A stretch of DNA of 64,000 nucleotides from Fibrobacter sp. (GTDB taxonomy: Bacteria; Fibrobacterota; Fibrobacteria; Fibrobacterales; Fibrobacteraceae): contig NZ_JAFWOM010000027.1 of assembly GCF_017545445.1 (NCBI RefSeq), forward strand, positions 1 through 64,000. The letters run 5' to 3'. Positions 1-64,000 of the stretch are shown piece after piece; position 1 is the first letter of the stretch, and each line of letters starts with the position of its first letter. The notes under the pieces are model-generated. The model was not told where the DNA came from. It worked only from the letters and a program-made list of their open reading frames with translations, and did not search any database. Position numbers and translations under genes: made by a program.

Positions 1-140
1 AAACGCTTTGCTGCGGCGAGACCCTTAGCAGCGAGAGTCGTGCAGATTGCAGCAGTAAGAGTGGTTTTACCGTGGTCAACGTGACCGATCGTGCCGATGT
101 TGCAGTGCGGCTTGCTTCTGTCAAAATGTTCTTTTGCCAT
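1..140 (-). CDS. tuf: Elongation factor Tu, N-terminal part (cut by window edge)
   Basis: The reverse strand reads [20 protein letters not shown] and continues [12 protein letters not shown], the classic EF-Tu start with its P-loop (GHVDHGKT, about residues 19-26). EF-Tu is the GTPase that delivers aminoacyl-tRNA to the ribosome. The ATG is preceded by an AGAGG-like ribosome binding site. Only about 46 residues are inside the window, so the rest of the protein and its downstream neighbours cannot be seen. Confidence 0.95.
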
Positions 141-726
141 TTTTTCCTCTTCTTCAGCAGAAGGTTTATCGCTTCTAGTTCAAGAGAATACTTGATTCTC
201 CGTATTTTCACAGAGCATAGGAAGCGGTACTCTGCGAAATTGGAACACAAATTTAATAATTTCTAGGTAATTTGCAAGTATTTTTCTTTTGAAATTTCGT
301 CAAAAATGCGGATTTTCGGACTTATCCACAATTTTTTCGGCGTTTTTCTGCGACCAAAATCACACGCAAATCGTTGATTGTAAATGGCTTTTTTCGCTCA
401 ATTTTAAAGGTTCAATATTTTATTTCAACCATAAAACCACTTTTTTAACATTTTATCAACATTTTCAACAATAGTCAGAATTTTCTATCCACACTGACCA
501 CTATCCAAAGTAAAAAGATTTTTACATTTAAAATTTTTACAATATTTTACATTTTAATCCGCAAGGAGACTGTATATGCCGCCCCCGGAATAAATCCGGG
601 GTGACAGTGTTAGGGGGTACAGTATGGTCCTATCGGGTTTGAACTCCGCAGGATGACTGATAGGGTCCACGCATTACAAGACTTTACTGGATCCTGCTCC
701 TTCTGTCGTTCATGACGTTCCTTAAC
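141..726. other. Long AT-rich intergenic region with DnaA-box-like sites and a dispersed repeat
   Basis: No convincing gene. The tuf-proximal half is very AT-rich and holds a perfect DnaA-box 9-mer TTATCCACA at 322-330 and a one-mismatch copy CTATCCACA at 485-493, next to several TCAACA/TTAACA words. The distal part (about 580-710) is a dispersed repeat with a CCGG-type inverted repeat followed by GTGACAG, and a GGATCC-containing tail. Similar pieces recur near 5410, 9190 and 24650. Whether the DnaA-like sites are functional cannot be told from sequence. Confidence 0.4.
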
Positions 727-3700
727 CTACTTTTTATAGTATGCGCCTTTCGCGTTCTTGCCCTCTTTCACGCGGCGGCCTTTGAGGTCGTACGTTTGCT
801 TGGTGCGAGGCTGCATGCGGATTTCGCCGGTGGCTGGGTTCATGCGACCCACGGCAGTTGTTCCCTTGCCGCCTGCGATGCTCTTGCCACTTTCGTCTTC
901 GATGACGATAACTTGCATGCCGCCGAACTCGTCGATGCTTGCCACTTCGGAACTTGCCGTAGCGCTTGCGGCAGAATTTGCCGGCAAGAAGTCTGCGGTG
1001 TAGGCCTTGGCGTATGGCGACGCGGCAACAGGCTGAGGATTAGAGCCGTCGGTACATTCCTGCGGCTTTTCGCTCGGGTCGTACAGGTACGCACGGAACG
1101 GATTTATCCATACATCATGACCAAACTTCGTGAACTTGCCGATTTTTACACCATTGCGTGGTTCTCCGGTGTAGCCCCAGACTTTGCCCAATTCACCGTC
1201 ATTGCATGCCCATTTTTTGTAACCGAATACACCGCGCATCTGCCATTTGCTTTCGCGTTCACTTTCTGCAGCGTTTTGGTCATATACTGTAGCATCAGAG
1301 GTCGCCTTCAGCGTTACGTTAGTTTTGATTTTAAGGGTCGATTTATTCATCTTGACCATGTACGGCGTATTCGCTTCCAAGGTATTATGCTTTGTATCTG
1401 AGCTTTCCCAGACTTTGTTCACGCAAACGCCTTCCTTCTTGCTATTCTTGATGCATACCCCCACGTAGGCAAACTTGTAAATGCCTTCGATGCCCTCTAC
1501 GTCTTCAGTGCTCACGCTGAACGGCAGCATCAATGTGGAGTAACCTCCAGTTTCCAAATCCACAGTAAACTTGCGGTTGAACGTGACGGCGACATTCTCT
1601 ATGTCTTCAGTGATTTTCACCGCATCCGTTCCGCTGTACTCGCCGTCGATGACCGCACGCGTGCCGTTTTCGTCTTTCAGCACTTGCACAGCAGCGTAGT
1701 TGTGAACGACTTCCGGGACGATGGAGAACTTCACTTTTTTCGTCCCTTCATAATTACCCTTGCCCGTAAATACCATAATGTATTCGCCAGTGTTGACAGC
1801 CTGAGTTTCTATGCCATCCTTTGTAATAGAGAAAACATAATTATCATTAGACACTTCATCGCCGTTAAAATCCACAATTTTAAACGTTGGGATGATTTCA
1901 TCGCCCGTGTAAGTATAAGATGGTTCGATGCTGCTAATAGAAGCGTTTTTGAGGTTATGTTCTCCATAGTACGGATGAAGTTCCTTACCAGCGATATCTA
2001 TCGGTGTCGATGCAACTTTGTTTATGCCATTTTCAGTGTAATAAAATGATTGGCTGTACCCATACCCATATTCTACAGTCACTTTGTAATTTTCTGGATC
2101 AAAATCAAAAGGACAATTCTCAAAAAATATTTCAACGTGGCCATAGCTGCTGGCATAGATAAAGTCGTCTTCAGTCGTATAGCCGAGATAAACAATGCCA
2201 TTTTCTACAGAGCCAGACACAATGAATCCGGAACCGATACTAGACGCATGCATGCCAGCATTTGCAGTCACCTTGCCTCCACTGATATAAATCGCTCCTC
2301 CTGAACCATATTCTCCGCCACCAAGGCCTGCACCTCCATCCCCACCTGTTGCTGTAACAGTTCCACCACTGATATAAATTGCTCCTCCTGAACCATTTTC
2401 TCCGCCACCGAGGCCTGCACCATACATTCCACCTGTTGCTGTAACAGTTTCGCCAGAAATGATGATGATTCCACCAGTGCCTCCTCTTCCGCCACCGAGA
2501 CCTGCACCAAACATTCCGCCTGTTGCTGTAACAGTTCCACTAACGATATAAATTGTTTCTCCTGAACCATTTTCTCCGCCACCGAGGCCTGCACCATACA
2601 TTCCACCTGTTGCTGTAACAGTTCCGTTAATAATGTTGATAATTCCGCCAGAGCCTCCATTTCCACCACCGATACCTGCAGCACCCAGACCTCCCGTAGC
2701 TGTAACAGTTCCGCCATTGATGGTGATTGTTCCGCCGGATCCATTATCTCCGCCACCGATGCCTGCACCATTATTTCCCGTAGCTGTAACAGTTCCGCCA
2801 TTGATGGTGATTGTTCCGCCAGATCCATTATCTCCGCCACCGATGCCTGCAGCATAATTGTCGCCTGTTGCATAGAGCGATCCCATTCCCTCTATAGTCA
2901 ACATATTTCCGCTAGACACATCTATGCCTTTCAATGCGGTAAGAGTCTTGCCCTCATCTAGAATGAGCGTCACATCGCCCGTGACGACAATCCGTTCGTC
3001 AACGGTTACGTTGCTCGACACCCTGTAAATTCCGCTAGTCATCGCTGTAGTTGTTGCTGTTACAGTTCCATCAAATACAGTAAAACTGATGGTTTTAGAA
3101 CCAGTATAGATGCCACCGTCTATCGCAGTAATGGTAAGCGTGTAGTCGCCCTTATCCTTGACAAGCGACGGAGTGAAGGTTGCCGTGTAATCCTTATTCT
3201 TGATAAGTTCATTTCCTTCGACATCCGTAACCTTGTACGTCAAAGCAATTTCTTCGTCGGTATAGAGATAATAAGACTTTACGCCACTGATTGAAACAGC
3301 CACGATATAGAACTGTGTGCCGTCCGACGCAATTTTTTCAAGCAAAATTTCATTTGCGGGAGCATTCAAAAAAACCAATTTTCCATACGTTCCAACATTC
3401 TTCGTCTTGTAGCAGTCCGTCACAGCCACGCTTCCAGCGTCCATTTTCACAAGGTCAAGATTATCCGTATTTTGGCCATCTTGTTGAATATAAAGGCAGT
3501 TCGAAACGGTCTTTGCGCCGCCATTATCGCCCCAGCCAAAGAAAACTCCCTTCGCAGTTTCGCCGTGCACAAGCATACCTCTAAACACGCAATTATCGAT
3601 AGAAATATCGCTGGTGAGCCCGTGTCCAAGAAAGCCGCCAATGTGAGAGCCACCGTTGATTGTTGCGGACACAACACAATTTTCAATCTTGTTGCCTGTT

Positions 3701-4965
3701 CCATTGGAGTAACCCACAATGCCAGCTGCATGAATACCGCCAGTAACGTTCCCAGCCAATGTCAAATTCTTAATCGTAGCGCCACTAATGTAGCTGAACA
3801 AAGCCGTACCAGAGTTATCCACATCTTCAATTGAAGCCGTGATGGTATTTCCGCCGCCATCAAACGTGCCAGAAAACGGAGCGACCAACGAACCTCCGTT
3901 CACCACGCCCACCTTTGTAGAAACAGCAATATTCGCACTAAGCTTTATAAACTTACCGGCAAATGAAGCCCCATCACGAACGAATTCAGCAAACTCATCC
4001 CATTGGTCTGCATTATTAATAATGTACGGGGCCGATTCGGAGCCACTGCCCGTCAACGATAATTTTTTCGTAACTACATAAAACTTGGTGTCACCCGCCA
4101 CGGTCTTTTCTTCTGTAATAGCGTCTGTAGGAGCAACCAAATATACTAGTGCGCCATACGTGCCAACTTCCGCCGTCTTGTAGCAGTCCGTCACAGCCAC
4201 GCTTCCAGCGTTCATTTTCACAAGGTCAAGATTGTCCATACTTTGACCATCTTGTTGAATATAAAGGCAGTTCGAAACAATCTTTGTACCGCCATTATCG
4301 CCCCATCCAAAGAAAACTCCCTTGGCTTTTGAACCGCCATCAAGTATTCCATTGAACACACAGTTGTCGATAGCGATGTCACTCGTGCTCCCGTGTCCGA
4401 GTATGCCTCCAATGTGCGTATCGCCGTTGACCGTAGTTGACACCACACAATTTTCAATTCTGTTTTTCGCCCCCATAGAAACCCCCACAAGCCCCGCAGC
4501 ATGTATTCCGCCATGGATTTCACCTGTCACAGTGAGATTCTTGATAATAGCCCCATTGATGCAACCGAACAAAGCCGTACCTATACCATTACTTTCAAAA
4601 ATATTGGCATGGATGGAGCGACCGTTGCCATCGAACGTGCCAGAAAAAGGTTTGTCTATCGACACAGTCGAGTTGCCTACTTTTATTTCGGTGTGGGAAC
4701 CGACTTGCTGGGTAACGGAGATATCCAATTCAAGCTTTATATACTTGTCCACGTACGTATTGCCGTTATTGACTTCTTTTGCAAACGTTTCCCAATCTTT
4801 TGCGTCATGGATGATGTATGGGTCCGTTTCAGAACCTGAGCCCGAAATATTGCCGTCTGTCGCCCATGAGGGGGCAACGGCGAGGAGTGAGAAGATTAGC
4901 ATTAACGCAATGCGTTGTCCAACGTGGAGAGGACGCATGTGATGGAAGAGATTGGAGAGAGACAT
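727..4965 (-). CDS. Large secreted GLUG/beta-helix-like repeat protein
   Basis: A 1412-residue protein with a basic N-terminus and hydrophobic stretch ending in SWA (about residues 17-35), so it is probably exported. Residues about 39-300 and 309-560 are two copies of one module with GLUG-like segments (GGIHAAGLVG, SHIGGFLGHG), as in beta-helical adhesins. Residues about 700-900 hold seven near-perfect repeats of about 28 residues built on GAGxGGGxxGSGG and TVTATG, resembling carbohydrate-binding beta-helix proteins. The end (TYDLKGRRVKEGKNAKGAYY) looks like the short C-terminal motif of other Fibrobacter secreted proteins. Starts at 4965 or 4938 are both possible; neither has a strong ribosome binding site. 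A surface or carbohydrate-related role is inferred only from architecture. Confidence 0.7.
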   Translation of the reverse strand: MSLSNLFHHMRPLHVGQRIALMLIFSLLAVAPSWATDGNISGSGSETDPYIIHDAKDWETFAKEVNNGNTYVDKYIKLELDISVTQQVGSHTEIKVGNSTVSIDKPFSGTFDGNGRSIHANIFESNGIGTALFGCINGAIIKNLTVTGEIHGGIHAAGLVGVSMGAKNRIENCVVSTTVNGDTHIGGILGHGSTSDIAIDNCVFNGILDGGSKAKGVFFGWGDNGGTKIVSNCLYIQQDGQSMDNLDLVKMNAGSVAVTDCYKTAEVGTYGALVYLVAPTDAITEEKTVAGDTKFYVVTKKLSLTGSGSESAPYIINNADQWDEFAEFVRDGASFAGKFIKLSANIAVSTKVGVVNGGSLVAPFSGTFDGGGNTITASIEDVDNSGTALFSYISGATIKNLTLAGNVTGGIHAAGIVGYSNGTGNKIENCVVSATINGGSHIGGFLGHGLTSDISIDNCVFRGMLVHGETAKGVFFGWGDNGGAKTVSNCLYIQQDGQNTDNLDLVKMDAGSVAVTDCYKTKNVGTYGKLVFLNAPANEILLEKIASDGTQFYIVAVSISGVKSYYLYTDEEIALTYKVTDVEGNELIKNKDYTATFTPSLVKDKGDYTLTITAIDGGIYTGSKTISFTVFDGTVTATTTAMTSGIYRVSSNVTVDERIVVTGDVTLILDEGKTLTALKGIDVSSGNMLTIEGMGSLYATGDNYAAGIGGGDNGSGGTITINGGTVTATGNNGAGIGGGDNGSGGTITINGGTVTATGGLGAAGIGGGNGGSGGIINIINGTVTATGGMYGAGLGGGENGSGETIYIVSGTVTATGGMFGAGLGGGRGGTGGIIIISGETVTATGGMYGAGLGGGENGSGGAIYISGGTVTATGGDGGAGLGGGEYGSGGAIYISGGKVTANAGMHASSIGSGFIVSGSVENGIVYLGYTTEDDFIYASSYGHVEIFFENCPFDFDPENYKVTVEYGYGYSQSFYYTENGINKVASTPIDIAGKELHPYYGEHNLKNASISSIEPSYTYTGDEIIPTFKIVDFNGDEVSNDNYVFSITKDGIETQAVNTGEYIMVFTGKGNYEGTKKVKFSIVPEVVHNYAAVQVLKDENGTRAVIDGEYSGTDAVKITEDIENVAVTFNRKFTVDLETGGYSTLMLPFSVSTEDVEGIEGIYKFAYVGVCIKNSKKEGVCVNKVWESSDTKHNTLEANTPYMVKMNKSTLKIKTNVTLKATSDATVYDQNAAESERESKWQMRGVFGYKKWACNDGELGKVWGYTGEPRNGVKIGKFTKFGHDVWINPFRAYLYDPSEKPQECTDGSNPQPVAASPYAKAYTADFLPANSAASATASSEVASIDEFGGMQVIVIEDESGKSIAGGKGTTAVGRMNPATGEIRMQPRTKQTYDLKGRRVKEGKNAKGAYYKK

Positions 4966-5574
4966 GGGAGTTTTAGGGGGTAGTGAAAAGTGGTTAGTGA
5001 TTAGTGGTTAGTAGGCAGGGATGCAAAAAGTGCTGTGTAAGCACAAAAAGGCACCTCGCTACCGCGTGATACCAACCTAACACCCTACACACCACAACAT
5101 GTTGTGCATCCTGCACGAACTGAAGGGGTTCTGATTTTTTCATTACATAAAATTTATCTAACGCAAACAAGCTTGTCAATACAAAGGTCTAGCGATGTGA
5201 TAAGGGTCAAGTGGGCGGCGAAACCGCAGTAAGCAGCAGGCAGTGGTTAATGATTAGTGGTTAGTATGCAGGGATGTAAAAAGGTAAGGGGGAATGAGGT
5301 ATGGGGTCGCCCGCTAAACGATGAACCGGTTGGTGTGGTTCGACAGGCTCACCAACCTTTTGCCGAACCATGGGGTATGGGCGATTGCAATAAGTACCGT
5401 GTAAGCTGGTCCCGGAACGATGTCCGGGATGACAGCGTGAGGGAGGACGTGTAAGCGATTTGAACTGCATGGATCCTATCGGGTTCTACGAACCCTCCAG
5501 AATGACAGCCAGAAGTCCGAGATGACAAATGTGAGGGGTATAGTGTCGCAATTACAACGCAAAAACAACGCAAA
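4966..5574. repeat. Intergenic repeat mosaic
   Basis: No convincing gene. It holds two copies of a TTAGTGATTAGTGGTTAGT-like low-complexity repeat (about 4990-5015 and 5248-5275), a CCCGG inverted repeat followed by ATGACAG (about 5412-5433), and the 21-base word at 5337-5357 that also occurs inside parB near 32848. Small reading frames here are translations of these repeats and were not called. Confidence 0.6.
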
Positions 5575-5603
5575 TTGTTTTTTTACTGGACATTAAGTAT
5601 AAT
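5575..5603 (+). promoter_or_regulatory. Sigma-70-like promoter for first GH45 gene
   Basis: TTGTTT at 5575-5580 and TATAAT at 5598-5603 are separated by 17 bases. They lie 50 bases upstream of the first GH45 lipoprotein start. Assignment rests on consensus match only. Confidence 0.5.
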
Positions 5604-5652
5604 ATTACTATCTTTAATCGAGGTGTTTGGGGATCATTTCTGAGGAACTTCT

Positions 5653-7383
5653 ATGAAATACCCCCTTTTTAAATCCCTATTCGCATTAGGGACTATAGTT
5701 TTGGCGTGCTCGTGCTCAGACGACAAGGTGTCTGCTAGCGATAACAACGAAGTAACTTTTGTGCCCTGCGAAGCTGCTTGGCATGTGCCCTCCGAAGGCA
5801 TCGTCATTTTGCAGGATTACAGAGTCACTGACCTTAACGGGAATCAAATCGGCACGGCAGTCGTAAGCGATCCCGCCACTCCGAATCTCGTGTTCGTCGT
5901 TGACTTGAAAGGCTCAGTCCTGGTCATCCAAATTGACTTGAACGACCAGAGCAAGGTAAAAATCATCAACGGAGACGCTGCCAAGTGCACTGTAAAACCG
6001 AACATACCGGCTCCCGATCCCTCCGTTACAACTTGCACTCCCGCTTGGTATATCGTCGCTGAAAAGCCGTACCTTATCTACCCCGATTCTACGGTCACAG
6101 ATGTAGCAGGCAATCAAGTCGGCAGGATTGCAGCCATTCCTGGTACTTCGCTCGTCATGGTGAATGACATGGCAGGTGCCCCAATTATTGCAAACGTTGA
6201 CCTCGCCGCTTACCCGGTTATTTCCGGCAACAACATCCGCTACAAGATTACCGACTCCGTTTTCCACTTGAAGCATGCAACTGGCGATTATCTCATTTAC
6301 GGAAACGGTGTCGTAACAGACGCAAACGGAAACATAATCGGTTCCGCAGACATCGCAAATGGAACTATCACATTGACTAACGGAGTCGCTCCGATTACGA
6401 CGAATTTTGCAGCACTTCCTATTCTGCAACCGACTTCCAAGTGCGTGGATTACGTTCAGCCGGTCGTTTCGTCTTCGAGCGTGACTCCTCCGCCAAGCAG
6501 CTCTGAAGTCGCACCACCTCCACCTCCTAGCAGCAGCAGCGTCACTCCAAAGAGCAGTGCAGCCGTGGTCAAGAGCAGCAGCTCCCAGAAAAAGAGCAGC
6601 AGTTCCCAAGCAAAGAGCAGCAGCTCGCAGGCAAAGAGCAGTTCTTCTGTGGTCACTGGCGGATGCCCGAAGATTGTAGAGAAAAACGGCGGTGCCAAAG
6701 GTAGCGGATTCGCCTCACGTTACTGGGACTGCTGCATGCCTAGCTGCGCCTGGCCTGAGAACTCCGGCGGAAACCCGTCGAAGACATGCGATGCGAGAGG
6801 CAAGAACCCCGTGAGTGGCGGTGCAAATATTTGTGCCGGCGGCCAGCAAGCCACTTGCACAAGCCAGATTCCGTTTACGGTCGAAGGCTGTGAAGAATAC
6901 GGTTTTGCGTTCGCGGCGGTACCGGCCAGCGCAGGCGGTCAGTGCGGCAAGTGCTTCCAGCTCACCTTTACCGGCCAGGGTCACTACAATTCTACCAACG
7001 CCAACACCCAAAAACTCAAGAGCAAAGGCAAGAAGCTCATCGTCATGGCCACAAACATCGGTGGCGATGTCCAGCAAGGACAGTTCGACGTGTTGATTCC
7101 GGGTGGCGGCGTCGGCATGTTCAACGGATGCAGCCAGATGGGCTGGGGTCCGCAAGGTGAACAATACGGCGGTCTCCTCTCCGACTGCGAAAAGGAATCC
7201 AACTACAAGGCCAATACTTACGCCAAGTGCCTCACCGACAAGTGCAACAAGGCATTCGGCAACGATGAAGAAGCAAAGAAGGGCTGCATGTTCCTTGTCG
7301 AATGGATGGAAGCCGCGGGCAACCCGGAGCACAACTTCGTCGAAGTGGAATGCCCCGACGTTCTCAAGCAGCGTTACAAATAA
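5653..7383 (+). CDS. GH45 endoglucanase lipoprotein with three N-terminal repeats
   Basis: The 576-residue product has a lipoprotein signal with lipobox Cys19 (IVLAC). Residues about 30-265 contain three related segments with (V)TD-x-N/A-GNxIG motifs, function unknown. A serine-rich linker (about 275-335) leads to a GH45 catalytic domain (about 340-576). The GH45 signature SRYWDCC is at about residue 354, with its Asp as catalytic base, and FDVLIPGGGVG is the segment carrying the second catalytic Asp. Many cysteines fit the family fold. It hydrolyses internal beta-1,4-glucan bonds, and the lipobox suggests anchoring to the outer membrane. It is the first of three tandem GH45 genes. Confidence 0.92.
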   Translation: MKYPLFKSLFALGTIVLACSCSDDKVSASDNNEVTFVPCEAAWHVPSEGIVILQDYRVTDLNGNQIGTAVVSDPATPNLVFVVDLKGSVLVIQIDLNDQSKVKIINGDAAKCTVKPNIPAPDPSVTTCTPAWYIVAEKPYLIYPDSTVTDVAGNQVGRIAAIPGTSLVMVNDMAGAPIIANVDLAAYPVISGNNIRYKITDSVFHLKHATGDYLIYGNGVVTDANGNIIGSADIANGTITLTNGVAPITTNFAALPILQPTSKCVDYVQPVVSSSSVTPPPSSSEVAPPPPPSSSSVTPKSSAAVVKSSSSQKKSSSSQAKSSSSQAKSSSSVVTGGCPKIVEKNGGAKGSGFASRYWDCCMPSCAWPENSGGNPSKTCDARGKNPVSGGANICAGGQQATCTSQIPFTVEGCEEYGFAFAAVPASAGGQCGKCFQLTFTGQGHYNSTNANTQKLKSKGKKLIVMATNIGGDVQQGQFDVLIPGGGVGMFNGCSQMGWGPQGEQYGGLLSDCEKESNYKANTYAKCLTDKCNKAFGNDEEAKKGCMFLVEWMEAAGNPEHNFVEVECPDVLKQRYK

Positions 7384-7414
7384 GCCTATATAATATAGTA
7401 CACTACAGTTTTTC

Positions 7415-7444
7415 AGCTCAGGCCGCAACGCCTGGGCTTTTTTG
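7415..7444 (+). terminator. Rho-independent terminator
   Basis: AGCTCAGGC (7415-7423) pairs with GCCTGGGCT (7430-7438), with one G-U pair, and a T-run follows. It ends the first GH45 transcript. Confidence 0.85.
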
Positions 7445-7565
7445 TTAGTTAGGTAATAGGTTTTAGGGGTTAGGTTTTAGGACCAATAGCCAATCACTTT
7501 TATTACAAAATCATTACCTTATAAAATTTTACGTGAAATTTTTCATGAATCAAACTATCTTTTAG

Positions 7566-7580
7566 CGTGGATGGAATTGG
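7566..7580 (+). promoter_or_regulatory. Shared leader motif upstream of second GH45 gene
   Basis: CGTGGATGGAATTGG lies about 45 bases before the second GH45 start and resembles CGTGGATTGGAATAGG before the third (9427-9442). An AT-rich TTTTT(C)ATGAAT stretch precedes both. It is a possible shared regulatory or leader element. Confidence 0.35.
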
Positions 7581-7623
7581 TGGTACTTTCGCAAGAAAGT
7601 CATTTTGGTATATGAGGATACTT

Positions 7624-9186
7624 ATGAAACACCAATTCCTAAAGTCAGTTTTAGTCCTTGGCTCAGTTCTTGCATTCATGAACTGCTCCGACGAGGCCAC
7701 AAGCGCCCCCGACAACAACAACGGCGGCATCCAAATTCAGCCGAGCGACCCGACTCTCACGTCTTCGGCAGCGGCAACCCCCAATTCCGTTCAGGCATCT
7801 TCCACAAGCGAAGCTACGGCTGCATCGTCTGCAACTGCACAGTCGCAGCTTTCTTCGGCAAGCGTCATGCCCAGAACATCCTCGGCTAACGTGCAATCTT
7901 CGAACAGCAACGTGAAGGCAAGCTCCTCCAGCGTCGCAAAAGCCAATTCTTCGAGCGCCAAGGTTGCAAGTTCTTCTGCAAAAACATTGCAGAGCAGCTC
8001 TTCGGCCCAAAACCAGCCGAGTTCTTCGGAACAGCAGCAGTCCACAGGCAAAATCACCGTCACGGGGAGCCTGACCCAGACCGTCGCCAAGGGTAGCGCC
8101 ATCAGCAAAATCACCTTTAGCGGAGTAGAATCCGAACCGCAGCGCAACTGGAAACTGCATTTCTTGCAAGCAAACTACGACAAGAATGCCAAGACCTACA
8201 CCCTCGAAGGCACAGTGCCCGATTACTGGAGCACAGAAAAGGAAACCGAAGAAATCACCATCGACGGCCAGAAATTCTCTTTCGTCTTGACGCTTAGCGG
8301 CACAACGGCAAAGAGCTCCAGCAGCGTAAAGTCTTCTTCGTCTCAGCAACAGCCCAAGTCCTCTAGCTCTGTCAAGTCTTCAAGCTCCGTCGCAGCCTCT
8401 TCGAACAGCGTAAAATCTTCGACCAGCGTCCAGTCGAGCAATTCTCAAGGCGCAGGTGATGTTTCTGCCGAAGAAGCCAAGTACCTGAATGCCGGTGCGG
8501 GCGGACAACAGGGCTTTGCAACCCGCTACTGGGACTGCTGCATGCCCCACTGTTCCTGGCCTGAACACGGCGGCAATAACCCAGCCAAGACTTGCGACGC
8601 CAAGGGCAAGACCCCCATCAGCAACGATCTCGGCAGCATCTGCTCCGGCGGCCAAGGTACCACTTGCACAAGCCAGACCCCCATTATCGTGAGCGAAAAA
8701 CTCGCCTATGCATTCGCGGCAACGCCGGGTAACGACGGCACATGCGGCAAGTGCTTCGCCCTCACCTTCACGGGTCAAGGCAAGTACGAAACCAAAAAGA
8801 ATCACGAAAAACTCAAAGGCAAGACCCTCGTCGTGATGGCATCGAACATCGGTTATGATGTCTCCGGCGGCCAGTTCGACGTGATGATTCCGGGCGGCGG
8901 ATTCGGCGCCTTTAACGGATGCAGCCAGATGGGCTGGAACATTCCGCAAAACACCACAACGTATGGCGGACTCCTCTCCGACTGCGAAAACGAAGCCGGT
9001 TATGATGGCGACACTTACTCCAAGCGCAAGGAATGTCTCACCAAGAAGTGCAACAGTGCGTTTGCAAACGACACCGAGGCCAAGGAAGGCTGCCTCTTCC
9101 TTGCGACATGGATGGAAGCTGCCGGCAACCCCTTGCACACTTACAAGGAAGTGCCCTGCCCCGAAGCACTGAAGGCCAAGTTCTAA
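7624..9186 (+). CDS. GH45 endoglucanase lipoprotein
   Basis: The start at 7624 (MKHQFLKSVLVLGSVLAFMN) is chosen because it begins a lipoprotein signal with Cys21 and follows GAGGATACTT; a longer in-frame extension to 7567 has no signal character. After a serine-rich linker come about 80 residues (KITVTGSLTQTVAKGSAISK onward), a small beta-rich domain of unknown role, then a second serine linker and the GH45 catalytic domain. TRYWDCC is at about residue 300 and FDVMIPGGGFG is present, so both catalytic aspartates are kept. It is close in sequence to its two neighbours, which suggests tandem duplication with different N-terminal modules. Confidence 0.92.
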   Translation: MKHQFLKSVLVLGSVLAFMNCSDEATSAPDNNNGGIQIQPSDPTLTSSAAATPNSVQASSTSEATAASSATAQSQLSSASVMPRTSSANVQSSNSNVKASSSSVAKANSSSAKVASSSAKTLQSSSSAQNQPSSSEQQQSTGKITVTGSLTQTVAKGSAISKITFSGVESEPQRNWKLHFLQANYDKNAKTYTLEGTVPDYWSTEKETEEITIDGQKFSFVLTLSGTTAKSSSSVKSSSSQQQPKSSSSVKSSSSVAASSNSVKSSTSVQSSNSQGAGDVSAEEAKYLNAGAGGQQGFATRYWDCCMPHCSWPEHGGNNPAKTCDAKGKTPISNDLGSICSGGQGTTCTSQTPIIVSEKLAYAFAATPGNDGTCGKCFALTFTGQGKYETKKNHEKLKGKTLVVMASNIGYDVSGGQFDVMIPGGGFGAFNGCSQMGWNIPQNTTTYGGLLSDCENEAGYDGDTYSKRKECLTKKCNSAFANDTEAKEGCLFLATWMEAAGNPLHTYKEVPCPEALKAKF

Positions 9187-9288
9187 GTCAATAGCCGGCC
9201 CCGGCATGCTTCGACTCTGCTCACTTCGATTGAACTCAGTGCAAGCAGCACAGGCTCTGCCGGGGTGACAGCGAAAAGAATGGAACGA

Positions 9289-9318
9289 AACGTCCCAAAA
9301 TTTGGGGCGTTTTCTTTT
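9289..9318 (+). terminator. Rho-independent terminator
   Basis: AACGTCCCAA (9289-9298) pairs with TTGGGGCGTT (9302-9311), followed by TTCTTTT. It ends the second GH45 transcript. Confidence 0.8.
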
Positions 9319-9426
9319 CACAACTCATTGATATTTAATAACTTGCGTCATATCACAATTATTCTCGAATGAGTTTCTTTTTACTCTTATTTACAAACTT
9401 TTTATGAATAGTTTTTTATTTTTGAA

Positions 9427-9442
9427 CGTGGATTGGAATAGG
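9427..9442 (+). promoter_or_regulatory. Shared leader motif upstream of third GH45 gene
   Basis: CGTGGATTGGAATAGG matches the motif before the second GH45 gene (7566-7580) and sits at a similar distance from the start codon. Confidence 0.35.
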
Positions 9443-9473
9443 GTGCTGCAAATTTACAAGGGCTTATTGTATC

Positions 9474-10793
9474 ATGAAGAATAAACTTTTCACAACCCTC
9501 GTTGTCTTCGGGCTTTCCTTCATTGCTTGGAACTGCTCCGGTGACCCGGCTTCACCCATACCAAACCAGAATCCCGCTTACAATCCAACAGATTTAAGTA
9601 GTTCCGCAATTGTACCAGTCGCGCTTTCCAGCAGCTCCATCGCAACAACTCCGATGAGTTCCGTGACCGCTCCGGTCACGGTTTCCAGCAGTTCGGTAAC
9701 GAGCCCCGTTATCGCAAGTTCAAGCTCCGTAGTAGCACCCGCATCATCTGCACAAAAAACGCAAAGCAGTTCCTCGGTCGCAAACAAGCAGAGCAGTTCT
9801 TCTCAGCAACAGGCAAAATCCTCCTCTGCCAAATCAACAAAGCAATGTAACGGCCAATGCTACGACAGCGCCTCGGACAAATGCGTTGGATATCATGATC
9901 AACAAACTGGTCCCAAAGGCGAAAAATACGCCTACAATGAATCTTGCAAAATAAACTGCTATTACGATCCCAACAATAAAAATTGCGAAAGCATGGCGGC
10001 TTCCAAACCGGCAAGCAGCCAATCTCAACAACCGAAGTCTTCTTCTAGCAAGACTGTTGCATCTTCTACATCCAACTTAGAAACGAGCGTCGAACTCAAG
10101 TACATCTCCGGTGGCAGAAGCGGAAAGGGTTTCGCAAGCCGTTACTGGGACTGCTGCAAGCCCCACTGCTCTTGGCCCGAACACGCCCACGGCAATTACT
10201 CCAAGCAGTGCACCAACAAAGGCACTAAAGAAAGCACCGACTGGGGTGGCGGAAGCGTCTGTAGTGGCGGCGGCCTCATGACCTGCACAAGCCAGATTCC
10301 TATAATCGTGAATGACAGCCTCGCCTACGCTTTCGCGGCAGTGCCCGCAGCAGACGGCGGTTCGTGCGGCAAGTGCTATGCCCTCAAGTTTGACGGCAAG
10401 GGCAAGTACGAAAGTAAAATGAACCACTCGAAACTCAAAGGCAAGATTCTCGTCGTCATGGCAACGAACATCGGTGGCGACGTTCAGCAAGGCCAGTTCG
10501 ACGTGATGATTCCGGGCGGCGGTGTCGGCTTGTTCAACGGTTGTGCCAGCATGGGTTGGGGCAATCAGGGCAAACAATACGGTGGTCTCCTCTCCGACGG
10601 CTGCGAAGGCGACAGCAAAGGATACACCGCACGTAAAGATTGCCTTGCTGAAAAGTGCGAAAAAGCCTTTGCCAACGACGCAAAAGCAAAAGAAGGCTGT
10701 ATGTTCCTTGCAACATGGATGGAAGCCGCTGGCAACCCGACACACGAATACAAAGAAGTGGAATGCCCGGCTGGCCTCAAAGCCCAATACTAA
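9474..10793 (+). CDS. GH45 endoglucanase lipoprotein
   Basis: The 439-residue protein starts MKNKLFTTLVVFGLSFIAWN with lipobox Cys21. Two serine-rich linkers bracket a short Cys-containing segment (about residues 120-170, CNGQCYDSASDKC), possibly a small disulfide module. The GH45 domain follows, with SRYWDCC at about residue 221 and FDVMIPGGGVG. Catalytic residues are kept. It is the third of the cluster and lacks the middle beta domain of the second enzyme. Confidence 0.92.
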   Translation: MKNKLFTTLVVFGLSFIAWNCSGDPASPIPNQNPAYNPTDLSSSAIVPVALSSSSIATTPMSSVTAPVTVSSSSVTSPVIASSSSVVAPASSAQKTQSSSSVANKQSSSSQQQAKSSSAKSTKQCNGQCYDSASDKCVGYHDQQTGPKGEKYAYNESCKINCYYDPNNKNCESMAASKPASSQSQQPKSSSSKTVASSTSNLETSVELKYISGGRSGKGFASRYWDCCKPHCSWPEHAHGNYSKQCTNKGTKESTDWGGGSVCSGGGLMTCTSQIPIIVNDSLAYAFAAVPAADGGSCGKCYALKFDGKGKYESKMNHSKLKGKILVVMATNIGGDVQQGQFDVMIPGGGVGLFNGCASMGWGNQGKQYGGLLSDGCEGDSKGYTARKDCLAEKCEKAFANDAKAKEGCMFLATWMEAAGNPTHEYKEVECPAGLKAQY

Positions 10794-10838
10794 TTACATA
10801 AAAGGGCGCCCGCCACAGCGGGCGACATAAGAGATTAA

Positions 10839-10866
10839 AAAGCACCCCGCAAGGGTGCTTTTTTAT
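10839..10866 (+). terminator. Rho-independent terminator
   Basis: AGCACCC and GGGTGCT pair around a short loop, followed by a T-run. It follows the third GH45 gene. Confidence 0.85.
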
Positions 10867-11005
10867 TTGCCAAAGAACTCAAGCGTCAAATGAGATTAGC
10901 CAAGGCCTCCGGCCCTCGCTCAAATTGATTTTTTAAGAAAAAATATTTATTTTGAAGTGAAAATTTGCAAAATTCAAGACCATATTGAAGAAAATTTTGG
11001 AATTC

Positions 11006-11276
11006 GTACCTATAAATTGCTGTTTTATGCCCTTTTATCGGTACAAAACAGGTTATTTCCATTCCAGTAAGGCAACGTCAAGACAAATTCTATTAAACTT
11101 GAACCTATAAACAACCCATAAATTCGTTTTTATAGGTATTTTTACACTTAATTTACATGTAAAAACAGAAAAGTGTACCTATAAAAGTGATGGTTTTCAG
11201 GGATTTATAGGTACGAAAATAAAAAACGAAGTTCTCAGTACCTATAAATATTCATTTTCATCTGTTTTATAGGTAC
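11006..11276. repeat. Cluster of four GTACCTATAAA / TTTATAGGTAC inverted repeats
   Basis: Four hairpin-capable units of about 39 bases: 11006-11044, 11101-11138, 11175-11214 and 11238-11276. Each has a left arm (GTA)CCTATAAA and a right arm TTTATAGGTA(C), with a loop of about 17-20 unrelated bases. They fill the gap between the convergent third GH45 gene and htpX. There is no coding potential. Function unknown. Confidence 0.75.
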
Positions 11277-11346
11277 AGACACCCTAAATTCAACAGCCAT
11301 CAACCAATGACCATCGACTAACGACCATTGACCAATAACCATACCG

Positions 11347-12399
11347 CTAGAACTGCTCTAGCAGCTTGATGCGTTCGGGCGTGTCCGGGTGCGTGCTGAA
11401 AATAATATTCAGCTTTGCGACAAGCCCGCTCAGCATGCCATCGTCTTCTTCGTCAGGGTGGACAATGTAAAGCTGCGCCACGTCATCGCGACCGACACTC
11501 GAAAGCCCAGGCTCCGCAGAAATCTTCCGCAACGCCGACGCAAGAGCCAGCGGATCGCCACAAAGCTCGGCGCCACCTGCATCGGCGACGTATTCACGCT
11601 TACGCGAAATCGCAAGACGTGTCATGGTACTGACAAAATAAGCAACCGAAGAAACGAGCAACGCGACAAGAAGAATGACAAGAACGATAAAGAGGCCTCC
11701 CCCATTCTTGCTGCGCCTCCGCGAACCGGACGAATTGAGAAGCCCGCCAATCATGCGGATTGAAATCGTCATGAGCGTCGAGAGAATCCCGACAAACACA
11801 ATGCACACGACCAAGAGGCGCGTATCGCGGTTTTTGATATGCGTAAGCTCGTGCCCCACGACTGCCGAAAGCTCTCTATCATCTAACTTGTTTATAATTC
11901 CAGTCGTAAGCGTCACCGTATAGGACTGGATATCAATACCGCTTGCGAAAGCGTTCAAGTTCGGGTCGTCAATAATGTTGATTTGCGGCATCTCGATGCC
12001 GCCCGCAATGCAGAGATTCTCGACGATGTTATAGACGCGCACGTTCTCCTTGCGTTCAAGCGGACGCGCATGAGTCGCATGCCGAATGATAGACGTATTC
12101 GCAAAATAGGCGATGATAAACCACAATGCGGTAATCCCAATCGTATAGGGAAGTGCTATACGGAAATATTCCCACACCAAATCCCAATGGAAACCGGCAG
12201 AGGCAAAATCGCGGCAGGCTTTCCGCAAATTCTCCGATTCTAGACCATAGCCCTGCATACTGCAAAAAATTCCGAGCCAATCCAGCAGCATGATGAACGC
12301 AAGCACCATCGCCAAAAGAATCACCGGGAACATACAAAGCAGAATAGCCGTATTACGGTTATTCCGCCAAATCTGAGTCTGGATACCGACGTATTTCAT
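11347..12399 (-). CDS. htpX: HtpX-like M48 zinc metalloprotease
   Basis: This 350-residue membrane protein has hydrophobic segments at about 17-42, 80-100 and 205-265. The zinc motif HELTH is at 183-187 and a later EYVADAGGAEL segment gives the third ligand. HtpX-type proteases degrade damaged membrane proteins. It lies downstream of lemA in the same direction, a frequent pairing. The 127 bases between them carry a large inverted repeat, so co-transcription is likely but unproven. Confidence 0.9.
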   Translation of the reverse strand: MKYVGIQTQIWRNNRNTAILLCMFPVILLAMVLAFIMLLDWLGIFCSMQGYGLESENLRKACRDFASAGFHWDLVWEYFRIALPYTIGITALWFIIAYFANTSIIRHATHARPLERKENVRVYNIVENLCIAGGIEMPQINIIDDPNLNAFASGIDIQSYTVTLTTGIINKLDDRELSAVVGHELTHIKNRDTRLLVVCIVFVGILSTLMTISIRMIGGLLNSSGSRRRSKNGGGLFIVLVILLVALLVSSVAYFVSTMTRLAISRKREYVADAGGAELCGDPLALASALRKISAEPGLSSVGRDDVAQLYIVHPDEEDDGMLSGLVAKLNIIFSTHPDTPERIKLLEQF

Positions 12400-12411
12400 G
12401 AGCAGTTGGAA

Positions 12412-12524
12412 GTAGGAAGTAGACAGTAGGCAGTGGTTAGGAAAATAATCGCGGCTTCGCCGCCCTATATAACGCGCGACACCAGTCGCGCCATTATTTC
12501 ACTGTCTACTGCCTACTGTCTACT
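12412..12524. repeat. Large inverted repeat between lemA and htpX
   Basis: The left arm (about 12417-12449, AGTAGACAGTAGGCAGTG and on to AATAAT) pairs with the right arm (about 12493-12524, ending CTGCCTACTGTCTACT). Inside are two smaller hairpins, GCGGCTTCGCCGC and GCGCGACACCAGTCGCGC. It may be a processing or attenuation structure between the two genes, or a dispersed repeat. Confidence 0.6.
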
Positions 12525-12526
12525 CA

Positions 12527-13087
12527 TTAAAACTTCACTTCCGGTGCTTTCTCTAATGTGGCCCTGTTTTCCGTAGCCTCGTACATAGCGGCACGCTTAA
12601 AATTGAACATACCCGCAAGGATGTTGCTCGGGAAAACTTCGCAAGCGTTGTTGAATTCGCGAGTCGCGGAATTGAAGAAACGGCGAGCAGCGGCAAGCTT
12701 GTTCTCAATGTCCGAAAGCTCCGTCTGCAACTGCAAGAAGTTCTGGTTCGCCTTGAGTTCCGGGTAAGCTTCCAGCGAAACCTTGAGTCCGGAAAGGGCG
12801 CTGCTCATCGCCTTGTCAGCGGCAACCTTCTCGTCAATCGTCGAGGCGCTCATCGCGGCAGTACGTGCCGCAGTCACCTTTTCGAGCACATCCTTTTCGT
12901 GGGCGGCGTACCCCTTGACCGTCGAAACAAGCTGCGGCACAAGATCATAACGCTGTTTGAGCTGCACGTCAATGTTTGCGAACGCATTTTCGCGATTGTT
13001 GCGGAGCTTCACCAGTCCGTTGTACATAGAAACGCCCCAAATTACAAGAATAACGGCAACGATAATTACGATTATTCCAATCGTCAT
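12527..13087 (-). CDS. lemA: LemA family protein
   Basis: A 186-residue protein with one N-terminal membrane helix (IGIIVIIVAVILVIWGVSMY) followed by the LemA core: NGLVKLRNN, NAFANIDVQLKQRYDLVPQL, VKGYAAHEKDVLE and FNFKRAAMYEA. The helical domain faces outside the cytoplasm in this family; the molecular role is poorly defined. The genetic link with htpX fits an envelope quality-control function. Confidence 0.92.
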   Translation of the reverse strand: MTIGIIVIIVAVILVIWGVSMYNGLVKLRNNRENAFANIDVQLKQRYDLVPQLVSTVKGYAAHEKDVLEKVTAARTAAMSASTIDEKVAADKAMSSALSGLKVSLEAYPELKANQNFLQLQTELSDIENKLAAARRFFNSATREFNNACEVFPSNILAGMFNFKRAAMYEATENRATLEKAPEVKF

Positions 13088-13260
13088 AGAATCTCCTTTT
13101 TATACCTTACATCGGGAATATATAAAAAAACGGAAAACAAATAAAAAATCAATTTTAAATGTTTATGAAACGCTTTTGTTTCATATTTTAATTTCGTATA
13201 AAATATTTATATAAAATCTTCACTTTTTAGTGCAAAAAACGCAATTTTTGTTTTATTTTT

Positions 13261-14109
13261 ATGAATATGAAACCGATTACCGAATATCAAGATTACCGCC
13301 AATACATGCGAGATTTCTATGCCGAGCGCAAGAGAAGCTCGTATTTCACCTGGCGAAAATTCGCAAGTCTCGCAGGATTTGCTTCATCGGCGTATCTGAA
13401 ACTGGTCAGCGACGGACAGACAACCCTCAGCAAGCCGGGAATTCCAAAAGTCGCACGCGCCATGGGTCTCGAAGGGTTCGACTACACCTATTTCACCCTG
13501 CTCGTAAAATTCGGGAACGCCAAAAACGACGACGAAAAAGAATCCGCCTTGAGCGAACTCGAACACGAAGCACGCATGAACAAAATCCGCATAGTCGATG
13601 CGGACGCGTTCCGCTACTACGAAACGCCCGCCTGCCCCATCATTCGAGAACTCGCCCCCATCATGCCGGGAGCAACATTTGGCGAAATTGCATCCAAAAT
13701 AAGGCAAGGCGTTACAGCCGCCGAAGTCCGCGAAATCTTGCAGTTCCTCGTCAATGCAAACCTGCTCCAGAAAAACGCGGACGGGACTTACGAACAAACG
13801 CAAAAAACGGTTAGAGGCTCCAAGGAAGCAATTCCTCTTGCCATACGCACCATGAACAGGAAAATGAGCGAACTTGCGGTACGGTCCATCATCAAGGATT
13901 CCGTGGAAGAACGCAATTTTTCCGGCATCACCATGGGCATCGACAAACCCACTTACGACCGCATCACCGAGGAAATCGACATTTTCCGCAAAAAGATTGT
14001 TGACATCGCCAACGAATGCCAAACCATCGACCAAGTTTATCAAATGAACTTACAAATATTCCCTCTTACGGACAAAATAGAATCTTCGGATTCAAGGAAG
14101 GAGAAATGA
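13261..14109 (+). CDS. TIGR02147-type Fibrobacter paralogous protein
   Basis: The 282-residue protein begins MNMKPITEYQDYRQYMRDFY. It has the hallmarks of the TIGR02147 family: an N-terminal segment with a helix-turn-helix look (FTWRKFASLAGFASSAYLKL) followed by a long helical region. There is no signal peptide, so it is cytoplasmic. It overlaps the start of a FISUMP lipoprotein gene by 4 bases (ATGA), so the two are probably translated together. A regulatory role is plausible but not shown. Confidence 0.85.
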   Translation: MNMKPITEYQDYRQYMRDFYAERKRSSYFTWRKFASLAGFASSAYLKLVSDGQTTLSKPGIPKVARAMGLEGFDYTYFTLLVKFGNAKNDDEKESALSELEHEARMNKIRIVDADAFRYYETPACPIIRELAPIMPGATFGEIASKIRQGVTAAEVREILQFLVNANLLQKNADGTYEQTQKTVRGSKEAIPLAIRTMNRKMSELAVRSIIKDSVEERNFSGITMGIDKPTYDRITEEIDIFRKKIVDIANECQTIDQVYQMNLQIFPLTDKIESSDSRKEK

Positions 14110-15359
14110 ACATGAAAAAGACAATACAACTGATTCCGTTATGTGCAGCACTATTCTGGGCCTGTTCAGATTCTCCGGACGTGACTGGAACCACCATAAT
14201 CGACAATACGATGAGTCAAAATGAAAGTTCTTCGAGCGAAATCCAAGGACAGGAATCCTCGTCGAGCACACCGCAATCCAGCGCTCAAGCAAAATCGTCG
14301 TCCAGTCAGCAGCCGCCGAAACTCTCGTCGTCCAGCGTAACAACGTCATCGGCGAGCCAACCGCCTTCGAGTTCCGCAGGCACCCAAGAAGCGTCACCCG
14401 CTTTTGCTAAAGACACGAAAAACGGCTTTAAGTTAGGCTCTTGCATTGCTTCTGGTTTGGAACCCTTGCCGATACGCGCCGTTCCAATCGCAAGTCTCGC
14501 AGAAGCATCTTCAGGAGAAATGCCCAAAGCGTACATCCTTAACGATGGCGAGGGGCATTACCAAGTGATGGCCTTGAACGTAAGAGATTACTGCCTCGTC
14601 GAAGCGGACCTTTTGACAAAACGTTCCGGCGACACCTTACAAATTGATTATGGAGTCGTCCATTCAGAAACGACATGCACATGCTATAGCGACCACTGGT
14701 TTGATATCGAACCCGAAAATGCGAACGTGAAGTTTATCCAAATCATGTTCTTCAACAGAACCACATACCAAGTCAGTGACGGGCCGGCTCCGGAACCATC
14801 GAAAACAACACCGACAGATTCCACTGCAGCGCAAAACGATTCTGTTTTAACAGATACGCGTGACGGAAAAACATATAAAATCGTCAAGCTCGGCGAAAAA
14901 ATTTGGATGGCCGAAAACCTCAACTACGAAATGGATGACGGCGTCAAGAGCTGGTGCAACGGCAACAAGAAAGAAAACTGCGACAAGTATGGTCGTTTAT
15001 ACACATACAAGTCCGCAACCTACGCATGCCCTACCGGATGGCACCTGCCCGAAGTTGAAGAATGGCCCGAAAGAGGAAATGGCGGACACCCCGCATTCCT
15101 CAACTACGCCGTCGTAGGTTGGTATGGTGGAAAAGACACATACGGCTTTTCCATCCTGCCCGCCGGGAATTACTCTGCCAAATCCCAGTATTTCTTTGAA
15201 CCGGGCGGCGGCACCACCTATTTCTGGACAATGACGATAGACACGCGAAACAATAACTGCGCTACAATGATTCATTTCGGCAGCGGTTCCGAAGGAATGG
15301 TCAGCGTCTGTGCAAGCGACGAGAACGACGGACTGTCCGTCCGCTGCTTGAAGGATTAA
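14106..15359 (+). CDS. FISUMP-domain lipoprotein
   Basis: The start at 14106 follows AAGGAAGGAG and gives a lipoprotein signal (KKTIQLIPLCAALFWAC). A Ser-rich linker (about residues 38-95) leads to an unassigned domain (about 105-215) and the C-terminal FISUMP domain (about 250-417) with DGKTYKIVKLGEKIWMAENL, YGRLYTYKSA, CPTGWHLP and the ending LSVRCLKD. This domain is abundant in Fibrobacter secreted proteins; its function is not established. It is coupled to the TIGR02147 gene. Confidence 0.88.
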   Translation: MNMKKTIQLIPLCAALFWACSDSPDVTGTTIIDNTMSQNESSSSEIQGQESSSSTPQSSAQAKSSSSQQPPKLSSSSVTTSSASQPPSSSAGTQEASPAFAKDTKNGFKLGSCIASGLEPLPIRAVPIASLAEASSGEMPKAYILNDGEGHYQVMALNVRDYCLVEADLLTKRSGDTLQIDYGVVHSETTCTCYSDHWFDIEPENANVKFIQIMFFNRTTYQVSDGPAPEPSKTTPTDSTAAQNDSVLTDTRDGKTYKIVKLGEKIWMAENLNYEMDDGVKSWCNGNKKENCDKYGRLYTYKSATYACPTGWHLPEVEEWPERGNGGHPAFLNYAVVGWYGGKDTYGFSILPAGNYSAKSQYFFEPGGGTTYFWTMTIDTRNNNCATMIHFGSGSEGMVSVCASDENDGLSVRCLKD

Positions 15360-15699
15360 ACAGAATAAACACGAATCTTAGGCAAGGTTCCGATTAAAAG
15401 GTATGTGTAGAATTTGCACATGCCTATTTTCGTTCCGACATATTCCATCACGTCACCACCTTATTTAAAATTCGCGCTATTCGCTTGTTGTTGCTACTCT
15501 CGTGCTAACGGTTGTTGACAAAATGAATTCAAAACAAAATATCTCTTGCTTTTCTGAAAAGAGTTTTTTAAATTAAGCACATACGTTTTTGAAGATGCAA
15601 GACATTTTCAAGAATTTTGTTTGCTATATCGTTTTCTATATCCTTTGCTATATGAAATTGCGTGCCAGTTCACCTTGAATAATTGGCCCCACAAAACCC
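15360..15699. other. Intergenic stretch, nothing firmly identified
   Basis: AT-rich. Near 15625-15660 there are three GCTATAT/CTATAT words (GCTATATCG, CTATATCC, GCTATATG) just before the next gene, possibly operator-like. No gene or clear terminator was found. Confidence 0.3.
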
Positions 15700-16752
15700 A
15701 TGGAAAACGAAAAAAAGACTTCCAAACGAAAACACGATGCATTCTTTCGTTGGCTGTTTGCCGACACAACTCATGTCCGCTACTTGCTTGAACTTGCAGC
15801 GAAAGTAAATCATGATATCGACATGTTCCTGACGCAGGTCAATCTTGATACACTCATGCGTATTCCCGATTCCTATTCGGAAGTTGACGATACCGGCGAA
15901 GCTGATTTGGCGTTCCGCGTGAACGTTTCAACAGGAGCCCCGATTCTCGTCGGAATCCTACTGGAGCACAAATCAGGTCGCGACCCCACAATCTTCGACC
16001 AGATCTCCAAATACATCCATTCCGTCATGAAAATTCAGGACAAGAACCGGATTTTCAGCGGAATCCCGACGATGGCGATAATATTCTACAACGGACGTGA
16101 CAACTGGAATCCGCTCAGAATCCTCGAAAAATCCTATCCGGATTACTTCCGCGGAAAGGTGCTGCCGTTCCAGTGCACGTTCGTGAACATGGCGAACATT
16201 CCCGACAGCGACTGTCTCGCCTGCGAAGATATCGCAACCGGCATGGGGATAATCGCACTGAAACATGCATTCAACAAAGATAAGCTGCTGGAACTCTTGC
16301 CGCAGTTCTGCAAGTTCTTGGATAAAATGCCGCGAAACGAGGCGTCTTGCCTGCTTGAAAAAACAAGTATATATTTAATGGAGTATCTTGGAAAAGATTT
16401 CCTAAAGGAGCTGAACATGGCGTTCGTAAGCATCGGACAAAAATACGGTTTCGTAAGCATTGGCGATTATTTCCGACAGCAAATGGCAGAAGAACGTCAA
16501 CAGATGGCAGAAGAACGTCAACAGATGACAGAAGAACGTCAACAGATGACAGAAGAACGTCAACAGATGACAGAAGAACGTCAACAGATGACAGAAGAAC
16601 GTCAGCAACTTGAAGAGAAACTCGACCAAGAACGTCAAAAAGCCGAAGAAGAAAAGCTCCGTACGGCTCGTGCGCTTTACGAAGACGGTGTTCCCATAGA
16701 AACTCTTGTCAAAAGATTCAATCTTACAGAAGAACAGATTCTAGGGAAATAA
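15700..16752 (+). CDS. Rpn-type PD-(D/E)XK nuclease / transposase_31-like protein
   Basis: A 350-residue protein whose N-terminus matches Rpn/YhgA-like proteins: HDAFFRWLFADTTHVRYLLE, EADLAFRV, GILLEHKSGRD (the E-x-K part of the nuclease core) and FYNGRDNWNP. Members promote RecA-independent DNA exchange and some act in phage defence. Residues about 260-305 are a heptad repeat, QQMTEER, repeated six times, which should form a coiled coil for oligomerisation. The C-terminus (ALYEDGVPIETLVKRFNLTE) looks like a small helix-turn-helix. A terminator follows. Confidence 0.85.
   Translation: MENEKKTSKRKHDAFFRWLFADTTHVRYLLELAAKVNHDIDMFLTQVNLDTLMRIPDSYSEVDDTGEADLAFRVNVSTGAPILVGILLEHKSGRDPTIFDQISKYIHSVMKIQDKNRIFSGIPTMAIIFYNGRDNWNPLRILEKSYPDYFRGKVLPFQCTFVNMANIPDSDCLACEDIATGMGIIALKHAFNKDKLLELLPQFCKFLDKMPRNEASCLLEKTSIYLMEYLGKDFLKELNMAFVSIGQKYGFVSIGDYFRQQMAEERQQMAEERQQMTEERQQMTEERQQMTEERQQMTEERQQLEEKLDQERQKAEEEKLRTARALYEDGVPIETLVKRFNLTEEQILGK
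16480..16605 (+). repeat. Six in-frame 21-bp tandem repeats
   Basis: Six copies of a 21-base unit (CAGATGACAGAAGAACGTCAA and close variants) lie in frame in the Rpn-type gene, encoding QQMTEER heptads. Such near-identical repeats can gain or lose copies by slippage without shifting the frame. Confidence 0.9.
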
Positions 16753-16769
16753 TCCCAATTACATCATTT

Positions 16770-16800
16770 AAAAAGAACCCACCGAAGTGGGTTCTTTTTT
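16770..16800 (+). terminator. Rho-independent terminator
   Basis: AAAGAACCCAC pairs with GTGGGTTCTTT around CGAA, followed by a T-run. It ends the Rpn-type gene. Confidence 0.88.
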
Positions 16801-16812
16801 AAAGTTTCAATA

Positions 16813-16844
16813 AAAAAGCGCACACTCATTTCCGAGTATGCGCT
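16813..16844 (-). terminator. Rho-independent terminator for the UDG-like operon
   Basis: On the minus strand AGCGCATACTC pairs with GAGTGTGCGCT, followed by a T-run. It sits 34 bases after the stop of the 71-residue peptide gene and closes that operon. Confidence 0.85.
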
Positions 16845-16877
16845 AAGTACGTCCACAACACATCTTACGTACTTTTT

Positions 16878-17093
16878 TTATAACAAGCTGTTAATACCTT
16901 CAAGAATGCCGGTCGCAAGCTTGAAAGGGGCGCAAAACACTTCTCCAGCAACATTGACAACCGTTTTTCCGATATCTTCGCTATTATCAATGATTTCCTT
17001 CGTTACCGTACTTGCAATAGCAGTTGCCAAAACGGGTGCAGCGTCCGCTACAATTTTCTTTGCCGCAATGGCGGCGATAGTTTCTATTGGCAT
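16878..17093 (-). CDS. Small alanine-rich amphipathic protein, unknown function
   Basis: The 71-residue product (MPIETIAAIAAKKIVADAAP onward) is rich in Ala, Ile and Val with scattered charged residues. It could form amphipathic or membrane-associated helices. A good ribosome binding site (TAGGAG) precedes the ATG. It is the last gene of the micropeptide/UDG-like operon, 22 bases after the UDG-like gene and before a terminator. I do not recognise a family; bacteriocin-like, toxin and structural roles are all open. Confidence 0.65.
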   Translation of the reverse strand: MPIETIAAIAAKKIVADAAPVLATAIASTVTKEIIDNSEDIGKTVVNVAGEVFCAPFKLATGILEGINSLL

Positions 17094-17115
17094 ATAGGTT
17101 TCTCCTATTTTTTAG

Positions 17116-17811
17116 TTATCGGCCGCAATTTACTGCCGACATGACGGTTTGAAGGCCGAACATGTTGACAAGAGCACCAGGGGCCCAATATTTTTGGAAT
17201 TCGGCTTCGTTTCTGTTATATACCCTTGCCGAAGGATGAGGAACACAGTGGAATTTTGGAGCCAAGACTGTCTTCGTTTTCAACCCGTTAGCCCATTTAT
17301 AGCCTTTAGCGGCTTCACCGCACAAAACTACCTGCTCGGTACCATTGACGATGATCGAGTTGGCAGTATTTGCGCAGTGAAGGTAAGCACCGTGTTTTCC
17401 TTGAACAAGGGGCCCCTTGCCTAAGAATACATACGAAGCGTTTAAGAAAACAATACGCTGCTTGAGAAGTTTCTCAAAGAGAATCTTGACATCGTTGCCG
17501 CGCCAGGCATGGATATCCACGCCTAACGAACGAAAGATGACTCCTCCAGAAAGGGAACTCGCCGTTTTGGCGATAGTCGGCTTTGCAAACGGTATGCCAA
17601 TCGCCTCTTCTGGATAAGGGTCTCGACCCACAATGGCCAACTTAATTGGTGCAGAGTTTCCGCGTGCATGTTCAAGTTCAATCAGGTCCAGTGCCGTTTC
17701 TAAATATTCCCATAGAGTGGCTGACTGGCTTTTGATGCTTGCGGAACCACAACAGAGCTGGCAAAAGGAATCGTGGCAAGTACCAATGACGGGGGTAATC
17801 AAACGATTCAT
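17116..17811 (-). CDS. Uracil-DNA-glycosylase-superfamily-like protein
   Basis: The start at 17811 (MNRLITPVIGTCHDS) is chosen because it immediately follows the stop of a 21-codon ORF; a longer frame extends to 17856 but overlaps that ORF. The 231-residue product has the four landmarks of UDG folds: GRDPYPE at 62-68 (compare GQDPYH), FLNASYVF at 122-129, VVLCGEAAKGY at 161-171 and PHPSARVYNR at 191-200 (compare HPSP). The Asp and His used in catalysis are present. It is shorter and more divergent than housekeeping Ung. The context of micropeptides suggests a specialised, perhaps defence-related, role rather than general repair. This is inference. Confidence 0.72.
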   Translation of the reverse strand: MNRLITPVIGTCHDSFCQLCCGSASIKSQSATLWEYLETALDLIELEHARGNSAPIKLAIVGRDPYPEEAIGIPFAKPTIAKTASSLSGGVIFRSLGVDIHAWRGNDVKILFEKLLKQRIVFLNASYVFLGKGPLVQGKHGAYLHCANTANSIIVNGTEQVVLCGEAAKGYKWANGLKTKTVLAPKFHCVPHPSARVYNRNEAEFQKYWAPGALVNMFGLQTVMSAVNCGR

Positions 17812-17812
17812 A

Positions 17813-17878
17813 TTAAAGACCCTTCGCAATTTCTTTAATGACTTCGCGAACAGCAATAGAAACGATGAGTTCGAACAT
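17813..17878 (-). CDS. 21-residue micropeptide ORF upstream of UDG-like gene
   Basis: MFELIVSIAVREVIKEIAKG plus one Leu. The ATG at 17878 is preceded by AAAAGGAG at good spacing, and the stop is directly followed by the UDG-like start (TAATATG), indicating translational coupling. The sequence is an amphipathic helix with alternating hydrophobic and charged residues, like small membrane-active peptides. It may be a functional peptide or a leader that couples translation. Confidence 0.5.
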   Translation of the reverse strand: MFELIVSIAVREVIKEIAKGL

Positions 17879-17926
17879 AAAAAAATGCTCCTTTTTTTTG
17901 TGGTTAATGATTAGGTTTGAAGTGGA

Positions 17927-17971
17927 TTAGTCCACTAGAGAGTTGATTATCAGAGCAGCTAGAATAAACAC
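17927..17971 (-). CDS. Possible 14-residue GTG micropeptide ORF
   Basis: GTG start, product MFILAALIINSLVD, hydrophobic. AAGGAC precedes it and overlaps the stop of the 30-residue ORF. Very short, so it could be chance; listed because it lies in a chain of similar ORFs. Confidence 0.22.
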   Translation of the reverse strand: MFILAALIINSLVD

Positions 17972-17980
17972 GACGAGTCC

Positions 17981-18073
17981 TTAGCAAGAATAGGGGTTAA
18001 ACAAAACTTGGCAGGTCACCCCACGAATACTGTGAGCACAAAGTTCTCGGTTAGTGGGTGTATTCGTATGCAT
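17981..18073 (-). CDS. 30-residue Cys-containing micropeptide ORF
   Basis: Product begins MHTNTPTNRELCAHSIRGVT and ends CQVLFNPYSC, with three cysteines. The ATG is preceded by AAGGAAGG, a strong ribosome binding site. Part of it can fold as a CGAATAC/GTATTCG hairpin (about 18023-18066), so an RNA regulatory element is an alternative. First ORF of the chain leading to the UDG-like gene. Confidence 0.4.
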   Translation of the reverse strand: MHTNTPTNRELCAHSIRGVTCQVLFNPYSC

Positions 18074-18310
18074 ATTTACCTTCCTTATGGTTTAAGACAA
18101 CATTCGAGATAAGGGTAGCATGCGCTATCCTGTGGGCTTTTAGGGCCTTTTCGGGAGATTGTCTTGGGTTGATTTGACTCAGAGCTTTTTAGCTCTTGTT
18201 ATATTCCAAATATACCATTTCTTTTTTGTTTGGCGAAACCTGAATGCTCAAAAATAAATTTGGAAATTTTCCAAAAAAGGTATATATATACAGAAAAAGG
18301 AGATAGAAAT

Positions 18311-19897
18311 ATGAAAACAAAAGAAATTGGCGAACTACGAGAGTTTTTCAAACAAGCGAAATATGAAAAATATCTTTCTATCCCTCCAATTCCTAGTGGA
18401 GGAATGAGGGTGTTTGTGGGTAGTAAAAAAATACCTAATTTAAATGCAGACAATAAATATGCTCCAGCATTTAAAAATGGTGAATTCCGCAAGGACCTCC
18501 GAAAAAAGTATAGTTCTTTAGCTTTGGACGGTAAATCTCCAGAGAACGACCCTATTGAAAAAACCATCTATTATTATTTCCCGTTTACCAAAATAAAAAA
18601 TCTCAAAGATGATGAAAAACAGCAACTCGAAGAATGGAGTACTGCGTTTTGCCAATTACTCGATATAGTAAAACCGATAGAAATTATTATTGATGGAGCA
18701 AAAACACGTAACTTCCTCGTCAACGAAATTTTTGAGGATACCGCTAAAAAAATATGGGAAATAGATGACACTTTTGATGGCAAAATCTTAAGAACTCATT
18801 TAAAAACAATTGAACCTAATTGTCAATTGGTGGGCCTTCCATTATATCGCCCTCTTTCTGAAATTGAGAAACTAGAAAATATAATTGACGAGATGGGGCA
18901 TGCTATAGCTGATGTCCATGATATTTTTGAATTCGTTGAAAATGAAGTAAATGATGAAGCAGAGGCATATTTTGATAATGCCACGTATTTTGATGGTGAA
19001 ACTCTTGCTGATAAACTAGAAGTTCAATATTCTTTACATCGTCTGTGGGAACAACTCAAGGAAATAAAATATCGCTTGACAGAAAACAAAGAGATTTCGA
19101 AAACCGATGAGTTGATTCTAAATGCTAGTATAATTGATGACATTATAGATTTTTTTGATTTTAAAAAAGATCTCATAGAATTCAAGTCAACCAAATATCA
19201 CTTGATAGAAAACAAAAAAATTTCGAAAACCGATAAGTTGATTCTAGATGCTGATATAATTGGTGATGTTATACAATCTTTTGATGTAAAGAAAGAACTC
19301 AAAGAACTCATATATCGCCTGAAGACAGACAACGAGAATGACAACGAAATTTCAAAAACCGATAAGTTGATTCTAAATGCCGGTATAATTGATGACATTA
19401 TAGATTTTTTCGATTTTAAAAAAAGAGATAATTTAATTGATGAGAATACTGATGAGAATACAATGCCTTGTGCTAAAGTGAATGCAATTATTGAATGTGT
19501 AAAAAGGCTTAGAATTTTGGATTATGAAACTAAAAAAGGTGAACTAAAATCTGTTTGTGATAATGCGATATTATTTTATATCTTGTTAGAATGGGCACTA
19601 AATGGCAAAAGTCCTGATGAAATTATTTTGAAACTTGGCATAAAAGTCAACTATGAAAGTTGCAAACCTAAAGATGATATGATTATTGATAATAATGGTA
19701 ACACAGTACTATCTCATGTATACGAGTATTTTGTCACTAACAAAACCATTCGAAATGCTCGTAACGCGAATCAAATGAAAGAACTCTTTACAAAGGACAA
19801 GAAAACCCTTTGGAAGCCCAAAAAGATTTTAGATGAAGTTCCTTACACTCATGTTTCTTGGCATCCGTATATTGACAAATCTTGGAAGAAGAATTGA
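18311..19897 (+). CDS. AT-rich protein with internal helical repeats, unknown function
   Basis: The start at 18311 follows AAGGAG at 18297-18302. The product has 528 residues. I do not recognise the N-terminal half. Residues about 255-390 contain three copies of a segment of about 45 residues with YRL-x-ENKEISKTDELIL and ASIIDDIIDFFDFKK, so the gene grew by internal duplication. Base composition is much more AT-rich than the flanking chromosomal genes, a sign of transfer. It is divergent from the UDG-like operon and may be its partner, but nothing proves it. Confidence 0.6.
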   Translation: MKTKEIGELREFFKQAKYEKYLSIPPIPSGGMRVFVGSKKIPNLNADNKYAPAFKNGEFRKDLRKKYSSLALDGKSPENDPIEKTIYYYFPFTKIKNLKDDEKQQLEEWSTAFCQLLDIVKPIEIIIDGAKTRNFLVNEIFEDTAKKIWEIDDTFDGKILRTHLKTIEPNCQLVGLPLYRPLSEIEKLENIIDEMGHAIADVHDIFEFVENEVNDEAEAYFDNATYFDGETLADKLEVQYSLHRLWEQLKEIKYRLTENKEISKTDELILNASIIDDIIDFFDFKKDLIEFKSTKYHLIENKKISKTDKLILDADIIGDVIQSFDVKKELKELIYRLKTDNENDNEISKTDKLILNAGIIDDIIDFFDFKKRDNLIDENTDENTMPCAKVNAIIECVKRLRILDYETKKGELKSVCDNAILFYILLEWALNGKSPDEIILKLGIKVNYESCKPKDDMIIDNNGNTVLSHVYEYFVTNKTIRNARNANQMKELFTKDKKTLWKPKKILDEVPYTHVSWHPYIDKSWKKN

Positions 19898-19949
19898 TTT
19901 TTTACCTCTCAAAAAACTTGGCAATACACCCAACAAATAAAGGATACTC

Positions 19950-19976
19950 ACTCCTCCCCTGCGGAGGAGTTTCCTT
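19950..19976. terminator. Bidirectional terminator hairpin
   Basis: ACTCCTCC (19950-19957) pairs with GGAGGAGT (19963-19970), flanked by pyrimidine-rich and A-rich sequence. It lies between two convergent genes. Confidence 0.65.
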
Positions 19977-20254
19977 TACCTCAACAAATAGTACTCATCC
20001 GAAAGTGCTTGCAAAGCAGTGACTCCTTCTTTCATTTTGATACTCTTGATGGCATCGAGCACGAAGTCCATGCCGTATTTGTCAATGTACGAAGCGACTA
20101 AAAATTTGAGGTCCTTTTGAACTTCCTCGATGGATGGTGCTAGAGCACTACTGCATGCGGGGCAATATCTCATACTCTTTGCAAATGATTCTGAAACTTC
20201 GAATTCGGAATTGCATTTTTCGCATCTCACTACGGCTCTTTTAAGTCTAGGCAT
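19976..20254 (-). CDS. Small zinc-ribbon protein
   Basis: A 92-residue protein. The N-terminal half has CEKCNSEFEV and CPACSS (two CxxC knuckles), a zinc ribbon; the C-terminal half is helical (LVASYIDKYGMDFVLDAIKS). The ATG is preceded by AGGAG. A nucleic-acid-binding or adaptor role is possible. The region 20255-20569 beyond it holds no gene; only a small GTTCC/GGAAC hairpin near 20345 was seen. Confidence 0.7.
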   Translation of the reverse strand: MPRLKRAVVRCEKCNSEFEVSESFAKSMRYCPACSSALAPSIEEVQKDLKFLVASYIDKYGMDFVLDAIKSIKMKEGVTALQALSDEYYLLR

Positions 20255-20569
20255 TTGAGTCTCCTATTAAGTTTTTAAAAATTCGAGTTTTCACCACCAA
20301 ATATAAGCGATACATATAAAGTTTCAAACGCTTAAAATATCAAGGTTCCAAAAAATGGAACTTCGAAAATTGCGCCCGCTCTCAAAAAATTTGTTATTTT
20401 GCATGTGTTATCCATACAGTCGCTTTTTAAGCTTCAGCAATTGAAACTTTTATTCAAAATCAAAAGTTGCAAGAAATATGTCCTGCAAAAAAATCGCTTT
20501 GATTGTACTCCTTTTGTTCTTAAATTTGCGGTATCCAAAGTAAATTAATTATCATAAAAAGGAATGCTT

Positions 20570-21202
20570 ATGTCCGTTATAGTCAATCCCAAGAAGCCCG
20601 CCCAGCCCCAGACCGAGGGCGAAATGACCGCAAAGAGAGCCGCTGCCGAAATGGGGACATTCGTTGACCCGCGTGACAGTACAGAATACAAGACCTGCAA
20701 AATCGGTAACCAGGTATGGCTCGCCGAAAATCTAAAATTCGAGTTAAATTCCGATGACTGTGTAGCCTACGATGACGATTACCAGTACTTCGACAAATAC
20801 GGTTATCTGTATAACGAAAAAGGCTTGGAAGAAGCGATTCCCGAAGGTTGGCACTTGCCGACAAGAAAGGAATGGGAAACGATGATCCGCTTTGCCAAAA
20901 AAGATTCCCGCTGCAAGGACGTTTTGAGCGTTCTCGCTTCGGAGGAATGGATCGAGTCAAGTTCCGATAAGTACGGCTTTTCCATGGTCGCTGGGGGAAT
21001 GCGCTATGACAACGATGACTTTGATTTCATTGATTTTTCGGCTCACTTCTGGTGTGTCGAAAAAACGGTTGACCCATTAAGTCACGCAATCGGTCGTAAC
21101 AAATTCTATACAAGCGTGCGTTTCGAAAATGGCGTTGACGAAAACGATGACGAGGAATATCCTGAGTACGCATCCGTCCGCTTGATTAAAGACGAGGATT
21201 AA
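20570..21202 (+). CDS. FISUMP-domain protein without signal peptide
   Basis: The start at 20570 (MSVIVNPKKPAQPQ) is favoured over 20564 by spacing from AAAAAGG. Residues about 25-205 are a FISUMP domain: DPRDSTEYKTCKIGNQVWLA, ENLKFEL, YGYLYNEKGLEEAIPEGWHL, and the final YASVRLIKDE. Unlike most members it has no lipoprotein or Sec signal, so it may act in the cytoplasm. Acidic overall. Confidence 0.8.
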   Translation: MSVIVNPKKPAQPQTEGEMTAKRAAAEMGTFVDPRDSTEYKTCKIGNQVWLAENLKFELNSDDCVAYDDDYQYFDKYGYLYNEKGLEEAIPEGWHLPTRKEWETMIRFAKKDSRCKDVLSVLASEEWIESSSDKYGFSMVAGGMRYDNDDFDFIDFSAHFWCVEKTVDPLSHAIGRNKFYTSVRFENGVDENDDEEYPEYASVRLIKDED

Positions 21203-21213
21203 GACTCAACAAT

Positions 21214-22125
21214 TTATTGTCCGCTATAAACTTTCGCGGCCCGTTCAAACTCTTCCTTGAACCAGAGCCTTAAATCTCGCGGCTCCAATATTTCGGCTTC
21301 GGCAAGGAACTGCGGGAAGTAGATTTTCGCGAGTTTTTCGGAACACTCGAAAGTGTAATCGCCAGCACCACAAACTTCTGCACCATCTATTTTCGGGCGG
21401 TTCGTCGTGAGCTTGTTGTAACGCTCCGCACCTTTCTCCGTCAATCGAACTTTAACACTTTGCCCGTAACAGAGGAACGGATCGAAATGTTCGCGGTACA
21501 GATCAACCTGATGCGAAAGCTCAAAATTTTCGCAATGGTACGCTTCGCTTTCTAGATCGGCGGCGACACCCCTGATATGGCAAAGGCGTAACGAATGGAA
21601 ACGGCTTGGCACAAGCTTACTCACATTGCCATCGCACACAACGATATAGGCACGCACTTGCGAAGACGAAAAAGCCAAAAAACATGGCGAAACGTTTTTC
21701 ACGTCACCGCGATAGTTCAGCGTCACGTTTACCCGCTTTTCCATAGCATTCAATAGTTTATTCAAATCATCGCCGAAGATAAAGCATTCACGTTTACCGC
21801 GAGGCAAGTTGACATAACATTCAAAGTAATAGCGGCAAAGAGTCGCCACCTTGATATTACGGGCACTTGCTAAGTTATTCGCATAATTCGCAAAACTTTC
21901 GCCAGTCTTCGAAAGCGAGAACTGTAGCGGTGCGACAGTCTTGTACAAAGTATCATCCATCGCAAGTTGGGCTACATCTGGCACGGGGAACTCCGCATAG
22001 CGGGCAAGAATGCGGTTACACAAGTCGCCAATCCCCTTGAGCCCATAATCTTCGACGTCGAGTTCCATCTGGCTACGCAGCAAATGCGACGATGCCACCT
22101 TAATTTTCTGAGATACGCTAATCAT
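21214..22125 (-). CDS. WYL-domain transcriptional regulator-like protein
   Basis: A 303-residue protein. Residues about 125-190 match a WYL domain (VNVTLNYRGDVKNVSPCFLA, then RAYIVVCDG and RFHSLRLCHIRG), and residues 220-300 resemble the WCX extension. The N-terminal part has no obvious winged helix, so DNA binding may be weak or indirect. WYL proteins sense ligands and often control defence or stress genes. Confidence 0.72.
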   Translation of the reverse strand: MISVSQKIKVASSHLLRSQMELDVEDYGLKGIGDLCNRILARYAEFPVPDVAQLAMDDTLYKTVAPLQFSLSKTGESFANYANNLASARNIKVATLCRYYFECYVNLPRGKRECFIFGDDLNKLLNAMEKRVNVTLNYRGDVKNVSPCFLAFSSSQVRAYIVVCDGNVSKLVPSRFHSLRLCHIRGVAADLESEAYHCENFELSHQVDLYREHFDPFLCYGQSVKVRLTEKGAERYNKLTTNRPKIDGAEVCGAGDYTFECSEKLAKIYFPQFLAEAEILEPRDLRLWFKEEFERAAKVYSGQ

Positions 22126-22380
22126 ACCCTAAAGATAATTTCAATTGTAGAGCTTTTGTGCAATTGCAGCCAAAATTTAAAAGTTCCAGTTTTTACAGCA
22201 ACATCCGCGATTTCATGCATTTTTAGCCCAATTTGCTCAAACACACACTTTTTTAAAAGTTCCAACTTTCAGAACGCAAAAATATTGCCTATTTGAGCAC
22301 GTATAAAAATCTGTTAAATTAAACGCAAAAGAGATTGCCACGCCCTTGGCACGCAATGACAACATCAAAAGGAGGCCAAA

Positions 22381-22719
22381 ATGGCTGCTACAAAATCACA
22401 AATCAAAGCAATCGAACCGGAAATTGAAAACGTCACTGACGAAGATGCCGAAGAATCCATGGGCATTTTCGAAAGCATTATCGATATTGCACACGACCTG
22501 TTTCCAAAGGCAGTCGAAGATGGCTTGGAACGCGTCGCCAACTACATGGAAGAAATCGGCCCCTCGTGGGAAGCAGGCTGCGACCGAATTTATAACAAAG
22601 TCATGAATTTTCTAGATGGAGCAGAAGAGGCGACCATGAACGCTATCGACAAGTTGCAACACAGCCCCGTCGGTGCGGCCATTGACCAAATTTACGAAAA
22701 GAACCACCGCGACGATTAA
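22381..22719 (+). CDS. Small acidic helical protein, unknown function
   Basis: A 112-residue product with a strong ribosome binding site (AAAGGAGG) before the ATG. It has no membrane segment, is acidic and predicted all-helical (IFESIIDIAHDLFPKAVEDG). Family not recognised. It converges with the BatD-like gene 8 bases away. Confidence 0.55.
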   Translation: MAATKSQIKAIEPEIENVTDEDAEESMGIFESIIDIAHDLFPKAVEDGLERVANYMEEIGPSWEAGCDRIYNKVMNFLDGAEEATMNAIDKLQHSPVGAAIDQIYEKNHRDD

Positions 22720-22727
22720 CTGCGACA

Positions 22728-23744
22728 CTATTTTTTCACAGAAGTCTTCGCGGCCTCTTTCTTCTGCTGTTCTTCTTCCGGCATCGGTTTCGTATCTTCG
22801 AGCAGGCGGTCGGCCCATTCCATCCAGAACGTGCAGCGTTCCGCTTCAAGCTTCATCTTCGCGAACTTCACCGGTTCGGTTTCGACGGCAAGCGTCACGA
22901 CGGATTCCTTGTACGCCTGCGGAAGCCCTGCCACATGCGACATGCGCTTCTTGAGTTCGGCGACGGTCGCATCGAGAATATCGACTTCAAAACGCCTTTC
23001 AATGTAACGGCGAGTGATGAACCCGAGCGACATGAAGTAATCACCCTGATTGCCTTCGGCGAGGTAATTCCTGTTGCGCAGATTCTTGAGCGCAAGCACG
23101 GCCTCTTCGTATGGCGGCAGCTGCGGAGCTTCGCCACGCTTTGCAAATTTCTTATGCAAGAACCATCCAAGGAACACGAGCAAGGCAACGCCAAGCACTA
23201 CAAAAAGAATATAGAGCCACTGCGGAAGTCTCGGGTCGCTCATCGGGTCTTCGACTTCAATAATGTCCGCCTCTTCGCCGTTCGTGCGTGCAGAGACCTT
23301 GACCGCGACGGGGTCCGTGTGCGTCTTGATAGTATCCGTGCCAACGATGGCATTCACCTCTTGCGGGGCAATCAAAAAGTCGCCGCCCACGAACGTGTTG
23401 AGCGTCGCAAGCCAAGTGAACTTCGCCATCCCCTTGGGCATGCCCTCGGTAATTTTCTCGTTTTTCATTTCCTTGACTTCAAAACTGCCAAGGTTCCCGA
23501 CAAAGCTCGGCAAATCGACAATGGCGTTTTCAGGCGCCGTGACCTGGATTTCGTAATTGAACTTGTCGCCAATAAAAACCTGCGCGTTATCGACATTCGC
23601 CTTGACCGACAAATCAAAAGCATGGGCAGAAACTGCCAAAAACGCAAATACCACTAAAAAAGCTGCGTGAAAAAATCCGCTTCTCTGCGAAATACCACGA
23701 CCATCCATTCTATTTTGCGCTTCAAAAACATTCATTCGTGACAT
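22728..23744 (-). CDS. BatD-like membrane protein
   Basis: A 338-residue protein. A signal segment (FFHAAFLVVFAFLAVSAHAF) is followed by an extracytoplasmic beta-rich domain (VKANVDNAQVFIGDKFNYEI, typical of BatD/DUF4381-related oxygen-tolerance proteins), one membrane helix (LYILFVVLGVALLVFLGWFL, about residues 178-200) and a cytoplasmic helical domain. Family roles concern envelope stress and partner MoxR ATPases; none are visible here. Confidence 0.7.
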   Translation of the reverse strand: MSRMNVFEAQNRMDGRGISQRSGFFHAAFLVVFAFLAVSAHAFDLSVKANVDNAQVFIGDKFNYEIQVTAPENAIVDLPSFVGNLGSFEVKEMKNEKITEGMPKGMAKFTWLATLNTFVGGDFLIAPQEVNAIVGTDTIKTHTDPVAVKVSARTNGEEADIIEVEDPMSDPRLPQWLYILFVVLGVALLVFLGWFLHKKFAKRGEAPQLPPYEEAVLALKNLRNRNYLAEGNQGDYFMSLGFITRRYIERRFEVDILDATVAELKKRMSHVAGLPQAYKESVVTLAVETEPVKFAKMKLEAERCTFWMEWADRLLEDTKPMPEEEQQKKEAAKTSVKK

Positions 23745-23860
23745 AAAAACCTCTGTGGCAAAGAATATACAAAAAAATAAAGCTCTTGCACAAGTAAAAC
23801 CGGGTTCACCGCCAAAAGTCCGTAGTGCACCTTTTGTATATTGTACAAAAAGGAGGGATT

Positions 23861-24538
23861 ATGCAAGACAACGCTCCAAATGGAGAAAAACTACTCCTTT
23901 CGCTTAAGTTTTTTGCTGTTTTACTAGTAATTTTCAGCATTGCAGACTGCATCATACTAGCAACCGCTCTAGAAGATATCAATGGCAAAGCCGCTTTATT
24001 CATGTTTACCTTCTTTATGCCATGCTTTTTTATTACCATTGTTGCGGCATTCATTTCTCGCCTGTTCTGGCTTTTGTGGATTTTCCGTGCCGAAGCAAAC
24101 TTGCGGGAAGTAGCGACCACGACATTTTCCCCGTGGATAGCCGTCTTCTTTTCTTTCTTCCCGATAATGGACGCTTTCATTCTCAGAGATATCGTCCAAA
24201 ACACGGAACGACAACTTGACGCAAAACAACCGAATAACCCCACAACCCCCATCAACTTGAAACCGGTTTATATTGCATTCGCATTTTTAGCCGTCAATAT
24301 CTGCTGTGCTTTCTTACTCTACTCAAACCACTTAAGCACCACATTCCCGATTAGCATTACCACCGGCACAATCATCATCGCCGGCATAATAATTTGCCTT
24401 GTCCGGGTCATCAAACCGTTCCTGAAAAAAGAACAGCAACTATTTCAAATTCACGAGAACGAAATATTGAACACATTGAAAAAGAAGGTAGATGAAGTCT
24501 TGCACAACCGCAAAATAGAAGAAGCGAAGTTTGAGTAG
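23861..24538 (+). CDS. DUF4328-like membrane protein
   Basis: The start at 23861 follows AAGGAGGG. The 225-residue product has about six hydrophobic segments and the motif FRAEANLREVATTTFSPWIA followed by a hydrophobic loop, matching DUF4328 proteins. The C-terminal tail is basic and helical (EILNTLKKKVDEVLHNRKIE). A paralogue lies at 41393-42196 with the same layout and the same MQDN start. Function unknown. Confidence 0.7.
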   Translation: MQDNAPNGEKLLLSLKFFAVLLVIFSIADCIILATALEDINGKAALFMFTFFMPCFFITIVAAFISRLFWLLWIFRAEANLREVATTTFSPWIAVFFSFFPIMDAFILRDIVQNTERQLDAKQPNNPTTPINLKPVYIAFAFLAVNICCAFLLYSNHLSTTFPISITTGTIIIAGIIICLVRVIKPFLKKEQQLFQIHENEILNTLKKKVDEVLHNRKIEEAKFE

Positions 24539-24540
24539 GA

Positions 24541-24789
24541 GTTAGGTTATAGGTTTTAGGGGTTAGGTATGAGCTCGCACCCTTACGGGTGCTTTGGGGT
24601 ATGGGGTTAGGAACGTCATTCCGAACAGTGTCGCTACACACGTCATCCTGACCCTGGAGCGTAGTGATAGGGGAAGGATCCAGTGAAATCTTGTAATGCG
24701 AACACAAGACTTGACTGGATCCCTCGTCGCTTTGCTTCTCGGGATGACGGAGAAGCATTAACAAATAACTAATGGCTAATGACTATTGA
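24541..24789. repeat. Intergenic repeat block
   Basis: It holds GTTAGG-type low-complexity repeats, a small CACCCTTACGGGTG hairpin, and an inverted pair GGATCCAGT...ACTGGATCC around a CTTGTAATGCG core, ending in CGGGATGACGG. Related pieces lie at 640-710, 28640-28690, 35283-35330 and 40925-40960. There is no gene. Confidence 0.7.
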
Positions 24790-25350
24790 CTAACCACTAA
24801 TCACTTTTTTCAACATTCTCTGGCTGCGTAGTGCGACGGTCGGGTGTTCCCTGTAAATCGAGGCAAAAAACTTTGAATACGGGATTTCGCAAGCGGCAAG
24901 TTCATGCATCGCGGCTTTCGCCTTCTGCTTCCCTACTTCCTTGAAAGCATACGCATCCGCCTCGTATTCTTGAGTCCAGCAATACCAATTGAAAAACCAC
25001 TTGAACGGAATCGCTACCAAATGCAGCCACAGCACCGCTTCGAAAAAACTTACATGCCAGCGCTTGAGCAACGCCACAAAGAACCACACTGCCACCATGC
25101 ACAACGCAACCTTCATCAAGTTCCGCAACACCGCATGGTGCAACGCCTTGTGCCCTTCTTCGTGCTTCTCTACGAATAAGCTATTCGGAGGATCGCTGCG
25201 ATTCTCTGGCAAAGGCACAAAGTCGTTCACTAGCGGAATCAATCGCAAAACCGCAAACACGCCACCGCGCAACTGCGTAAGCCTGCGTTCGCGAATTTCA
25301 ATCGCAATCCGTGCGGCAACCTCCACACAAAGTAAAATATACAACAACAT
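24790..25350 (-). CDS. Short M48-like metalloprotease
   Basis: This 186-residue protein has HEEGH at 63-67 (zinc motif HExxH) and EYEAD at about 128-132, where the third ligand is expected. Two hydrophobic stretches lie between them. It is much shorter than HtpX and lacks the usual N-terminal membrane helices, though the N-terminus is hydrophobic. Probably a small membrane-associated peptidase. Confidence 0.65.
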   Translation of the reverse strand: MLLYILLCVEVAARIAIEIRERRLTQLRGGVFAVLRLIPLVNDFVPLPENRSDPPNSLFVEKHEEGHKALHHAVLRNLMKVALCMVAVWFFVALLKRWHVSFFEAVLWLHLVAIPFKWFFNWYCWTQEYEADAYAFKEVGKQKAKAAMHELAACEIPYSKFFASIYREHPTVALRSQRMLKKVISG

Positions 25351-25379
25351 AACAGAAAAAATCCGCGCAGTTCACACGC

Positions 25380-27248
25380 CTAAGCGAGATTCTTCACAAA
25401 CGCATTCAAACGCTTGGTAGCTTCTTCGAACCGCACCTTTTCCCATTCCATGAATCCCTTATCGATCGGATGTGCGCTATCGTAATCATCAAAAATTTGG
25501 CGACCACGTTCGTTATCGCGATCAAGGCCATGGCTCACATTCTCGAACCAATCCCTGCCAAGCTGCCTAAAACGCTTTACCAAATCGTCTAGGGTTTCGG
25601 GTAAATTAACAACCCTTGCAATTTCTTTATTCGTATCCGTTAGGAGCTTGCGCAACTCGCGCGGAGACTGCTTCAAAAGCGATTCATCCCCTTCGACCAA
25701 CGAAAGCATCAAATCGAACACGTAGTATTCCAAATAATCGGTATATGTCTTGATGGCATCCTGACGTACTCGTTCACGCAAAAAATTTTCGCCAAGCCCG
25801 TCGATATCGTTTTTAGTATAAACGTCCTTGACCTTCGATACCTGCAAACGGTTGTACGCATCAAATACAAGGCGGGCCGTCTCGGAATTGTAAATGGAAT
25901 AGAAAGTCGATGACACAAGTCCCTTTCCACGTACGCCATACTTATACGCATTGCGGTCGAGCGCATATGCGTTCTTCGCATAATTCCAGCCCGGCACAAT
26001 CTCGTTCAACCGTGGAGCCACACCCACCAATTGCGGGTCGCCCGCGTGAATCAACGAGAACGGGAACTTAAGCCGCTGCGGCAAAGTCGTAAGACCGCTT
26101 GCAATCAAAGTGAACGGCGACTCGCGGAAATTCGAGGGGAACTTAATATTCACACCAAGCCCGAAGAACATCCCCTGCCCAGGCATCACTTCCTGGTCCG
26201 GCATGCGGCCTGTGTGGTTACTGCCGACATTCGCGCCATAGCCCAAGTTGCCGCATCCTTCCGGCCAAAGCGCCGCAATCAACAGCGAATGGTGGTGCAT
26301 CTGCGTCATCGGCCCCATGTACGAACTGTTGACTTCACCCTCTTCGATATGGCAGCACGGAGCAATGATAGAAGACTTCACAATCGCCTTGCTCCCTACC
26401 TTGCAACGGCTCATCAACACGGAGTTCTGCACTTCGGCACCCGTATGCACCTTCACGCCCATCTGCACGTCCGTGTTTTCAAGAATCACGGAATCATAGA
26501 CATGGCTTGACTCTTCGAGCGAACTCATGATGATGGAATTGCGAATCTTTGCAGCCCCTTCGACGCGGGCATGTTGCCCAATCCAGCTATTGCGGATAAT
26601 GTTCGTATTCGAAACAACTGCGCCCTTCCCCACAATCCCGAACGGCAGCGCAAGCTCGGACCTGAATGTCTTGAGCATTTCCACGAACGAATCCTGGACG
26701 CTCTGTTCTGCCTTGTGGAACAGCTGCAAATCGACAAGCTCCGTCGTAATTTCCGGGAAAACGAACACTTCACGTCCCCCCATCTCGTTACCGACATTGA
26801 TGGAAGAACCTACCATGTAATTGATTTTGCCACTACTTACAAGCGTGCCCACGTTCTGCACGACCGCACTGCTACGCACAAGAACATTGCTCAGCGTAGA
26901 GACCTTGTAAATCAGCGCGTTCTCGATAATGCAGTTGTGCACCATGCAATCGTAAATGCCTGTCGCGACAGAAACATCGCCCGGCAGAAGAAGCGTGCCG
27001 AAGAACTTCGGAAGGCGCACATCGCCCATGAAACTCGAACGGAAAATCCTATTCGGGTCAAAATCCGGCTCGACCAGCACCTTGGACCAGTCATCGCAGC
27101 TGTTCCCATTTTTCTCTAAAATCTGGATTTCGAACGCCGTCATCGGACGGTATTTGTTCGTCAAAGTCTTAATAACTTTAAAATTTTCGACCGAAGTCGC
27201 CAAAACACTGCTCTTCAGCACTTTTTTTAATTTTAACAATCGCTGCAT
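25380..27248 (-). CDS. DUF4954 left-handed beta-helix protein
   Basis: The 622-residue product resembles DUF4954. The N-terminal half (about 85-330) has hexapeptide-like turns (VGKGAVVSNTNIIRNSWIGQ and SSIIAPCCHIEEGEVNSSYM), as in sugar-nucleotide acyl- or nucleotidyltransferases. The C-terminal half is helical. No signal peptide. The substrate is unknown. Confidence 0.75.
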   Translation of the reverse strand: MQRLLKLKKVLKSSVLATSVENFKVIKTLTNKYRPMTAFEIQILEKNGNSCDDWSKVLVEPDFDPNRIFRSSFMGDVRLPKFFGTLLLPGDVSVATGIYDCMVHNCIIENALIYKVSTLSNVLVRSSAVVQNVGTLVSSGKINYMVGSSINVGNEMGGREVFVFPEITTELVDLQLFHKAEQSVQDSFVEMLKTFRSELALPFGIVGKGAVVSNTNIIRNSWIGQHARVEGAAKIRNSIIMSSLEESSHVYDSVILENTDVQMGVKVHTGAEVQNSVLMSRCKVGSKAIVKSSIIAPCCHIEEGEVNSSYMGPMTQMHHHSLLIAALWPEGCGNLGYGANVGSNHTGRMPDQEVMPGQGMFFGLGVNIKFPSNFRESPFTLIASGLTTLPQRLKFPFSLIHAGDPQLVGVAPRLNEIVPGWNYAKNAYALDRNAYKYGVRGKGLVSSTFYSIYNSETARLVFDAYNRLQVSKVKDVYTKNDIDGLGENFLRERVRQDAIKTYTDYLEYYVFDLMLSLVEGDESLLKQSPRELRKLLTDTNKEIARVVNLPETLDDLVKRFRQLGRDWFENVSHGLDRDNERGRQIFDDYDSAHPIDKGFMEWEKVRFEEATKRLNAFVKNLA

Positions 27249-27276
27249 AGCTAAAAAATAGACTAAATTAGAGGCG

Positions 27277-27741
27277 ATGATGAAGGACTACCTCTTCAAC
27301 TTGATAAAAAAACATCAATACAATATCTCCATCTATACTGAAGATATTTTTGAACGACGTTGTCAAGAAGAAATTATCCGCAGCGACGAAGACAATAGCT
27401 CATTCGTCTATATTGAATTTGATTTCGAAACCATCGAAAATACGCTGGGCAACGATACGAACACGCAGCAGTTCTGGAATATTTTCATGGAAACACTCTC
27501 CAAGAACAAACGTGGCGATGATATCCTTGGCTTTTTGGAACACGATAGCGGAATCGGACTTTTGCTGCTGGACTCGAAAATCGAAGGCTGGGTTCGACTC
27601 GTAGGTCGTTTAATGCAAACCGCATCGAGTCATGGCTTTAGCATCATGGATCTCGTAATCGAAAAAATCGTAAGACCCATTGTTTATCCCGCCTGCATCC
27701 AAGACGTCAAGGCACAAGAAATAGAAAAGCAGGAACAATGA
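27277..27741 (+). CDS. Small GGDEF-like fold protein, unknown function
   Basis: A 154-residue cytoplasmic protein; the start may be 27277 or 27280. The arrangement FVYIEFDFETIENT, RGDDILGFLEHDSGIGLLLL faintly recalls a degenerate GGDEF domain (GGDE replaced by RGDD), but this is uncertain. It overlaps the GT4 gene by 4 bases (ATGA), so the two are translationally coupled. Confidence 0.45.
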   Translation: MMKDYLFNLIKKHQYNISIYTEDIFERRCQEEIIRSDEDNSSFVYIEFDFETIENTLGNDTNTQQFWNIFMETLSKNKRGDDILGFLEHDSGIGLLLLDSKIEGWVRLVGRLMQTASSHGFSIMDLVIEKIVRPIVYPACIQDVKAQEIEKQEQ

Positions 27742-29111
27742 AAGTTCTCGTCATAGGCTCTGTCTATCCGCGTTTCCAAGAAGACGCCGAAGTTCCATGG
27801 CTACGCACTTCCATCGCCCACCTAAAAAAAGCGGGCGTAGAAATACAAGTACTAGCTCCCGCCTACAAGGGCCTCAAAAGCCACGACATCGACGGTACCC
27901 CCGTAAACCGCTTCCGCTACGCGCCTGCCGCCTGGGAAATCCTCACGCACGAAGAAGGCGCCCCAAGCAAGATGGCCTCCAAGCCGTGGCTGCAACTGCT
28001 CGCCATTCCTTACATCATCAACGGGTTCATCCAGTGCCTTCGGATTTGCCGCAAATGGAAACCCGATGTAATTCACGCCCATTGGCCGTTCCCGCATGCC
28101 TATATCGCGCTTGGCGCCGCAAAGCTTTTCAAGATTCCGCTCGTGCTGAACTTCCACGGTGCAGAACTTTTGCTCATCCGCAAAAAGAAGTGGGTTAAAC
28201 CGCTTTTAAAATTCGCCATTGGACAAGCTCAAGCCATCTTTGCAAACTCCAGCTTCACCGCTTCTAAAATCAAGGCGCTCCGCAATGTCAACGTCGAATG
28301 GAGCCCGTACGGAACGACGCTTGAGACGAGAGACGAGAGAGATGTCATCCTGAACGAACGTGAAGACAACCTTAAAAGGCGAGAGTCGCAGCCATGCTTG
28401 CATGGATATGACCGAGCCTCAAAGGTTGGGGCGACGCCCCATCCAGTCACGATTACCCCGCATCCGGTGAACGGCAAGTTCAAGATTCTCTTTGTCGGTC
28501 GACACATCGAACGCAAGGGAATCCGCTACCTCATCGAATCCGCGAAATACTTGCCCCAAAACGAATTCGAAATCCGCATCGTCGGTGTCGGCGACCTGAC
28601 CGAGCAACTCAAGCAGCAAGCTTGCTCAGCACAGGCACCAACCTTGTGTCATCCTGAGCGAAACGAAGTGAAGTCGAAGGATCCAGTCAATTTTAGCGAA
28701 ATCGAAGGATCTCCTGCATCCATCATTTTCACGGGTAAGCTTTCTCCTGAAGACCTCGCGAACGAATACAAGACTGCAAACGTCTTTGTGCTCCCAGCCA
28801 TCGTCGATAGCAAGGGCGACACCGAAGGCCTCGGAGTCGTACTCATCGAAGCCATGGAGCTTGGACTTCCCATCGTGGCAAGCAACGTCGGCGGCATCCC
28901 GGATGTCGTCATTGACGGAGAGTCCGGAATTCTCATTCCCGAAAAAGATCCCGTCGCTCTCGCCGACGCATTCAAACGACTCGCTAGTGATCCATCGTTG
29001 ACCGGAAAACTTCTCGCCGGCGCCCGCAAACGCATTGATGAATGCTTCACCTGGGACGGCATTATTGAACGTCAAGTGGAAGTTTACAATAAAGTAATCA
29101 GCCATTTTTAA
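27738..29111 (+). CDS. GT4-family glycosyltransferase with two in-frame repeat insertions
   Basis: The 457-residue protein has a GT-B fold of the GT4 family: N-terminal SVYPRFQEDAEVPWL, HAHWPFPHAYIALGAAKL and LNFHGAEL; C-terminal KILFVGRHIERKGIRYLIES, IFTGKLSPEDLANEY and the nucleotide-sugar site GLGVVLIEAMELGLPIVASN. Residues about 195-234 and 294-324 do not fit the fold and are translated repeats: the first includes a variable hairpin element, the second reads CHPERNEVKSKDPV from a dispersed intergenic repeat. Both keep the frame and lie at loop positions, so the enzyme may still work. It probably transfers sugars to a polysaccharide or glycolipid. Confidence 0.88.
   Translation: MKVLVIGSVYPRFQEDAEVPWLRTSIAHLKKAGVEIQVLAPAYKGLKSHDIDGTPVNRFRYAPAAWEILTHEEGAPSKMASKPWLQLLAIPYIINGFIQCLRICRKWKPDVIHAHWPFPHAYIALGAAKLFKIPLVLNFHGAELLLIRKKKWVKPLLKFAIGQAQAIFANSSFTASKIKALRNVNVEWSPYGTTLETRDERDVILNEREDNLKRRESQPCLHGYDRASKVGATPHPVTITPHPVNGKFKILFVGRHIERKGIRYLIESAKYLPQNEFEIRIVGVGDLTEQLKQQACSAQAPTLCHPERNEVKSKDPVNFSEIEGSPASIIFTGKLSPEDLANEYKTANVFVLPAIVDSKGDTEGLGVVLIEAMELGLPIVASNVGGIPDVVIDGESGILIPEKDPVALADAFKRLASDPSLTGKLLAGARKRIDECFTWDGIIERQVEVYNKVISHF
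28381..28417 (+). repeat. Variable-stem hairpin element inside GT4 gene
   Basis: GAGAGTCGC (28381-28389), hairpin CCATGCTTGCATGG (28392-28405), ATGACCGAGC (28408-28417). The same flanks occur at 35536-35580, 35616-35656 and 37543-37583 with different stems. Confidence 0.8.
28640..28690 (+). repeat. Dispersed GTCATCCTGAGC...GGATCCAGT repeat inside GT4 gene
   Basis: This matches intergenic copies near 24640-24690, 35283-35320 and (partly) 50960-50990. Here it is translated in frame as CHPERNEVKSKDPV. Confidence 0.75.
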
Positions 29112-29115
29112 GGAC

Positions 29116-29367
29116 TTTACATACTAAATTCAAATTTTATAGCTCTTAGTATGTAAACTTGCCGCCTTTTTCATCAAAAATCTCCGGAAAAACACCGAAA
29201 AAGCATTTTCTGACATCAAAAAAGGTGTTTTTCGGGCTATTCTCACCGTTTTTTCTGATTTTTTTACATACTAAAAAGAAAAAAATAAATTTCAGTATGT
29301 AAACATATAAAGTAAACAAAACGTTTTTACATACTTTATACTGCAAAAAGCCACTTTAGTATGTAAA
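29116..29367. repeat. Cluster of three TTTACATACT / AGTATGTAAA inverted repeats plus one other hairpin
   Basis: Three units of about 42 bases: 29116-29157, 29263-29303 and 29326-29367, each with arms TTTACATACT and AGTATGTAAA and loops of about 18-22 bases. Between the first two is a hairpin with arms GAAAAACACC and GGTGTTTTTC (29187-29233). The architecture matches the 11.0-11.3 kb cluster although the sequence differs. From 29368 to 29711 I see no convincing gene. Confidence 0.75.
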
Positions 29368-29711
29368 TATTCCGACGAAAATAAACCTGCATTCCGGAAT
29401 GGCGGAAAACGCCAGACCAGAATACAGAAAACCACCTTGTAAGCTCAAATTGTTTCAATCAATTCAAGCTTGATGAAGCCACGCGGGATTCTTCGACTCG
29501 TTCGTGCGAGCATTCCACACACATGCATATCCAGATGCCAAGAGTGCATGCTCAACGCCAAGCTTGCCGCTGCCATGTTCAACTTCAAGAGAACCATGAG
29601 CCACTTTTTTTTCTTGTTGGATTGGCTATTATTGTCTTTGCTTTCGGTGGAACAGAACAAAAAAACCGCGATTATTCGCGTTTTTTCTTATGGTGAATTT
29701 ACACCTAAAAC

Positions 29712-30137
29712 TTACTTCATCTTAAATCCGGCCTTTTCAAAGGCAGCCTTGTTTTCCGGATTCTTCATGGCGACATTCGTAATCCAATTGTATTCATCAA
29801 TGCCACTCTTGAGACCTGCACGGATGCAAAGCTGGTCACGTGCCACATTGTACGCATTGAGAATTTGGAGCTTTTCTGTATCTTTCGCCTTGTCGATACG
29901 CTCCGACCATTTCACGGCAAGTTCAACGAGACCATTGCTCGCCTTTGCATAGAAATTAGCTTTTTCAACTGTAATCGTAGATTTCGCAGGAGCCGTAAAC
30001 GGAATCTTGTCAAGAATCGGCTTAGACTTAGGCATTACAGCCTGCGTATTTGCCGCCTTAGTATCGTCTTTGGAGTCACAAGAAACAAAAAGAGAGGCGA
30101 CTGCCAAAAGTGAAATTGCTAGAATTTTTTTTGACAT
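29712..30137 (-). CDS. Small lipoprotein, unknown function
   Basis: A 141-residue product with signal KKILAISLLAVASLFVSC (lipobox Cys20). The mature part is helical (ANFYAKASNGLVELAVKWSE). No family recognised. It lies just downstream of tRNA-Met on the same strand. A ribosome binding site AAGAGGCGAG precedes the ATG. Confidence 0.7.
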   Translation of the reverse strand: MSKKILAISLLAVASLFVSCDSKDDTKAANTQAVMPKSKPILDKIPFTAPAKSTITVEKANFYAKASNGLVELAVKWSERIDKAKDTEKLQILNAYNVARDQLCIRAGLKSGIDEYNWITNVAMKNPENKAAFEKAGFKMK

Positions 30138-30161
30138 GCTCGCCTCTTCTTTTTGAATTAA

Positions 30162-30233
30162 TAGCGGTTCAGGGATTTGAACCCCGGACCAATGGATTAT
30201 GATTCCAGTGCTCTACCGCTGAGCTAAACCGCC
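30162..30233 (-). tRNA. tRNA with CAT anticodon (tRNA-Met type)
   Basis: The minus strand folds into a full cloverleaf: acceptor GGCGGTT/AACCGCT, D-arm GCTC/GAGC, anticodon loop ATCATAA (CAT), T-arm CGGGG/CCCTG with TTCAAAT loop. CCA is not encoded. CAT could be elongator Met or lysidine-modified Ile; Met is more likely from the body but not proven. One pair at the top of the anticodon stem is mismatched. Confidence 0.9.
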
Positions 30234-30268
30234 ATTGATTGCAAATTTAGCAAAAGCGTTTAGAATTT

Positions 30269-31021
30269 TCAAGGGGTTTTTGAAAAATAAACACTAGTTT
30301 CTAAAAAATTTTCACCCCATTCAATCACACGCCACCCAGGAGCCGCCGAACTCAAGCAGAAGAACGATTTGCTCGGATCAATCTGCATTTGAGTCGATGG
30401 AGTCACATGCACAATCTGGTTACCAATATCGACAACGGACTCGTAATGGTAATGCCCGACAAAAATATGCTTGAGATTTTTGACTCTAGCAAGCGTCGCC
30501 TGGACTTCTTCGATATTCTTCATCGCATAGCGCAAATCCATGAACTTGTGGTCGCAATGGCAAGGCGGATGATGCAAGAAAAGCAATATCTCATCTTCAA
30601 TCTTTGCAGCTTCTTCTTCAAACCACGAAAGTTGGTCTGCCGATACAGTCCCGTCGGTGCTGTCCAAAAAGAAAATCGAACGACCGTCAATATCGTAACG
30701 GTAATAACACTTGCCGTTGTGCACTTTCCCCTTCAGGTCAAAGTACTTTTCCATGACCTCCACTTTATCGTGATTTCCCGGAATAATGCAAACAGGAACT
30801 TTGCAGTCCTTCAGCAAGTTAGAAATATAAACATATGCGCCAGGTTCGGCGTTTTCATATGCCAAATCACCAGAAAGCACTAAAAGATCCAAATCCTTCA
30901 TTGATTCGGAGCAATATGCAGCAAGAAAGTTCTTGCGAACATCTATCCCTTGCATCAGGCTAGCATCCTCTCCTATATGGATATCGGATATCTGGCCTAT
31001 CTTAAGTACTTTTTTTTCCAT
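30269..31021 (-). CDS. Calcineurin-like metallophosphoesterase
   Basis: The start at 31021 (MEKKVLKIGQISDIHIG) is preferred over 31039. Metal-binding motifs are in order: DIH (D-x-H), GDLAYEN, GNHD, HHPP and GHYH. These are the five metallophosphoesterase signatures, as in CpdA-like phosphodiesterases. Cytoplasmic. Substrate (cyclic nucleotide or other phosphodiester) unknown. Confidence 0.85.
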   Translation of the reverse strand: MEKKVLKIGQISDIHIGEDASLMQGIDVRKNFLAAYCSESMKDLDLLVLSGDLAYENAEPGAYVYISNLLKDCKVPVCIIPGNHDKVEVMEKYFDLKGKVHNGKCYYRYDIDGRSIFFLDSTDGTVSADQLSWFEEEAAKIEDEILLFLHHPPCHCDHKFMDLRYAMKNIEEVQATLARVKNLKHIFVGHYHYESVVDIGNQIVHVTPSTQMQIDPSKSFFCLSSAAPGWRVIEWGENFLETSVYFSKTP

Positions 31022-31039
31022 ACCTTCTACGTAGAACAT

Positions 31040-31392
31040 ACTAGAATATAATTATTGAGAATAAAAAGCGATTGATTTATTTACGTTTTTTGTTTTGTGT
31101 GATGAATCTCACACTTTTACGGTTTTTCCTCTACTCCCAACTCGATCTTCAACATACTTTCGTGACTACTTCGTGAATAAACATTGAAAACTAGGGTTCA
31201 ACATCTATCAACGTTGAATAATGTGAATAGAATTTAAATTTTCAACATTAATCCACATTCTGTTTATTTTCGTATCTCGTTGAATATCATTGACTTACGT
31301 TCTAGGCTTTATTTTTTTATCCACTATTCACTACATTAAATATTAATTACCATATATAAATATACATAGTATTATTTAATATAGTCGGTTGA
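31040..31392. other. AT-rich intergenic region with TCAACA words
   Basis: No gene. It holds repeated TCAACAT/GTTGAA words and near-DnaA boxes (TAATCCACA near 31249, TTATCCACT near 31317). Similar words occur at 430-500, 35480-35530 and 41100-41300. It may be regulatory or replication-related; no firm call. Confidence 0.3.
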
Positions 31393-31749
31393 TTACTTGT
31401 CTTTCCCCTTGCGAAGCATAGCAGTCATTTCGCAGTTGCCCTGAAAGATGGCACCTTCGTTAATGATTAATTGCTCAGCTTTTACATTTCCGATGATTTG
31501 TGCGTTGTCTTGAAGGAAAAGCTTTCCCTTGCATTCCACATTGCCTTTGATGGATCCTGCAATAAGGGCAGCGCTGCATTTGACATCGCCTTCGATATTT
31601 GCATATTTTTCAAGTACCAGTTCACCATCGACTAGTACATTCCCATGGACCTTGCCGGCAATCCTTACATCCGTCTTTCCGATGATATCTCCGTTGACCT
31701 GGACTGCATTTCCGACTTGAGTCAATTCTTGTTCATTCTTGATAGCCAT
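31393..31749 (-). CDS. Bactofilin
   Basis: A 118-residue protein with the bactofilin beta-helix: VNGDIIGKTDVRIAGKVHGN, then LEKYANIEGDVKCSAALIAG. Flanking tails are short. Bactofilins polymerise without nucleotide into scaffolds that place envelope enzymes or ParAB complexes. It ends the rsmG-parA-parB-M23 operon, 8 bases after the peptidase gene. Confidence 0.92.
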   Translation of the reverse strand: MAIKNEQELTQVGNAVQVNGDIIGKTDVRIAGKVHGNVLVDGELVLEKYANIEGDVKCSAALIAGSIKGNVECKGKLFLQDNAQIIGNVKAEQLIINEGAIFQGNCEMTAMLRKGKDK

Positions 31750-31757
31750 GTTTTTCC

Positions 31758-32558
31758 CTAGTAAGTAAATATAGTTTCAGGATCCTGCGGTAAATTGTTC
31801 CTGGTGATGGAATAATGCAAGTGCGGACCGCTTGTATTGCCTGTATCGCCTATGTAGCCGATAACTTCACCTTTTGTAACATTAGCCCCTTTTTTGGTTC
31901 TAATACTCTTGAGGTGTGAATATGTTGATTTGTATCCGTTTTGATGGTCGATGGTAATTGTGTTTCCGAGGTCGCCGCTGTTACCTGCAAAGACGACTTT
32001 ACCACTGCCGGATGCAAAAACCGGGTTGCCCTTTCGGGCTGAAATGTCGATGCCCAAGTGCCTGTTTTCGTATGAGAACTTCTTGCTGATGATGCCGACT
32101 GCCGGGATGACGTTCGGGATGCGTTCCATCCTGATTTTTTCGTCGGTCGTGAGCCAGTTGTGGATTCCTTCGAAATCGATATCGTTCTTGCTGGACGGCA
32201 CGTGCGCAAAGCGGTTGCGCTCGATGATGCTGTTGATTTTGTTGGAGTCGTTTTCTAGGAACGTCTCGAAAATATTCTGGATTCGGTTTTCCATGATCCA
32301 CAGCGAATCGAGTCGCGAAAAGAGCTCTTCGTAGTTTGCGTTTTGCTTGACGAGCTGGGCGTTGTGGACGCGCATCTTTTCGTAATTCGCAAGCGTCTTG
32401 TTGATTTTTGCGATGTGGAGAATGAATAGAATCAGGATTATGGCGACAACGACAAGCCCGATGTGGAACAAGACGAACTGCTTGCTCGAAATACGGTATT
32501 TCCTGACGCCATCCGTATTTTCCGGAATGATTTGGATTGTGTAATACTTGCGACTCAC
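31758..32558 (-). CDS. M23 (LytM) peptidase, membrane anchored
   Basis: A 266-residue protein with one membrane helix (FHIGLVVVAIILILFILHIA, about residues 31-50), a coiled region, then an M23 domain with HLGIDISARKGNPVFASGSG and GPHLHYS. The zinc ligands (HxxxD and HxH) are present. It cleaves peptidoglycan cross-links, or activates such an enzyme. Only 10 bases after parB and 8 before the bactofilin. Confidence 0.9.
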   Translation of the reverse strand: MSRKYYTIQIIPENTDGVRKYRISSKQFVLFHIGLVVVAIILILFILHIAKINKTLANYEKMRVHNAQLVKQNANYEELFSRLDSLWIMENRIQNIFETFLENDSNKINSIIERNRFAHVPSSKNDIDFEGIHNWLTTDEKIRMERIPNVIPAVGIISKKFSYENRHLGIDISARKGNPVFASGSGKVVFAGNSGDLGNTITIDHQNGYKSTYSHLKSIRTKKGANVTKGEVIGYIGDTGNTSGPHLHYSITRNNLPQDPETIFTY

Positions 32559-32568
32559 GTTTTTACCG

Positions 32569-33576
32569 TTAACGGTTTTCCATAATTTCCTGAATGCGGG
32601 TCAGGTCGTCCATGGAATAGTAGTTGATGACGATGGTGCCCTTGGTCTGGTCCTTGGCGTTCGGGTTCAAGGCGACCTTTGTCCCGAAGAATGTTTCGAG
32701 ACGGGATTCGAACTGCTTCATGTCGGCGCTGAGTTCCGGTTTCGGTGTCGGAGCAGCTGGCGGTTCGCTGCCATGGACTTCCGGCGGAAGTTCTTCTTCG
32801 CCCCCTTCGACTGGATCAGTGCCCTTGTCGTTTTCGGTTGCTGAATCGGTTGGTGAGCCTGTCGAACCATCGCCGCGGGCGATGGCCTCGATTTGGCGGA
32901 CGTTCAGGCCTTCTTCGATGACGCGTTTTGCGAGAGCTTCGGGGTCTGCAATTTTTTCACTGCAAAGTGCACGGGCGGCGCCGCCTGCAAGTTTGCCTTC
33001 TTGAATCCAAGCCTGCACCTGGTTCGGGAGTTTCAAAAGGCGGAGTGCGTTCGTGATGGCGGAACGCGACTTGCCTACCGTCTTTGCCAGGTCGTCGTGC
33101 GTGTAATTATGATTGTCAATTAATTGTTGATAAGATTGAGCGATTTCAATCGGGTTCAAATCGACACGCTGGATGTTTTCAATCAACGCCCATTCGCTCA
33201 TGGTCTTGTCGTCGAGATTTTCGTAAACCTGTGCCTTGATGGTACGGCAGTTGGCAAGTTTCGATGCGCGGGTGCGGCGTTCACCGCTGATAATCTGGTA
33301 ACGGTCGCCCACCTTGCGGACAGCGATCGGTTGGATAAGTCCGTGCTTTTCGATAGTTTCCGCAAGTTCGACAAGTTCGTCGTCGTCAAAATATTTACGC
33401 GGCTGGAACGGGTTCGGGTCGATCAAGTCGATGTCGATTTCGACGATTTTCTGGTTGTCCGTGTTTGCGTTTTCGGGAGCTGCGGAATTGTTGATAGCGT
33501 TATCGACAGAGTTGCCGAGAACATCGTGCGCTTTAAAAATTGCAGAGAGACCGCGACCAAGTGCTTGTTTACCCAT
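32569..33576 (-). CDS. parB: Chromosome partitioning protein ParB
   Basis: A 335-residue protein with the ParB CTPase/N-terminal domain (GERRTRASKL), helix-turn-helix (THDDLAKTVGKSRSAITNAL) and a C-terminal dimerisation part (MKQFESRLETFFGTKVALNP). Between them (about residues 236-285) is a low-complexity linker partly made of a dispersed repeat: GSTGSPTDS comes from a 21-base word also at 5337-5357. ParB binds parS and spreads along the origin. Seven parS-like sites lie 2-8 kb away. Confidence 0.96.
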   Translation of the reverse strand: MGKQALGRGLSAIFKAHDVLGNSVDNAINNSAAPENANTDNQKIVEIDIDLIDPNPFQPRKYFDDDELVELAETIEKHGLIQPIAVRKVGDRYQIISGERRTRASKLANCRTIKAQVYENLDDKTMSEWALIENIQRVDLNPIEIAQSYQQLIDNHNYTHDDLAKTVGKSRSAITNALRLLKLPNQVQAWIQEGKLAGGAARALCSEKIADPEALAKRVIEEGLNVRQIEAIARGDGSTGSPTDSATENDKGTDPVEGGEEELPPEVHGSEPPAAPTPKPELSADMKQFESRLETFFGTKVALNPNAKDQTKGTIVINYYSMDDLTRIQEIMENR

Positions 33577-33703
33577 AATAGTGACTAGTGGTTAGTGGTT
33601 GGTGGTTAGTAGTCAGTAGGAAGTAGTCGGTAGGAAGTAGGCAGGATTTAGTTGTCGGAATGTGTTATCCTAATCCCTAACGGCCTAATCCCTAAAACCT
33701 AAT
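33577..33703. repeat. Low-complexity repeat between parA and parB
   Basis: It consists of TAGTGGTTAGT and GTAGGAAGTAG words followed by CCTAATCCCTAA repeats. The same words occur near 4990, 5250, 12415, 24545 and 40040. No gene. Because parA and parB are in the same direction, it lies inside the probable operon. Confidence 0.7.
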
Positions 33704-34489
33704 TCACTTTTCCTTATTCAATATTTCTTCGGCGAGCTTCATGTACGACTGCGAACCTGTGCTCTGCACGTCGTAAAGGATGACCGGCTTACCATGCGAC
33801 GGAGCTTCGGACAATTTTACGTTGCGCGGAATCATCGTCTGGAAAACGGTGTCGCTCAAGTTTTCGCGAACTTCTTCGGCGACCTGCTTTGAGAGGCTCA
33901 AGCGTGAATCGTACATCGTGAGGAGGGCGCCTTCGATTTTCAAGCTAGAGTTCAGATTTTTCTGCACTTCGCGGATAGTCTTGAAAAGTTCGGTCATGCC
34001 CTGCAAAGCGTAGTATTCGCACTGCACCGGAATAAGCACGCTTGTAGCTGCGGTAAGCGTGTTGATGGTGAGCAAGTTCAAGCTCGGAGGTGCGTCGATG
34101 ATGATGAAATCGAATTCCTGCTTGAGGATGTTCATCACGCGTTCAAGTCTGCGTTCGCGGCTCATGGCGTTCACCAGTTCAATTTCCATGACGGCGAGGT
34201 CAGGACCTGCGGTAATCATTTTCAAAAAGTCAAGCGGCGTTTCCAAGATGGCAGGCTTGATGTTTTCGAGCGTCAAGTTGTCCGGGTTTCCGGCCATATC
34301 CAAAATTTCATGGATATCCATGTCCTGTGACTCTAAGAAACCTAAACCCTGCGAGGCGTTCCCCTGCGGGTCCATATCTATAAGAAGAGTCTTCTTTTCA
34401 AGGGCTGCAAAACTCGCGGCCAAGTTCACGGCCGTAGTAGTTTTACCGACGCCACCTTTTTGGTTGCATATCGCAATAATTTTACTCAT
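33704..34489 (-). CDS. parA: Chromosome partitioning ATPase ParA/Soj
   Basis: A 261-residue protein with deviant Walker A KGGVGKTTTAVNLA near the N-terminus, DMDPQGNASQGLG (Walker A') and IIDAPPSLNLLT (Walker B). It moves ParB-parS complexes over the nucleoid. Its start overlaps the end of rsmG by 8 bases, indicating coupling. Confidence 0.97.
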   Translation of the reverse strand: MSKIIAICNQKGGVGKTTTAVNLAASFAALEKKTLLIDMDPQGNASQGLGFLESQDMDIHEILDMAGNPDNLTLENIKPAILETPLDFLKMITAGPDLAVMEIELVNAMSRERRLERVMNILKQEFDFIIIDAPPSLNLLTINTLTAATSVLIPVQCEYYALQGMTELFKTIREVQKNLNSSLKIEGALLTMYDSRLSLSKQVAEEVRENLSDTVFQTMIPRNVKLSEAPSHGKPVILYDVQSTGSQSYMKLAEEILNKEK

Positions 34490-35288
34490 TATTACCTCGG
34501 GTGACTAATGCGTACACCTGTTCTTCTTCTGGAAGTTCATACTTCTGAATATGCACTTTCGGATCGTTTTCCAAATGGGCAATATTGTTAAAGCTTTTCA
34601 GCGTCACGAAAGTTCCGCCTTTTTTAAGTCCGGGCAATGCACGTTCCCAGTCGTTTTCGAAAGTCGAAAGAGCGCGGCAGCTGATAAAGTCAAGGTTCGT
34701 GAGGCCGGAAGTTTCGAATCGTTTGCCTACGACAGTCAAGTTGTCCAAGTGCAGTTTTTCCTTGACCATCTGCATAAAGTTCACACGCATGTGACGCGGT
34801 TCGACCGCATAGAACTGAATCTCTGGCATTGCAATCGCAAGCGGAAAAACCGGGCAGCCCGCTCCCGCACCCATATCCGCCCAGCGTTTAGACGAGAGAA
34901 CGCTTGCAGGCTCGCTACAGACGAAAGATGAAAGAGGCGAATGCTGTGGAGGTGCTTGCACATCCATAGCTGAGCCGACAAGTCTTGGCTCGAAGAGCAA
35001 AGATGAAAGAGATTCTGGAACATTCTCTCGTCTCTCGTCTCTCGTCTCTCGTCTAATATATATATAGGGTACCAGCGAATCGGCGATGTGTCTGGACAAG
35101 AATTTTCCTGCATCTTTCGCTGAAATCAGATTCCCGAATTCCTTAGTATCGACGACCAAATCTGCAAACTGGTAAAGCTTGTCGAGCGTTTCTTCGGACA
35201 GCTGTACGCCATGTTCTGCAAGGAACTGGTTCAAAAGATTCTTCTGTTCAGTGTTTTCTTTATAACTCAATTTTCTTTTCGCCGTCAT
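34482..35288 (-). CDS. rsmG: 16S rRNA (guanine-N7) methyltransferase RsmG with in-frame insertion
   Basis: The 268-residue product has RsmG features: LLNQFLAEHGVQLSEETLDK, SAKDAGKFLSRHIADSLVPY, WADMGAGAGCPVFPLAIAMP (SAM site) and FISCRALSTFENDW. Residues about 77-131 do not fit the family and begin RRETRDERREN, the translation of a GAGACGAGAGACGAG simple repeat; the rest resembles the dispersed repeats. RsmG is normally about 210 residues, matching the excess. The apparent start overlaps a GTCATCCTGA repeat, so an internal start is also possible. First gene of the par operon. Confidence 0.88.
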   Translation of the reverse strand: MTAKRKLSYKENTEQKNLLNQFLAEHGVQLSEETLDKLYQFADLVVDTKEFGNLISAKDAGKFLSRHIADSLVPYIYIRRETRDERRENVPESLSSLLFEPRLVGSAMDVQAPPQHSPLSSFVCSEPASVLSSKRWADMGAGAGCPVFPLAIAMPEIQFYAVEPRHMRVNFMQMVKEKLHLDNLTVVGKRFETSGLTNLDFISCRALSTFENDWERALPGLKKGGTFVTLKSFNNIAHLENDPKVHIQKYELPEEEQVYALVTRGNNE

Positions 35289-35375
35289 CCTGACCCGTAA
35301 GGGGAAGGATCCAGTTAAGTTTTATTGGATTTGGTTCGCTATCGACTGTTGGGACTATAACTTCGTTATTACGAT

Positions 35376-35391
35376 TGTTTCACGTGAAACC
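35376..35391. other. parS-like site 1 (15/16)
   Basis: TGTTTCACGTGAAACC, one mismatch to the parS consensus. It lies 88 bases upstream of rsmG, preceded by a GACTATAACTTCGTTAT partial palindrome. Confidence 0.8.
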
Positions 35392-35535
35392 GAGAATTTT
35401 TCCCAACATAAAATTTCAATCCGATTTGAAATTTAGCATAACTTTTTTAGAAAACAATCAACAGACTCCCCCACATTCAAATTTTTATAAAATATATGTT
35501 GATAACATTTTGATAAATGTTGAGAAACTGTTAAG

Positions 35536-35656
35536 GTGAGAGTCGCAAAAAATAAGCTTGCTTATTTTTTATGACCGAACCGTCGGTTTCGCGCTTGCGC
35601 AAAAACTGTTAAAGCGAGTGTCGCGAAAACAAGCTTGCTTGTTTTCATGACCGAGC
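35536..35656. repeat. Two variable-stem hairpin elements
   Basis: Copy one: GAGAGTCGC flank ending at 35546, a 24-base palindrome around AAGCTTGCTT (35547-35570), ATGACCGAAC. Copy two: GAGTGTCGC (35616-35624), a 22-base palindrome around the same core (35625-35646), ATGACCGAGC. Each is followed by a smaller hairpin (GCGCTTGCGC; TTTGTGCTTGCACAAA). The flanks match copies at 28381 and 37543. The rest of 35289-35802 holds no gene. Confidence 0.8.
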
Positions 35657-35715
35657 TGCTAGTTTTGTGCTTGCACAAATGTTGTTAATCCGAATGTCAA
35701 AATGACAACCTTGCA

Positions 35716-35731
35716 TGTTCCACGTGAAACA
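35716..35731. other. parS-like site 2 (15/16)
   Basis: TGTTCCACGTGAAACA, one mismatch to the parS consensus. Confidence 0.8.
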
Positions 35732-35802
35732 TACGCGGGATGAGAGCTGAAAAAAAATCCTCCTTGTTCGGGGAGGAAGTGAATTTATAAAAGTCTAAAT
35801 TA

Positions 35803-36534
35803 TTATTGCTGTTTGCGACGGAACATGAAAAAAGTCACGGTCTTACCATCTACCCCATCCTCGATAGATGTTTTGGTGAGTGCTATCATTCCGTTTTTTA
35901 TTCCTGCTTCGTAGCGATCCCAGATAAACCATTTTCCATCACGATGCATTTTATCGTAACAAGTGTTGCTGTCATTCTCGTCCATGACTATAATCCGCTC
36001 GGTGTCAATAGGATTGAAGATGGTGTCGTTTTTCAAAACGTAGATACGGGTTTCTTTTCCTCCTTTTTCTGTGTATGTGGTGGCTAGGGAGTCTCCATCG
36101 AAGTAGGTAATAACAGTATCACTAATGCCGTCTTTTATTGAAATAAGTGTACTGATGTTGCCTTCATGAAAGAATTTAGTTTCCGCAGTGTTTATGGTGG
36201 TTCGGTAAGCCCATTCACCATTGTGGAGTTCTGCTTCGTAAGTGCTGTCGATGTGTGTGCCGGTCCAATAGTTTTTATAAGTATAGATGGAATTGCCTCT
36301 GTTGTTAGCTGAACCGTAGTCCCAATATACACTGTCTATGGCTATTCCATTTTCGCTGAAAGAAGTAGCTTTTGTTCTTTGGAATTCTAAGACAGTTTGA
36401 ATGCAGTTGGTGTAAGAGGGTTCAGCTAGATTTTGGCCGTTATTGCTTGGTGTGTCGTTAACAGATGTACTGCTAGAATCGTCGCTACAGGCAACAAAAA
36501 GTGCAGCTGCCAAAAGAAAATATTTTGATTTCAT
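35803..36534 (-). CDS. Lipoprotein, paralogue of the next gene
   Basis: Start taken at 36534 (MKSKYFLLAAALFVACSDDS, lipobox Cys16). The 243-residue product has a mature domain with YWTGTHIDSTYEAELHNGEW and ITYFDGDSLATTY, closely matching the 36594-37295 gene, so the pair is a tandem duplication. It probably faces the periplasm or cell surface. Family not recognised. Confidence 0.75.
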   Translation of the reverse strand: MKSKYFLLAAALFVACSDDSSSTSVNDTPSNNGQNLAEPSYTNCIQTVLEFQRTKATSFSENGIAIDSVYWDYGSANNRGNSIYTYKNYWTGTHIDSTYEAELHNGEWAYRTTINTAETKFFHEGNISTLISIKDGISDTVITYFDGDSLATTYTEKGGKETRIYVLKNDTIFNPIDTERIIVMDENDSNTCYDKMHRDGKWFIWDRYEAGIKNGMIALTKTSIEDGVDGKTVTFFMFRRKQQ

Positions 36535-36593
36535 TAATCGTTCCAAGATGAGATTGTATTAGTGTATATAAAAATTTTGATAGCTTGTTTAAA

Positions 36594-37295
36594 TTAGCGG
36601 TAGAACATAAAGTAAGTTCCGGTCTTGCGGTCTTCCCCATCTTCCATATGTGTATCGGTATATATAACCATTCCGTCCTTGATTCCTGTTTCATAACGAT
36701 TCCAAGTGTACCAAATGTCGCCGCGATGTTCTCTTCTATAGCAAGTGTTTTTATCGTTCTCATCCATGACGATAATTTCGTATTGGTCCATTCTAAAAAG
36801 GGTATCCTTTTTCATGACATATATAATAGTGTCTTTGCCGTTTTCGTAGGATGAAATAGTAGCTAGAGAATCTCCGTCGAAGTAGATGGTCATCGTGTCG
36901 CTTTTACCGCCAGCTGTTGCAGTTATCGTCCAGACGTTGCCTTCGTGTACAACTTTGGGTTCCAGAGCGTTTACGGTGGTCTGGTATGCCCATTCTCCGT
37001 TGCGGAGGTTTGCTTCGTAAGCGCTGTCGAGATGTGTACCGCTCCAGTAGGCTTTATAAATGTAGATAGATTTGCCTCTGCTGCTGGCACTCCCCTTGTC
37101 CATGTACAGGCTGTCTGTTACTAAACCATGATAGTCCTTGTCGTATGCAGAAAGAATCGATTTCTCAAAATCGAATACTGTTTGAAGACAGTCGGTGTAG
37201 GTATATTCTGCGGGATTATTGACGGCTGTGCTAGTGGAATCATCGCTACAGGCGACAAAAAGTGCAGCTGCCAAAAGAAAATATTTTGTTTTCAT
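36594..37295 (-). CDS. Lipoprotein, paralogue of the previous gene
   Basis: Start taken at 37295 (MKTKYFLLAAALFVACSDDS). The 233-residue product shares the signal and layout with 35803-36534: YWSGTHLDSAYEANLRNGEW, IYFDGDSLATISS and VMDENDKNTCYRREHRGDIW. The signal peptides are nearly identical, which indicates recent duplication. Function unknown. Confidence 0.75.
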   Translation of the reverse strand: MKTKYFLLAAALFVACSDDSTSTAVNNPAEYTYTDCLQTVFDFEKSILSAYDKDYHGLVTDSLYMDKGSASSRGKSIYIYKAYWSGTHLDSAYEANLRNGEWAYQTTVNALEPKVVHEGNVWTITATAGGKSDTMTIYFDGDSLATISSYENGKDTIIYVMKKDTLFRMDQYEIIVMDENDKNTCYRREHRGDIWYTWNRYETGIKDGMVIYTDTHMEDGEDRKTGTYFMFYR

Positions 37296-37442
37296 GAAAC
37301 CCTCCAAGATGAGATTGTATTTATAATAGTATATAAAAATTTTGCTAGCCAGATAGCATGTTCAGTTAAGTTATGCGTAAATTTAATCAAATGAATAAAA
37401 AAGTGCAAGTGTTTTTTGTTGCGCTCACCTCGCTATTGTTGA

Positions 37443-37583
37443 GACTATAACTTCGTTATAGTCTAACAGTCTTATGCTCGGTCATGCCGGTGTGCAAGCA
37501 CCCCGTCGCGACTATAACTTCGTTATAGTCTTACAGTCTTATGCTCGGTCATGCCGGTGTGCGAGCACCCCGTCGCGACTCTC
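37443..37583. repeat. 67-bp tandem repeat with palindromes and hairpin elements
   Basis: Two 67-base units (37443-37509, 37510-37576). Each has a palindrome with arms GACTATAAC/GTTATAGTC around TTC, then GCTCGGTCAT, a hairpin GGTGTGCAAGCACC (or GCGAG variant) and GTCGCG. Read on the minus strand the second copy is GAGAGTCGC - hairpin - ATGACCGAGC, the element at 28381 and 35536. Confidence 0.85.
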
Positions 37584-37590
37584 GCTATCG

Positions 37591-37784
37591 ACTGTTTGCT
37601 CCTTTGGAGCCAACTTGCTGCACCTCGGAAATGTCAGTAAACAAGTTTACTGTCATTTCCTCGGTTTGCGATTGTTTCACGTGAAACCTTATGAGGCGAG
37701 CGAAGCAGGAACAAGTATATTTGTTTCTATTTCCGAGCCGATTAAGGTAGGACACGCAGTGTCCAAACACAATCAAGGATACTA
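37591..37784. repeat. Composite parS element A
   Basis: In order: hairpin GCTCCTTTGGAGC (37598-37610), a 34-base hairpin with arms CAGTAAAC/GTTTACTG (37627-37660), a parS-like site (37673-37688), GGAACAAGTATATTTGTTTC (37708-37727), GGACACGCAGTGTCC (37750-37764). The connectors recur in the elements at 38550 and 38944. Confidence 0.8.
37673..37688. other. parS-like site 3 (15/16)
   Basis: TGTTTCACGTGAAACC, one mismatch to the parS consensus, within composite element A. Confidence 0.8.
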
Positions 37785-38541
37785 TTCTTTGGTTTGTTCG
37801 TTCGTGCGAGGGAGATGATCTACTGGGATGGGGAGCGTGACTAACTTCAAAAAACATCCGATGTTACGTTGCTTATTCGTGATTTCGAAAGAAACTCCAG
37901 CTGTTGCCTGTGCAAACATAATGCCGAATTGGATGCCGACCTCCTCGATAAAACCAAATTCTTTGAATGAGTAATGCGTCTTGTTGTCGTATGTCGTTTG
38001 ACGGAGAAACCATTCAAAAGCATGGCTTTCGGCGAGAGATACGCCGGAGACATTGTTGCCCCAGAGGATTAGTTTTGTAGTCCCGGACGAAAACCATAAT
38101 CCGCCAAGTATGATATTCGAGAAGAAACTTTTTTCAGGGATTGCCATTCCGGTAAAACCTAAAACTGTATTTAAGATGGCGCTTCCGATAGATATGTCGC
38201 TGATTGTCTTGTTATCTTCAGTTTTGTCTAATCGGATGTCGATTCGGAAGATGGTTGGGTCCGTTAATAGACGATCTAAATTAAATAGTTTGCTTCCGAC
38301 ATTGAGTGCACTCATTTGGACGATGTCGATTTCAATTCTTTTTTGTAGAGGTAACCCCTACCCCGCCTAAAAATAAAATGTTGAAGGGATTGTATTTATT
38401 CTCGTAAATGTTGCTTAATTCTATAGAAGCGGTAGAATCCTGTGAGGGATTTTCCAATTCAGGCGTTTGGGCAAAAGCAAAAGATATAGAGATAAGGAAT
38501 ATGGTAAGGACTTTTGATATCATTTGATACGTAATATACAT
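37782..38541 (-). pseudogene. Frameshifted secreted protein gene
   Basis: The upstream frame (38332-38541) encodes a signal peptide (SKVLTIFLISISFAFAQ) and ends after GGVGVTSTKKN at a run of six A residues. The downstream frame (37782-38315, first ATG at MSALNVG) continues with no own signal or ribosome binding site, and its coding runs back to the A-run as KRIEIDIVQ. One gene split by a +1-type frameshift explains both. The C-terminus (PRTNEQTKE) runs into repeat sequence. Hydrophobic beta-like segments suggest an envelope protein. A sequencing error in the A-run is possible. Confidence 0.6.
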
Positions 38542-38549
38542 ATTTAAAA

Positions 38550-38565
38550 TGTTCCACGTGAAACC
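38550..38565. other. parS-like site 4 (14/16)
   Basis: TGTTCCACGTGAAACC, two mismatches to the parS consensus. Weakest of the set. Confidence 0.65.
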
Positions 38566-38730
38566 TTATGAGACGAGTGAAGCAGGAACAAATATATTTG
38601 TTCCTATTTCCGAGTCGATTAAGGTAGGACGCACAGTGTCCAAACACAATCAAGGATACCAAGCAAAAACATACTTGTATGTTTTTATTTGGTATCCGTA
38701 GAGTGTAGGCCTATGGCAAAGCCATAGGCC
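38550..38730. repeat. Composite parS element B
   Basis: parS-like site (38550-38565), perfect palindrome GGAACAAATATATTTGTTCC (38585-38604), GGAC...GTCC (38627-38641), a 44-base hairpin with arms GGATACC/GGTATCC (38654-38697), and a palindrome with arms GGCCTATGGC/GCCATAGGCC (38708-38730). Confidence 0.8.
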
Positions 38731-38765
38731 CAACATGAGGCGAAAGTCCCAACATAATCCAAAAG

Positions 38766-39320
38766 TTATATAGTAATCTCGATCCGGTTCCCTTCGGGGT
38801 CGAGGACGACGCTTTCGTAATATCCGTCGCCGGTAGTTCTCGGCTGCCCTACAACGGGAACTTCATCGGCAGACATCTGCTGGGTCAAACGGTCCACCTC
38901 TTCTTTTGAACCAACGGAAAAAGAAAGATGGGTAAAACCGATATGTTGGGACACTTCGTGTCCTACCTCTTGGGGCTCAGCAATGCCCATACAAGTATGG
39001 GCGCTGCATTCGCCCTGCAGAGGTTTCACGTGAAACACGGCCGAGGTCAGAAAGCGAAAAAATGCTCGCATTTTTTCATTTGCTGACCGATGGGTGTTGG
39101 ACTGTAACGAAGTTACAGTCCCAACATTTTCTCCAGCATTTATATCAGGGCGGTGCATAATTTCTAATCGGGCGCCGTCGTCGAAAGTGACGAATCGGCT
39201 GGTGAACTGTTTAGCTGGATTGTGGTAAAGGGGATGGACTACCCCACCGAAATATTTATGGTAGAATTCGCACACCTTGTCGATGTTTTTCACCCATATA
39301 GCAACATGTTCGATTTTCAT
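38766..39320 (-). CDS. VOC/glyoxalase-family protein with in-frame parS element insertion
   Basis: The 184-residue product has the VOC fold ends: MKIEHVAIWVKNIDKVCEFY at the start, FVTFDDGARLEIMHRPDI, then HIGFTHLSFSVGSKEEVDRL and VLDPEGNRIEITI at the end. Members are normally about 125 residues. Residues about 60-121 are extra and are the translation of a composite parS element, including FHVKPLQG from the parS site itself. The two metal-ligand segments flank the insertion, so the enzyme may be active with a large loop or may be dead. Frame and stop codons are intact. Confidence 0.82.
   Translation of the reverse strand: MKIEHVAIWVKNIDKVCEFYHKYFGGVVHPLYHNPAKQFTSRFVTFDDGARLEIMHRPDINAGENVGTVTSLQSNTHRSANEKMRAFFRFLTSAVFHVKPLQGECSAHTCMGIAEPQEVGHEVSQHIGFTHLSFSVGSKEEVDRLTQQMSADEVPVVGQPRTTGDGYYESVVLDPEGNRIEITI
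38944..39125. repeat. Composite parS element C (inside VOC gene, minus orientation)
   Basis: GGACACTTCGTGTCC (38949-38963), GCCCATACAAGTATGGGC (38985-39002), a parS-like site (39022-39037), nested hairpin with arms GGTCAG/CTGACC (39045-39088), and a palindrome with arms GGACTGTAAC/GTTACAGTCC (39099-39121). Read on the minus strand the order matches element A. Confidence 0.85.
39022..39037. other. parS-like site 5 (15/16), inside a coding region
   Basis: GGTTTCACGTGAAACA, one mismatch to the parS consensus. It is translated as part of the VOC-family protein. Confidence 0.8.
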
Positions 39321-39409
39321 AGGACCTCATGCACAATATACATAAATGTACATTTCGGGGAGTTCCTTCATTCCATCTTTTATGAGTTTTCAACATCTAT
39401 TCACATTTT

Positions 39410-39425
39410 TGTTTCACGTGAAACG
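39410..39425. other. parS-like site 6 (15/16)
   Basis: TGTTTCACGTGAAACG, one mismatch. It lies in the divergent gap between the VOC gene and the macro-domain gene. Confidence 0.8.
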
Positions 39426-39500
39426 TTTGATGTGGAAAATACTGGGTATGGCCGACTTCTAACTTCCTACTAATTATATATATTTTCATTGGAGGTTTTC

Positions 39501-40007
39501 ATGATAGAGATTGAAGTTATTCAGGGGGACATCACTAAGCTTGCGGTAGATGCCATCGTGAATGCGGCAAACTGTTCGTTGTTGGGCGGCGGCGGTGTCG
39601 ATGGGGCGATTCATCGGGCGGCTGGGCCAGAACTTTTGCGTTCGTGTATTCCGCTAAAAGGTTGCGAGACAGGCAAGGCAAAAATCACTCCCGGATTCAA
39701 GTTGCCGGCGAAGTTCGTGATCCATACTCCGGGGCCGGTTTATCGTGACGGCCAGCATGGGGAACCTGCGCTTTTGAAATCTTGCTACAAAAGTTGTCTT
39801 GCACTTGCCGAAGAAAACGGTTGCGAAACGGTCGCCTTCCCCGCTATTTCCACTGGCGTTTATGGCTACCCTTGGAAAGACGCTACCGAAATTGCCGTGA
39901 AAACAGTCCGCGAATTCCCAGCGGAGAATGTCAAGAAGGTCATCTTCTGCTGCTTCGGATCGGAAATGGAAAAGATTTATAGAGAGGTTGTAGGCCAAAA
40001 AGTATGA
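39501..40007 (+). CDS. Macro-domain ADP-ribose hydrolase
   Basis: Start at 39501 after GGAGG. The 168-residue product has VIQGDITKLAVDAIVNAANC, GGGGVDGAIHRAAGPEL and ISTGVYGYPW, the macro-domain loops that bind ADP-ribose (YmdB-like). It probably removes O-acetyl-ADP-ribose or protein ADP-ribose. Cytoplasmic. Confidence 0.93.
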   Translation: MIEIEVIQGDITKLAVDAIVNAANCSLLGGGGVDGAIHRAAGPELLRSCIPLKGCETGKAKITPGFKLPAKFVIHTPGPVYRDGQHGEPALLKSCYKSCLALAEENGCETVAFPAISTGVYGYPWKDATEIAVKTVREFPAENVKKVIFCCFGSEMEKIYREVVGQKV

Positions 40008-40030
40008 GGTCGGTGCGTTGCACCTTTGAG

Positions 40031-40252
40031 GTATGAGGTGTAGAAAGTAGGAAGTGATTAGTGGTTAGGAAAACAGACGAGAGAAAAAAATGTCATTGCG
40101 AGCCGAAGGCGAAGTAATCTCTAGGTGTGAACTCGCGACTTTCGATCGCTTTGGAGTATGAGGTGTAGAAAGTAGGAAGTGATTAGTGGTTAGGAAAACA
40201 GACGAGAAAAAGGGTTTGTCATTGCGAAGGGCGAAGCCCTGAAGCAATCTCC
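40031..40252. repeat. Duplicated repeat with TCATTGCGA - hairpin - GAAGCAATCT elements
   Basis: A 54-base unit at 40031-40084 is repeated at 40156-40209. After each is TCATTGCGA, a short hairpin (GCCGAAGGC in one; AGGGCGAAGCCCT in the other), then GAAGTAATCTC or GAAGCAATCTC. The stem differs but stays paired. No gene between 40008 and 40312. Confidence 0.75.
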
Positions 40253-40312
40253 GTCGGTCACCTAACTCGTGCCTTGAACGAATTTATTAATCATTAACAG
40301 GAGAAAAAACAC

Positions 40313-40711
40313 ATGGAAGAAGTCAAGAATTTCATCAAGGAATGCGGTGCGTATTTTCTGGCAACGGTCGATGGCGACCAGCCGAAGGTACGTCCGTTTG
40401 GGACTATCGAAATTTTCGAGGGCAAGCTCTACATCCAGACGGGCAAATCCAAGAACGTCTCGAAGCAGATTCAGGCGAACGGCAAAGTGCAGCTTTGTGC
40501 TTTGGACAAGTCCGGCACCAAGTGGTTGCGTCTGAGCGGAACGCTCGTCCGCGATGACCGCCGCGAACCGAAGGTCCACATGCTCGACAACTACCCCGCA
40601 CTTAAGGCGATGTACTCCCCCGACGACGAAAACACTGAAGTGCTTTACTTCAAAGATGCGACTGCCACATTCTGCAGTTTCACCGAAGCACCTCGTACAG
40701 TGAAATTTTAG
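40313..40711 (+). CDS. Pyridoxamine 5'-phosphate oxidase-family protein
   Basis: A 132-residue protein starting MEEVKNFIKECGAYFLATVD, with PKVRPFGTIEIFEGKLYIQT and KWLRLSGTLVRDD, the split beta-barrel of PNPOx-like FMN or F420-binding proteins. The best ATG follows AACAGGAG. Likely binds flavin; the substrate is unknown. A terminator follows. Confidence 0.85.
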   Translation: MEEVKNFIKECGAYFLATVDGDQPKVRPFGTIEIFEGKLYIQTGKSKNVSKQIQANGKVQLCALDKSGTKWLRLSGTLVRDDRREPKVHMLDNYPALKAMYSPDDENTEVLYFKDATATFCSFTEAPRTVKF

Positions 40712-40791
40712 AGTTTTCTAGAAGGCCACATCAAGGTGGATGAATAGCGATGTCATGGAGATGGCGGATCAGGTCCGCCATGACGTTTGAA

Positions 40792-40822
40792 GTCGAGTTC
40801 CTCACGAACTCGGCTTTTTTTT
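40792..40822 (+). terminator. Rho-independent terminator
   Basis: GAGTTC (40795-40800) pairs with GAACTC (40806-40811), followed by a T-run. A second hairpin ATGGCGGA/TCCGCCAT lies just upstream (about 40761-40782). Confidence 0.8.
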
Positions 40823-41109
40823 CGAAAAGTTTTATTAAACTTTATGATTGTTGAAAAGTAAAATTGGGATTTGTACGTCATCGCTTTATAAGCCTTGATC
40901 GCAGCGGTTATCTTGCAAAAAAATAACTGGATCCTTCGTCCCTTCGGTCCTCTGGATGACGGAAGAATATCTCTTATCCTTTATAGGATCAAGATGGCTA
41001 TGTCTATTGCAATCAAGAAGTACAACGCAGACTTTACGAAAAGAAAAGTTCTATTTAGGCTCGGAGTCGTCTCGCCTGTTTAAGACAACATATATTGCAT
41101 GGTTGATAA

Positions 41110-41350
41110 GTTGCAAAAATTAATTAACAATTTAAAATTTTTTATTCCCATTCTATCCACTTTCAAAAAATATGTTGATAAATAATACGCAAACTTTTCC
41201 ACAACCGTATTGTTTCACGTGAAACAATGAATGTGTATGTGGATAATATGTAAAGAATGGAGTAAAAAACCGAAGAGACTGGAATTTAGTATTCACATTC
41301 TATTAACATTAATTTTAAGCAGATTTTAAAAAAAAGTACCTCGTTTTTTG
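41110..41350. other. AT-rich region with perfect parS and DnaA-box-like sites
   Basis: Contains TTTTCCACA (41195-41203), perfect parS (41211-41226) and TGTGGATAA (41238-41246, a perfect DnaA box on the other strand) in a very AT-rich, gene-free stretch. It could be part of a replication origin or a regulatory region. The wider gap 40823-41392 also carries a dispersed GGATCC...GGATGACGG repeat near 40928-40962. Confidence 0.4.
41211..41226. other. parS site 7, perfect 16/16
   Basis: TGTTTCACGTGAAACA matches the parS consensus exactly. Confidence 0.9.
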
Positions 41351-41392
41351 TGAATTTGATTTGTAAATGTTATATTTCAGCATGGAGGATTT

Positions 41393-42196
41393 ATGCAAGA
41401 TAATACGAAACGAGCCAACCGAGTGCTTTTTTGGATGAAGGTCGTCATCGTTCTTTTGTTTGTTCTTTGGTTTATCCCGCTTTCACTTTTTGTATTTGGG
41501 AGTTTGGCAATACTGACAGAATTCGATTTTGTCCAGTCGATTATGAGTTCTACTTTCGGATTCTGGTATCTTGTGGGGATACTCATGATTATTTTGAGGA
41601 TGTTTTGGATTTTTGCCCTGCTGGGGGCAATATTCGTATTTTGCATTAGATATTTGTCGTGGCTGTATCGAGCGGTTTCAAATTTGCGGTTGTTGACGAC
41701 GACATCATTTTCGCCGGTGGCAGCGGTACTCCTCACCTGCATTCCGTTTTTTGGTTACTTTTTGAATTACTTCATTTTTAGTGATATGGTCAAAAGACAA
41801 GAAAGATACATGGAGCAGCATGGCGTTCTCAAGGAACGATTCCCGAAAAAAATTTTGAATGTGTGGTTTATCGCATCGCTAGTGTTGTTGATACTTGTTT
41901 TTGTAGATCCTGACCAGCTTGGATTGTGGAAGATTGTTTATACGATGATTGACTATAACGCGAGCGGTGCCTTTAATTTTGGGGAAAAGACGCTTATTCT
42001 TATAATCCCTATTTTGTACATCAAGAGTTTCTCGGCGTACATCAAGCAGGAACGCGAACTTTTCCGGATTCATACGGAAGAACTTTTCAACAAGCGTGTT
42101 GACGAGGTTGTTCGTGAACGAGAAATTTTACGTGCTGCCGAAATGCTCCGCAAAAGCAAAGGTCTCGAATCCTCTCAAACTAATCAAGAGGAATAA
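41393..42196 (+). CDS. DUF4328-like membrane protein
   Basis: A 267-residue protein with about six hydrophobic segments; LYRAVSNLRLLTTTSFSPVA matches FRAEANLREVATTTFSPWIA of the paralogue at 23861. The ATG follows GGAGG. The C-terminal tail is charged and helical (EELFNKRVDEVVREREILRA). Function unknown. Confidence 0.75.
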   Translation: MQDNTKRANRVLFWMKVVIVLLFVLWFIPLSLFVFGSLAILTEFDFVQSIMSSTFGFWYLVGILMIILRMFWIFALLGAIFVFCIRYLSWLYRAVSNLRLLTTTSFSPVAAVLLTCIPFFGYFLNYFIFSDMVKRQERYMEQHGVLKERFPKKILNVWFIASLVLLILVFVDPDQLGLWKIVYTMIDYNASGAFNFGEKTLILIIPILYIKSFSAYIKQERELFRIHTEELFNKRVDEVVREREILRAAEMLRKSKGLESSQTNQEE

Positions 42197-42238
42197 GAAA
42201 ATTCCCGTTTCTGTTGCGGCACTCCCCTACCCCAGCCA

Positions 42239-43291
42239 CTACAAATACGTGGCCACAAATTTCTTCTGAAATTCCGGATCCTCGTGCGCCCAGTGCTTTT
42301 CTTCCATCGCTTGGTATTGCCAGTTGATGGCCTGCATGAACTTTTCCGGCTCGCAGAGATTCTTGAAAATTGCATCAAGATCATCGACTGTTGCGTTCGC
42401 GCTGACAAGCTGTTCTTTCGGGGCGTAGCTGTACGGACTCCCGGCGAAGTCGTTTCCGATGAACACTGCACCAAGGGCTGCAGCTTCTTTAAGCTTCAAG
42501 TCGCTTTTGGCTTTGTTGAAGTTGTTGTTGGCAAGCGGCGTGATGAAAAAGTCGGGCTTGTAGCTTGCGACAGTTTGTGCGAAAGGCACAAAGTTCGTGT
42601 AAGGAATTTTCGTGAATTTTCCTTCGAGATCTTTGAGAAAATCTGCTTCGCCGAAAATGTAGAAGTCGATGCTCCCGTCTTCGATGTGCTTGCGAATCCA
42701 GGGAATCCACGCCCCGTCAAAATCGCCCGGAATCTCGTTCGTGAAATGTCCGAGACTGCCAGCGTACATCACTTTCGGTTTTCCTGTGAATGCAGTTGTC
42801 CTCTGGTTCATGCCGAACATCGATTTGGAAATACCGTTCGGCATCACCACCGCGTTTACGCCGAGATCGGACTTGATGCGGCTCGCGAGGTAACGCGTAG
42901 AACAAACCACTATGTCAAAAAGCGGCAGAACCTGCTTGAGACTTGCGAGCATCATCTGGTCGTGATTCGGGATGCTTTTTGCGTATGAGGCGATGACTGG
43001 AGAAAGATCCCATTGCAAGTCATCCATGTCGGTCACGAGCTTGAACCCACATTCTTTTTTAAGCTTTGAGTAGTACAACGCAATCTGTGCACGACCCGGT
43101 GCCGTCGGTTTCTGTAAAATCACCGCCCGCGTTTGCTTGAGCGCTTCTTTGTTGGTGCAGATGATTTGCGTGATTGACGGAATCACTTGAAAATCGTTAT
43201 GTCCCATGAACTGGGTAAAAGGCAAAATGCAACGAACCCAGTCGGATTGCGCCATGTCGTAAGGATGTACGATAACTTGCGTTCTATTCAT
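42239..43291 (-). CDS. Glycosyltransferase-like protein
   Basis: Start chosen at 43291 (MNRTQVIVHPYDMAQSDWVR); an extension to 43360 overlaps the preceding small gene. The 350-residue product shows a GT-B-like layout: VVCSTRYLASRIKSDLGVNA, VVMPNGISKSMF, PKVMYAGSLGHF and DLKLKEAAALGAVFIGNDFA, where the glutamate-containing segment fits the sugar-nucleotide site. Cytoplasmic. The acceptor is unknown. Confidence 0.72.
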   Translation of the reverse strand: MNRTQVIVHPYDMAQSDWVRCILPFTQFMGHNDFQVIPSITQIICTNKEALKQTRAVILQKPTAPGRAQIALYYSKLKKECGFKLVTDMDDLQWDLSPVIASYAKSIPNHDQMMLASLKQVLPLFDIVVCSTRYLASRIKSDLGVNAVVMPNGISKSMFGMNQRTTAFTGKPKVMYAGSLGHFTNEIPGDFDGAWIPWIRKHIEDGSIDFYIFGEADFLKDLEGKFTKIPYTNFVPFAQTVASYKPDFFITPLANNNFNKAKSDLKLKEAAALGAVFIGNDFAGSPYSYAPKEQLVSANATVDDLDAIFKNLCEPEKFMQAINWQYQAMEEKHWAHEDPEFQKKFVATYL

Positions 43292-43314
43292 AGTTGGAAA
43301 AGTAGTAAAAAAAG

Positions 43315-43479
43315 TTATCCCTTCTTCACCAATATCTGGATATCGAGCAGCTTTTCCCAATCGGTTTTAGTCCGCTTTTCGCGAGGGATGCTCCAGAAGT
43401 TTTTCCAGATTTCATTGTTGAGGGAATCGATTTCGGCGGCTTCGGCATCGGTGACTGTGCCGTTGGCTGTACTGTACAT
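43315..43479 (-). CDS. Small protein of unknown function
   Basis: Start at 43479 (MYSTANGTVTDAEAAEIDSL) after AAAGGAG. The 54-residue product is acidic at the start and basic at the end. It ends 24 bases before the glycosyltransferase gene on the same strand, so the two may form an operon. Family not recognised. Confidence 0.55.
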   Translation of the reverse strand: MYSTANGTVTDAEAAEIDSLNNEIWKNFWSIPREKRTKTDWEKLLDIQILVKKG

Positions 43480-43672
43480 TTTGAACTCCTTTCTGCGTAC
43501 AAGCTTTTTTAAACGCAGATGTATTATCAAGACAAAAATAAAACTACACTTTTGTGCAGTAATTGTCAAGAGGTAAAATTGGATTTTTTATAAATGTACC
43601 GAAAGTTAATATTTTTTTCACAATGTCACTTTACTGACAGCATAAAAAATTATATTCTCGTAAGAGACTACT

Positions 43673-44227
43673 ATGCCTATAACAAATGTTGTGAAAATTT
43701 CCAATTGGAATGATGCCAAAGGTTTTGGTTTTGCCGAAGCTAACGGGAAAAAATATTTTGTTCATCGAAGCGCTTTAGGGCCGATTTCACGTAATCCCAA
43801 AGCTGGCGATACGATTGTTGTGACGCAGTTTGAAGAAACGCCGAAAGGTCCTCGTATATCATCGGGGGTGCTGGAAGGTGTTCCGTTAAAACAATTTCAG
43901 GAAAAGCGGACTCCGTATGTACCGGGCTATTATCGCAAACGAAAAATGAAAGCAGCTTTGATGCTTTTATTGATTGTTGTTCCGATAATGTTGTTTGTGT
44001 ATTGTCAGGAACATTCGTTCAATAAAAATTCATCTCAATCAGCGATTGGAACTGTTCCCCAAAATACGGATAGTGGTGTTGGATCTGGATTCCATTGCGA
44101 TGGACGTACGCATTGCAGCCAAATGAATAGTTATGAAGAAGCGTTGTTCTTTTTGAGAAATTGCCCAGGAACTCAAATGGACGGCGACGGTGATGGCATC
44201 CCCTGCGAACGCCAGTTTGGAAGGTAG
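43673..44227 (+). CDS. Cold-shock domain fused to membrane helix and excalibur domain
   Basis: The 184-residue protein has an N-terminal cold-shock-like fold (SNWNDAKGFGFAEANGKKYF and VHRSAL), one membrane helix (AALMLLLIVVPIMLFVYC, about residues 93-110) and a C-terminal excalibur calcium-binding motif (DGDGDGIPCE). DUF1294-type proteins join a cold-shock fold to membrane helices; the excalibur tail is an extra module. The motif would face outside if the N-terminus is cytoplasmic. It lies 6 bases before hsdR. Confidence 0.75.
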   Translation: MPITNVVKISNWNDAKGFGFAEANGKKYFVHRSALGPISRNPKAGDTIVVTQFEETPKGPRISSGVLEGVPLKQFQEKRTPYVPGYYRKRKMKAALMLLLIVVPIMLFVYCQEHSFNKNSSQSAIGTVPQNTDSGVGSGFHCDGRTHCSQMNSYEEALFFLRNCPGTQMDGDGDGIPCERQFGR

Positions 44228-44233
44228 ATTTTT

Positions 44234-47200
44234 ATGCCTGGTCTTTTTACAGAAGCGACGCGCGTTCAACTGACTGCAATTCAGCATTTGGCTCGCATCG
44301 GCTATACGTATTTGGGAAAAATTTCGGAGTCTGGCGCAACGCCGGCGATTCCCTACGACCCAGAGACGAACATCCTTGTAGATATTTTTGCGGAGCAGTT
44401 CAAGAAGCTGAATCCGGCTGCGACTGTTTCTGCACAGAGCGTGCTTTCGGACATTCAGAAGGAACTGGATGACGACGATTTGGGCCAGCAGTTCTACAAG
44501 CGCCTTACTAGCTATTCTTCACTTCGCCTAGTCGATTTTGAACACCCGGAAAACAACACGTACCATTGCACGGCGGAATTTACTTGCAAGAATGGCGATG
44601 AAAGTTTTCGCCCCGACATTACGTTGTTCGTCAACGGGCTCCCGCTTGTTTTTATCGAGGTCAAGAAGCCGAACAACGTAGGTGGCATGGTGGCCGAAAG
44701 TAAGCGGATGAACGACGAACGCTTCCCGAAGAAAAAGTTCCGCCGCTTTATCAACATCACGCAGTTGATGATTTTCTCCAACAACATGGAGTACGATGCC
44801 AAGGGCGGCGTTGTCCCGATTGAAGGCGTGTTCTATTGCACGGCTGCGAAAAACGAAGCGCGTTTCAACTGCTTCAGGGAAGAGAACCCCAAGCGCGCGG
44901 CAATTGCGCCGTTCCACGCCAATTATCCTTATTTGCCGATTCCTGCGGATCTCGAAAAGAGAGTCCTGATGGATTTCAATGTTCCGGTCTTGAAAGAGAA
45001 TCCGGAATACAAGACGAATCTCGATATCAACACGCCCACGAACCGCGTGCTTACTTCTATGGTGAGCCCGGAGCGTTTGCTCTTTTTGCTCAAGTACGGC
45101 ATCGCTTACTTGCATGTCGAAAAAGAGAAGGACGGTCAAATCGAGAGCCGCCACGAAAAGCACATCATGCGGTACCAGCAATTTTTTGCGGCCATGATTA
45201 TCCGTGAAAAACTGGCAGCGGGTGCGACATCCGGCATTGTGTGGCATACGCAGGGTTCGGGCAAGACAGCACTTTCTTTCCACTTGAGCAAAGTCCTCAA
45301 GGACTATTACGCCAAGCAGAACAAAGTCGCGAAATTCTACTTTATTGTGGACCGCCTAGATTTGCTGGAGCAGGCGACCGAGGAATTGAGCAATCGCGGC
45401 CTCAAGGTGACAACGGCAAATTCCCGCACGGAACTCATGGAACAGTTCCGCACGCAGCAGGCCTTGCAGGGCAACGCCGGTGTCGATGAAATTACCGTGG
45501 TGAACATCCAGAAGTTTGAAAATGACACCGAGAAAGTGGAAATCCCGAATTACGCCACGAATTTGCAACGCGTGTTCATTATGGACGAAGCGCATCGCGG
45601 CTACAAACCGGGCGGATGTTTCCTTTCGAACCTTTTCAATGCCGACAAGAACGCCATCAAGATAGCGCTTACCGGCACGCCGCTCATCGGGAGCGAAAAG
45701 GCGAGCTGCAAGGTCTTTGGCGATTACTTCCACACGTATTATTACGACCGTTCCATTCAAGACGGCTACACGCTAAAGATTATCCGCGAAGATATCGAAA
45801 CAAGTTACCGCAAAAAACTGAACGATGCTTACGAAAGCGTGCAGAAACTGGTGGAGAAGGGTTCTGTCTCGAAGGACATGATTATTCGGCACCCCACATA
45901 CGTTAAGGCGTTGCTCCGCTACATCATCAACGATTTGGTGAAGTTCCGTGCCATGCAGGGCGACAACGACCTTGGCGGCATGATTATTGCTGAATCTTCG
46001 GAACAGGCTCGAAACTTGTACAAGTTCTTCAACGAGATTCAGGACGAACTCAATGAAAACCGCATCCAGAAAATCAACTTGAAAGCGGGCCTGATTCTCT
46101 TCGATAGCGATGACAAGGAAACCCGCAAGCAGATTATCAACGACTTCAAGAAGAACTACACGATTGATATTCTGATTGTTTACAACATGTTGCTGACGGG
46201 CTTTGACGCACCGCGCCTCAAGCGATTGTATTTCGGTCGCAAAATCGAAGATCATAATTTGTTGCAGGCGATTACACGCGTGAATCGCCCGTACAAGAAC
46301 ATGAAACGCGGATTCTTGATTGACTTTGCCGACATCAAGAAGAATTTCGACGAGACCAATGCCGCGTATTTGCAGGAACTGAACCGCTATAATGATGCCG
46401 ATACTGACCCAGACGATAACTTGCCCGACATGTACAATCAAGTCATGGAAGATAAGGACGCCCTTATCAATCACATGAAGGTGGCACGTCAGGCATTGTT
46501 CAGTTATACCACCGACAACGTGGAAGTTTTCTCTACAGAAATTTCTAGCCTTGAAGATAAGAAGGTTTTGATAGAACTGCGCAAGGCGTTGGAACTCGCC
46601 AAGGATGCGATGAACCTTGTGCGTACTTTCGGTGACGATGCCCTTAAAAAGGACTTTGAAAAGCTGAACATCGAAAAGTTGCCGCTCATGCTTTCGGAAG
46701 TGAACCACCGCATTGCGATGATTAACCAGAAAGAGGCGTGGGTGAGCAGCGAGGCGACGCAGTTTGCTGTAAACGAAGCCATGATGAACATCGAGTTCAA
46801 CTTTAGCTGCATCGGCACTGAAGAACTGAAAATCATTGACAATGGCACGGAACTGCGTGAAAAGTATAAACGTGCTCTTCGCGGATTTCTGGATAACTTC
46901 GACCACGAAGACCCTGTGTTTGTTGAATTGGAACAGGAGTTCAAGCGCATCTTTGACGAGCACGGCTTTACCCCGGAAAACCTTGCCGTTTATAACGAGC
47001 AGAACCAGGCGATGAACGACATCCTGAAACGCCTCGAAGATCTTCGCAAATCAAACGACGCCCTTTTGCGCAAGTACAACGGCGACACGAAATTCGCCTA
47101 CGTCCACAAGCGCATCCGCGAAGAGAATAAGGCCCGCGAACCCAAGCACCAGGCACCAATTATCTCGAAGTTCGACGAAGAAATTGTGCAGGCTCTCTTG

Positions 47201-47410
47201 ACTATCAAGGGTACGATTGACGCGAAAGTTTTCGACCGCAACGACATCCTGAAGCAGGATGCCTACTTCGGCAAGACTGTGATGAAAGAGATTGCAGACG
47301 GACTCGCGCATTTCCCGCAAATCAAGCCTGAAATGCCCGACTATCTGTTTATCCAACAGCGCATCGCCAAGCAGTATATTAACCAGTATAACGCCTACTA
47401 CGGAAATTAG
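44234..47410 (+). CDS. hsdR: Type I restriction enzyme R subunit
   Basis: A 1058-residue protein. The N-terminal nuclease core is RPDITLFVNGLPLVFIEVKK (about residues 124-143). Helicase motifs follow: HTQGSGKTALSFHL (Walker A, about 336-349), FIMDEAHRG (about 447-455), LTGTPL and QAITRVNRP. It cuts DNA after ATP-driven translocation when the target is unmethylated. Codon use here is more GC-rich than in the downstream defence genes. hsdM follows after an intervening GxxExxY gene. Confidence 0.95.
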   Translation: MPGLFTEATRVQLTAIQHLARIGYTYLGKISESGATPAIPYDPETNILVDIFAEQFKKLNPAATVSAQSVLSDIQKELDDDDLGQQFYKRLTSYSSLRLVDFEHPENNTYHCTAEFTCKNGDESFRPDITLFVNGLPLVFIEVKKPNNVGGMVAESKRMNDERFPKKKFRRFINITQLMIFSNNMEYDAKGGVVPIEGVFYCTAAKNEARFNCFREENPKRAAIAPFHANYPYLPIPADLEKRVLMDFNVPVLKENPEYKTNLDINTPTNRVLTSMVSPERLLFLLKYGIAYLHVEKEKDGQIESRHEKHIMRYQQFFAAMIIREKLAAGATSGIVWHTQGSGKTALSFHLSKVLKDYYAKQNKVAKFYFIVDRLDLLEQATEELSNRGLKVTTANSRTELMEQFRTQQALQGNAGVDEITVVNIQKFENDTEKVEIPNYATNLQRVFIMDEAHRGYKPGGCFLSNLFNADKNAIKIALTGTPLIGSEKASCKVFGDYFHTYYYDRSIQDGYTLKIIREDIETSYRKKLNDAYESVQKLVEKGSVSKDMIIRHPTYVKALLRYIINDLVKFRAMQGDNDLGGMIIAESSEQARNLYKFFNEIQDELNENRIQKINLKAGLILFDSDDKETRKQIINDFKKNYTIDILIVYNMLLTGFDAPRLKRLYFGRKIEDHNLLQAITRVNRPYKNMKRGFLIDFADIKKNFDETNAAYLQELNRYNDADTDPDDNLPDMYNQVMEDKDALINHMKVARQALFSYTTDNVEVFSTEISSLEDKKVLIELRKALELAKDAMNLVRTFGDDALKKDFEKLNIEKLPLMLSEVNHRIAMINQKEAWVSSEATQFAVNEAMMNIEFNFSCIGTEELKIIDNGTELREKYKRALRGFLDNFDHEDPVFVELEQEFKRIFDEHGFTPENLAVYNEQNQAMNDILKRLEDLRKSNDALLRKYNGDTKFAYVHKRIREENKAREPKHQAPIISKFDEEIVQALLTIKGTIDAKVFDRNDILKQDAYFGKTVMKEIADGLAHFPQIKPEMPDYLFIQQRIAKQYINQYNAYYGN

Positions 47411-47428
47411 AATGCTATAAAATAAGGA

Positions 47429-47548
47429 GCCACACGGATTTTTTTGCCACACGGATTGTATACACCAAATGCTAGACTCGGTTATAGGTCTGCAAGCAGC
47501 CCTGCAACACTCGCCTTACGCATTTGTCGATTTTCCTAACGGAAAATC
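47429..47548. repeat. Left-end repeats before first GxxExxY gene
   Basis: Two GCCACACGGATT copies (47429-47440, 47446-47457), a diverged variable-stem element on the minus strand (about 47476-47514, stem CTGCAAGCAG) and the hairpin GATTTTCCTAACGGAAAATC (47529-47548). Confidence 0.75.
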
Positions 47549-47559
47549 AAGGAAAAAGT

Positions 47560-47943
47560 ATGATAATTAACGAGAATGAAACGGGAAATATAATAAAGGC
47601 ATGTTTTGAAGTCCATAATGAATTGGGTCATGGATTTCTTGAAGCCGTATATCAAGAAGCTTTGGAAGAAGAATTTAAATTGCAAGGCATCCCGTATGAG
47701 AGGGAAAAACTGCTCCCTGTATTTTACAAAGGAAAGGCTCTTAAGAAAGAGTATTATGCGGATTTTATCTGCTATGATAAAATAATTGTTGAATTAAAAT
47801 CTGTGAGTGTTTTGTCTAAACCACATAAGGCTCAGGTGCTAAATTATTTGAATGCAGCAAAAAAGGATATCGGATTGTTGGTAAATTTTGGCGAAACATC
47901 GTTAAAATGGGAAAGGATAACGAATTTTAAAAAGGAAAATTAA
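47560..47943 (+). CDS. GxxExxY-family PD-(D/E)XK protein (copy 1)
   Basis: Start at 47560 after AAGGAAAAAGT. The 127-residue product has GHGFLEAVY (GxxExxY motif, about residues 24-30) and KKEYYADFICYDKIIVELKS, the D...ExK core of PD-(D/E)XK nucleases. It is almost identical to copy 2 at 51282. It sits between hsdR and hsdM, inside the restriction locus. Family function is unknown; the fold suggests a nuclease. Confidence 0.85.
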   Translation: MIINENETGNIIKACFEVHNELGHGFLEAVYQEALEEEFKLQGIPYEREKLLPVFYKGKALKKEYYADFICYDKIIVELKSVSVLSKPHKAQVLNYLNAAKKDIGLLVNFGETSLKWERITNFKKEN

Positions 47944-47969
47944 TCAGGAAAATAGATAGTTATAATGAT

Positions 47970-48096
47970 GCCACACGGATTCGATTTTCCTAACGGAAAA
48001 TCAAGGAGAAAAAATGGGAATGAAAGTGATAAATGCAGAATTAAGTGTTTTTATTAAAACCAAGAAATTGCGTTAGCAATTTCCAATCCGTGTGGC
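47970..48096. mobile_element. Empty 127-bp TIR element (MITE-like)
   Basis: GCCACACGGATTCGA (47970-47984) and AATCCGTGTGGC (48085-48096) form inverted ends. Inside the ends are hairpins GATTTTCCTAACGGAAAATC and GAAATTGCGTTAGCAATTTC (48064-48083). It has the ends of the GxxExxY cassette but no nuclease gene. Confidence 0.65.
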
Positions 48097-48137
48097 AACC
48101 AAAAGAGATTTTCTATACTAGATTTTAGGAACTAAAG

Positions 48138-49790
48138 ATGAACATCAAAGACAAGACCATTGCCCTTATTGACTCTCTCAAGGCCACTTGCCAAACATAC
48201 GGTATGGGCAATGACGGCAACGAATACAAGATTATCACCCAGGTGTTTTTGTACAAGTTTATGGCCGACAAATTCGGCTACGAACTCAAAAAAATTAACG
48301 ACCCTTGCCTGAAGGCACTCAAAAAATCCGACAAGTGGGAAGAGGAATACGCGAAACTCTCCAAGGCCGACCGTGAAAAGGTGAGCCTCTTCTTGCCGCC
48401 CGAAGTCCCGGTGTTCAAGCCCGACTACCTGATTGCAAACCTCTGGAACAAGCAGGCCAAGGGCGATTTCGACGTCATCTTTGACGAGACCATGGTCGCC
48501 ATCGCAAAGGACAACCTGGACGTATTCTACACCAAGACCGCGCAAGAGACGAAAATCCCCATCTTCGAAAAGCTCACCATCTTCGTGACCGACGACGCCC
48601 AGCGTGCAAACTTCGCCCGCGCCCTTGTCGATAAACTCGTGAACTTCAGCTTCGAAGACGCCTTCGCCGAACACTACGACTTTTTCTCGGACATCTTTGA
48701 ATACCTGCTCAAGGACTACAACACCGCAGGCGGCGGCAAGTACGCCGAATATTACACCCCCAAGGCCATCGCAAAGATCATGGCCCGCCTCTTGGTGGGC
48801 GACAACGCCGACCTGCACAACGTAGAATGCTACGACCCCAGCGCAGGTACCGGCACCTTGCTCATGGCGCTTAGCCACCAGATAGGCGAAGACCGCTGCA
48901 CCATCTTTGCACAAGACATCTCGCAGCGCAGTAACAAAATGCTCAAGCTGAACCTGCTGTTGAACGGACTCGTTTCGAGCCTCGATCACGCCGTGCAGGG
49001 CGACACCCTCCTGGAACCCTACCACAAGAGCGACGACGGCAAGAGCCTCAAGCAGTTCGATTACGTGGTGAGCAATCCACCCTTCAAGATGGACTTCAGC
49101 GACACCCGCGACGACATCGAAAAGAAATGGAACGCCCGTTTCTGGGCAGGCGTGCCGAAAGTCCCGAATAAGAAAAAGGAGAGCATGGCCATCTACACCT
49201 GCTTTATCCAGCACGTGGTGAACAGCATCAAGGCAGGCGGCAAGGGCGCCATCGTAATCCCCACCGGGTTCATCACCGCGAAATCCGGCATCGAGCACAA
49301 AATCCTCGAACGCATCGTTGACGAACACATCGTCTATGGCGTGGTGAGCATGCCGAGCAACGTATTCGCGAACACCGGCACCAACGTGAGCGTGCTCTTC
49401 TTCGACAAAACCCGCAAAAAGACCGACAACGACAAAGTCACACTCGTTGACGCAAGCAAACTCGGCAAGGAATACAAAGACGCGAACGGCCTCAAGAAAG
49501 TCCGCCTCGAAGACGACGAAATCGAGAAAATCGTGACCACCTTCCGCAAGGCGAAAGCCGTCGAGGACTTTAGCGTAGTCGTGAGCTACAGCGAAGTCAA
49601 GGAAAAAGGCTACAGCCTGAGCGCCGGCCAGTATTTCGACATCAAGATTGATTATGTGGACATAACCGCCGACGAATTCAACGCCCAGATGAAAGCCGAC
49701 ACCGAAGAACTCGCCGCCATGTTCGCCGAAAGCCACAAACTCGAGCGTGAAATACAGAAACAGTTGAGCAACTTGAAATTTGTAAAGTAA
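48138..49790 (+). CDS. hsdM: Type I restriction-modification methyltransferase M subunit
   Basis: A 550-residue protein: DPSAGTGTLLMALSHQIGED (SAM site, about residues 233-252), YVVSNPPFKMDF (catalytic NPPF, about 312-315) and the C-terminal tail. It methylates adenine to protect self DNA and assembles with HsdS. The start follows AGGAACTAAAG. GC-rich codon use. Confidence 0.95.
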   Translation: MNIKDKTIALIDSLKATCQTYGMGNDGNEYKIITQVFLYKFMADKFGYELKKINDPCLKALKKSDKWEEEYAKLSKADREKVSLFLPPEVPVFKPDYLIANLWNKQAKGDFDVIFDETMVAIAKDNLDVFYTKTAQETKIPIFEKLTIFVTDDAQRANFARALVDKLVNFSFEDAFAEHYDFFSDIFEYLLKDYNTAGGGKYAEYYTPKAIAKIMARLLVGDNADLHNVECYDPSAGTGTLLMALSHQIGEDRCTIFAQDISQRSNKMLKLNLLLNGLVSSLDHAVQGDTLLEPYHKSDDGKSLKQFDYVVSNPPFKMDFSDTRDDIEKKWNARFWAGVPKVPNKKKESMAIYTCFIQHVVNSIKAGGKGAIVIPTGFITAKSGIEHKILERIVDEHIVYGVVSMPSNVFANTGTNVSVLFFDKTRKKTDNDKVTLVDASKLGKEYKDANGLKKVRLEDDEIEKIVTTFRKAKAVEDFSVVVSYSEVKEKGYSLSAGQYFDIKIDYVDITADEFNAQMKADTEELAAMFAESHKLEREIQKQLSNLKFVK

Positions 49791-49896
49791 AATCTTGACA
49801 TTAGGCCTTTTATTATGTATATTTATGAACAAGAAAACCCTGCACGCCTCTTTGCAATGCGCAACCAGCGGGGTTCTTTTTTTAGGGGAGGGGTAG

Positions 49897-50808
49897 GTGC
49901 CGCTAAGTGTTTACAATAAACCTCCCTTGTCGTTGCAGGATCAGGCGAGACTTTTGATTTCCAGAGGACTTCAAGGAATTACGGAGTCGGAACTTGTACA
50001 GGTCCTTTCAAATATCAGTTATTACCGCCTGCGTGGATATACATATCCATATCAGAATAATGCCGTGCCGGGGAGCCCATTCCTTACTGGGGTCTGTTGG
50101 GCTTATATCAAGAACGATTACGAGTTTGATGTGGGTCTAAGGACCATTGTTTCGGAAGCTTTATCTTACATTGAAATAGCTGTTCGCACACAGATGGAAT
50201 ATCATCTTTCGTTATCCCATGGATCGCGCTGGTATGAAGATTCGGCCCTGTGCAATAGCCAGAATATTTTCCGGGACAACTTGGACGAACTGCGTAAGCA
50301 CTGGAACCGTTCGCGGGAGGTTTTCAAGGAGCATTATCTAAACAAATATGATTCCTCTGTTTCGCCGCCTGCATGGATGATTTTTGAAACGACCACTTTT
50401 GGTACGGTATCAAAGACCTTCTCTAACCTCAAAAACAACATTCCCGCCAAAACCGCCGTGGCCCAATATTTTGGATTCAGCCGCAATACCATGCGTGTCC
50501 TGGTAAGCTGGTTCCAGCATTTAAACCTTGTCCGTAACATTTGTGCCCATTATTCGCGACTTTTCACTAGAAGTTTTATCGTGCGGCCGATGATACCGAT
50601 TCACAGGCCTACAAAATGGGTTGATAGCATTCCACGGCAGGACCGGATTTATTTTTCTTTGTGTATCATTACAAAGTTGTTGGATAGTTGTGCGCCAAAT
50701 TATCAGTTCAAGGAAAAATTGAAAGAACTGATGAAAAAAGTTCGTCGTGATCAGCTGCCGTCATTGGGATTCCCAGAGAACTGGCGAGAACAGGATTTAT
50801 TTACATAA
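49897..50808 (+). CDS. Abi_2 (AbiD/AbiF-like) protein with HEPN motif
   Basis: GTG start after GGGGAGGGG. The 303-residue product has the Abi_2 opening (SLQDQARLLISRGLQGITES, SYYRLRGYTYPYQ) and RNICAHYSRLF (about residues 212-222), an R-x4-H HEPN RNase motif. AbiD/F proteins stop phage growth by abortive infection, probably by cutting RNA. It lies between hsdM and hsdS. Confidence 0.88.
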   Translation: MPLSVYNKPPLSLQDQARLLISRGLQGITESELVQVLSNISYYRLRGYTYPYQNNAVPGSPFLTGVCWAYIKNDYEFDVGLRTIVSEALSYIEIAVRTQMEYHLSLSHGSRWYEDSALCNSQNIFRDNLDELRKHWNRSREVFKEHYLNKYDSSVSPPAWMIFETTTFGTVSKTFSNLKNNIPAKTAVAQYFGFSRNTMRVLVSWFQHLNLVRNICAHYSRLFTRSFIVRPMIPIHRPTKWVDSIPRQDRIYFSLCIITKLLDSCAPNYQFKEKLKELMKKVRRDQLPSLGFPENWREQDLFT

Positions 50809-50830
50809 AGAGGAAATTGAAGTTATTGAT

Positions 50831-51237
50831 GCCACACGGATTGTACAAAGTACCAAATGCTAGGCTCGGTTATAGGTCTGCAAGCAGCCCTGCGACGCTC
50901 GCCTTACGCATTTGTCGATTTTCCTAACGGAAAATCTTTGTAGAAATCATAAGGGATGTGTCATTCTGAGCGAAACGAAGTGAAGTCGATAAACGAAACT
51001 TGACAACTTGTTGGTTTAGTTGAGTTATCCCCTTTGGGGAAGAATCTAGGAAAAAAGAAAGATGAACTATTTGAATGGATATACAAAGGGGGAAGTCTCC
51101 CCCTCGCTCCAGCCCCGTCTAAGGTCCCTGAGCCTGCCGAAGGGCCGGGCTTCCGCTACCCCTTCTAGCGGGGGCACCCCGCAACGCCCCGATAACGCCA
51201 CACGGATTGTTCAAGGAACCAAATGCTAGTCTATAAT
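50831..51237. repeat. Left-end repeat and dispersed repeats before second GxxExxY cassette
   Basis: GCCACACGGATT (50831-50842), a variable-stem element on the minus strand (50864-50900, flank GAGCGTCGC), GATTTTCCTAACGGAAAATC (50917-50936), then dispersed CATTCTGAGCGAAACGAAG and GAGCCTGCCGAAGGG repeats and another GCCACACGGATT near 51197. No gene seen. Confidence 0.65.
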
Positions 51238-51702
51238 GCCACACGGATTCGATTTTCCTAACGGAAAATCAAGGAAAATGTATGATAATTAACGAGAACG
51301 AAACGGGAAACATAATAAAGGCTTGTTTTGAAGTCCATAATGAACTAGGTCATGGATTCCTTGAAGCCGTATATCAAGAAGCCTTGGAAGAAGAGTTTAA
51401 AATGCAAGGTATCCCGTATGAGAGAGAAAAACTGCTCCCTGTATTTTATAAGGGAAAACCGCTGAAGAAAGAATACTATGCGGATTTCATCTGTTATGAC
51501 AAAATAATCGTTGAACTAAAATCAGTGAGTGTATTGTCGAAACCGCACAAAGCTCAAGTATTGAATTATCTGAATGCTGCAAAAAAAGATGTTGGATTGT
51601 TGGTGAACTTTGGGGAAACCTCGTTAAAATGGGAACGTATAACGAATTTCAAAAAGGAAAATTAACCAAGAAATTGCGTTAGCAATTTCGAATCCGTGTG
51701 GC
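51238..51702. mobile_element. GxxExxY cassette with 15-bp perfect terminal inverted repeats
   Basis: GCCACACGGATTCGA (51238-51252) and its reverse complement TCGAATCCGTGTGGC (51688-51702) bound a 465-bp unit with one gene. Inside each end is a hairpin: GATTTTCCTAACGGAAAATC on the left, GAAATTGCGTTAGCAATTTC (51670-51689) on the right. Reading both ends inward, the outer 15 bases and the TAAC loop are the same but the stem bases differ in compensated fashion. No transposase is inside. Confidence 0.75.
51282..51665 (+). CDS. GxxExxY-family PD-(D/E)XK protein (copy 2)
   Basis: A 127-residue product, nearly identical to copy 1 (a few residues differ, e.g. KMQG for KLQG, KPLK for KALK, DVGL for DIGL). 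It has the GHGFLEAVY motif and ADFICYDKIIVELK core. Many third-position differences from copy 1 show protein-level conservation. It is the cargo of the TIR cassette 51238-51702. Confidence 0.87.
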   Translation: MIINENETGNIIKACFEVHNELGHGFLEAVYQEALEEEFKMQGIPYEREKLLPVFYKGKPLKKEYYADFICYDKIIVELKSVSVLSKPHKAQVLNYLNAAKKDVGLLVNFGETSLKWERITNFKKEN

Positions 51703-51785
51703 AAAGAAAAAGAATCTTGGTGAACTTGAATATGGAAATGATATTAGACGAAAGACGAGAGACGAAAGACGAAAAAGTTAGCGGT

Positions 51786-53057
51786 ATGGGAATGTACAAG
51801 CTAGGAGACTTGTGCAGTGATGTTGTTGATTGCCCTCATTCCACACCAGAATGGAAAAACGAAGGAATTCGTGTCATTAGAAATTTCAATATTGTTAATG
51901 GCTCTTTAGATTTTTCAAATGGGTTCTTTGTTGATGAAGAAACTTTTGAAAAAAGAACACAAAGAGCATGTCCTGAATTTGAAGATTTAGTGATATCAAG
52001 AGAAGCCCCAATGGGAGCTGTTTGTATGATTCCAAAAAATCTAAAATGTTGCTTGGGACAAAGATTGGTTCTTCTAAAGGTTAATAAAGATGTTGCAGAT
52101 TCAAACTATATATTGTTTGCTATTCAAAGTCAATTTGTTCAAAAGCAGATTCAGATTATTGATCAAACAGGCTCTATTGTTAGTAATTTAAATATTCCGG
52201 ATTTAAAGTCTTTGCTGATTCCTTTGCCTCCTTTATCAGAGCAAAAGAAAATCGCTTCCGTTCTTTCCGCATTAGACGACAAAATCGCCCTGAACAAAAA
52301 GATGAACCAGAAACTCGAAGCAATGGCAAAACGCCTATACGACTACTGGTTCGTCCAATACGACTTCCCCGACAAAAACGGCCACCCCTACAAAACCACC
52401 GGCGGCCCCATGACCTACAACGAAACCCTCAAACGTGAAATCCCTGTAGGGTGGGACGTTGCTCCTATATCTGAATTTATTGAAAAGAATTTTAATGGAG
52501 AATGGGGAAAAGAAGATGCTTCCGAAGATGACATTCGTGTACACTGTGTTCGTGGAGCTGATATCGTTGATATGGTAGATATGCCCGTCCGTTATATTTC
52601 AACAAAAAAGAAAGATCGTATTCTGAATCCAAATGACATCATTGTTGAAATATCTGGAGGTAGCCCAACGCAATCTACGGGAAGAGCAACTTTTGTAACG
52701 CGGAATACATTAAATCGTTTTGATTCTCCCATGACGTGCTCAAATTTCTGTCAAATTATTCGATTGAAAGATGCCAAATGCGCTTCTTATTTCTTTGAAA
52801 TGTGGCAGAAATTCTATGCAAGTGATATTTTCTTCAACTTTGAAGGAAAGACAAGCGGTATAAAGAATTTTCAAACAGATTCTTTTATAGCGACTCCTTG
52901 GGCTCATCCACCAAAAGAGTTGATGTATAAATTTGATGAAATGTATCAATCATTCATGAAAAAGAAAGAAAGGTTGATTGCTGAAAATCAAAAACTCACC
53001 GCCCTCCGCGACAAACTCCTCCCACTCCTCATGAACGGCCAAGTAGTGGTACATTGA
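51786..53057 (+). CDS. hsdS: Type I restriction enzyme specificity subunit
   Basis: Start taken at 51786 (MGMYKLGDLCSDVVDCPHST), the normal HsdS beginning; the frame is open upstream to the cassette end and includes RRETKDEKV from a GACGAAAGACGAGAGACG repeat, so a longer form is possible. The product has two target-recognition domains separated by a conserved helical spacer (LPPLSEQKKIASVLSALDDK), with a second spacer at the C-terminus. It sets the DNA target sequence. It overlaps the next gene by 3 bases. Confidence 0.92.
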   Translation: MGMYKLGDLCSDVVDCPHSTPEWKNEGIRVIRNFNIVNGSLDFSNGFFVDEETFEKRTQRACPEFEDLVISREAPMGAVCMIPKNLKCCLGQRLVLLKVNKDVADSNYILFAIQSQFVQKQIQIIDQTGSIVSNLNIPDLKSLLIPLPPLSEQKKIASVLSALDDKIALNKKMNQKLEAMAKRLYDYWFVQYDFPDKNGHPYKTTGGPMTYNETLKREIPVGWDVAPISEFIEKNFNGEWGKEDASEDDIRVHCVRGADIVDMVDMPVRYISTKKKDRILNPNDIIVEISGGSPTQSTGRATFVTRNTLNRFDSPMTCSNFCQIIRLKDAKCASYFFEMWQKFYASDIFFNFEGKTSGIKNFQTDSFIATPWAHPPKELMYKFDEMYQSFMKKKERLIAENQKLTALRDKLLPLLMNGQVVVH

Positions 53058-56000
53058 AAAAGGTACAATATATGTCTATTTTAACTATACTGAATTCAAT
53101 ACCAAAAATTATACCTATAATATTGGATTTTCGGAAAATTTTTTCATTAGATGTTTTAAAAAGAAAACTTGATGATAGTATTTTCAAGTTAGGCCCTCGT
53201 TATACGCCTGAATTGCATGTGAATTTGCCAATTGAAGAAAATTTTAAAATGTTAGCTAAAGATGAAGATAGCCTTAGCTGTATGTTTCCCTATTTTAAGG
53301 GATTTAGTGAAAAAAGCAATGGTGTAGGATTGGTTGGAAATTCTCAATACGATAACTTAGTTGATAATTTTAAACAAAGTGTAGATTTTATAGCGAATTT
53401 TTATTTTTCTTTTGAAAAAAATAGAAGAAAGCCTGTTGATCTTGATTCTTTAAAAAACGAAATCGAAAAAGCCAACAAAATGTTGGTGAATATTTATATG
53501 TGTGGATTGAACCTAAAAAAACAAACGGTACCAAAAGAAATCAAAAATCAGATACAATATAATGAAGTAAAAATAAATGATGCTGGAAACGAATTAAGGA
53601 AACTGCAGAAATTTTTTAATGAATCAGGGCGTTTCATACAAAATCAAATAATGTTAATTGTAGGTAAAGCTGGTTCTGGCAAATCGCATTTGCTTGCTGA
53701 TATAGCTACGAAAAGACTTCAGTGTAAAAAATGGACTTGTCTTTTTTTGGGGAATACCTTTGAAAGGGGAAGTCTTTGGAAACAATTTTTAGAAAAGATG
53801 TCGGTAAAATGGGATGAGATAATCTTTTTGCGTTGCCTTAATCTATATGGTTGGTTAAAGCGTTGTCGATGTTTGATTTTTATAGACGCGTTAAATGAAT
53901 GTGATGTTCCGAATTTCTGGGCGCAAAATTTGGAAATGTTTCTGAACGATATTCGCAAATATCCCAATGTTGGGGTTGTTTTAAGTGTTCGTTCAGAATA
54001 TAAAGATTATGTTATATCTGAGCGGGTACAATCTTTACTTTGCCTTGTTACGCATAAAGGATTTAACACGGCTTCTTTTGAGGCTGTTAAACACTTTTTT
54101 GAATATTATGAAATAAATCTTCCAAATACGCCCATGCTGAATCCTGAATTTTCTAACCCTTTATTTTTAAAACTTTTTTGTGAATTGTTAAAAAAAAGAG
54201 GATTGCACGAAATTCCTAGTGGGTTCAATAGTCTTCTTGATATTTTCAAAAACTATATTGAAGATGTTAATGAAAGAATTTCAAGAAAATATAATATAGA
54301 TCCTTCACTGTATTTAATAAGAACATCTATAGAAAATATTGCTTTAGAAATGTTGAAACAAAAAAAAGAACTGATATCTAGCGAATGCGCTCTCAAATCA
54401 CTAGATGAATCATTCTGTAGTTCAGGAATTAGAGCTGTAGATATTTTTAGTGAATTAGTGTCTGAGGGAATTCTAATAAAATCTTATGATAAAGAAAAAA
54501 AAGTAAGTATATTGTTTGCTTATGAAAGATATTATGATTTATTGGTCGCGAAAGCTTTGCTCGGAACAGAACATAATCCTGAAAATATTAAATTAATGTT
54601 TAAAGATGGTGGTTCATTGCATGAGTATGTTACATCTGAATTTGGTTTTTTCAATTATGTTGGGCTTTTGAATGCGTGGGCAATTCTTTTACCAGATAAT
54701 TATGATTTGGAACTTTTCGAAATAATTGCGGATGAAGATATCATAGCAACGCAAGAGCCTTTTATTGAAGGGCTGTTGTGGCGTAAGAAAATAGATATAA
54801 GAAAAATTCATAATTACATAATTACATATATTTTGCCAGAAAAATATTATAAAAATAAATGGCTAGACACGCTTCTACTTTTGTGCTCAAAGCCAGAATG
54901 TGCATTAAATAGCGATTATCTCCATGAATATTTATTCCCATTAAGTATGGGAAACCGGGATGCTGAATGGTCTATTTTTATAAGTACACAAGATGACTCT
55001 GATATAAATAATGTTAAACGAATAATTGATTGGACTTGGCATAATGATGATTTAGAATTATTATCTGATGAATCAACTCGGTTATTAGGCCAAATGTTGA
55101 TTTGGTTTTTGACATCAATGAATAGAGAAGTACGAGATGAATCATCAGCAGCTCTTGTAAATTTGCTGAAAAATAAAATAGATGTTTTGATTTTCTTGTT
55201 AGATAAGTTTAAGAATGTGAATGATCCATATGTTTTGCAGAGAATGTACGCAGTTGCTTTTGGATGTGTGACAAATAATTTTAATAGGGAAAGTATAAAA
55301 AGTTTGTGCGAATGTGTATATAAAAATATTTTTGAATCTGCAAATGTTGTTCCTGATATTTTATTACGTGATTATGCAATGAATACAATTGAATATGGGA
55401 AATATTTAGGTATAAAATTTGATTTTGACATAAGGAAAATTTATCCACCATATAGAAGTGTAATGCCGACGCATTTCCCCACAAATAGTGATGTTGATGC
55501 AAACTTGATTCCTTATGGAAAAAAGGTTGTTAGTTCTCCAGAATATGCAATAAATATAATTCTACATTCCATGACAACAGAATATGGTCGAGGAACATCG
55601 CATTATGGAGATTTTGGAAGATATGTTTGGGATAGTGCTTTTGATGATTGGAATATTGATACCAATTTATTGAGTAATTACGCCATAATGTGGATTCTAA
55701 AAGATAGTGGGTATGACTATAATATTCACGGTGAATTTGATATGAGTGTGTCTCATGGCGAACGTTTTGGAAATATATGTGAACGGATAGGAAAAAAATA
55801 TCAGTGGATTGCTTTCTATGATTTGCTTGCAAGAGTGTCTGATAATTGCCAAATGAAAAAAGGTTCGTATAAGGGGAGCTTTGAACCCTTTGTAAGAGAT
55901 TTTGATCCGACAACTATAAAAAAATCTATTTATAGTGCAGATGAATCTTTTTATTCTAGCATAATGAAAAAATTTCATTGGAATCAAAAAAATAGAAAAT

Positions 56001-56776
56001 GGATTGCAAAAAAGAATAACTTTCCTTCTGTAGGAAAATTTCTTTTTGAAAAAGATGCTGATAACGTAGAATGGATAATTTTGAACAAGTCAATGCATTT
56101 AAAACAATCAGATCGATTAAATGGAATGTTCAAGCCAAAGAAGGATTTCTTTTGTAGTGTAAACAGTTATATTATGACAGATAACGATTTTAATTCGTTT
56201 AAGAGTTGGGCGAAAAAACAAAATTTTTATGGAAGATTATTGCCAGAAAGCCATCAATGTTACAAGGTTTATTCTAGAGAGTACTGTTGGTCTAAAGCTT
56301 ATGAAGCTGAATATGGTGATGATTATGATTGGGCTACGATTAGCGATTTGAAGAAGAAAGATGTTGCCGTGGTTGCATTGACAAACTACTATTATTATTG
56401 GGAAAATGAATACGATCATTCAAAAAGAAGTCTTTTTTCATTTATAAGACCTTCAAAAGAATTATGCAAATTAATGGGCTTGCGTCAAGGAATTAAAGAT
56501 GGCGAATTTGTTGATGAATCTGGTCTTGTTGTTTGCAAAAATCCTTCTGTAAACGAAAAACACCCCTCATGTTTGATGGTTAGGAAAAAAGAATTTTTAA
56601 ACGCCCTGAAAAATAATGGACTTAAAATTGCGTGGACAATTCTTGGTGAAAAACGAATAGATTCCTTAAAAAACGAAGATGATTATACATGGATGACATT
56701 ATCGGGAATTGGGTATATGAGATGTGGTAAACCTACTGTAAAAATGAATCATTTTATGAATCGAGTAAGTTCGTGA
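53054..56776 (+). CDS. Large STAND/NACHT-like NTPase, putative defence protein
   Basis: The TTG at 53054 overlaps the hsdS stop (TTGA); ATG at 53072 is the alternative. The 1240-residue product has Walker A GKAGSGKS at 204-211 and Walker B CLIFIDALNE at 273-282, then a sensor-like SVRSEYKDYV. The about 200 residues before have no recognised domain, and the long C-terminal half may be the sensor typical of STAND proteins. Very AT-rich, unlike hsdM. It is co-directional with hsdS and the Septu-like pair. An anti-phage role is inferred from fold and context only. Confidence 0.7.
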   Translation: MKKVQYMSILTILNSIPKIIPIILDFRKIFSLDVLKRKLDDSIFKLGPRYTPELHVNLPIEENFKMLAKDEDSLSCMFPYFKGFSEKSNGVGLVGNSQYDNLVDNFKQSVDFIANFYFSFEKNRRKPVDLDSLKNEIEKANKMLVNIYMCGLNLKKQTVPKEIKNQIQYNEVKINDAGNELRKLQKFFNESGRFIQNQIMLIVGKAGSGKSHLLADIATKRLQCKKWTCLFLGNTFERGSLWKQFLEKMSVKWDEIIFLRCLNLYGWLKRCRCLIFIDALNECDVPNFWAQNLEMFLNDIRKYPNVGVVLSVRSEYKDYVISERVQSLLCLVTHKGFNTASFEAVKHFFEYYEINLPNTPMLNPEFSNPLFLKLFCELLKKRGLHEIPSGFNSLLDIFKNYIEDVNERISRKYNIDPSLYLIRTSIENIALEMLKQKKELISSECALKSLDESFCSSGIRAVDIFSELVSEGILIKSYDKEKKVSILFAYERYYDLLVAKALLGTEHNPENIKLMFKDGGSLHEYVTSEFGFFNYVGLLNAWAILLPDNYDLELFEIIADEDIIATQEPFIEGLLWRKKIDIRKIHNYIITYILPEKYYKNKWLDTLLLLCSKPECALNSDYLHEYLFPLSMGNRDAEWSIFISTQDDSDINNVKRIIDWTWHNDDLELLSDESTRLLGQMLIWFLTSMNREVRDESSAALVNLLKNKIDVLIFLLDKFKNVNDPYVLQRMYAVAFGCVTNNFNRESIKSLCECVYKNIFESANVVPDILLRDYAMNTIEYGKYLGIKFDFDIRKIYPPYRSVMPTHFPTNSDVDANLIPYGKKVVSSPEYAINIILHSMTTEYGRGTSHYGDFGRYVWDSAFDDWNIDTNLLSNYAIMWILKDSGYDYNIHGEFDMSVSHGERFGNICERIGKKYQWIAFYDLLARVSDNCQMKKGSYKGSFEPFVRDFDPTTIKKSIYSADESFYSSIMKKFHWNQKNRKWIAKKNNFPSVGKFLFEKDADNVEWIILNKSMHLKQSDRLNGMFKPKKDFFCSVNSYIMTDNDFNSFKSWAKKQNFYGRLLPESHQCYKVYSREYCWSKAYEAEYGDDYDWATISDLKKKDVAVVALTNYYYYWENEYDHSKRSLFSFIRPSKELCKLMGLRQGIKDGEFVDESGLVVCKNPSVNEKHPSCLMVRKKEFLNALKNNGLKIAWTILGEKRIDSLKNEDDYTWMTLSGIGYMRCGKPTVKMNHFMNRVSS

Positions 56777-56796
56777 AAAGATAAGGAAGAAAATTT

Positions 56797-58635
56797 ATGA
56801 AAAAATATATTTCTTTTTGGATTGACAAATATATTCCATTAGACGAATTTGACTCTAGTGGTCCATGCTTATTTGAAAATTTCTTGGTCAATCTTTCATC
56901 TGAATATTATGTTCAAAAGGATGAACAACAACTTGTATTTACAATAAATAAAAGTATTTGCAAAAAGGAAGGGTATAATCCTTCATCATTTTTTTCGGAA
57001 AATATTTCTGATATGAAAGTATTTATCGGTGACAATGGTGCTGGTAAAACGCAGCTTTTAAAAAAAATAGCGAGGATTGCTGCTGGATATAATGAGTGCA
57101 AAGAGAAATATGTACTGCTATGTGTAGACGATGAAAATAAAGAGTATGGTTATATTACAAATATTGAATCCGAAATAAAATGCGTTATAGCTGAAAATAC
57201 ATTTGATGGATATAGTGGAAAACGTTATGATTTGGCAGATACTTCTGAAGAGTCTTTACTTGGAGGTTTGTATGTGTATTATTCGCCTATTTTCAATGAT
57301 GTGGATTATAGATTGGAAACAATGTCTTATACACCTATGTCATTGAATTTGAAAAATATTTCAACAGATGCTTTGATGGCCTATGATGTGAGTAGTTTAA
57401 CAATTCTTCACGAAGAGTTGGACAAAAAATATAAAGATTGTGATCGTCTTAGTGCATATCTTAAAATGGAGCATCAGAGGCTTAACGATTTTTTAATCGA
57501 AAATGGTGAATATTTTTCAACATTTTTTAATGTTCCAAATCAATTAGTTTTTAAACCAATGCTAGAAAATGTTTTGGCATGTACAAATGTACTTGTGTCT
57601 CGCAATGAGGATGCCTTTATAAATTTACATTTTGTTTACGAATTGCAAAATGAAGATAAAATTAAAGAGTTTAAATCTTTAGACGATGTTGCAAAACAAA
57701 AAATTCTAGAGCAATCAAGAATAGAAATAGTAAATCAGTTTAACTCGTTAAGTTTGGATGAAAAATTTCGCTATTCCTTGTTGTTGAATTATTATTGTCA
57801 TGATAAATTTGAATCTGAAGATGTGTTGAATGAATTGACTGGCTTTAAGGAAGTTCGTGATTTGGAATTATGGAAGCGATCTTTCCCTGTTGAATTGCAG
57901 AAAGTAATCGAAGAAATTCTTAGCGAATGTAGAAAAATAGGTATTTTACAAAAAAATGGTTATGAATTTAATGCTGAACGAAATAAGGAGCCGTTGAAAA
58001 AAATCAATCAATTGTATAACAGTCTTTTACTTGATACGCCATTCTTTGAATTTTCATTACCTAGGCCATTAAGTTCGGGAGAAAGATATCTCCTAAAATT
58101 CTATTATCGGTTGTATTCTGCGTTGAAAAATGAACGTTTTGAAAATTTATATTTGTTTATTGATGAGGCGGATACGTGCCAGCATCCGAGCTGGCAATAT
58201 CATTGGATTGAGAGATTTGTTTTAGGTTTAAAAAAGATAAGTGATTCACTTAGACAAAATGGATATATATTAAAAGATTTATCTTGCCAGATTTTTTTAA
58301 CAACGCATTCTCCATTTGTTCTTACGGAGTTACTGCGTGATAACGTTGTCTTTTTGAAAAGGGTGTATAACGAAGAGAATGGTTTTTGGCAAAATGTGGA
58401 AGTTAGGGATTATTTGGTAGAAGATAAACCATCAACATTCTTTGCTGGCAATATGTTTGATATATTAAATTCTGGTTTTTTTGTAGAAAATACAATAGGA
58501 AATTTTGCTGAAAATAAAATAAAAGAATGTATTGATTTGATAAAAAAGAGGGAAAAGAGAGATTATGTAAATATGTTGATATCGCAAATAGGTGACCCTA
58601 TATTAAAAGAGCTTGTTTCTAATCTAAGAGATTGA
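56797..58635 (+). CDS. AAA ATPase of Septu-like system (PtuA-like)
   Basis: A 612-residue protein: Walker A GDNGAGKT at 78-85, ABC-type signature LSSGERYLLKFYYRLYSA at about 426-443, Walker B LYLFIDEADTCQHPSW at about 451-466 and TTHSPF at about 503. This is the SMC/OLD-like ATPase layout of PtuA-type proteins. It is followed 4 bases later by an HNH nuclease gene. The start follows AAGGAAG. Could also be a related ATPase-HNH pair rather than true Septu. Confidence 0.75.
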   Translation: MKKYISFWIDKYIPLDEFDSSGPCLFENFLVNLSSEYYVQKDEQQLVFTINKSICKKEGYNPSSFFSENISDMKVFIGDNGAGKTQLLKKIARIAAGYNECKEKYVLLCVDDENKEYGYITNIESEIKCVIAENTFDGYSGKRYDLADTSEESLLGGLYVYYSPIFNDVDYRLETMSYTPMSLNLKNISTDALMAYDVSSLTILHEELDKKYKDCDRLSAYLKMEHQRLNDFLIENGEYFSTFFNVPNQLVFKPMLENVLACTNVLVSRNEDAFINLHFVYELQNEDKIKEFKSLDDVAKQKILEQSRIEIVNQFNSLSLDEKFRYSLLLNYYCHDKFESEDVLNELTGFKEVRDLELWKRSFPVELQKVIEEILSECRKIGILQKNGYEFNAERNKEPLKKINQLYNSLLLDTPFFEFSLPRPLSSGERYLLKFYYRLYSALKNERFENLYLFIDEADTCQHPSWQYHWIERFVLGLKKISDSLRQNGYILKDLSCQIFLTTHSPFVLTELLRDNVVFLKRVYNEENGFWQNVEVRDYLVEDKPSTFFAGNMFDILNSGFFVENTIGNFAENKIKECIDLIKKREKRDYVNMLISQIGDPILKELVSNLRD

Positions 58636-58639
58636 TATT

Positions 58640-59659
58640 ATGATGCACATAGATATTTCTCCGAATATAAGTACGATTAAATCTAAACACCTTGCGTTTA
58701 TTGCCGCAAGAAGAATTTCAGTAAAAAAAGGCAGAACAAAAAATAGAGAGATGTCCTTAGTTGCAAAACTAGATGTTTTTGAAAAAAAATATAAAAATAG
58801 ATATTCAAAATTTCCTTCCAAATTATCCAAGGAATTTTTGAAAGATTTGGATGATGTTGTTGTTGGAAATTTTTCTCGTCTTGAAGAGTTGAAATTAAAA
58901 TACGATTGTTTGCATATCAGCAAGTCAATTTTGTCAAAAAGAAAGCATAATAAATACGAAAAATTCCTAATTAGTATGGGGAAAGAAATTTTGGAATTTA
59001 TGGGTTATGATTCATTTTGCGAAGATAGTGCAAATTGGTGCTCTAGAAAATTTATTGATTTGTTGAAGGTGTCTACTTGTCCATATTGCAATGCTCAATA
59101 TATATATGTATCTTCAAATAATGAAGGAATTAAACCGCAAATAGATCATTTTTTCCCAAAAGCAGAAAATCCCATTTTTTCTTGCTCAGTTTATAATATG
59201 GTCCCATCTTGTTATAATTGCAATCATTTGAAGGCGGATAAAGAATGGCCCTTGTTTAATCCATATGTTTGCGGGTTTGATAATAACGCTGTATTTCGTA
59301 TTACTGTCAAGGATAAAGAACAGGATGATATTGATAAAATTATTTTAAGAAAAAATTTTTATGGAAATATTAAATTGTTCTTAAAAGTGGATTGTGAAGG
59401 TGTTGAAAAAATTAAAATAAATCATGCGAGAATGGCTTTTAAATTAGATGAATCATATAATTGTTTTCAGGCAGAACTAGTCGATTTAATAAAAAGACTT
59501 CAAAAATGTAATAAAATTAAAGGTGAAAATATCTCTAAAATATTAGGCTCAAAAGAGGAAATCAAAAGTTTACTTTTAGGAATCCCGCTAGGTGCAGAAA
59601 CGAAAAACTATCTTTTTAAAAAGTTAAAAGAGGATTTTTGGAAGAAATTTTACAAATAG
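58640..59659 (+). CDS. HNH endonuclease of Septu-like system (PtuB-like)
   Basis: A 339-residue protein with zinc-binding CPYCNAQYI at about 147-155, the HNH-core IDHFFPKAENPIF at about 168-180 and SCYNCNHLKAD at about 190-200. It is the nuclease partner of the upstream ATPase. It is larger than a typical PtuB, so it may be a variant family. The start could also be 58643. Confidence 0.72.
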   Translation: MMHIDISPNISTIKSKHLAFIAARRISVKKGRTKNREMSLVAKLDVFEKKYKNRYSKFPSKLSKEFLKDLDDVVVGNFSRLEELKLKYDCLHISKSILSKRKHNKYEKFLISMGKEILEFMGYDSFCEDSANWCSRKFIDLLKVSTCPYCNAQYIYVSSNNEGIKPQIDHFFPKAENPIFSCSVYNMVPSCYNCNHLKADKEWPLFNPYVCGFDNNAVFRITVKDKEQDDIDKIILRKNFYGNIKLFLKVDCEGVEKIKINHARMAFKLDESYNCFQAELVDLIKRLQKCNKIKGENISKILGSKEEIKSLLLGIPLGAETKNYLFKKLKEDFWKKFYK

Positions 59660-59665
59660 GTTTGT

Positions 59666-60766
59666 ATGCATGAATTCTTTGACAAATTTAACGATTCAAC
59701 CAAGGCAAAGCTTGGTATTTATAAGGCCTATATAACAAAATACCTTAAGGTGTTGAGTAAGGCCTATAAGCAAACGTGGAATACAAAGAATTCCGTCTAT
59801 ATAGCAGATTTATTCGCTGGTCCTGGACAAGACGAAATGGGAAATCCTGGAAGTCCCATGATTTTATTGGACTATCTTTCTCAAACATATTTGGATGACT
59901 TGCAAGTAAAAATTTGCTTTAACGAAATGAATCCTGAAAAATGCCAAAAGCTCAATCAACTTGTATATGAACATAAGGCTCCCAAACAATCCTGGGTAGA
60001 GGTGAATGTTCAAAATCAGGACTATTCGGAGTTACTTCCTAAAATAATTGCAAAACACAAAAATCATAATTATTTCAAGAGATTCTTCTTTATAGATCCT
60101 TTCGGTTATAAGGGCATTCATTTGGATGACATAAAGGCTATTTTGAATGATAGAAATACGGAACTTTTGCTCTTTTTGCCTGTATCCTTTATTTATCGTT
60201 TTAAAAGTAAGGACGAAGATTATAAAGCTATAAGAATGTTCTTAGATGATTTTATATCTGTACCAAATCCATCTATGATAGGAAGTGATGTTGCCTTTGT
60301 TCGCAGCATTCTTGATACGCTTCGAGAAAAGTTGGGCTTATTTGTTGATAGTTTTATCATTCAAGACAATTCTGGTAAAGGACATAATTGTTTGATTTAT
60401 TTTTCCAATAACCGCAAAGGTCTGGAAAAATTTGTCGAAACGAAATGGGAAATTGATGGAGAAGAGGGAACTGGTTATGAAAGGAATAAAAATGATCAAG
60501 TTTCTTTCTTGGAATCTTTTTTCAGAGACTCTCTTGAAGATAAGTTGATGTTTTATTTAAAGACTGGTTCTAAAACGAATATAGAGGTCCGTAATTTTTG
60601 TTATGAACATGGCTCTCTGCCTAAACATGGTAATGCGGCATTGAGAAAATTTGTAGAACAAGGAAAGATTCAAGTTTGTGCATGCGACGAATCTAAAAAA
60701 TTAAGAAAGAATGCGTTCTACCTTGACGATGATAAAACCGAAAAAATTTATATCAAGGCTATCTAG
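59666..60766 (+). CDS. Three-Cys-motif partner protein TcmP
   Basis: A 366-residue protein: YIADLFAGPGQDEMGNPGSP near residue 46 and RFFFIDPFGYKGIHLDDI, the hallmark of TcmP proteins, which resemble SAM-dependent methyltransferases. It is directly followed by its usual partner, the DUF5131 gene, with no gap. This pair is found in mobile and defence contexts; the biochemical role is not established. Confidence 0.88.
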   Translation: MHEFFDKFNDSTKAKLGIYKAYITKYLKVLSKAYKQTWNTKNSVYIADLFAGPGQDEMGNPGSPMILLDYLSQTYLDDLQVKICFNEMNPEKCQKLNQLVYEHKAPKQSWVEVNVQNQDYSELLPKIIAKHKNHNYFKRFFFIDPFGYKGIHLDDIKAILNDRNTELLLFLPVSFIYRFKSKDEDYKAIRMFLDDFISVPNPSMIGSDVAFVRSILDTLREKLGLFVDSFIIQDNSGKGHNCLIYFSNNRKGLEKFVETKWEIDGEEGTGYERNKNDQVSFLESFFRDSLEDKLMFYLKTGSKTNIEVRNFCYEHGSLPKHGNAALRKFVEQGKIQVCACDESKKLRKNAFYLDDDKTEKIYIKAI

Positions 60767-61495
60767 ATGAAGACTACAAAAATTGAATGGACTGATCAGA
60801 CTTGGAATCCGGTTACAGGGTGTGACCGTTTATCTGAAGGCTGTGCAAATTGTTATGCGGCAACAATGTCTTTGCGTTTGCAGAATATGGGGCTTGATAA
60901 GTATAAAAATGGTTTTGATGTTACAGTACACGAAGAATCATTAGATGAGCCTCTTCATTGGCGTTCACCCAGCAATATCTTTGTATGTTCCATGAGCGAC
61001 TTGTTTAATGAAAAGGTTCCGTTTACTTTTATTGACGAGGTTTTCAAAACAATCAAAAAGGCAACGAACCATCGTTTTCAAATACTAACAAAAAGAGCGG
61101 AACGAATGGAGGAGTATTTTAAAACTCGAAGTGTGCCGGATAATGCATGGATTGGAGTGACCGTTGAAAATGCCGCTCGTAAAAATCGTATAGCAGTATT
61201 ACGTAAGATAAACGCAAAAGTTCGCTTTCTTTCATGTGAGCCGTTGCTGAGTGATCTTGGTAAGATAAATCTTGATGGTATTCACTGGGTTATTGTCGGT
61301 GGCGAAAGCGGCCCTAAGGCGAGACCGATGCAAAAGGCATGGGTTGAAAATATCCAGAGGCAGGCTTTGGAACAGAAAGTTGCATTTTTCTTTAAACAGT
61401 GGGGAACATGGGGCGTTGACGGCGTTCGCCGTTCTAAAAAGGCAAACGGAAAGTTGTTAAACGGGAAAATTTACCAAGCGATGCCGAAAGGGTAG
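60767..61495 (+). CDS. DUF5131 / phage Gp37-Gp68-like three-Cys protein
   Basis: A 242-residue protein starting IEWTDQTWNPVTGCDRLSEG, with Cys19, Cys26 and Cys29, the three-Cys motif. This resembles a radical-SAM-type cluster but is degenerate, so the activity is uncertain. Also NIFVCSMSDLFNE and FFKQWGTWG. It begins right after the TcmP stop codon. Confidence 0.9.
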   Translation: MKTTKIEWTDQTWNPVTGCDRLSEGCANCYAATMSLRLQNMGLDKYKNGFDVTVHEESLDEPLHWRSPSNIFVCSMSDLFNEKVPFTFIDEVFKTIKKATNHRFQILTKRAERMEEYFKTRSVPDNAWIGVTVENAARKNRIAVLRKINAKVRFLSCEPLLSDLGKINLDGIHWVIVGGESGPKARPMQKAWVENIQRQALEQKVAFFFKQWGTWGVDGVRRSKKANGKLLNGKIYQAMPKG

Positions 61496-61514
61496 AATGT
61501 ATGGTCTTGAAAAA

Positions 61515-61664
61515 TTATTTTGTTTTCTTTTTGGGGTTGAGTTTGCTGAATCCCCCATAACTATAGCATGTTGAGTTTACTTTATTTGAATTTGTTTGTC
61601 CATTTGAATTGTGGTTGCCAAAATTTCCATTACTATCTTGATTTAATACCTTTTTCTCTGTCAT
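61515..61664 (-). CDS. 49-residue peptide with GFxxLNP motif
   Basis: MTEKKVLNQDSNGNFGNHNS, then an Asn-rich part, ending GGFSKLNPKKKTK. The ATG at 61664 follows AAAGGAC. It lies 33 bases after the stop of the membrane protein gene. The GFSKLNP motif matches two copies in the 51-residue peptide at 62215-62370, with different codons. Function unknown. Confidence 0.6.
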   Translation of the reverse strand: MTEKKVLNQDSNGNFGNHNSNGQTNSNKVNSTCYSYGGFSKLNPKKKTK

Positions 61665-61697
61665 AAAAATGTCCTTTTTTGTGAAATATAGGTGGCT

Positions 61698-62207
61698 TTA
61701 AGTTGAAAGGCATTTTACCTGGATTGAGCAAAATCCTAAAAAGAAAATAAAAGTAACAAATGCGCTTATTCCTATAATGAAAGACCACTTAGAAATGGAA
61801 TCAAAATTTGACAATTTTTTTTCATACGTGTCTATGTCGGAGTCATCTGCTTCAAATAAGCAGGCCTTGAGATAATCCGCATTTCTATTAAAAATCATTG
61901 CGTTTGTTATCATACACACAACGAAACTAATTATTGAAATCAACATGATGGTAAATTGAAAATGATTCATTGGATTTTTTATCAAAGCAGCATAAATTGT
62001 TGCTATAAATCCTACTAAAATTGATGAAATGGTAAGCATGGTTTTGTCATGTTCCATTTTTGTTTGTAACCATGCAGAGATTCCTTGCTCAAACCATGCA
62101 AGGTGCTTTTGTTCATCAATAGAAGATCCCTGTTTGGGGCAATCCTCCCTATGTGAGGATGTGTTTTCGCTTACTTCTAGTAAGCAGAATTTAATACTAT
62201 TTTTCAT
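61698..62207 (-). CDS. Three-helix membrane protein, putative defence or peptide-locus effector
   Basis: The 169-residue product has hydrophobic segments at about residues 57-76 (MLTISSILVGFIATIYAALI), 85-106 and 142-163. The layout recalls SLATT-like small membrane effectors, but no firm family call. It lies 7 bases after the stop of the upstream GFxxLNP peptide. Possible pore or membrane sensor. Confidence 0.6.
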   Translation of the reverse strand: MKNSIKFCLLEVSENTSSHREDCPKQGSSIDEQKHLAWFEQGISAWLQTKMEHDKTMLTISSILVGFIATIYAALIKNPMNHFQFTIMLISIISFVVCMITNAMIFNRNADYLKACLFEADDSDIDTYEKKLSNFDSISKWSFIIGISAFVTFIFFLGFCSIQVKCLST

Positions 62208-62214
62208 TGCAAAT

Positions 62215-62370
62215 ATTACTTCTTTTGATTAGAAGTGTTGTTAATTGGATTAAGTTTATTAAACCCCTCAACGCTGGCTTTTGTAGATATTCCTTGTGTT
62301 TGTGGTGGTTTTTGGGCGGTTGGATTAAGTTGTTTAAAACCAGTAATACTTTCTTGCAAGTTTTTTTTCA
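62215..62370 (-). CDS. 51-residue peptide with two GFxxLNP motifs
   Basis: MKKNLQESITGFKQLNPTAQ, then a proline- and glutamine-rich part, ending EGFNKLNPINNTSNQKK. The ATG at 62370 follows GAGGAACC. First ORF of the likely operon with the membrane protein. The two GFxxLNP copies are about 25 residues apart. Function unknown; a precursor peptide, toxin or adaptor are all possible. Confidence 0.6.
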
Positions 62371-62447
62371 TGTTTGGTTCCTCTTTTTGCAGAAATATAC
62401 AATATTTTTTTATGAGTAAGTGCGCTGAAGCAAAAATGCATGATAAT

Positions 62448-63113
62448 TTATAGAAAACTTTTAATTAGTGATAAAATAGATGATGCGTTCCCAAAGTCGG
62501 ACAAAAGTGATGAACCTTTTGAATTGATTACGGCATCGTGAATTTCTTGCAGTATCTTTAATGCCTTAGCCCTGTCAATCTCAACAGCGTCTTTTGTTTT
62601 TTCGTCTTCGGCCCTAACGAAAATGATATCCTTGTCCTTCTTGAAGGAATCCTTCGCTTGTTGGATATATTTTTTATCGACATTCTTTAGGCAAAGACGG
62701 TCGTAATCAAGACTTTCCTTGCTATTCTTTTTGATGAATTCCACATCTTTTACTGTGGCACGAGAGGAATTGATTCTCTTGAATAGCGAAGGTGCCGCCT
62801 TCATTTCCTTAATGATAATTCCAGCTTCTTCGGCAAGGCGGATGATAAGTGATGTCCCCTTGGGACCTGTGCCTGGATAACCTGATGTTAATCCACTTTT
62901 GATAAAGACAATGTAATCCTGATTTTCAAAGCATAGCATAAGAGCGTGATAATTTTCGCAAGTCAGGATTGTCATGTCCACAATTTTGCGACTCCCATAG
63001 AGAAGCCTCATAAAGTCGTCAATACAGTATTGAGTCGCACTTGTCGAACCTTCATATTTGATGTCGATGCTATATAAACCGAGTGGATCGTTATCTAAAA
63101 GCATTTTGTTCAC
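62448..63113 (-). CDS. Protein of unknown function near RloB
   Basis: A 221-residue product with no signal or membrane segment; SIDIKYEGSTSATQYCIDDF and GLTSGYPGTGPKGTSLIIRL are notable, and the C-terminus is helical. It follows the RloB-like gene by 3 bases, so the two form an operon. Family not recognised. Confidence 0.6.
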   Translation of the reverse strand: MNKMLLDNDPLGLYSIDIKYEGSTSATQYCIDDFMRLLYGSRKIVDMTILTCENYHALMLCFENQDYIVFIKSGLTSGYPGTGPKGTSLIIRLAEEAGIIIKEMKAAPSLFKRINSSRATVKDVEFIKKNSKESLDYDRLCLKNVDKKYIQQAKDSFKKDKDIIFVRAEDEKTKDAVEIDRAKALKILQEIHDAVINSKGSSLLSDFGNASSILSLIKSFL

Positions 63114-63116
63114 CTT

Positions 63117-63860
63117 TTAGTGGCCTGAGCTTCCGGTCTTTTCTTCTTCCCGAACTTTCTCTGCCGTCAATTCCGGATTTCTCAATTCAAATACAAGTTC
63201 ATCGACGTGTGTGCAAGGATTTTGTGATCTCGGCGTATTTGTTGAATCTTTGAAATTATTTCTAAGCGTTTTGGCCCGTGCAAATGCATCCGCTTCATTG
63301 CCGAGTTTTGTTACATGCTCGTAAATTTGGGAATCACCTTTGGAATAGTCGTAAAGAGCTTCAGAATTGGTTTTGTGCAATTCATTGCGGATGGCGGCTT
63401 CTAGCAAATCGCAGAGATCTTTGCGATTTGTACTTGTTGAAACATCTTTAAAGTGTAGTAGCAACCAAAGTTCAAAACTTTCGTTTGACCACGCGCAATT
63501 GATTTTGTGTTCTGCGGCTTGTTGGATGGCTTCGTCAAAATCGGGAAATTCGTCTCTGTCGAAGACTACCCAGACGCGGTCGTATTCCTGGTGGTTGTAT
63601 TTTATTTGTCGATGAACTTTTCCGACAAGAGCGGTCGTTGATTTCCCTTTGCCCTGCACGGAAATGTTGATACTGAATCGGTTCGATTTTTCGAGTTCCG
63701 CTTTAAGCGCGTTGAAATAGTTCGGCTCTGTCTGCGTGCCTTCGGTTGCAATCAAAAACGTGAGCTTTACGAATCGCTCTTTGGGTTGCGATTCCTGCTC
63801 AATTCGTTTAGCGTGTAGTTCTTCTTCCTGTGCAATTTCTTTTAACGAGAGTTTTTTCAT
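63117..63860 (-). CDS. RloB-like protein
   Basis: A 247-residue protein with FLIATEGTQTEPNYFNALKA, YDRVWVVFDRDEFPDFDEAI and CAWSNESFELWLLLHF, matching RloB, a TOPRIM-like partner of RloA ATPases in type I restriction loci. The preceding gene ends 2 bases upstream. Confidence 0.88.
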   Translation of the reverse strand: MKKLSLKEIAQEEELHAKRIEQESQPKERFVKLTFLIATEGTQTEPNYFNALKAELEKSNRFSINISVQGKGKSTTALVGKVHRQIKYNHQEYDRVWVVFDRDEFPDFDEAIQQAAEHKINCAWSNESFELWLLLHFKDVSTSTNRKDLCDLLEAAIRNELHKTNSEALYDYSKGDSQIYEHVTKLGNEADAFARAKTLRNNFKDSTNTPRSQNPCTHVDELVFELRNPELTAEKVREEEKTGSSGH

Positions 63861-63861
63861 C

Positions 63862-64000
63862 CTAACTCCTTAAGAAGGGGATTGCACCATATTTACCATT
63901 TATATAGTCTTTTTCGTAAACACGATCGTTGCGGATTTTGTCGCCGTTCTGTTCTCTGATATCGCTTAGTGGATAAATGTCTGTTGATTCGTCGTTTCTG
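63862..64000 (-). CDS. C-terminal end of RloA-like ATPase (cut by window edge)
   Basis: The open frame at the window end reads YPLSDIREQNGDKIRNDRVY and ends KYGAIPFLRS. Only about 45 residues are visible, so the ATPase motifs are outside. Assignment rests on its tight position before the RloB-like gene. Confidence 0.55.
   Translation of the reverse strand, partial: RNDESTDIYPLSDIREQNGDKIRNDRVYEKDYINGKYGAIPFLRS

Follow-up and report, generated by a model that had tools for sequence, protein, structure and literature searches.

A single-gene GxxExxY unit with inverted hairpin ends in a Fibrobacter restriction locus, and related end arrays in other bacteria

The GxxExxY element and its relatives in the window

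The stretch of DNA analysed, referred to here as the window, comprises 64,000 nucleotides of a Fibrobacter sp. contig (NZ_JAFWOM010000027.1). Its GxxExxY copies lie in a restriction/abortive-infection locus, between hsd and abi genes; a restriction locus had been predicted. An inverted-repeat search delimited one complete element within this locus, with the following features:

51238-51702, + strand: complete GxxExxY element, 465 bp
51238-51252, + strand: left outer end GCCACACGGATTCGA
51253-51268, + strand: left hairpin TTTTCC-TAAC-GGAAAA with CTAACG core, a member of a genus-wide end family
51282-51665, + strand: GxxExxY gene, 127 aa, PD-(D/E)XK nuclease family, with D68, E78xK80, Q92xxxY96 and E28 conserved
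51672-51687, - strand: right hairpin, reading inward AATTGC-TAAC-GCAATT (forward-strand letters AATTGC-GTTA-GCAATT)
51688-51702, - strand: right outer end GCCACACGGATTCGA (reverse complement on the forward strand)

The original prediction of a 465-bp unit with perfect 15-bp inverted ends, one gene, no transposase, and a hairpin with a TAAC loop inside each end is borne out by these features. TAAC forms the inward-reading loop at both ends, and the complete elements examined hold either a GxxExxY gene only or no gene. The inverted repeat of the element (I1) is 43 nt long with 77 % complementarity.

The sole gene belongs to the GxxExxY family (TIGR04256, E = 1.9e-44; PF13366, E = 2e-41), scoring 150.7 bits against the TIGR04256 profile, for which the cut-off is 35. 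GxxExxY is a common annotation, to which, to our knowledge, no role has been assigned. Alignment of forty-five sequences showed E28, D68, K80, Q92 and Y96 to be invariant and E78 to be nearly so, and D68, K80, Q92 and Y96, together with E78, fit the RecB/Cas4 motif set. When the AlphaFold (AF2) model (pLDDT 91.4) was compared with the PDB using Foldseek, the best match was the Cas4 protein SSO0001 (4ic1; E = 3e-5), and the next closest solved folds were lambda exonuclease, Cas4-like and AdnAB/MGME1-type nucleases. Matches to S100-A8 in a PDB sequence search (E 0.05-1) were regarded as chance matches and ignored. In both fold and residues (D, E-x-K, Q-x-x-x-Y) the protein is a predicted RecB/Cas4-type PD-(D/E)XK nuclease. 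Between Fibrobacter copies dN/dS ranges from 0 to 0.05, while dS reaches about 1 or more, and the protein has therefore been kept intact by very strong purifying selection.

Further copies and isolated ends occur upstream of the complete element:

47429-47440, + strand: solitary outer 12-mer GCCACACGGATT, an extra left copy
47446-47548, + strand: left end of the first gene copy, consisting of GCCACACGGATT, an insertion of ~70 bp and then CGATTTTCCTAACGGAAAATC; unsplit in genome G069
47560-47943, + strand: second GxxExxY gene copy, differing from the 51282 copy at 3 aa but 46 nt
47970-48096, + strand: gene-less derivative of 127 bp with both ends, MITE-like
50831-50936, + strand: lone end, consisting of GCCACACGGATT, the same ~70-bp insert and CGATTTTCCTAACGGAAAATC, with the gene absent
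51197-51232, + strand: lone end GCCACACGGATT-GTTC-AAG-GAAC-CAAATGCTAG, a second end type with a small compensated stem

The 12-mer GCCACACGGATT is found in the window eight times exactly and nine times with one mismatch, as compared to a mean of 0.29 and a maximum of 2 in the shuffled window with one mismatch allowed. Both neighbouring copies named in the original prediction, the gene at 47560-47943 and the gene-less copy of 127 bp, are present, but the 47560 gene has no separate right end, adjoining the gene-less copy directly. For the 47560 and 51282 gene copies, dS is about 1.0 and dN/dS about 0.01. The insertion of ~70 bp (GTATACACCAAATGCTAG...GCATTTGT) that interrupts the left end of the 47560 copy is absent from G069. 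A repeat of ~70 bp (CAAATGCTAG...GCATTTG, with 7-bp inverted ends) is located at 47458-47524 and 50843-50910, with an identical insertion point, directly after GCCACACGGATT, in two window ends.

Between hsdM and hsdS, positions 49838-50808 contain an abiF RNA (RF03085) and, after it, an Abi_2 (AbiF-like) gene. The same hsdM-hsdS slot of G069 holds a different gene (L394:2895-4319), and the slot between the two GxxExxY elements thus looks like a variable defence slot. Directly after the complete element, an orphan 7-bp array (51746-51773; AGACGAA four times, one degenerate) resembles arrays which bound four-helix-bundle genes in other places.

Hairpin ends in Fibrobacter and repeat arrays in other phyla

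A genome search for the ends, set beforehand as a check, identified the pattern GCCACACGGATT-N(2-12)-CTAACG in 18/80 Fibrobacter genomes, while the reversed control gave no matches. The genome from which the window derives contains fifteen exact matches to this pattern and none to the reversed control. From the fetched stretches, 104 distinct Fibrobacter ends with a CTAACG core were collected; because the core formed part of the selection, its constancy is not fully independent, and one CTGACG variant was observed. The 12-mer and the core are separated by 8 or 9 positions in all 104 ends, among which twenty-six different stems can be distinguished. At the three pair positions flanking the core, 102, 104 and 104 of the 104 ends show complementarity; each of the four pair types is used, and only two G.T pairs occur among about 520 stem pairs. 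On average 4.85 of 5 positions pair between the arms of one end, against 2.08 for arms taken from different ends (permutation maximum 2.57), so that the stem compensation originally noted in the window holds for this larger set. It could also be explained by palindrome-templated mutation or by exchange between copies. In comparison with integron attC sites, CTAACG alone is constant in the 104 ends, and since the bases beside it vary freely, the RYYYAAC/GTTRRRY core consensus is not kept.

Complete elements that lack a gene (46-127 bp) are dispersed in Fibrobacter. A GxxExxY gene or remnant is found in only five of the eighteen end-bearing genomes, with G076, G077 and G004 containing many ends and neither gene nor remnant; the ends thus persist in genomes without the nuclease. 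A solitary end which follows a stop codon and leads into a T-run is kept across species (L142, L355 and L363), and may be one that has come to serve as a transcription terminator.

Using an ungapped inverted-repeat score over 200-bp flanks, 49/75 GxxExxY loci scored at least 12, as opposed to 5/115 control ORFs on the same contigs (Mann-Whitney p = 4e-19). These loci derive from draft and metagenome assemblies and were ranked by similarity, so that the fractions do not represent a random sample of the family. GxxExxY genes elsewhere are accordingly accompanied by ends, contrary to the outcome against which the original prediction had been set, namely that they never have them, while for about a third of the copies matching ends are not clearly detectable. 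Within the family, hairpins occur only in the Fibrobacter/Treponema clade and in a few horizontally related copies. In Treponema, the ends are CACACGGATT..CTAACG for copies close to the Fibrobacter protein and AACAAACGGATTTGTTC..CTAACG for more distant copies. The copies of the Bacteroidota, Lentisphaerota, Verrucomicrobiota, Planctomycetota, Kiritimatiellota and Cloacimonadota are usually flanked by three to four direct repeats of 9-10 bp without a compensated hairpin (for example CACGAAT, CACAGAT and CGCAAAG). The repeat period is 9 in 31/59 arms and 10 in 13/59 arms, and a period of 9-10 bp corresponds to about one repeat per helical turn. The commonest repeat form is CRCNRAN, and the outermost repeat usually begins with CC, reminiscent of the CCN PAM in the Cas4 systems of Sulfolobus. 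Recognition of shape, as originally proposed, is not general, as most other copies have direct-repeat arrays; it would be limited at most to the Fibrobacter/Treponema hairpin lineage.

Between one and eight GxxExxY copies occur in each of the twenty genomes surveyed, and the four copies of the Cloacimonadota genome G093 have ends of the CACGGAA, CACAAAT, CGCAAAG and ACAGAA types. Summed over fifty-seven copies, the match of each left end to its own right end was 1006, while permutation within genomes gave a mean of 700 and a maximum of 880 (0/5000). The own right end was the best partner for 42/55 copies, where sixteen were expected, and a different copy within the genome gives about the same score as a copy from another genome. 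Between genomes, the ends are more alike the higher the protein identity (Mantel r = 0.36; 0/2000 permutations), also among cross-phylum pairs with labels permuted within phyla (r = 0.26; 0/2000). As the dialects are copy-specific and the ends track the protein, the gene and ends form one inherited, non-reassorting unit, in agreement with the original description of a cassette. Joint descent alone yields part of this correlation, with no requirement for recognition, and the co-inheritance naturally suggests that the nuclease may recognise its ends.

Occupied, decayed and empty sites

Empty sites were sought by means of targeted searches. At one Fibrobacter locus, a full element is found in G074, a decayed gene between two hairpins that are still perfect in G044, and only a fused scar of 20 bp, GCCACACGGATTCGTGTGAC, in G076 and G077 (L161:1948-1967, L158), while other genomes are empty. 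The hairpins of G044 and G074 differ by paired changes (TTTTG/CAAAA to TTTGA/TCAAA). The hsdR-hsdM junction is filled by the element in the window and G069 and is empty in eleven genomes, where stop and start abut in a sequence of the TTAAATGAAC type or a close variant. The cysD-cysN gap of the Flavobacteriaceae is empty in most of the genomes sampled, contains GxxExxY units in several, and in other members of the family is occupied by four-helix-bundle units or their arrays. Similarly, the gap upstream of MurC in Fibrobacter is, depending on the genome, empty, occupied by a gene-less element of the GxxExxY type or occupied by arrays of the 7-bp type. One and the same gap between cistrons has been occupied on independent occasions in separate lineages.

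Between orthologous elements the whole stem may be replaced while the outer 12-mer and CTAACG core are shared, which points to exchange between copies. Occupied and empty sites were compared for target-site duplication, a check named in the original prediction, and none was seen in these comparisons or beside complete Fibrobacter elements. Filled Fibrobacter sites contain 15-60 extra flanking bases next to the element; none of the sites compared has a clean excision or insertion boundary, and no isolate pair shows one. GxxExxY genes share the orientation of their neighbours in 79/87 cases, as compared to 38/40 for ordinary operon genes. The orientation bias was considered as a sign of insertion at the RNA level and dropped, given that ordinary ORF triplets are equally biased. 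Placement in operons, being no more pronounced than for ordinary genes, is compatible with dependence on host transcription and proves nothing.

Relation to known elements and possible mode of action

TIGR02436 four-helix-bundle genes in the same genomes lie between inverted arrays with a 7-bp period (15/26 above the shuffled 99 % level) and represent a parallel element family. The 23S rRNA intervening sequence of Coxiella encodes a four-helix-bundle protein; its gene is preceded by tandem heptamers, and the inverted ends pair into a stem of 28 bp that RNase III cuts. It has been hypothesised that such intervening sequences were once mobile, with the ORF as mobility component (PMC4990558). Other than these Coxiella heptamers, searches of the open-access literature gave no description of arrays around GxxExxY, PF13366 or four-helix-bundle genes. 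The GxxExxY units share with the rRNA intervening sequences (S23/TIGR02436) a size of about 0.4-0.5 kb, one small gene, inverted ends, the lack of a transposase and short direct repeats beside the gene (the tandem heptamers of Coxiella; PMC4990558), while the chromosomal four-helix-bundle genes share inverted arrays and the cysD-cysN gap with GxxExxY. However, the GxxExxY nuclease is unrelated to the four-helix bundle, the period is 9-10 rather than 7 bp, and the loci seen lie between protein genes, outside rRNA. The window element neither encodes an S23 protein nor is located in rRNA, and an Rfam search of twenty GxxExxY loci gave no structured-RNA match.

Inverted ends, gene-less copies with internal deletions and dispersed sites are also features of MITEs and insertion sequences, but in the GxxExxY units the ends are arrays or hairpins varying from copy to copy, no DDE or Y1 transposase lies between the ends of complete elements, and the target-site duplication of DDE transposons was not seen. 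Cas4/RecB-type nucleases have the same fold and D, E-x-K, Q-x-x-x-Y residues, whereas GxxExxY is a lone gene of 127 aa, in a unit with its own inverted arrays and without Cas1/Cas2. With REP/RAYT and IS200/IS605 elements a short hairpin beside a conserved motif is shared, but the two ends of a GxxExxY unit mirror each other instead of lying on the same strand, and their stems vary freely. The Y1 (PF01797) transposase which would be expected of REP/RAYT systems is absent from 9/10 Fibrobacter genomes tested, including 7/8 with ends; its action in trans is likewise not supported. Homing endonuclease genes are likewise selfish units in which a small nuclease is all that is encoded, but GxxExxY has inverted arrays and many insertion sites and is Cas4-like, not of the LAGLIDADG/GIY-YIG/HNH types. 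The architecture of a sole Cas4-like nuclease between private inverted arrays is apparently undescribed and fits no mobile-element definition tested.

We consider the chances about even that the unit of 465 bp is a selfish element complete in itself, in which the single gene encodes a nuclease that acts on the ends of that element. The original prediction had left open whether the gene was cargo or catalyst, and the latter, though a putative role, is the better supported. The ends would be inverted recognition arrays belonging to the Cas4/RecB-type nuclease of the unit, composed of three to four direct repeats in most bacteria, while in the Fibrobacter/Treponema lineage the inner repeats would have been replaced by a hairpin with a fixed CTAACG core. 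The nuclease may bind and cut ends of its own dialect, and cutting would serve movement of the unit, or its copying by break repair into sites without the gene. The unit may prefer, or best survive in, gaps between co-directional genes, where it would be expressed by host transcription, with gene-less copies arising as by-products of internal deletion. More tentatively, and with confidence somewhat short of even, GxxExxY may constitute a widespread minimal class of mobile element, with a Cas4-like nuclease that reads a private end code as its sole machinery. Nuclease and code would co-evolve, so that non-cross-reacting units coexist in one genome, and a parallel class would use four-helix-bundle proteins and 7-bp codes, the 23S rRNA intervening sequences being its best-known members. 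The inverted arrays around its own gene provide a specific, testable partner for GxxExxY. If the nuclease reads a private code which differs between copies, this would be an unusually small self-mobilising system whose DNA recognition is naturally diversified and possibly programmable. Should the wider proposal be true, the old puzzle of the rRNA intervening sequences would become part of a larger class, and much short-period repeat sequence between bacterial genes would be accounted for.

It is unlikely that the ends instead belong to a transposon or MITE family moved in trans by some recombinase, with GxxExxY carried along as cargo, such as a nuclease for defence or addiction. This would suit the location of the window copies in a restriction/abortive-infection locus, the far greater abundance of Fibrobacter ends than of the gene and the dispersed gene-less copies, but the pairing of gene and ends is held across many phyla while the end dialect shifts with the protein, and the Y1/REP-type transposase is missing as described above. 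Also unlike typical mobile cargo, GxxExxY matched 0 of 50,697 phage records, on which basis phage cargo was rejected, and 8/72,556 plasmids, in collections that under-represent these hosts. Larger end-bounded stretches in G076 contain no recognisable transposase. Larger cargo was also considered for G076 ends spaced 1-1.4 kb apart and rejected; the ORFs between them encode ordinary host-type proteins, and such ends are therefore probably neighbouring independent elements.

The near absence of G.T pairs from the stems argues against selection for RNA pairing, and the array arms have no excess of transcript-strand G.U-type differences (104 vs 123, p = 0.23); RNA pairing was rejected on these grounds as the main cause of the matched ends. 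Both observations count against a regulatory role, in which GxxExxY is an ordinary operon gene and the arrays are operators, terminators or RNA-processing sites, with the hairpins working in the transcript. Co-directional placement within operons would agree with such a role, as would solitary Fibrobacter ends past stop codons that lead into T-runs and are conserved between species (e.g. GGAATCACTAACGTGATTCCTTTTTT), but the presence, absence and independent refilling of one gap would not be expected of a resident gene, and we regard a regulatory role as quite improbable.

As a variant of the selfish-element reading, the nuclease might not insert the unit itself but cut array pairs that lack a gene; a gene-bearing copy would then serve for their repair, and new sites would arise by illegitimate events only. 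Copies that retain intact ends but lack the gene are frequent, exchange at repeats appears to have patched the gene copies of the window, and both the whole-stem replacements and the lack of observed target duplication are in keeping with this homing. However, it requires a separate route for new sites, and none of the sites analysed here directly shows the return of the gene to a gene-less copy. We regard homing as a decidedly doubtful alternative. Entry or exit of the unit at the transcript level, with ends that pair in RNA and are cut by RNase III, is suggested by same-strand insertion between cistrons and by the RNase III-cut stem of the sister four-helix-bundle family (PMC4990558), but is very improbable given the absent G.U signature, the DNA exonuclease/Cas4-type fold, the lack of Rfam matches in the loci searched and a unit that encodes neither reverse transcriptase nor splicing enzyme.

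Past hsdS, the region 53054-60763 encodes a weak NACHT/AAA-like protein, an AAA_15/AAA_21 ATPase and two ORFs with no Pfam match, one of which contains CxxC-type motifs and is HNH-like by eye. These are probably further defence genes.
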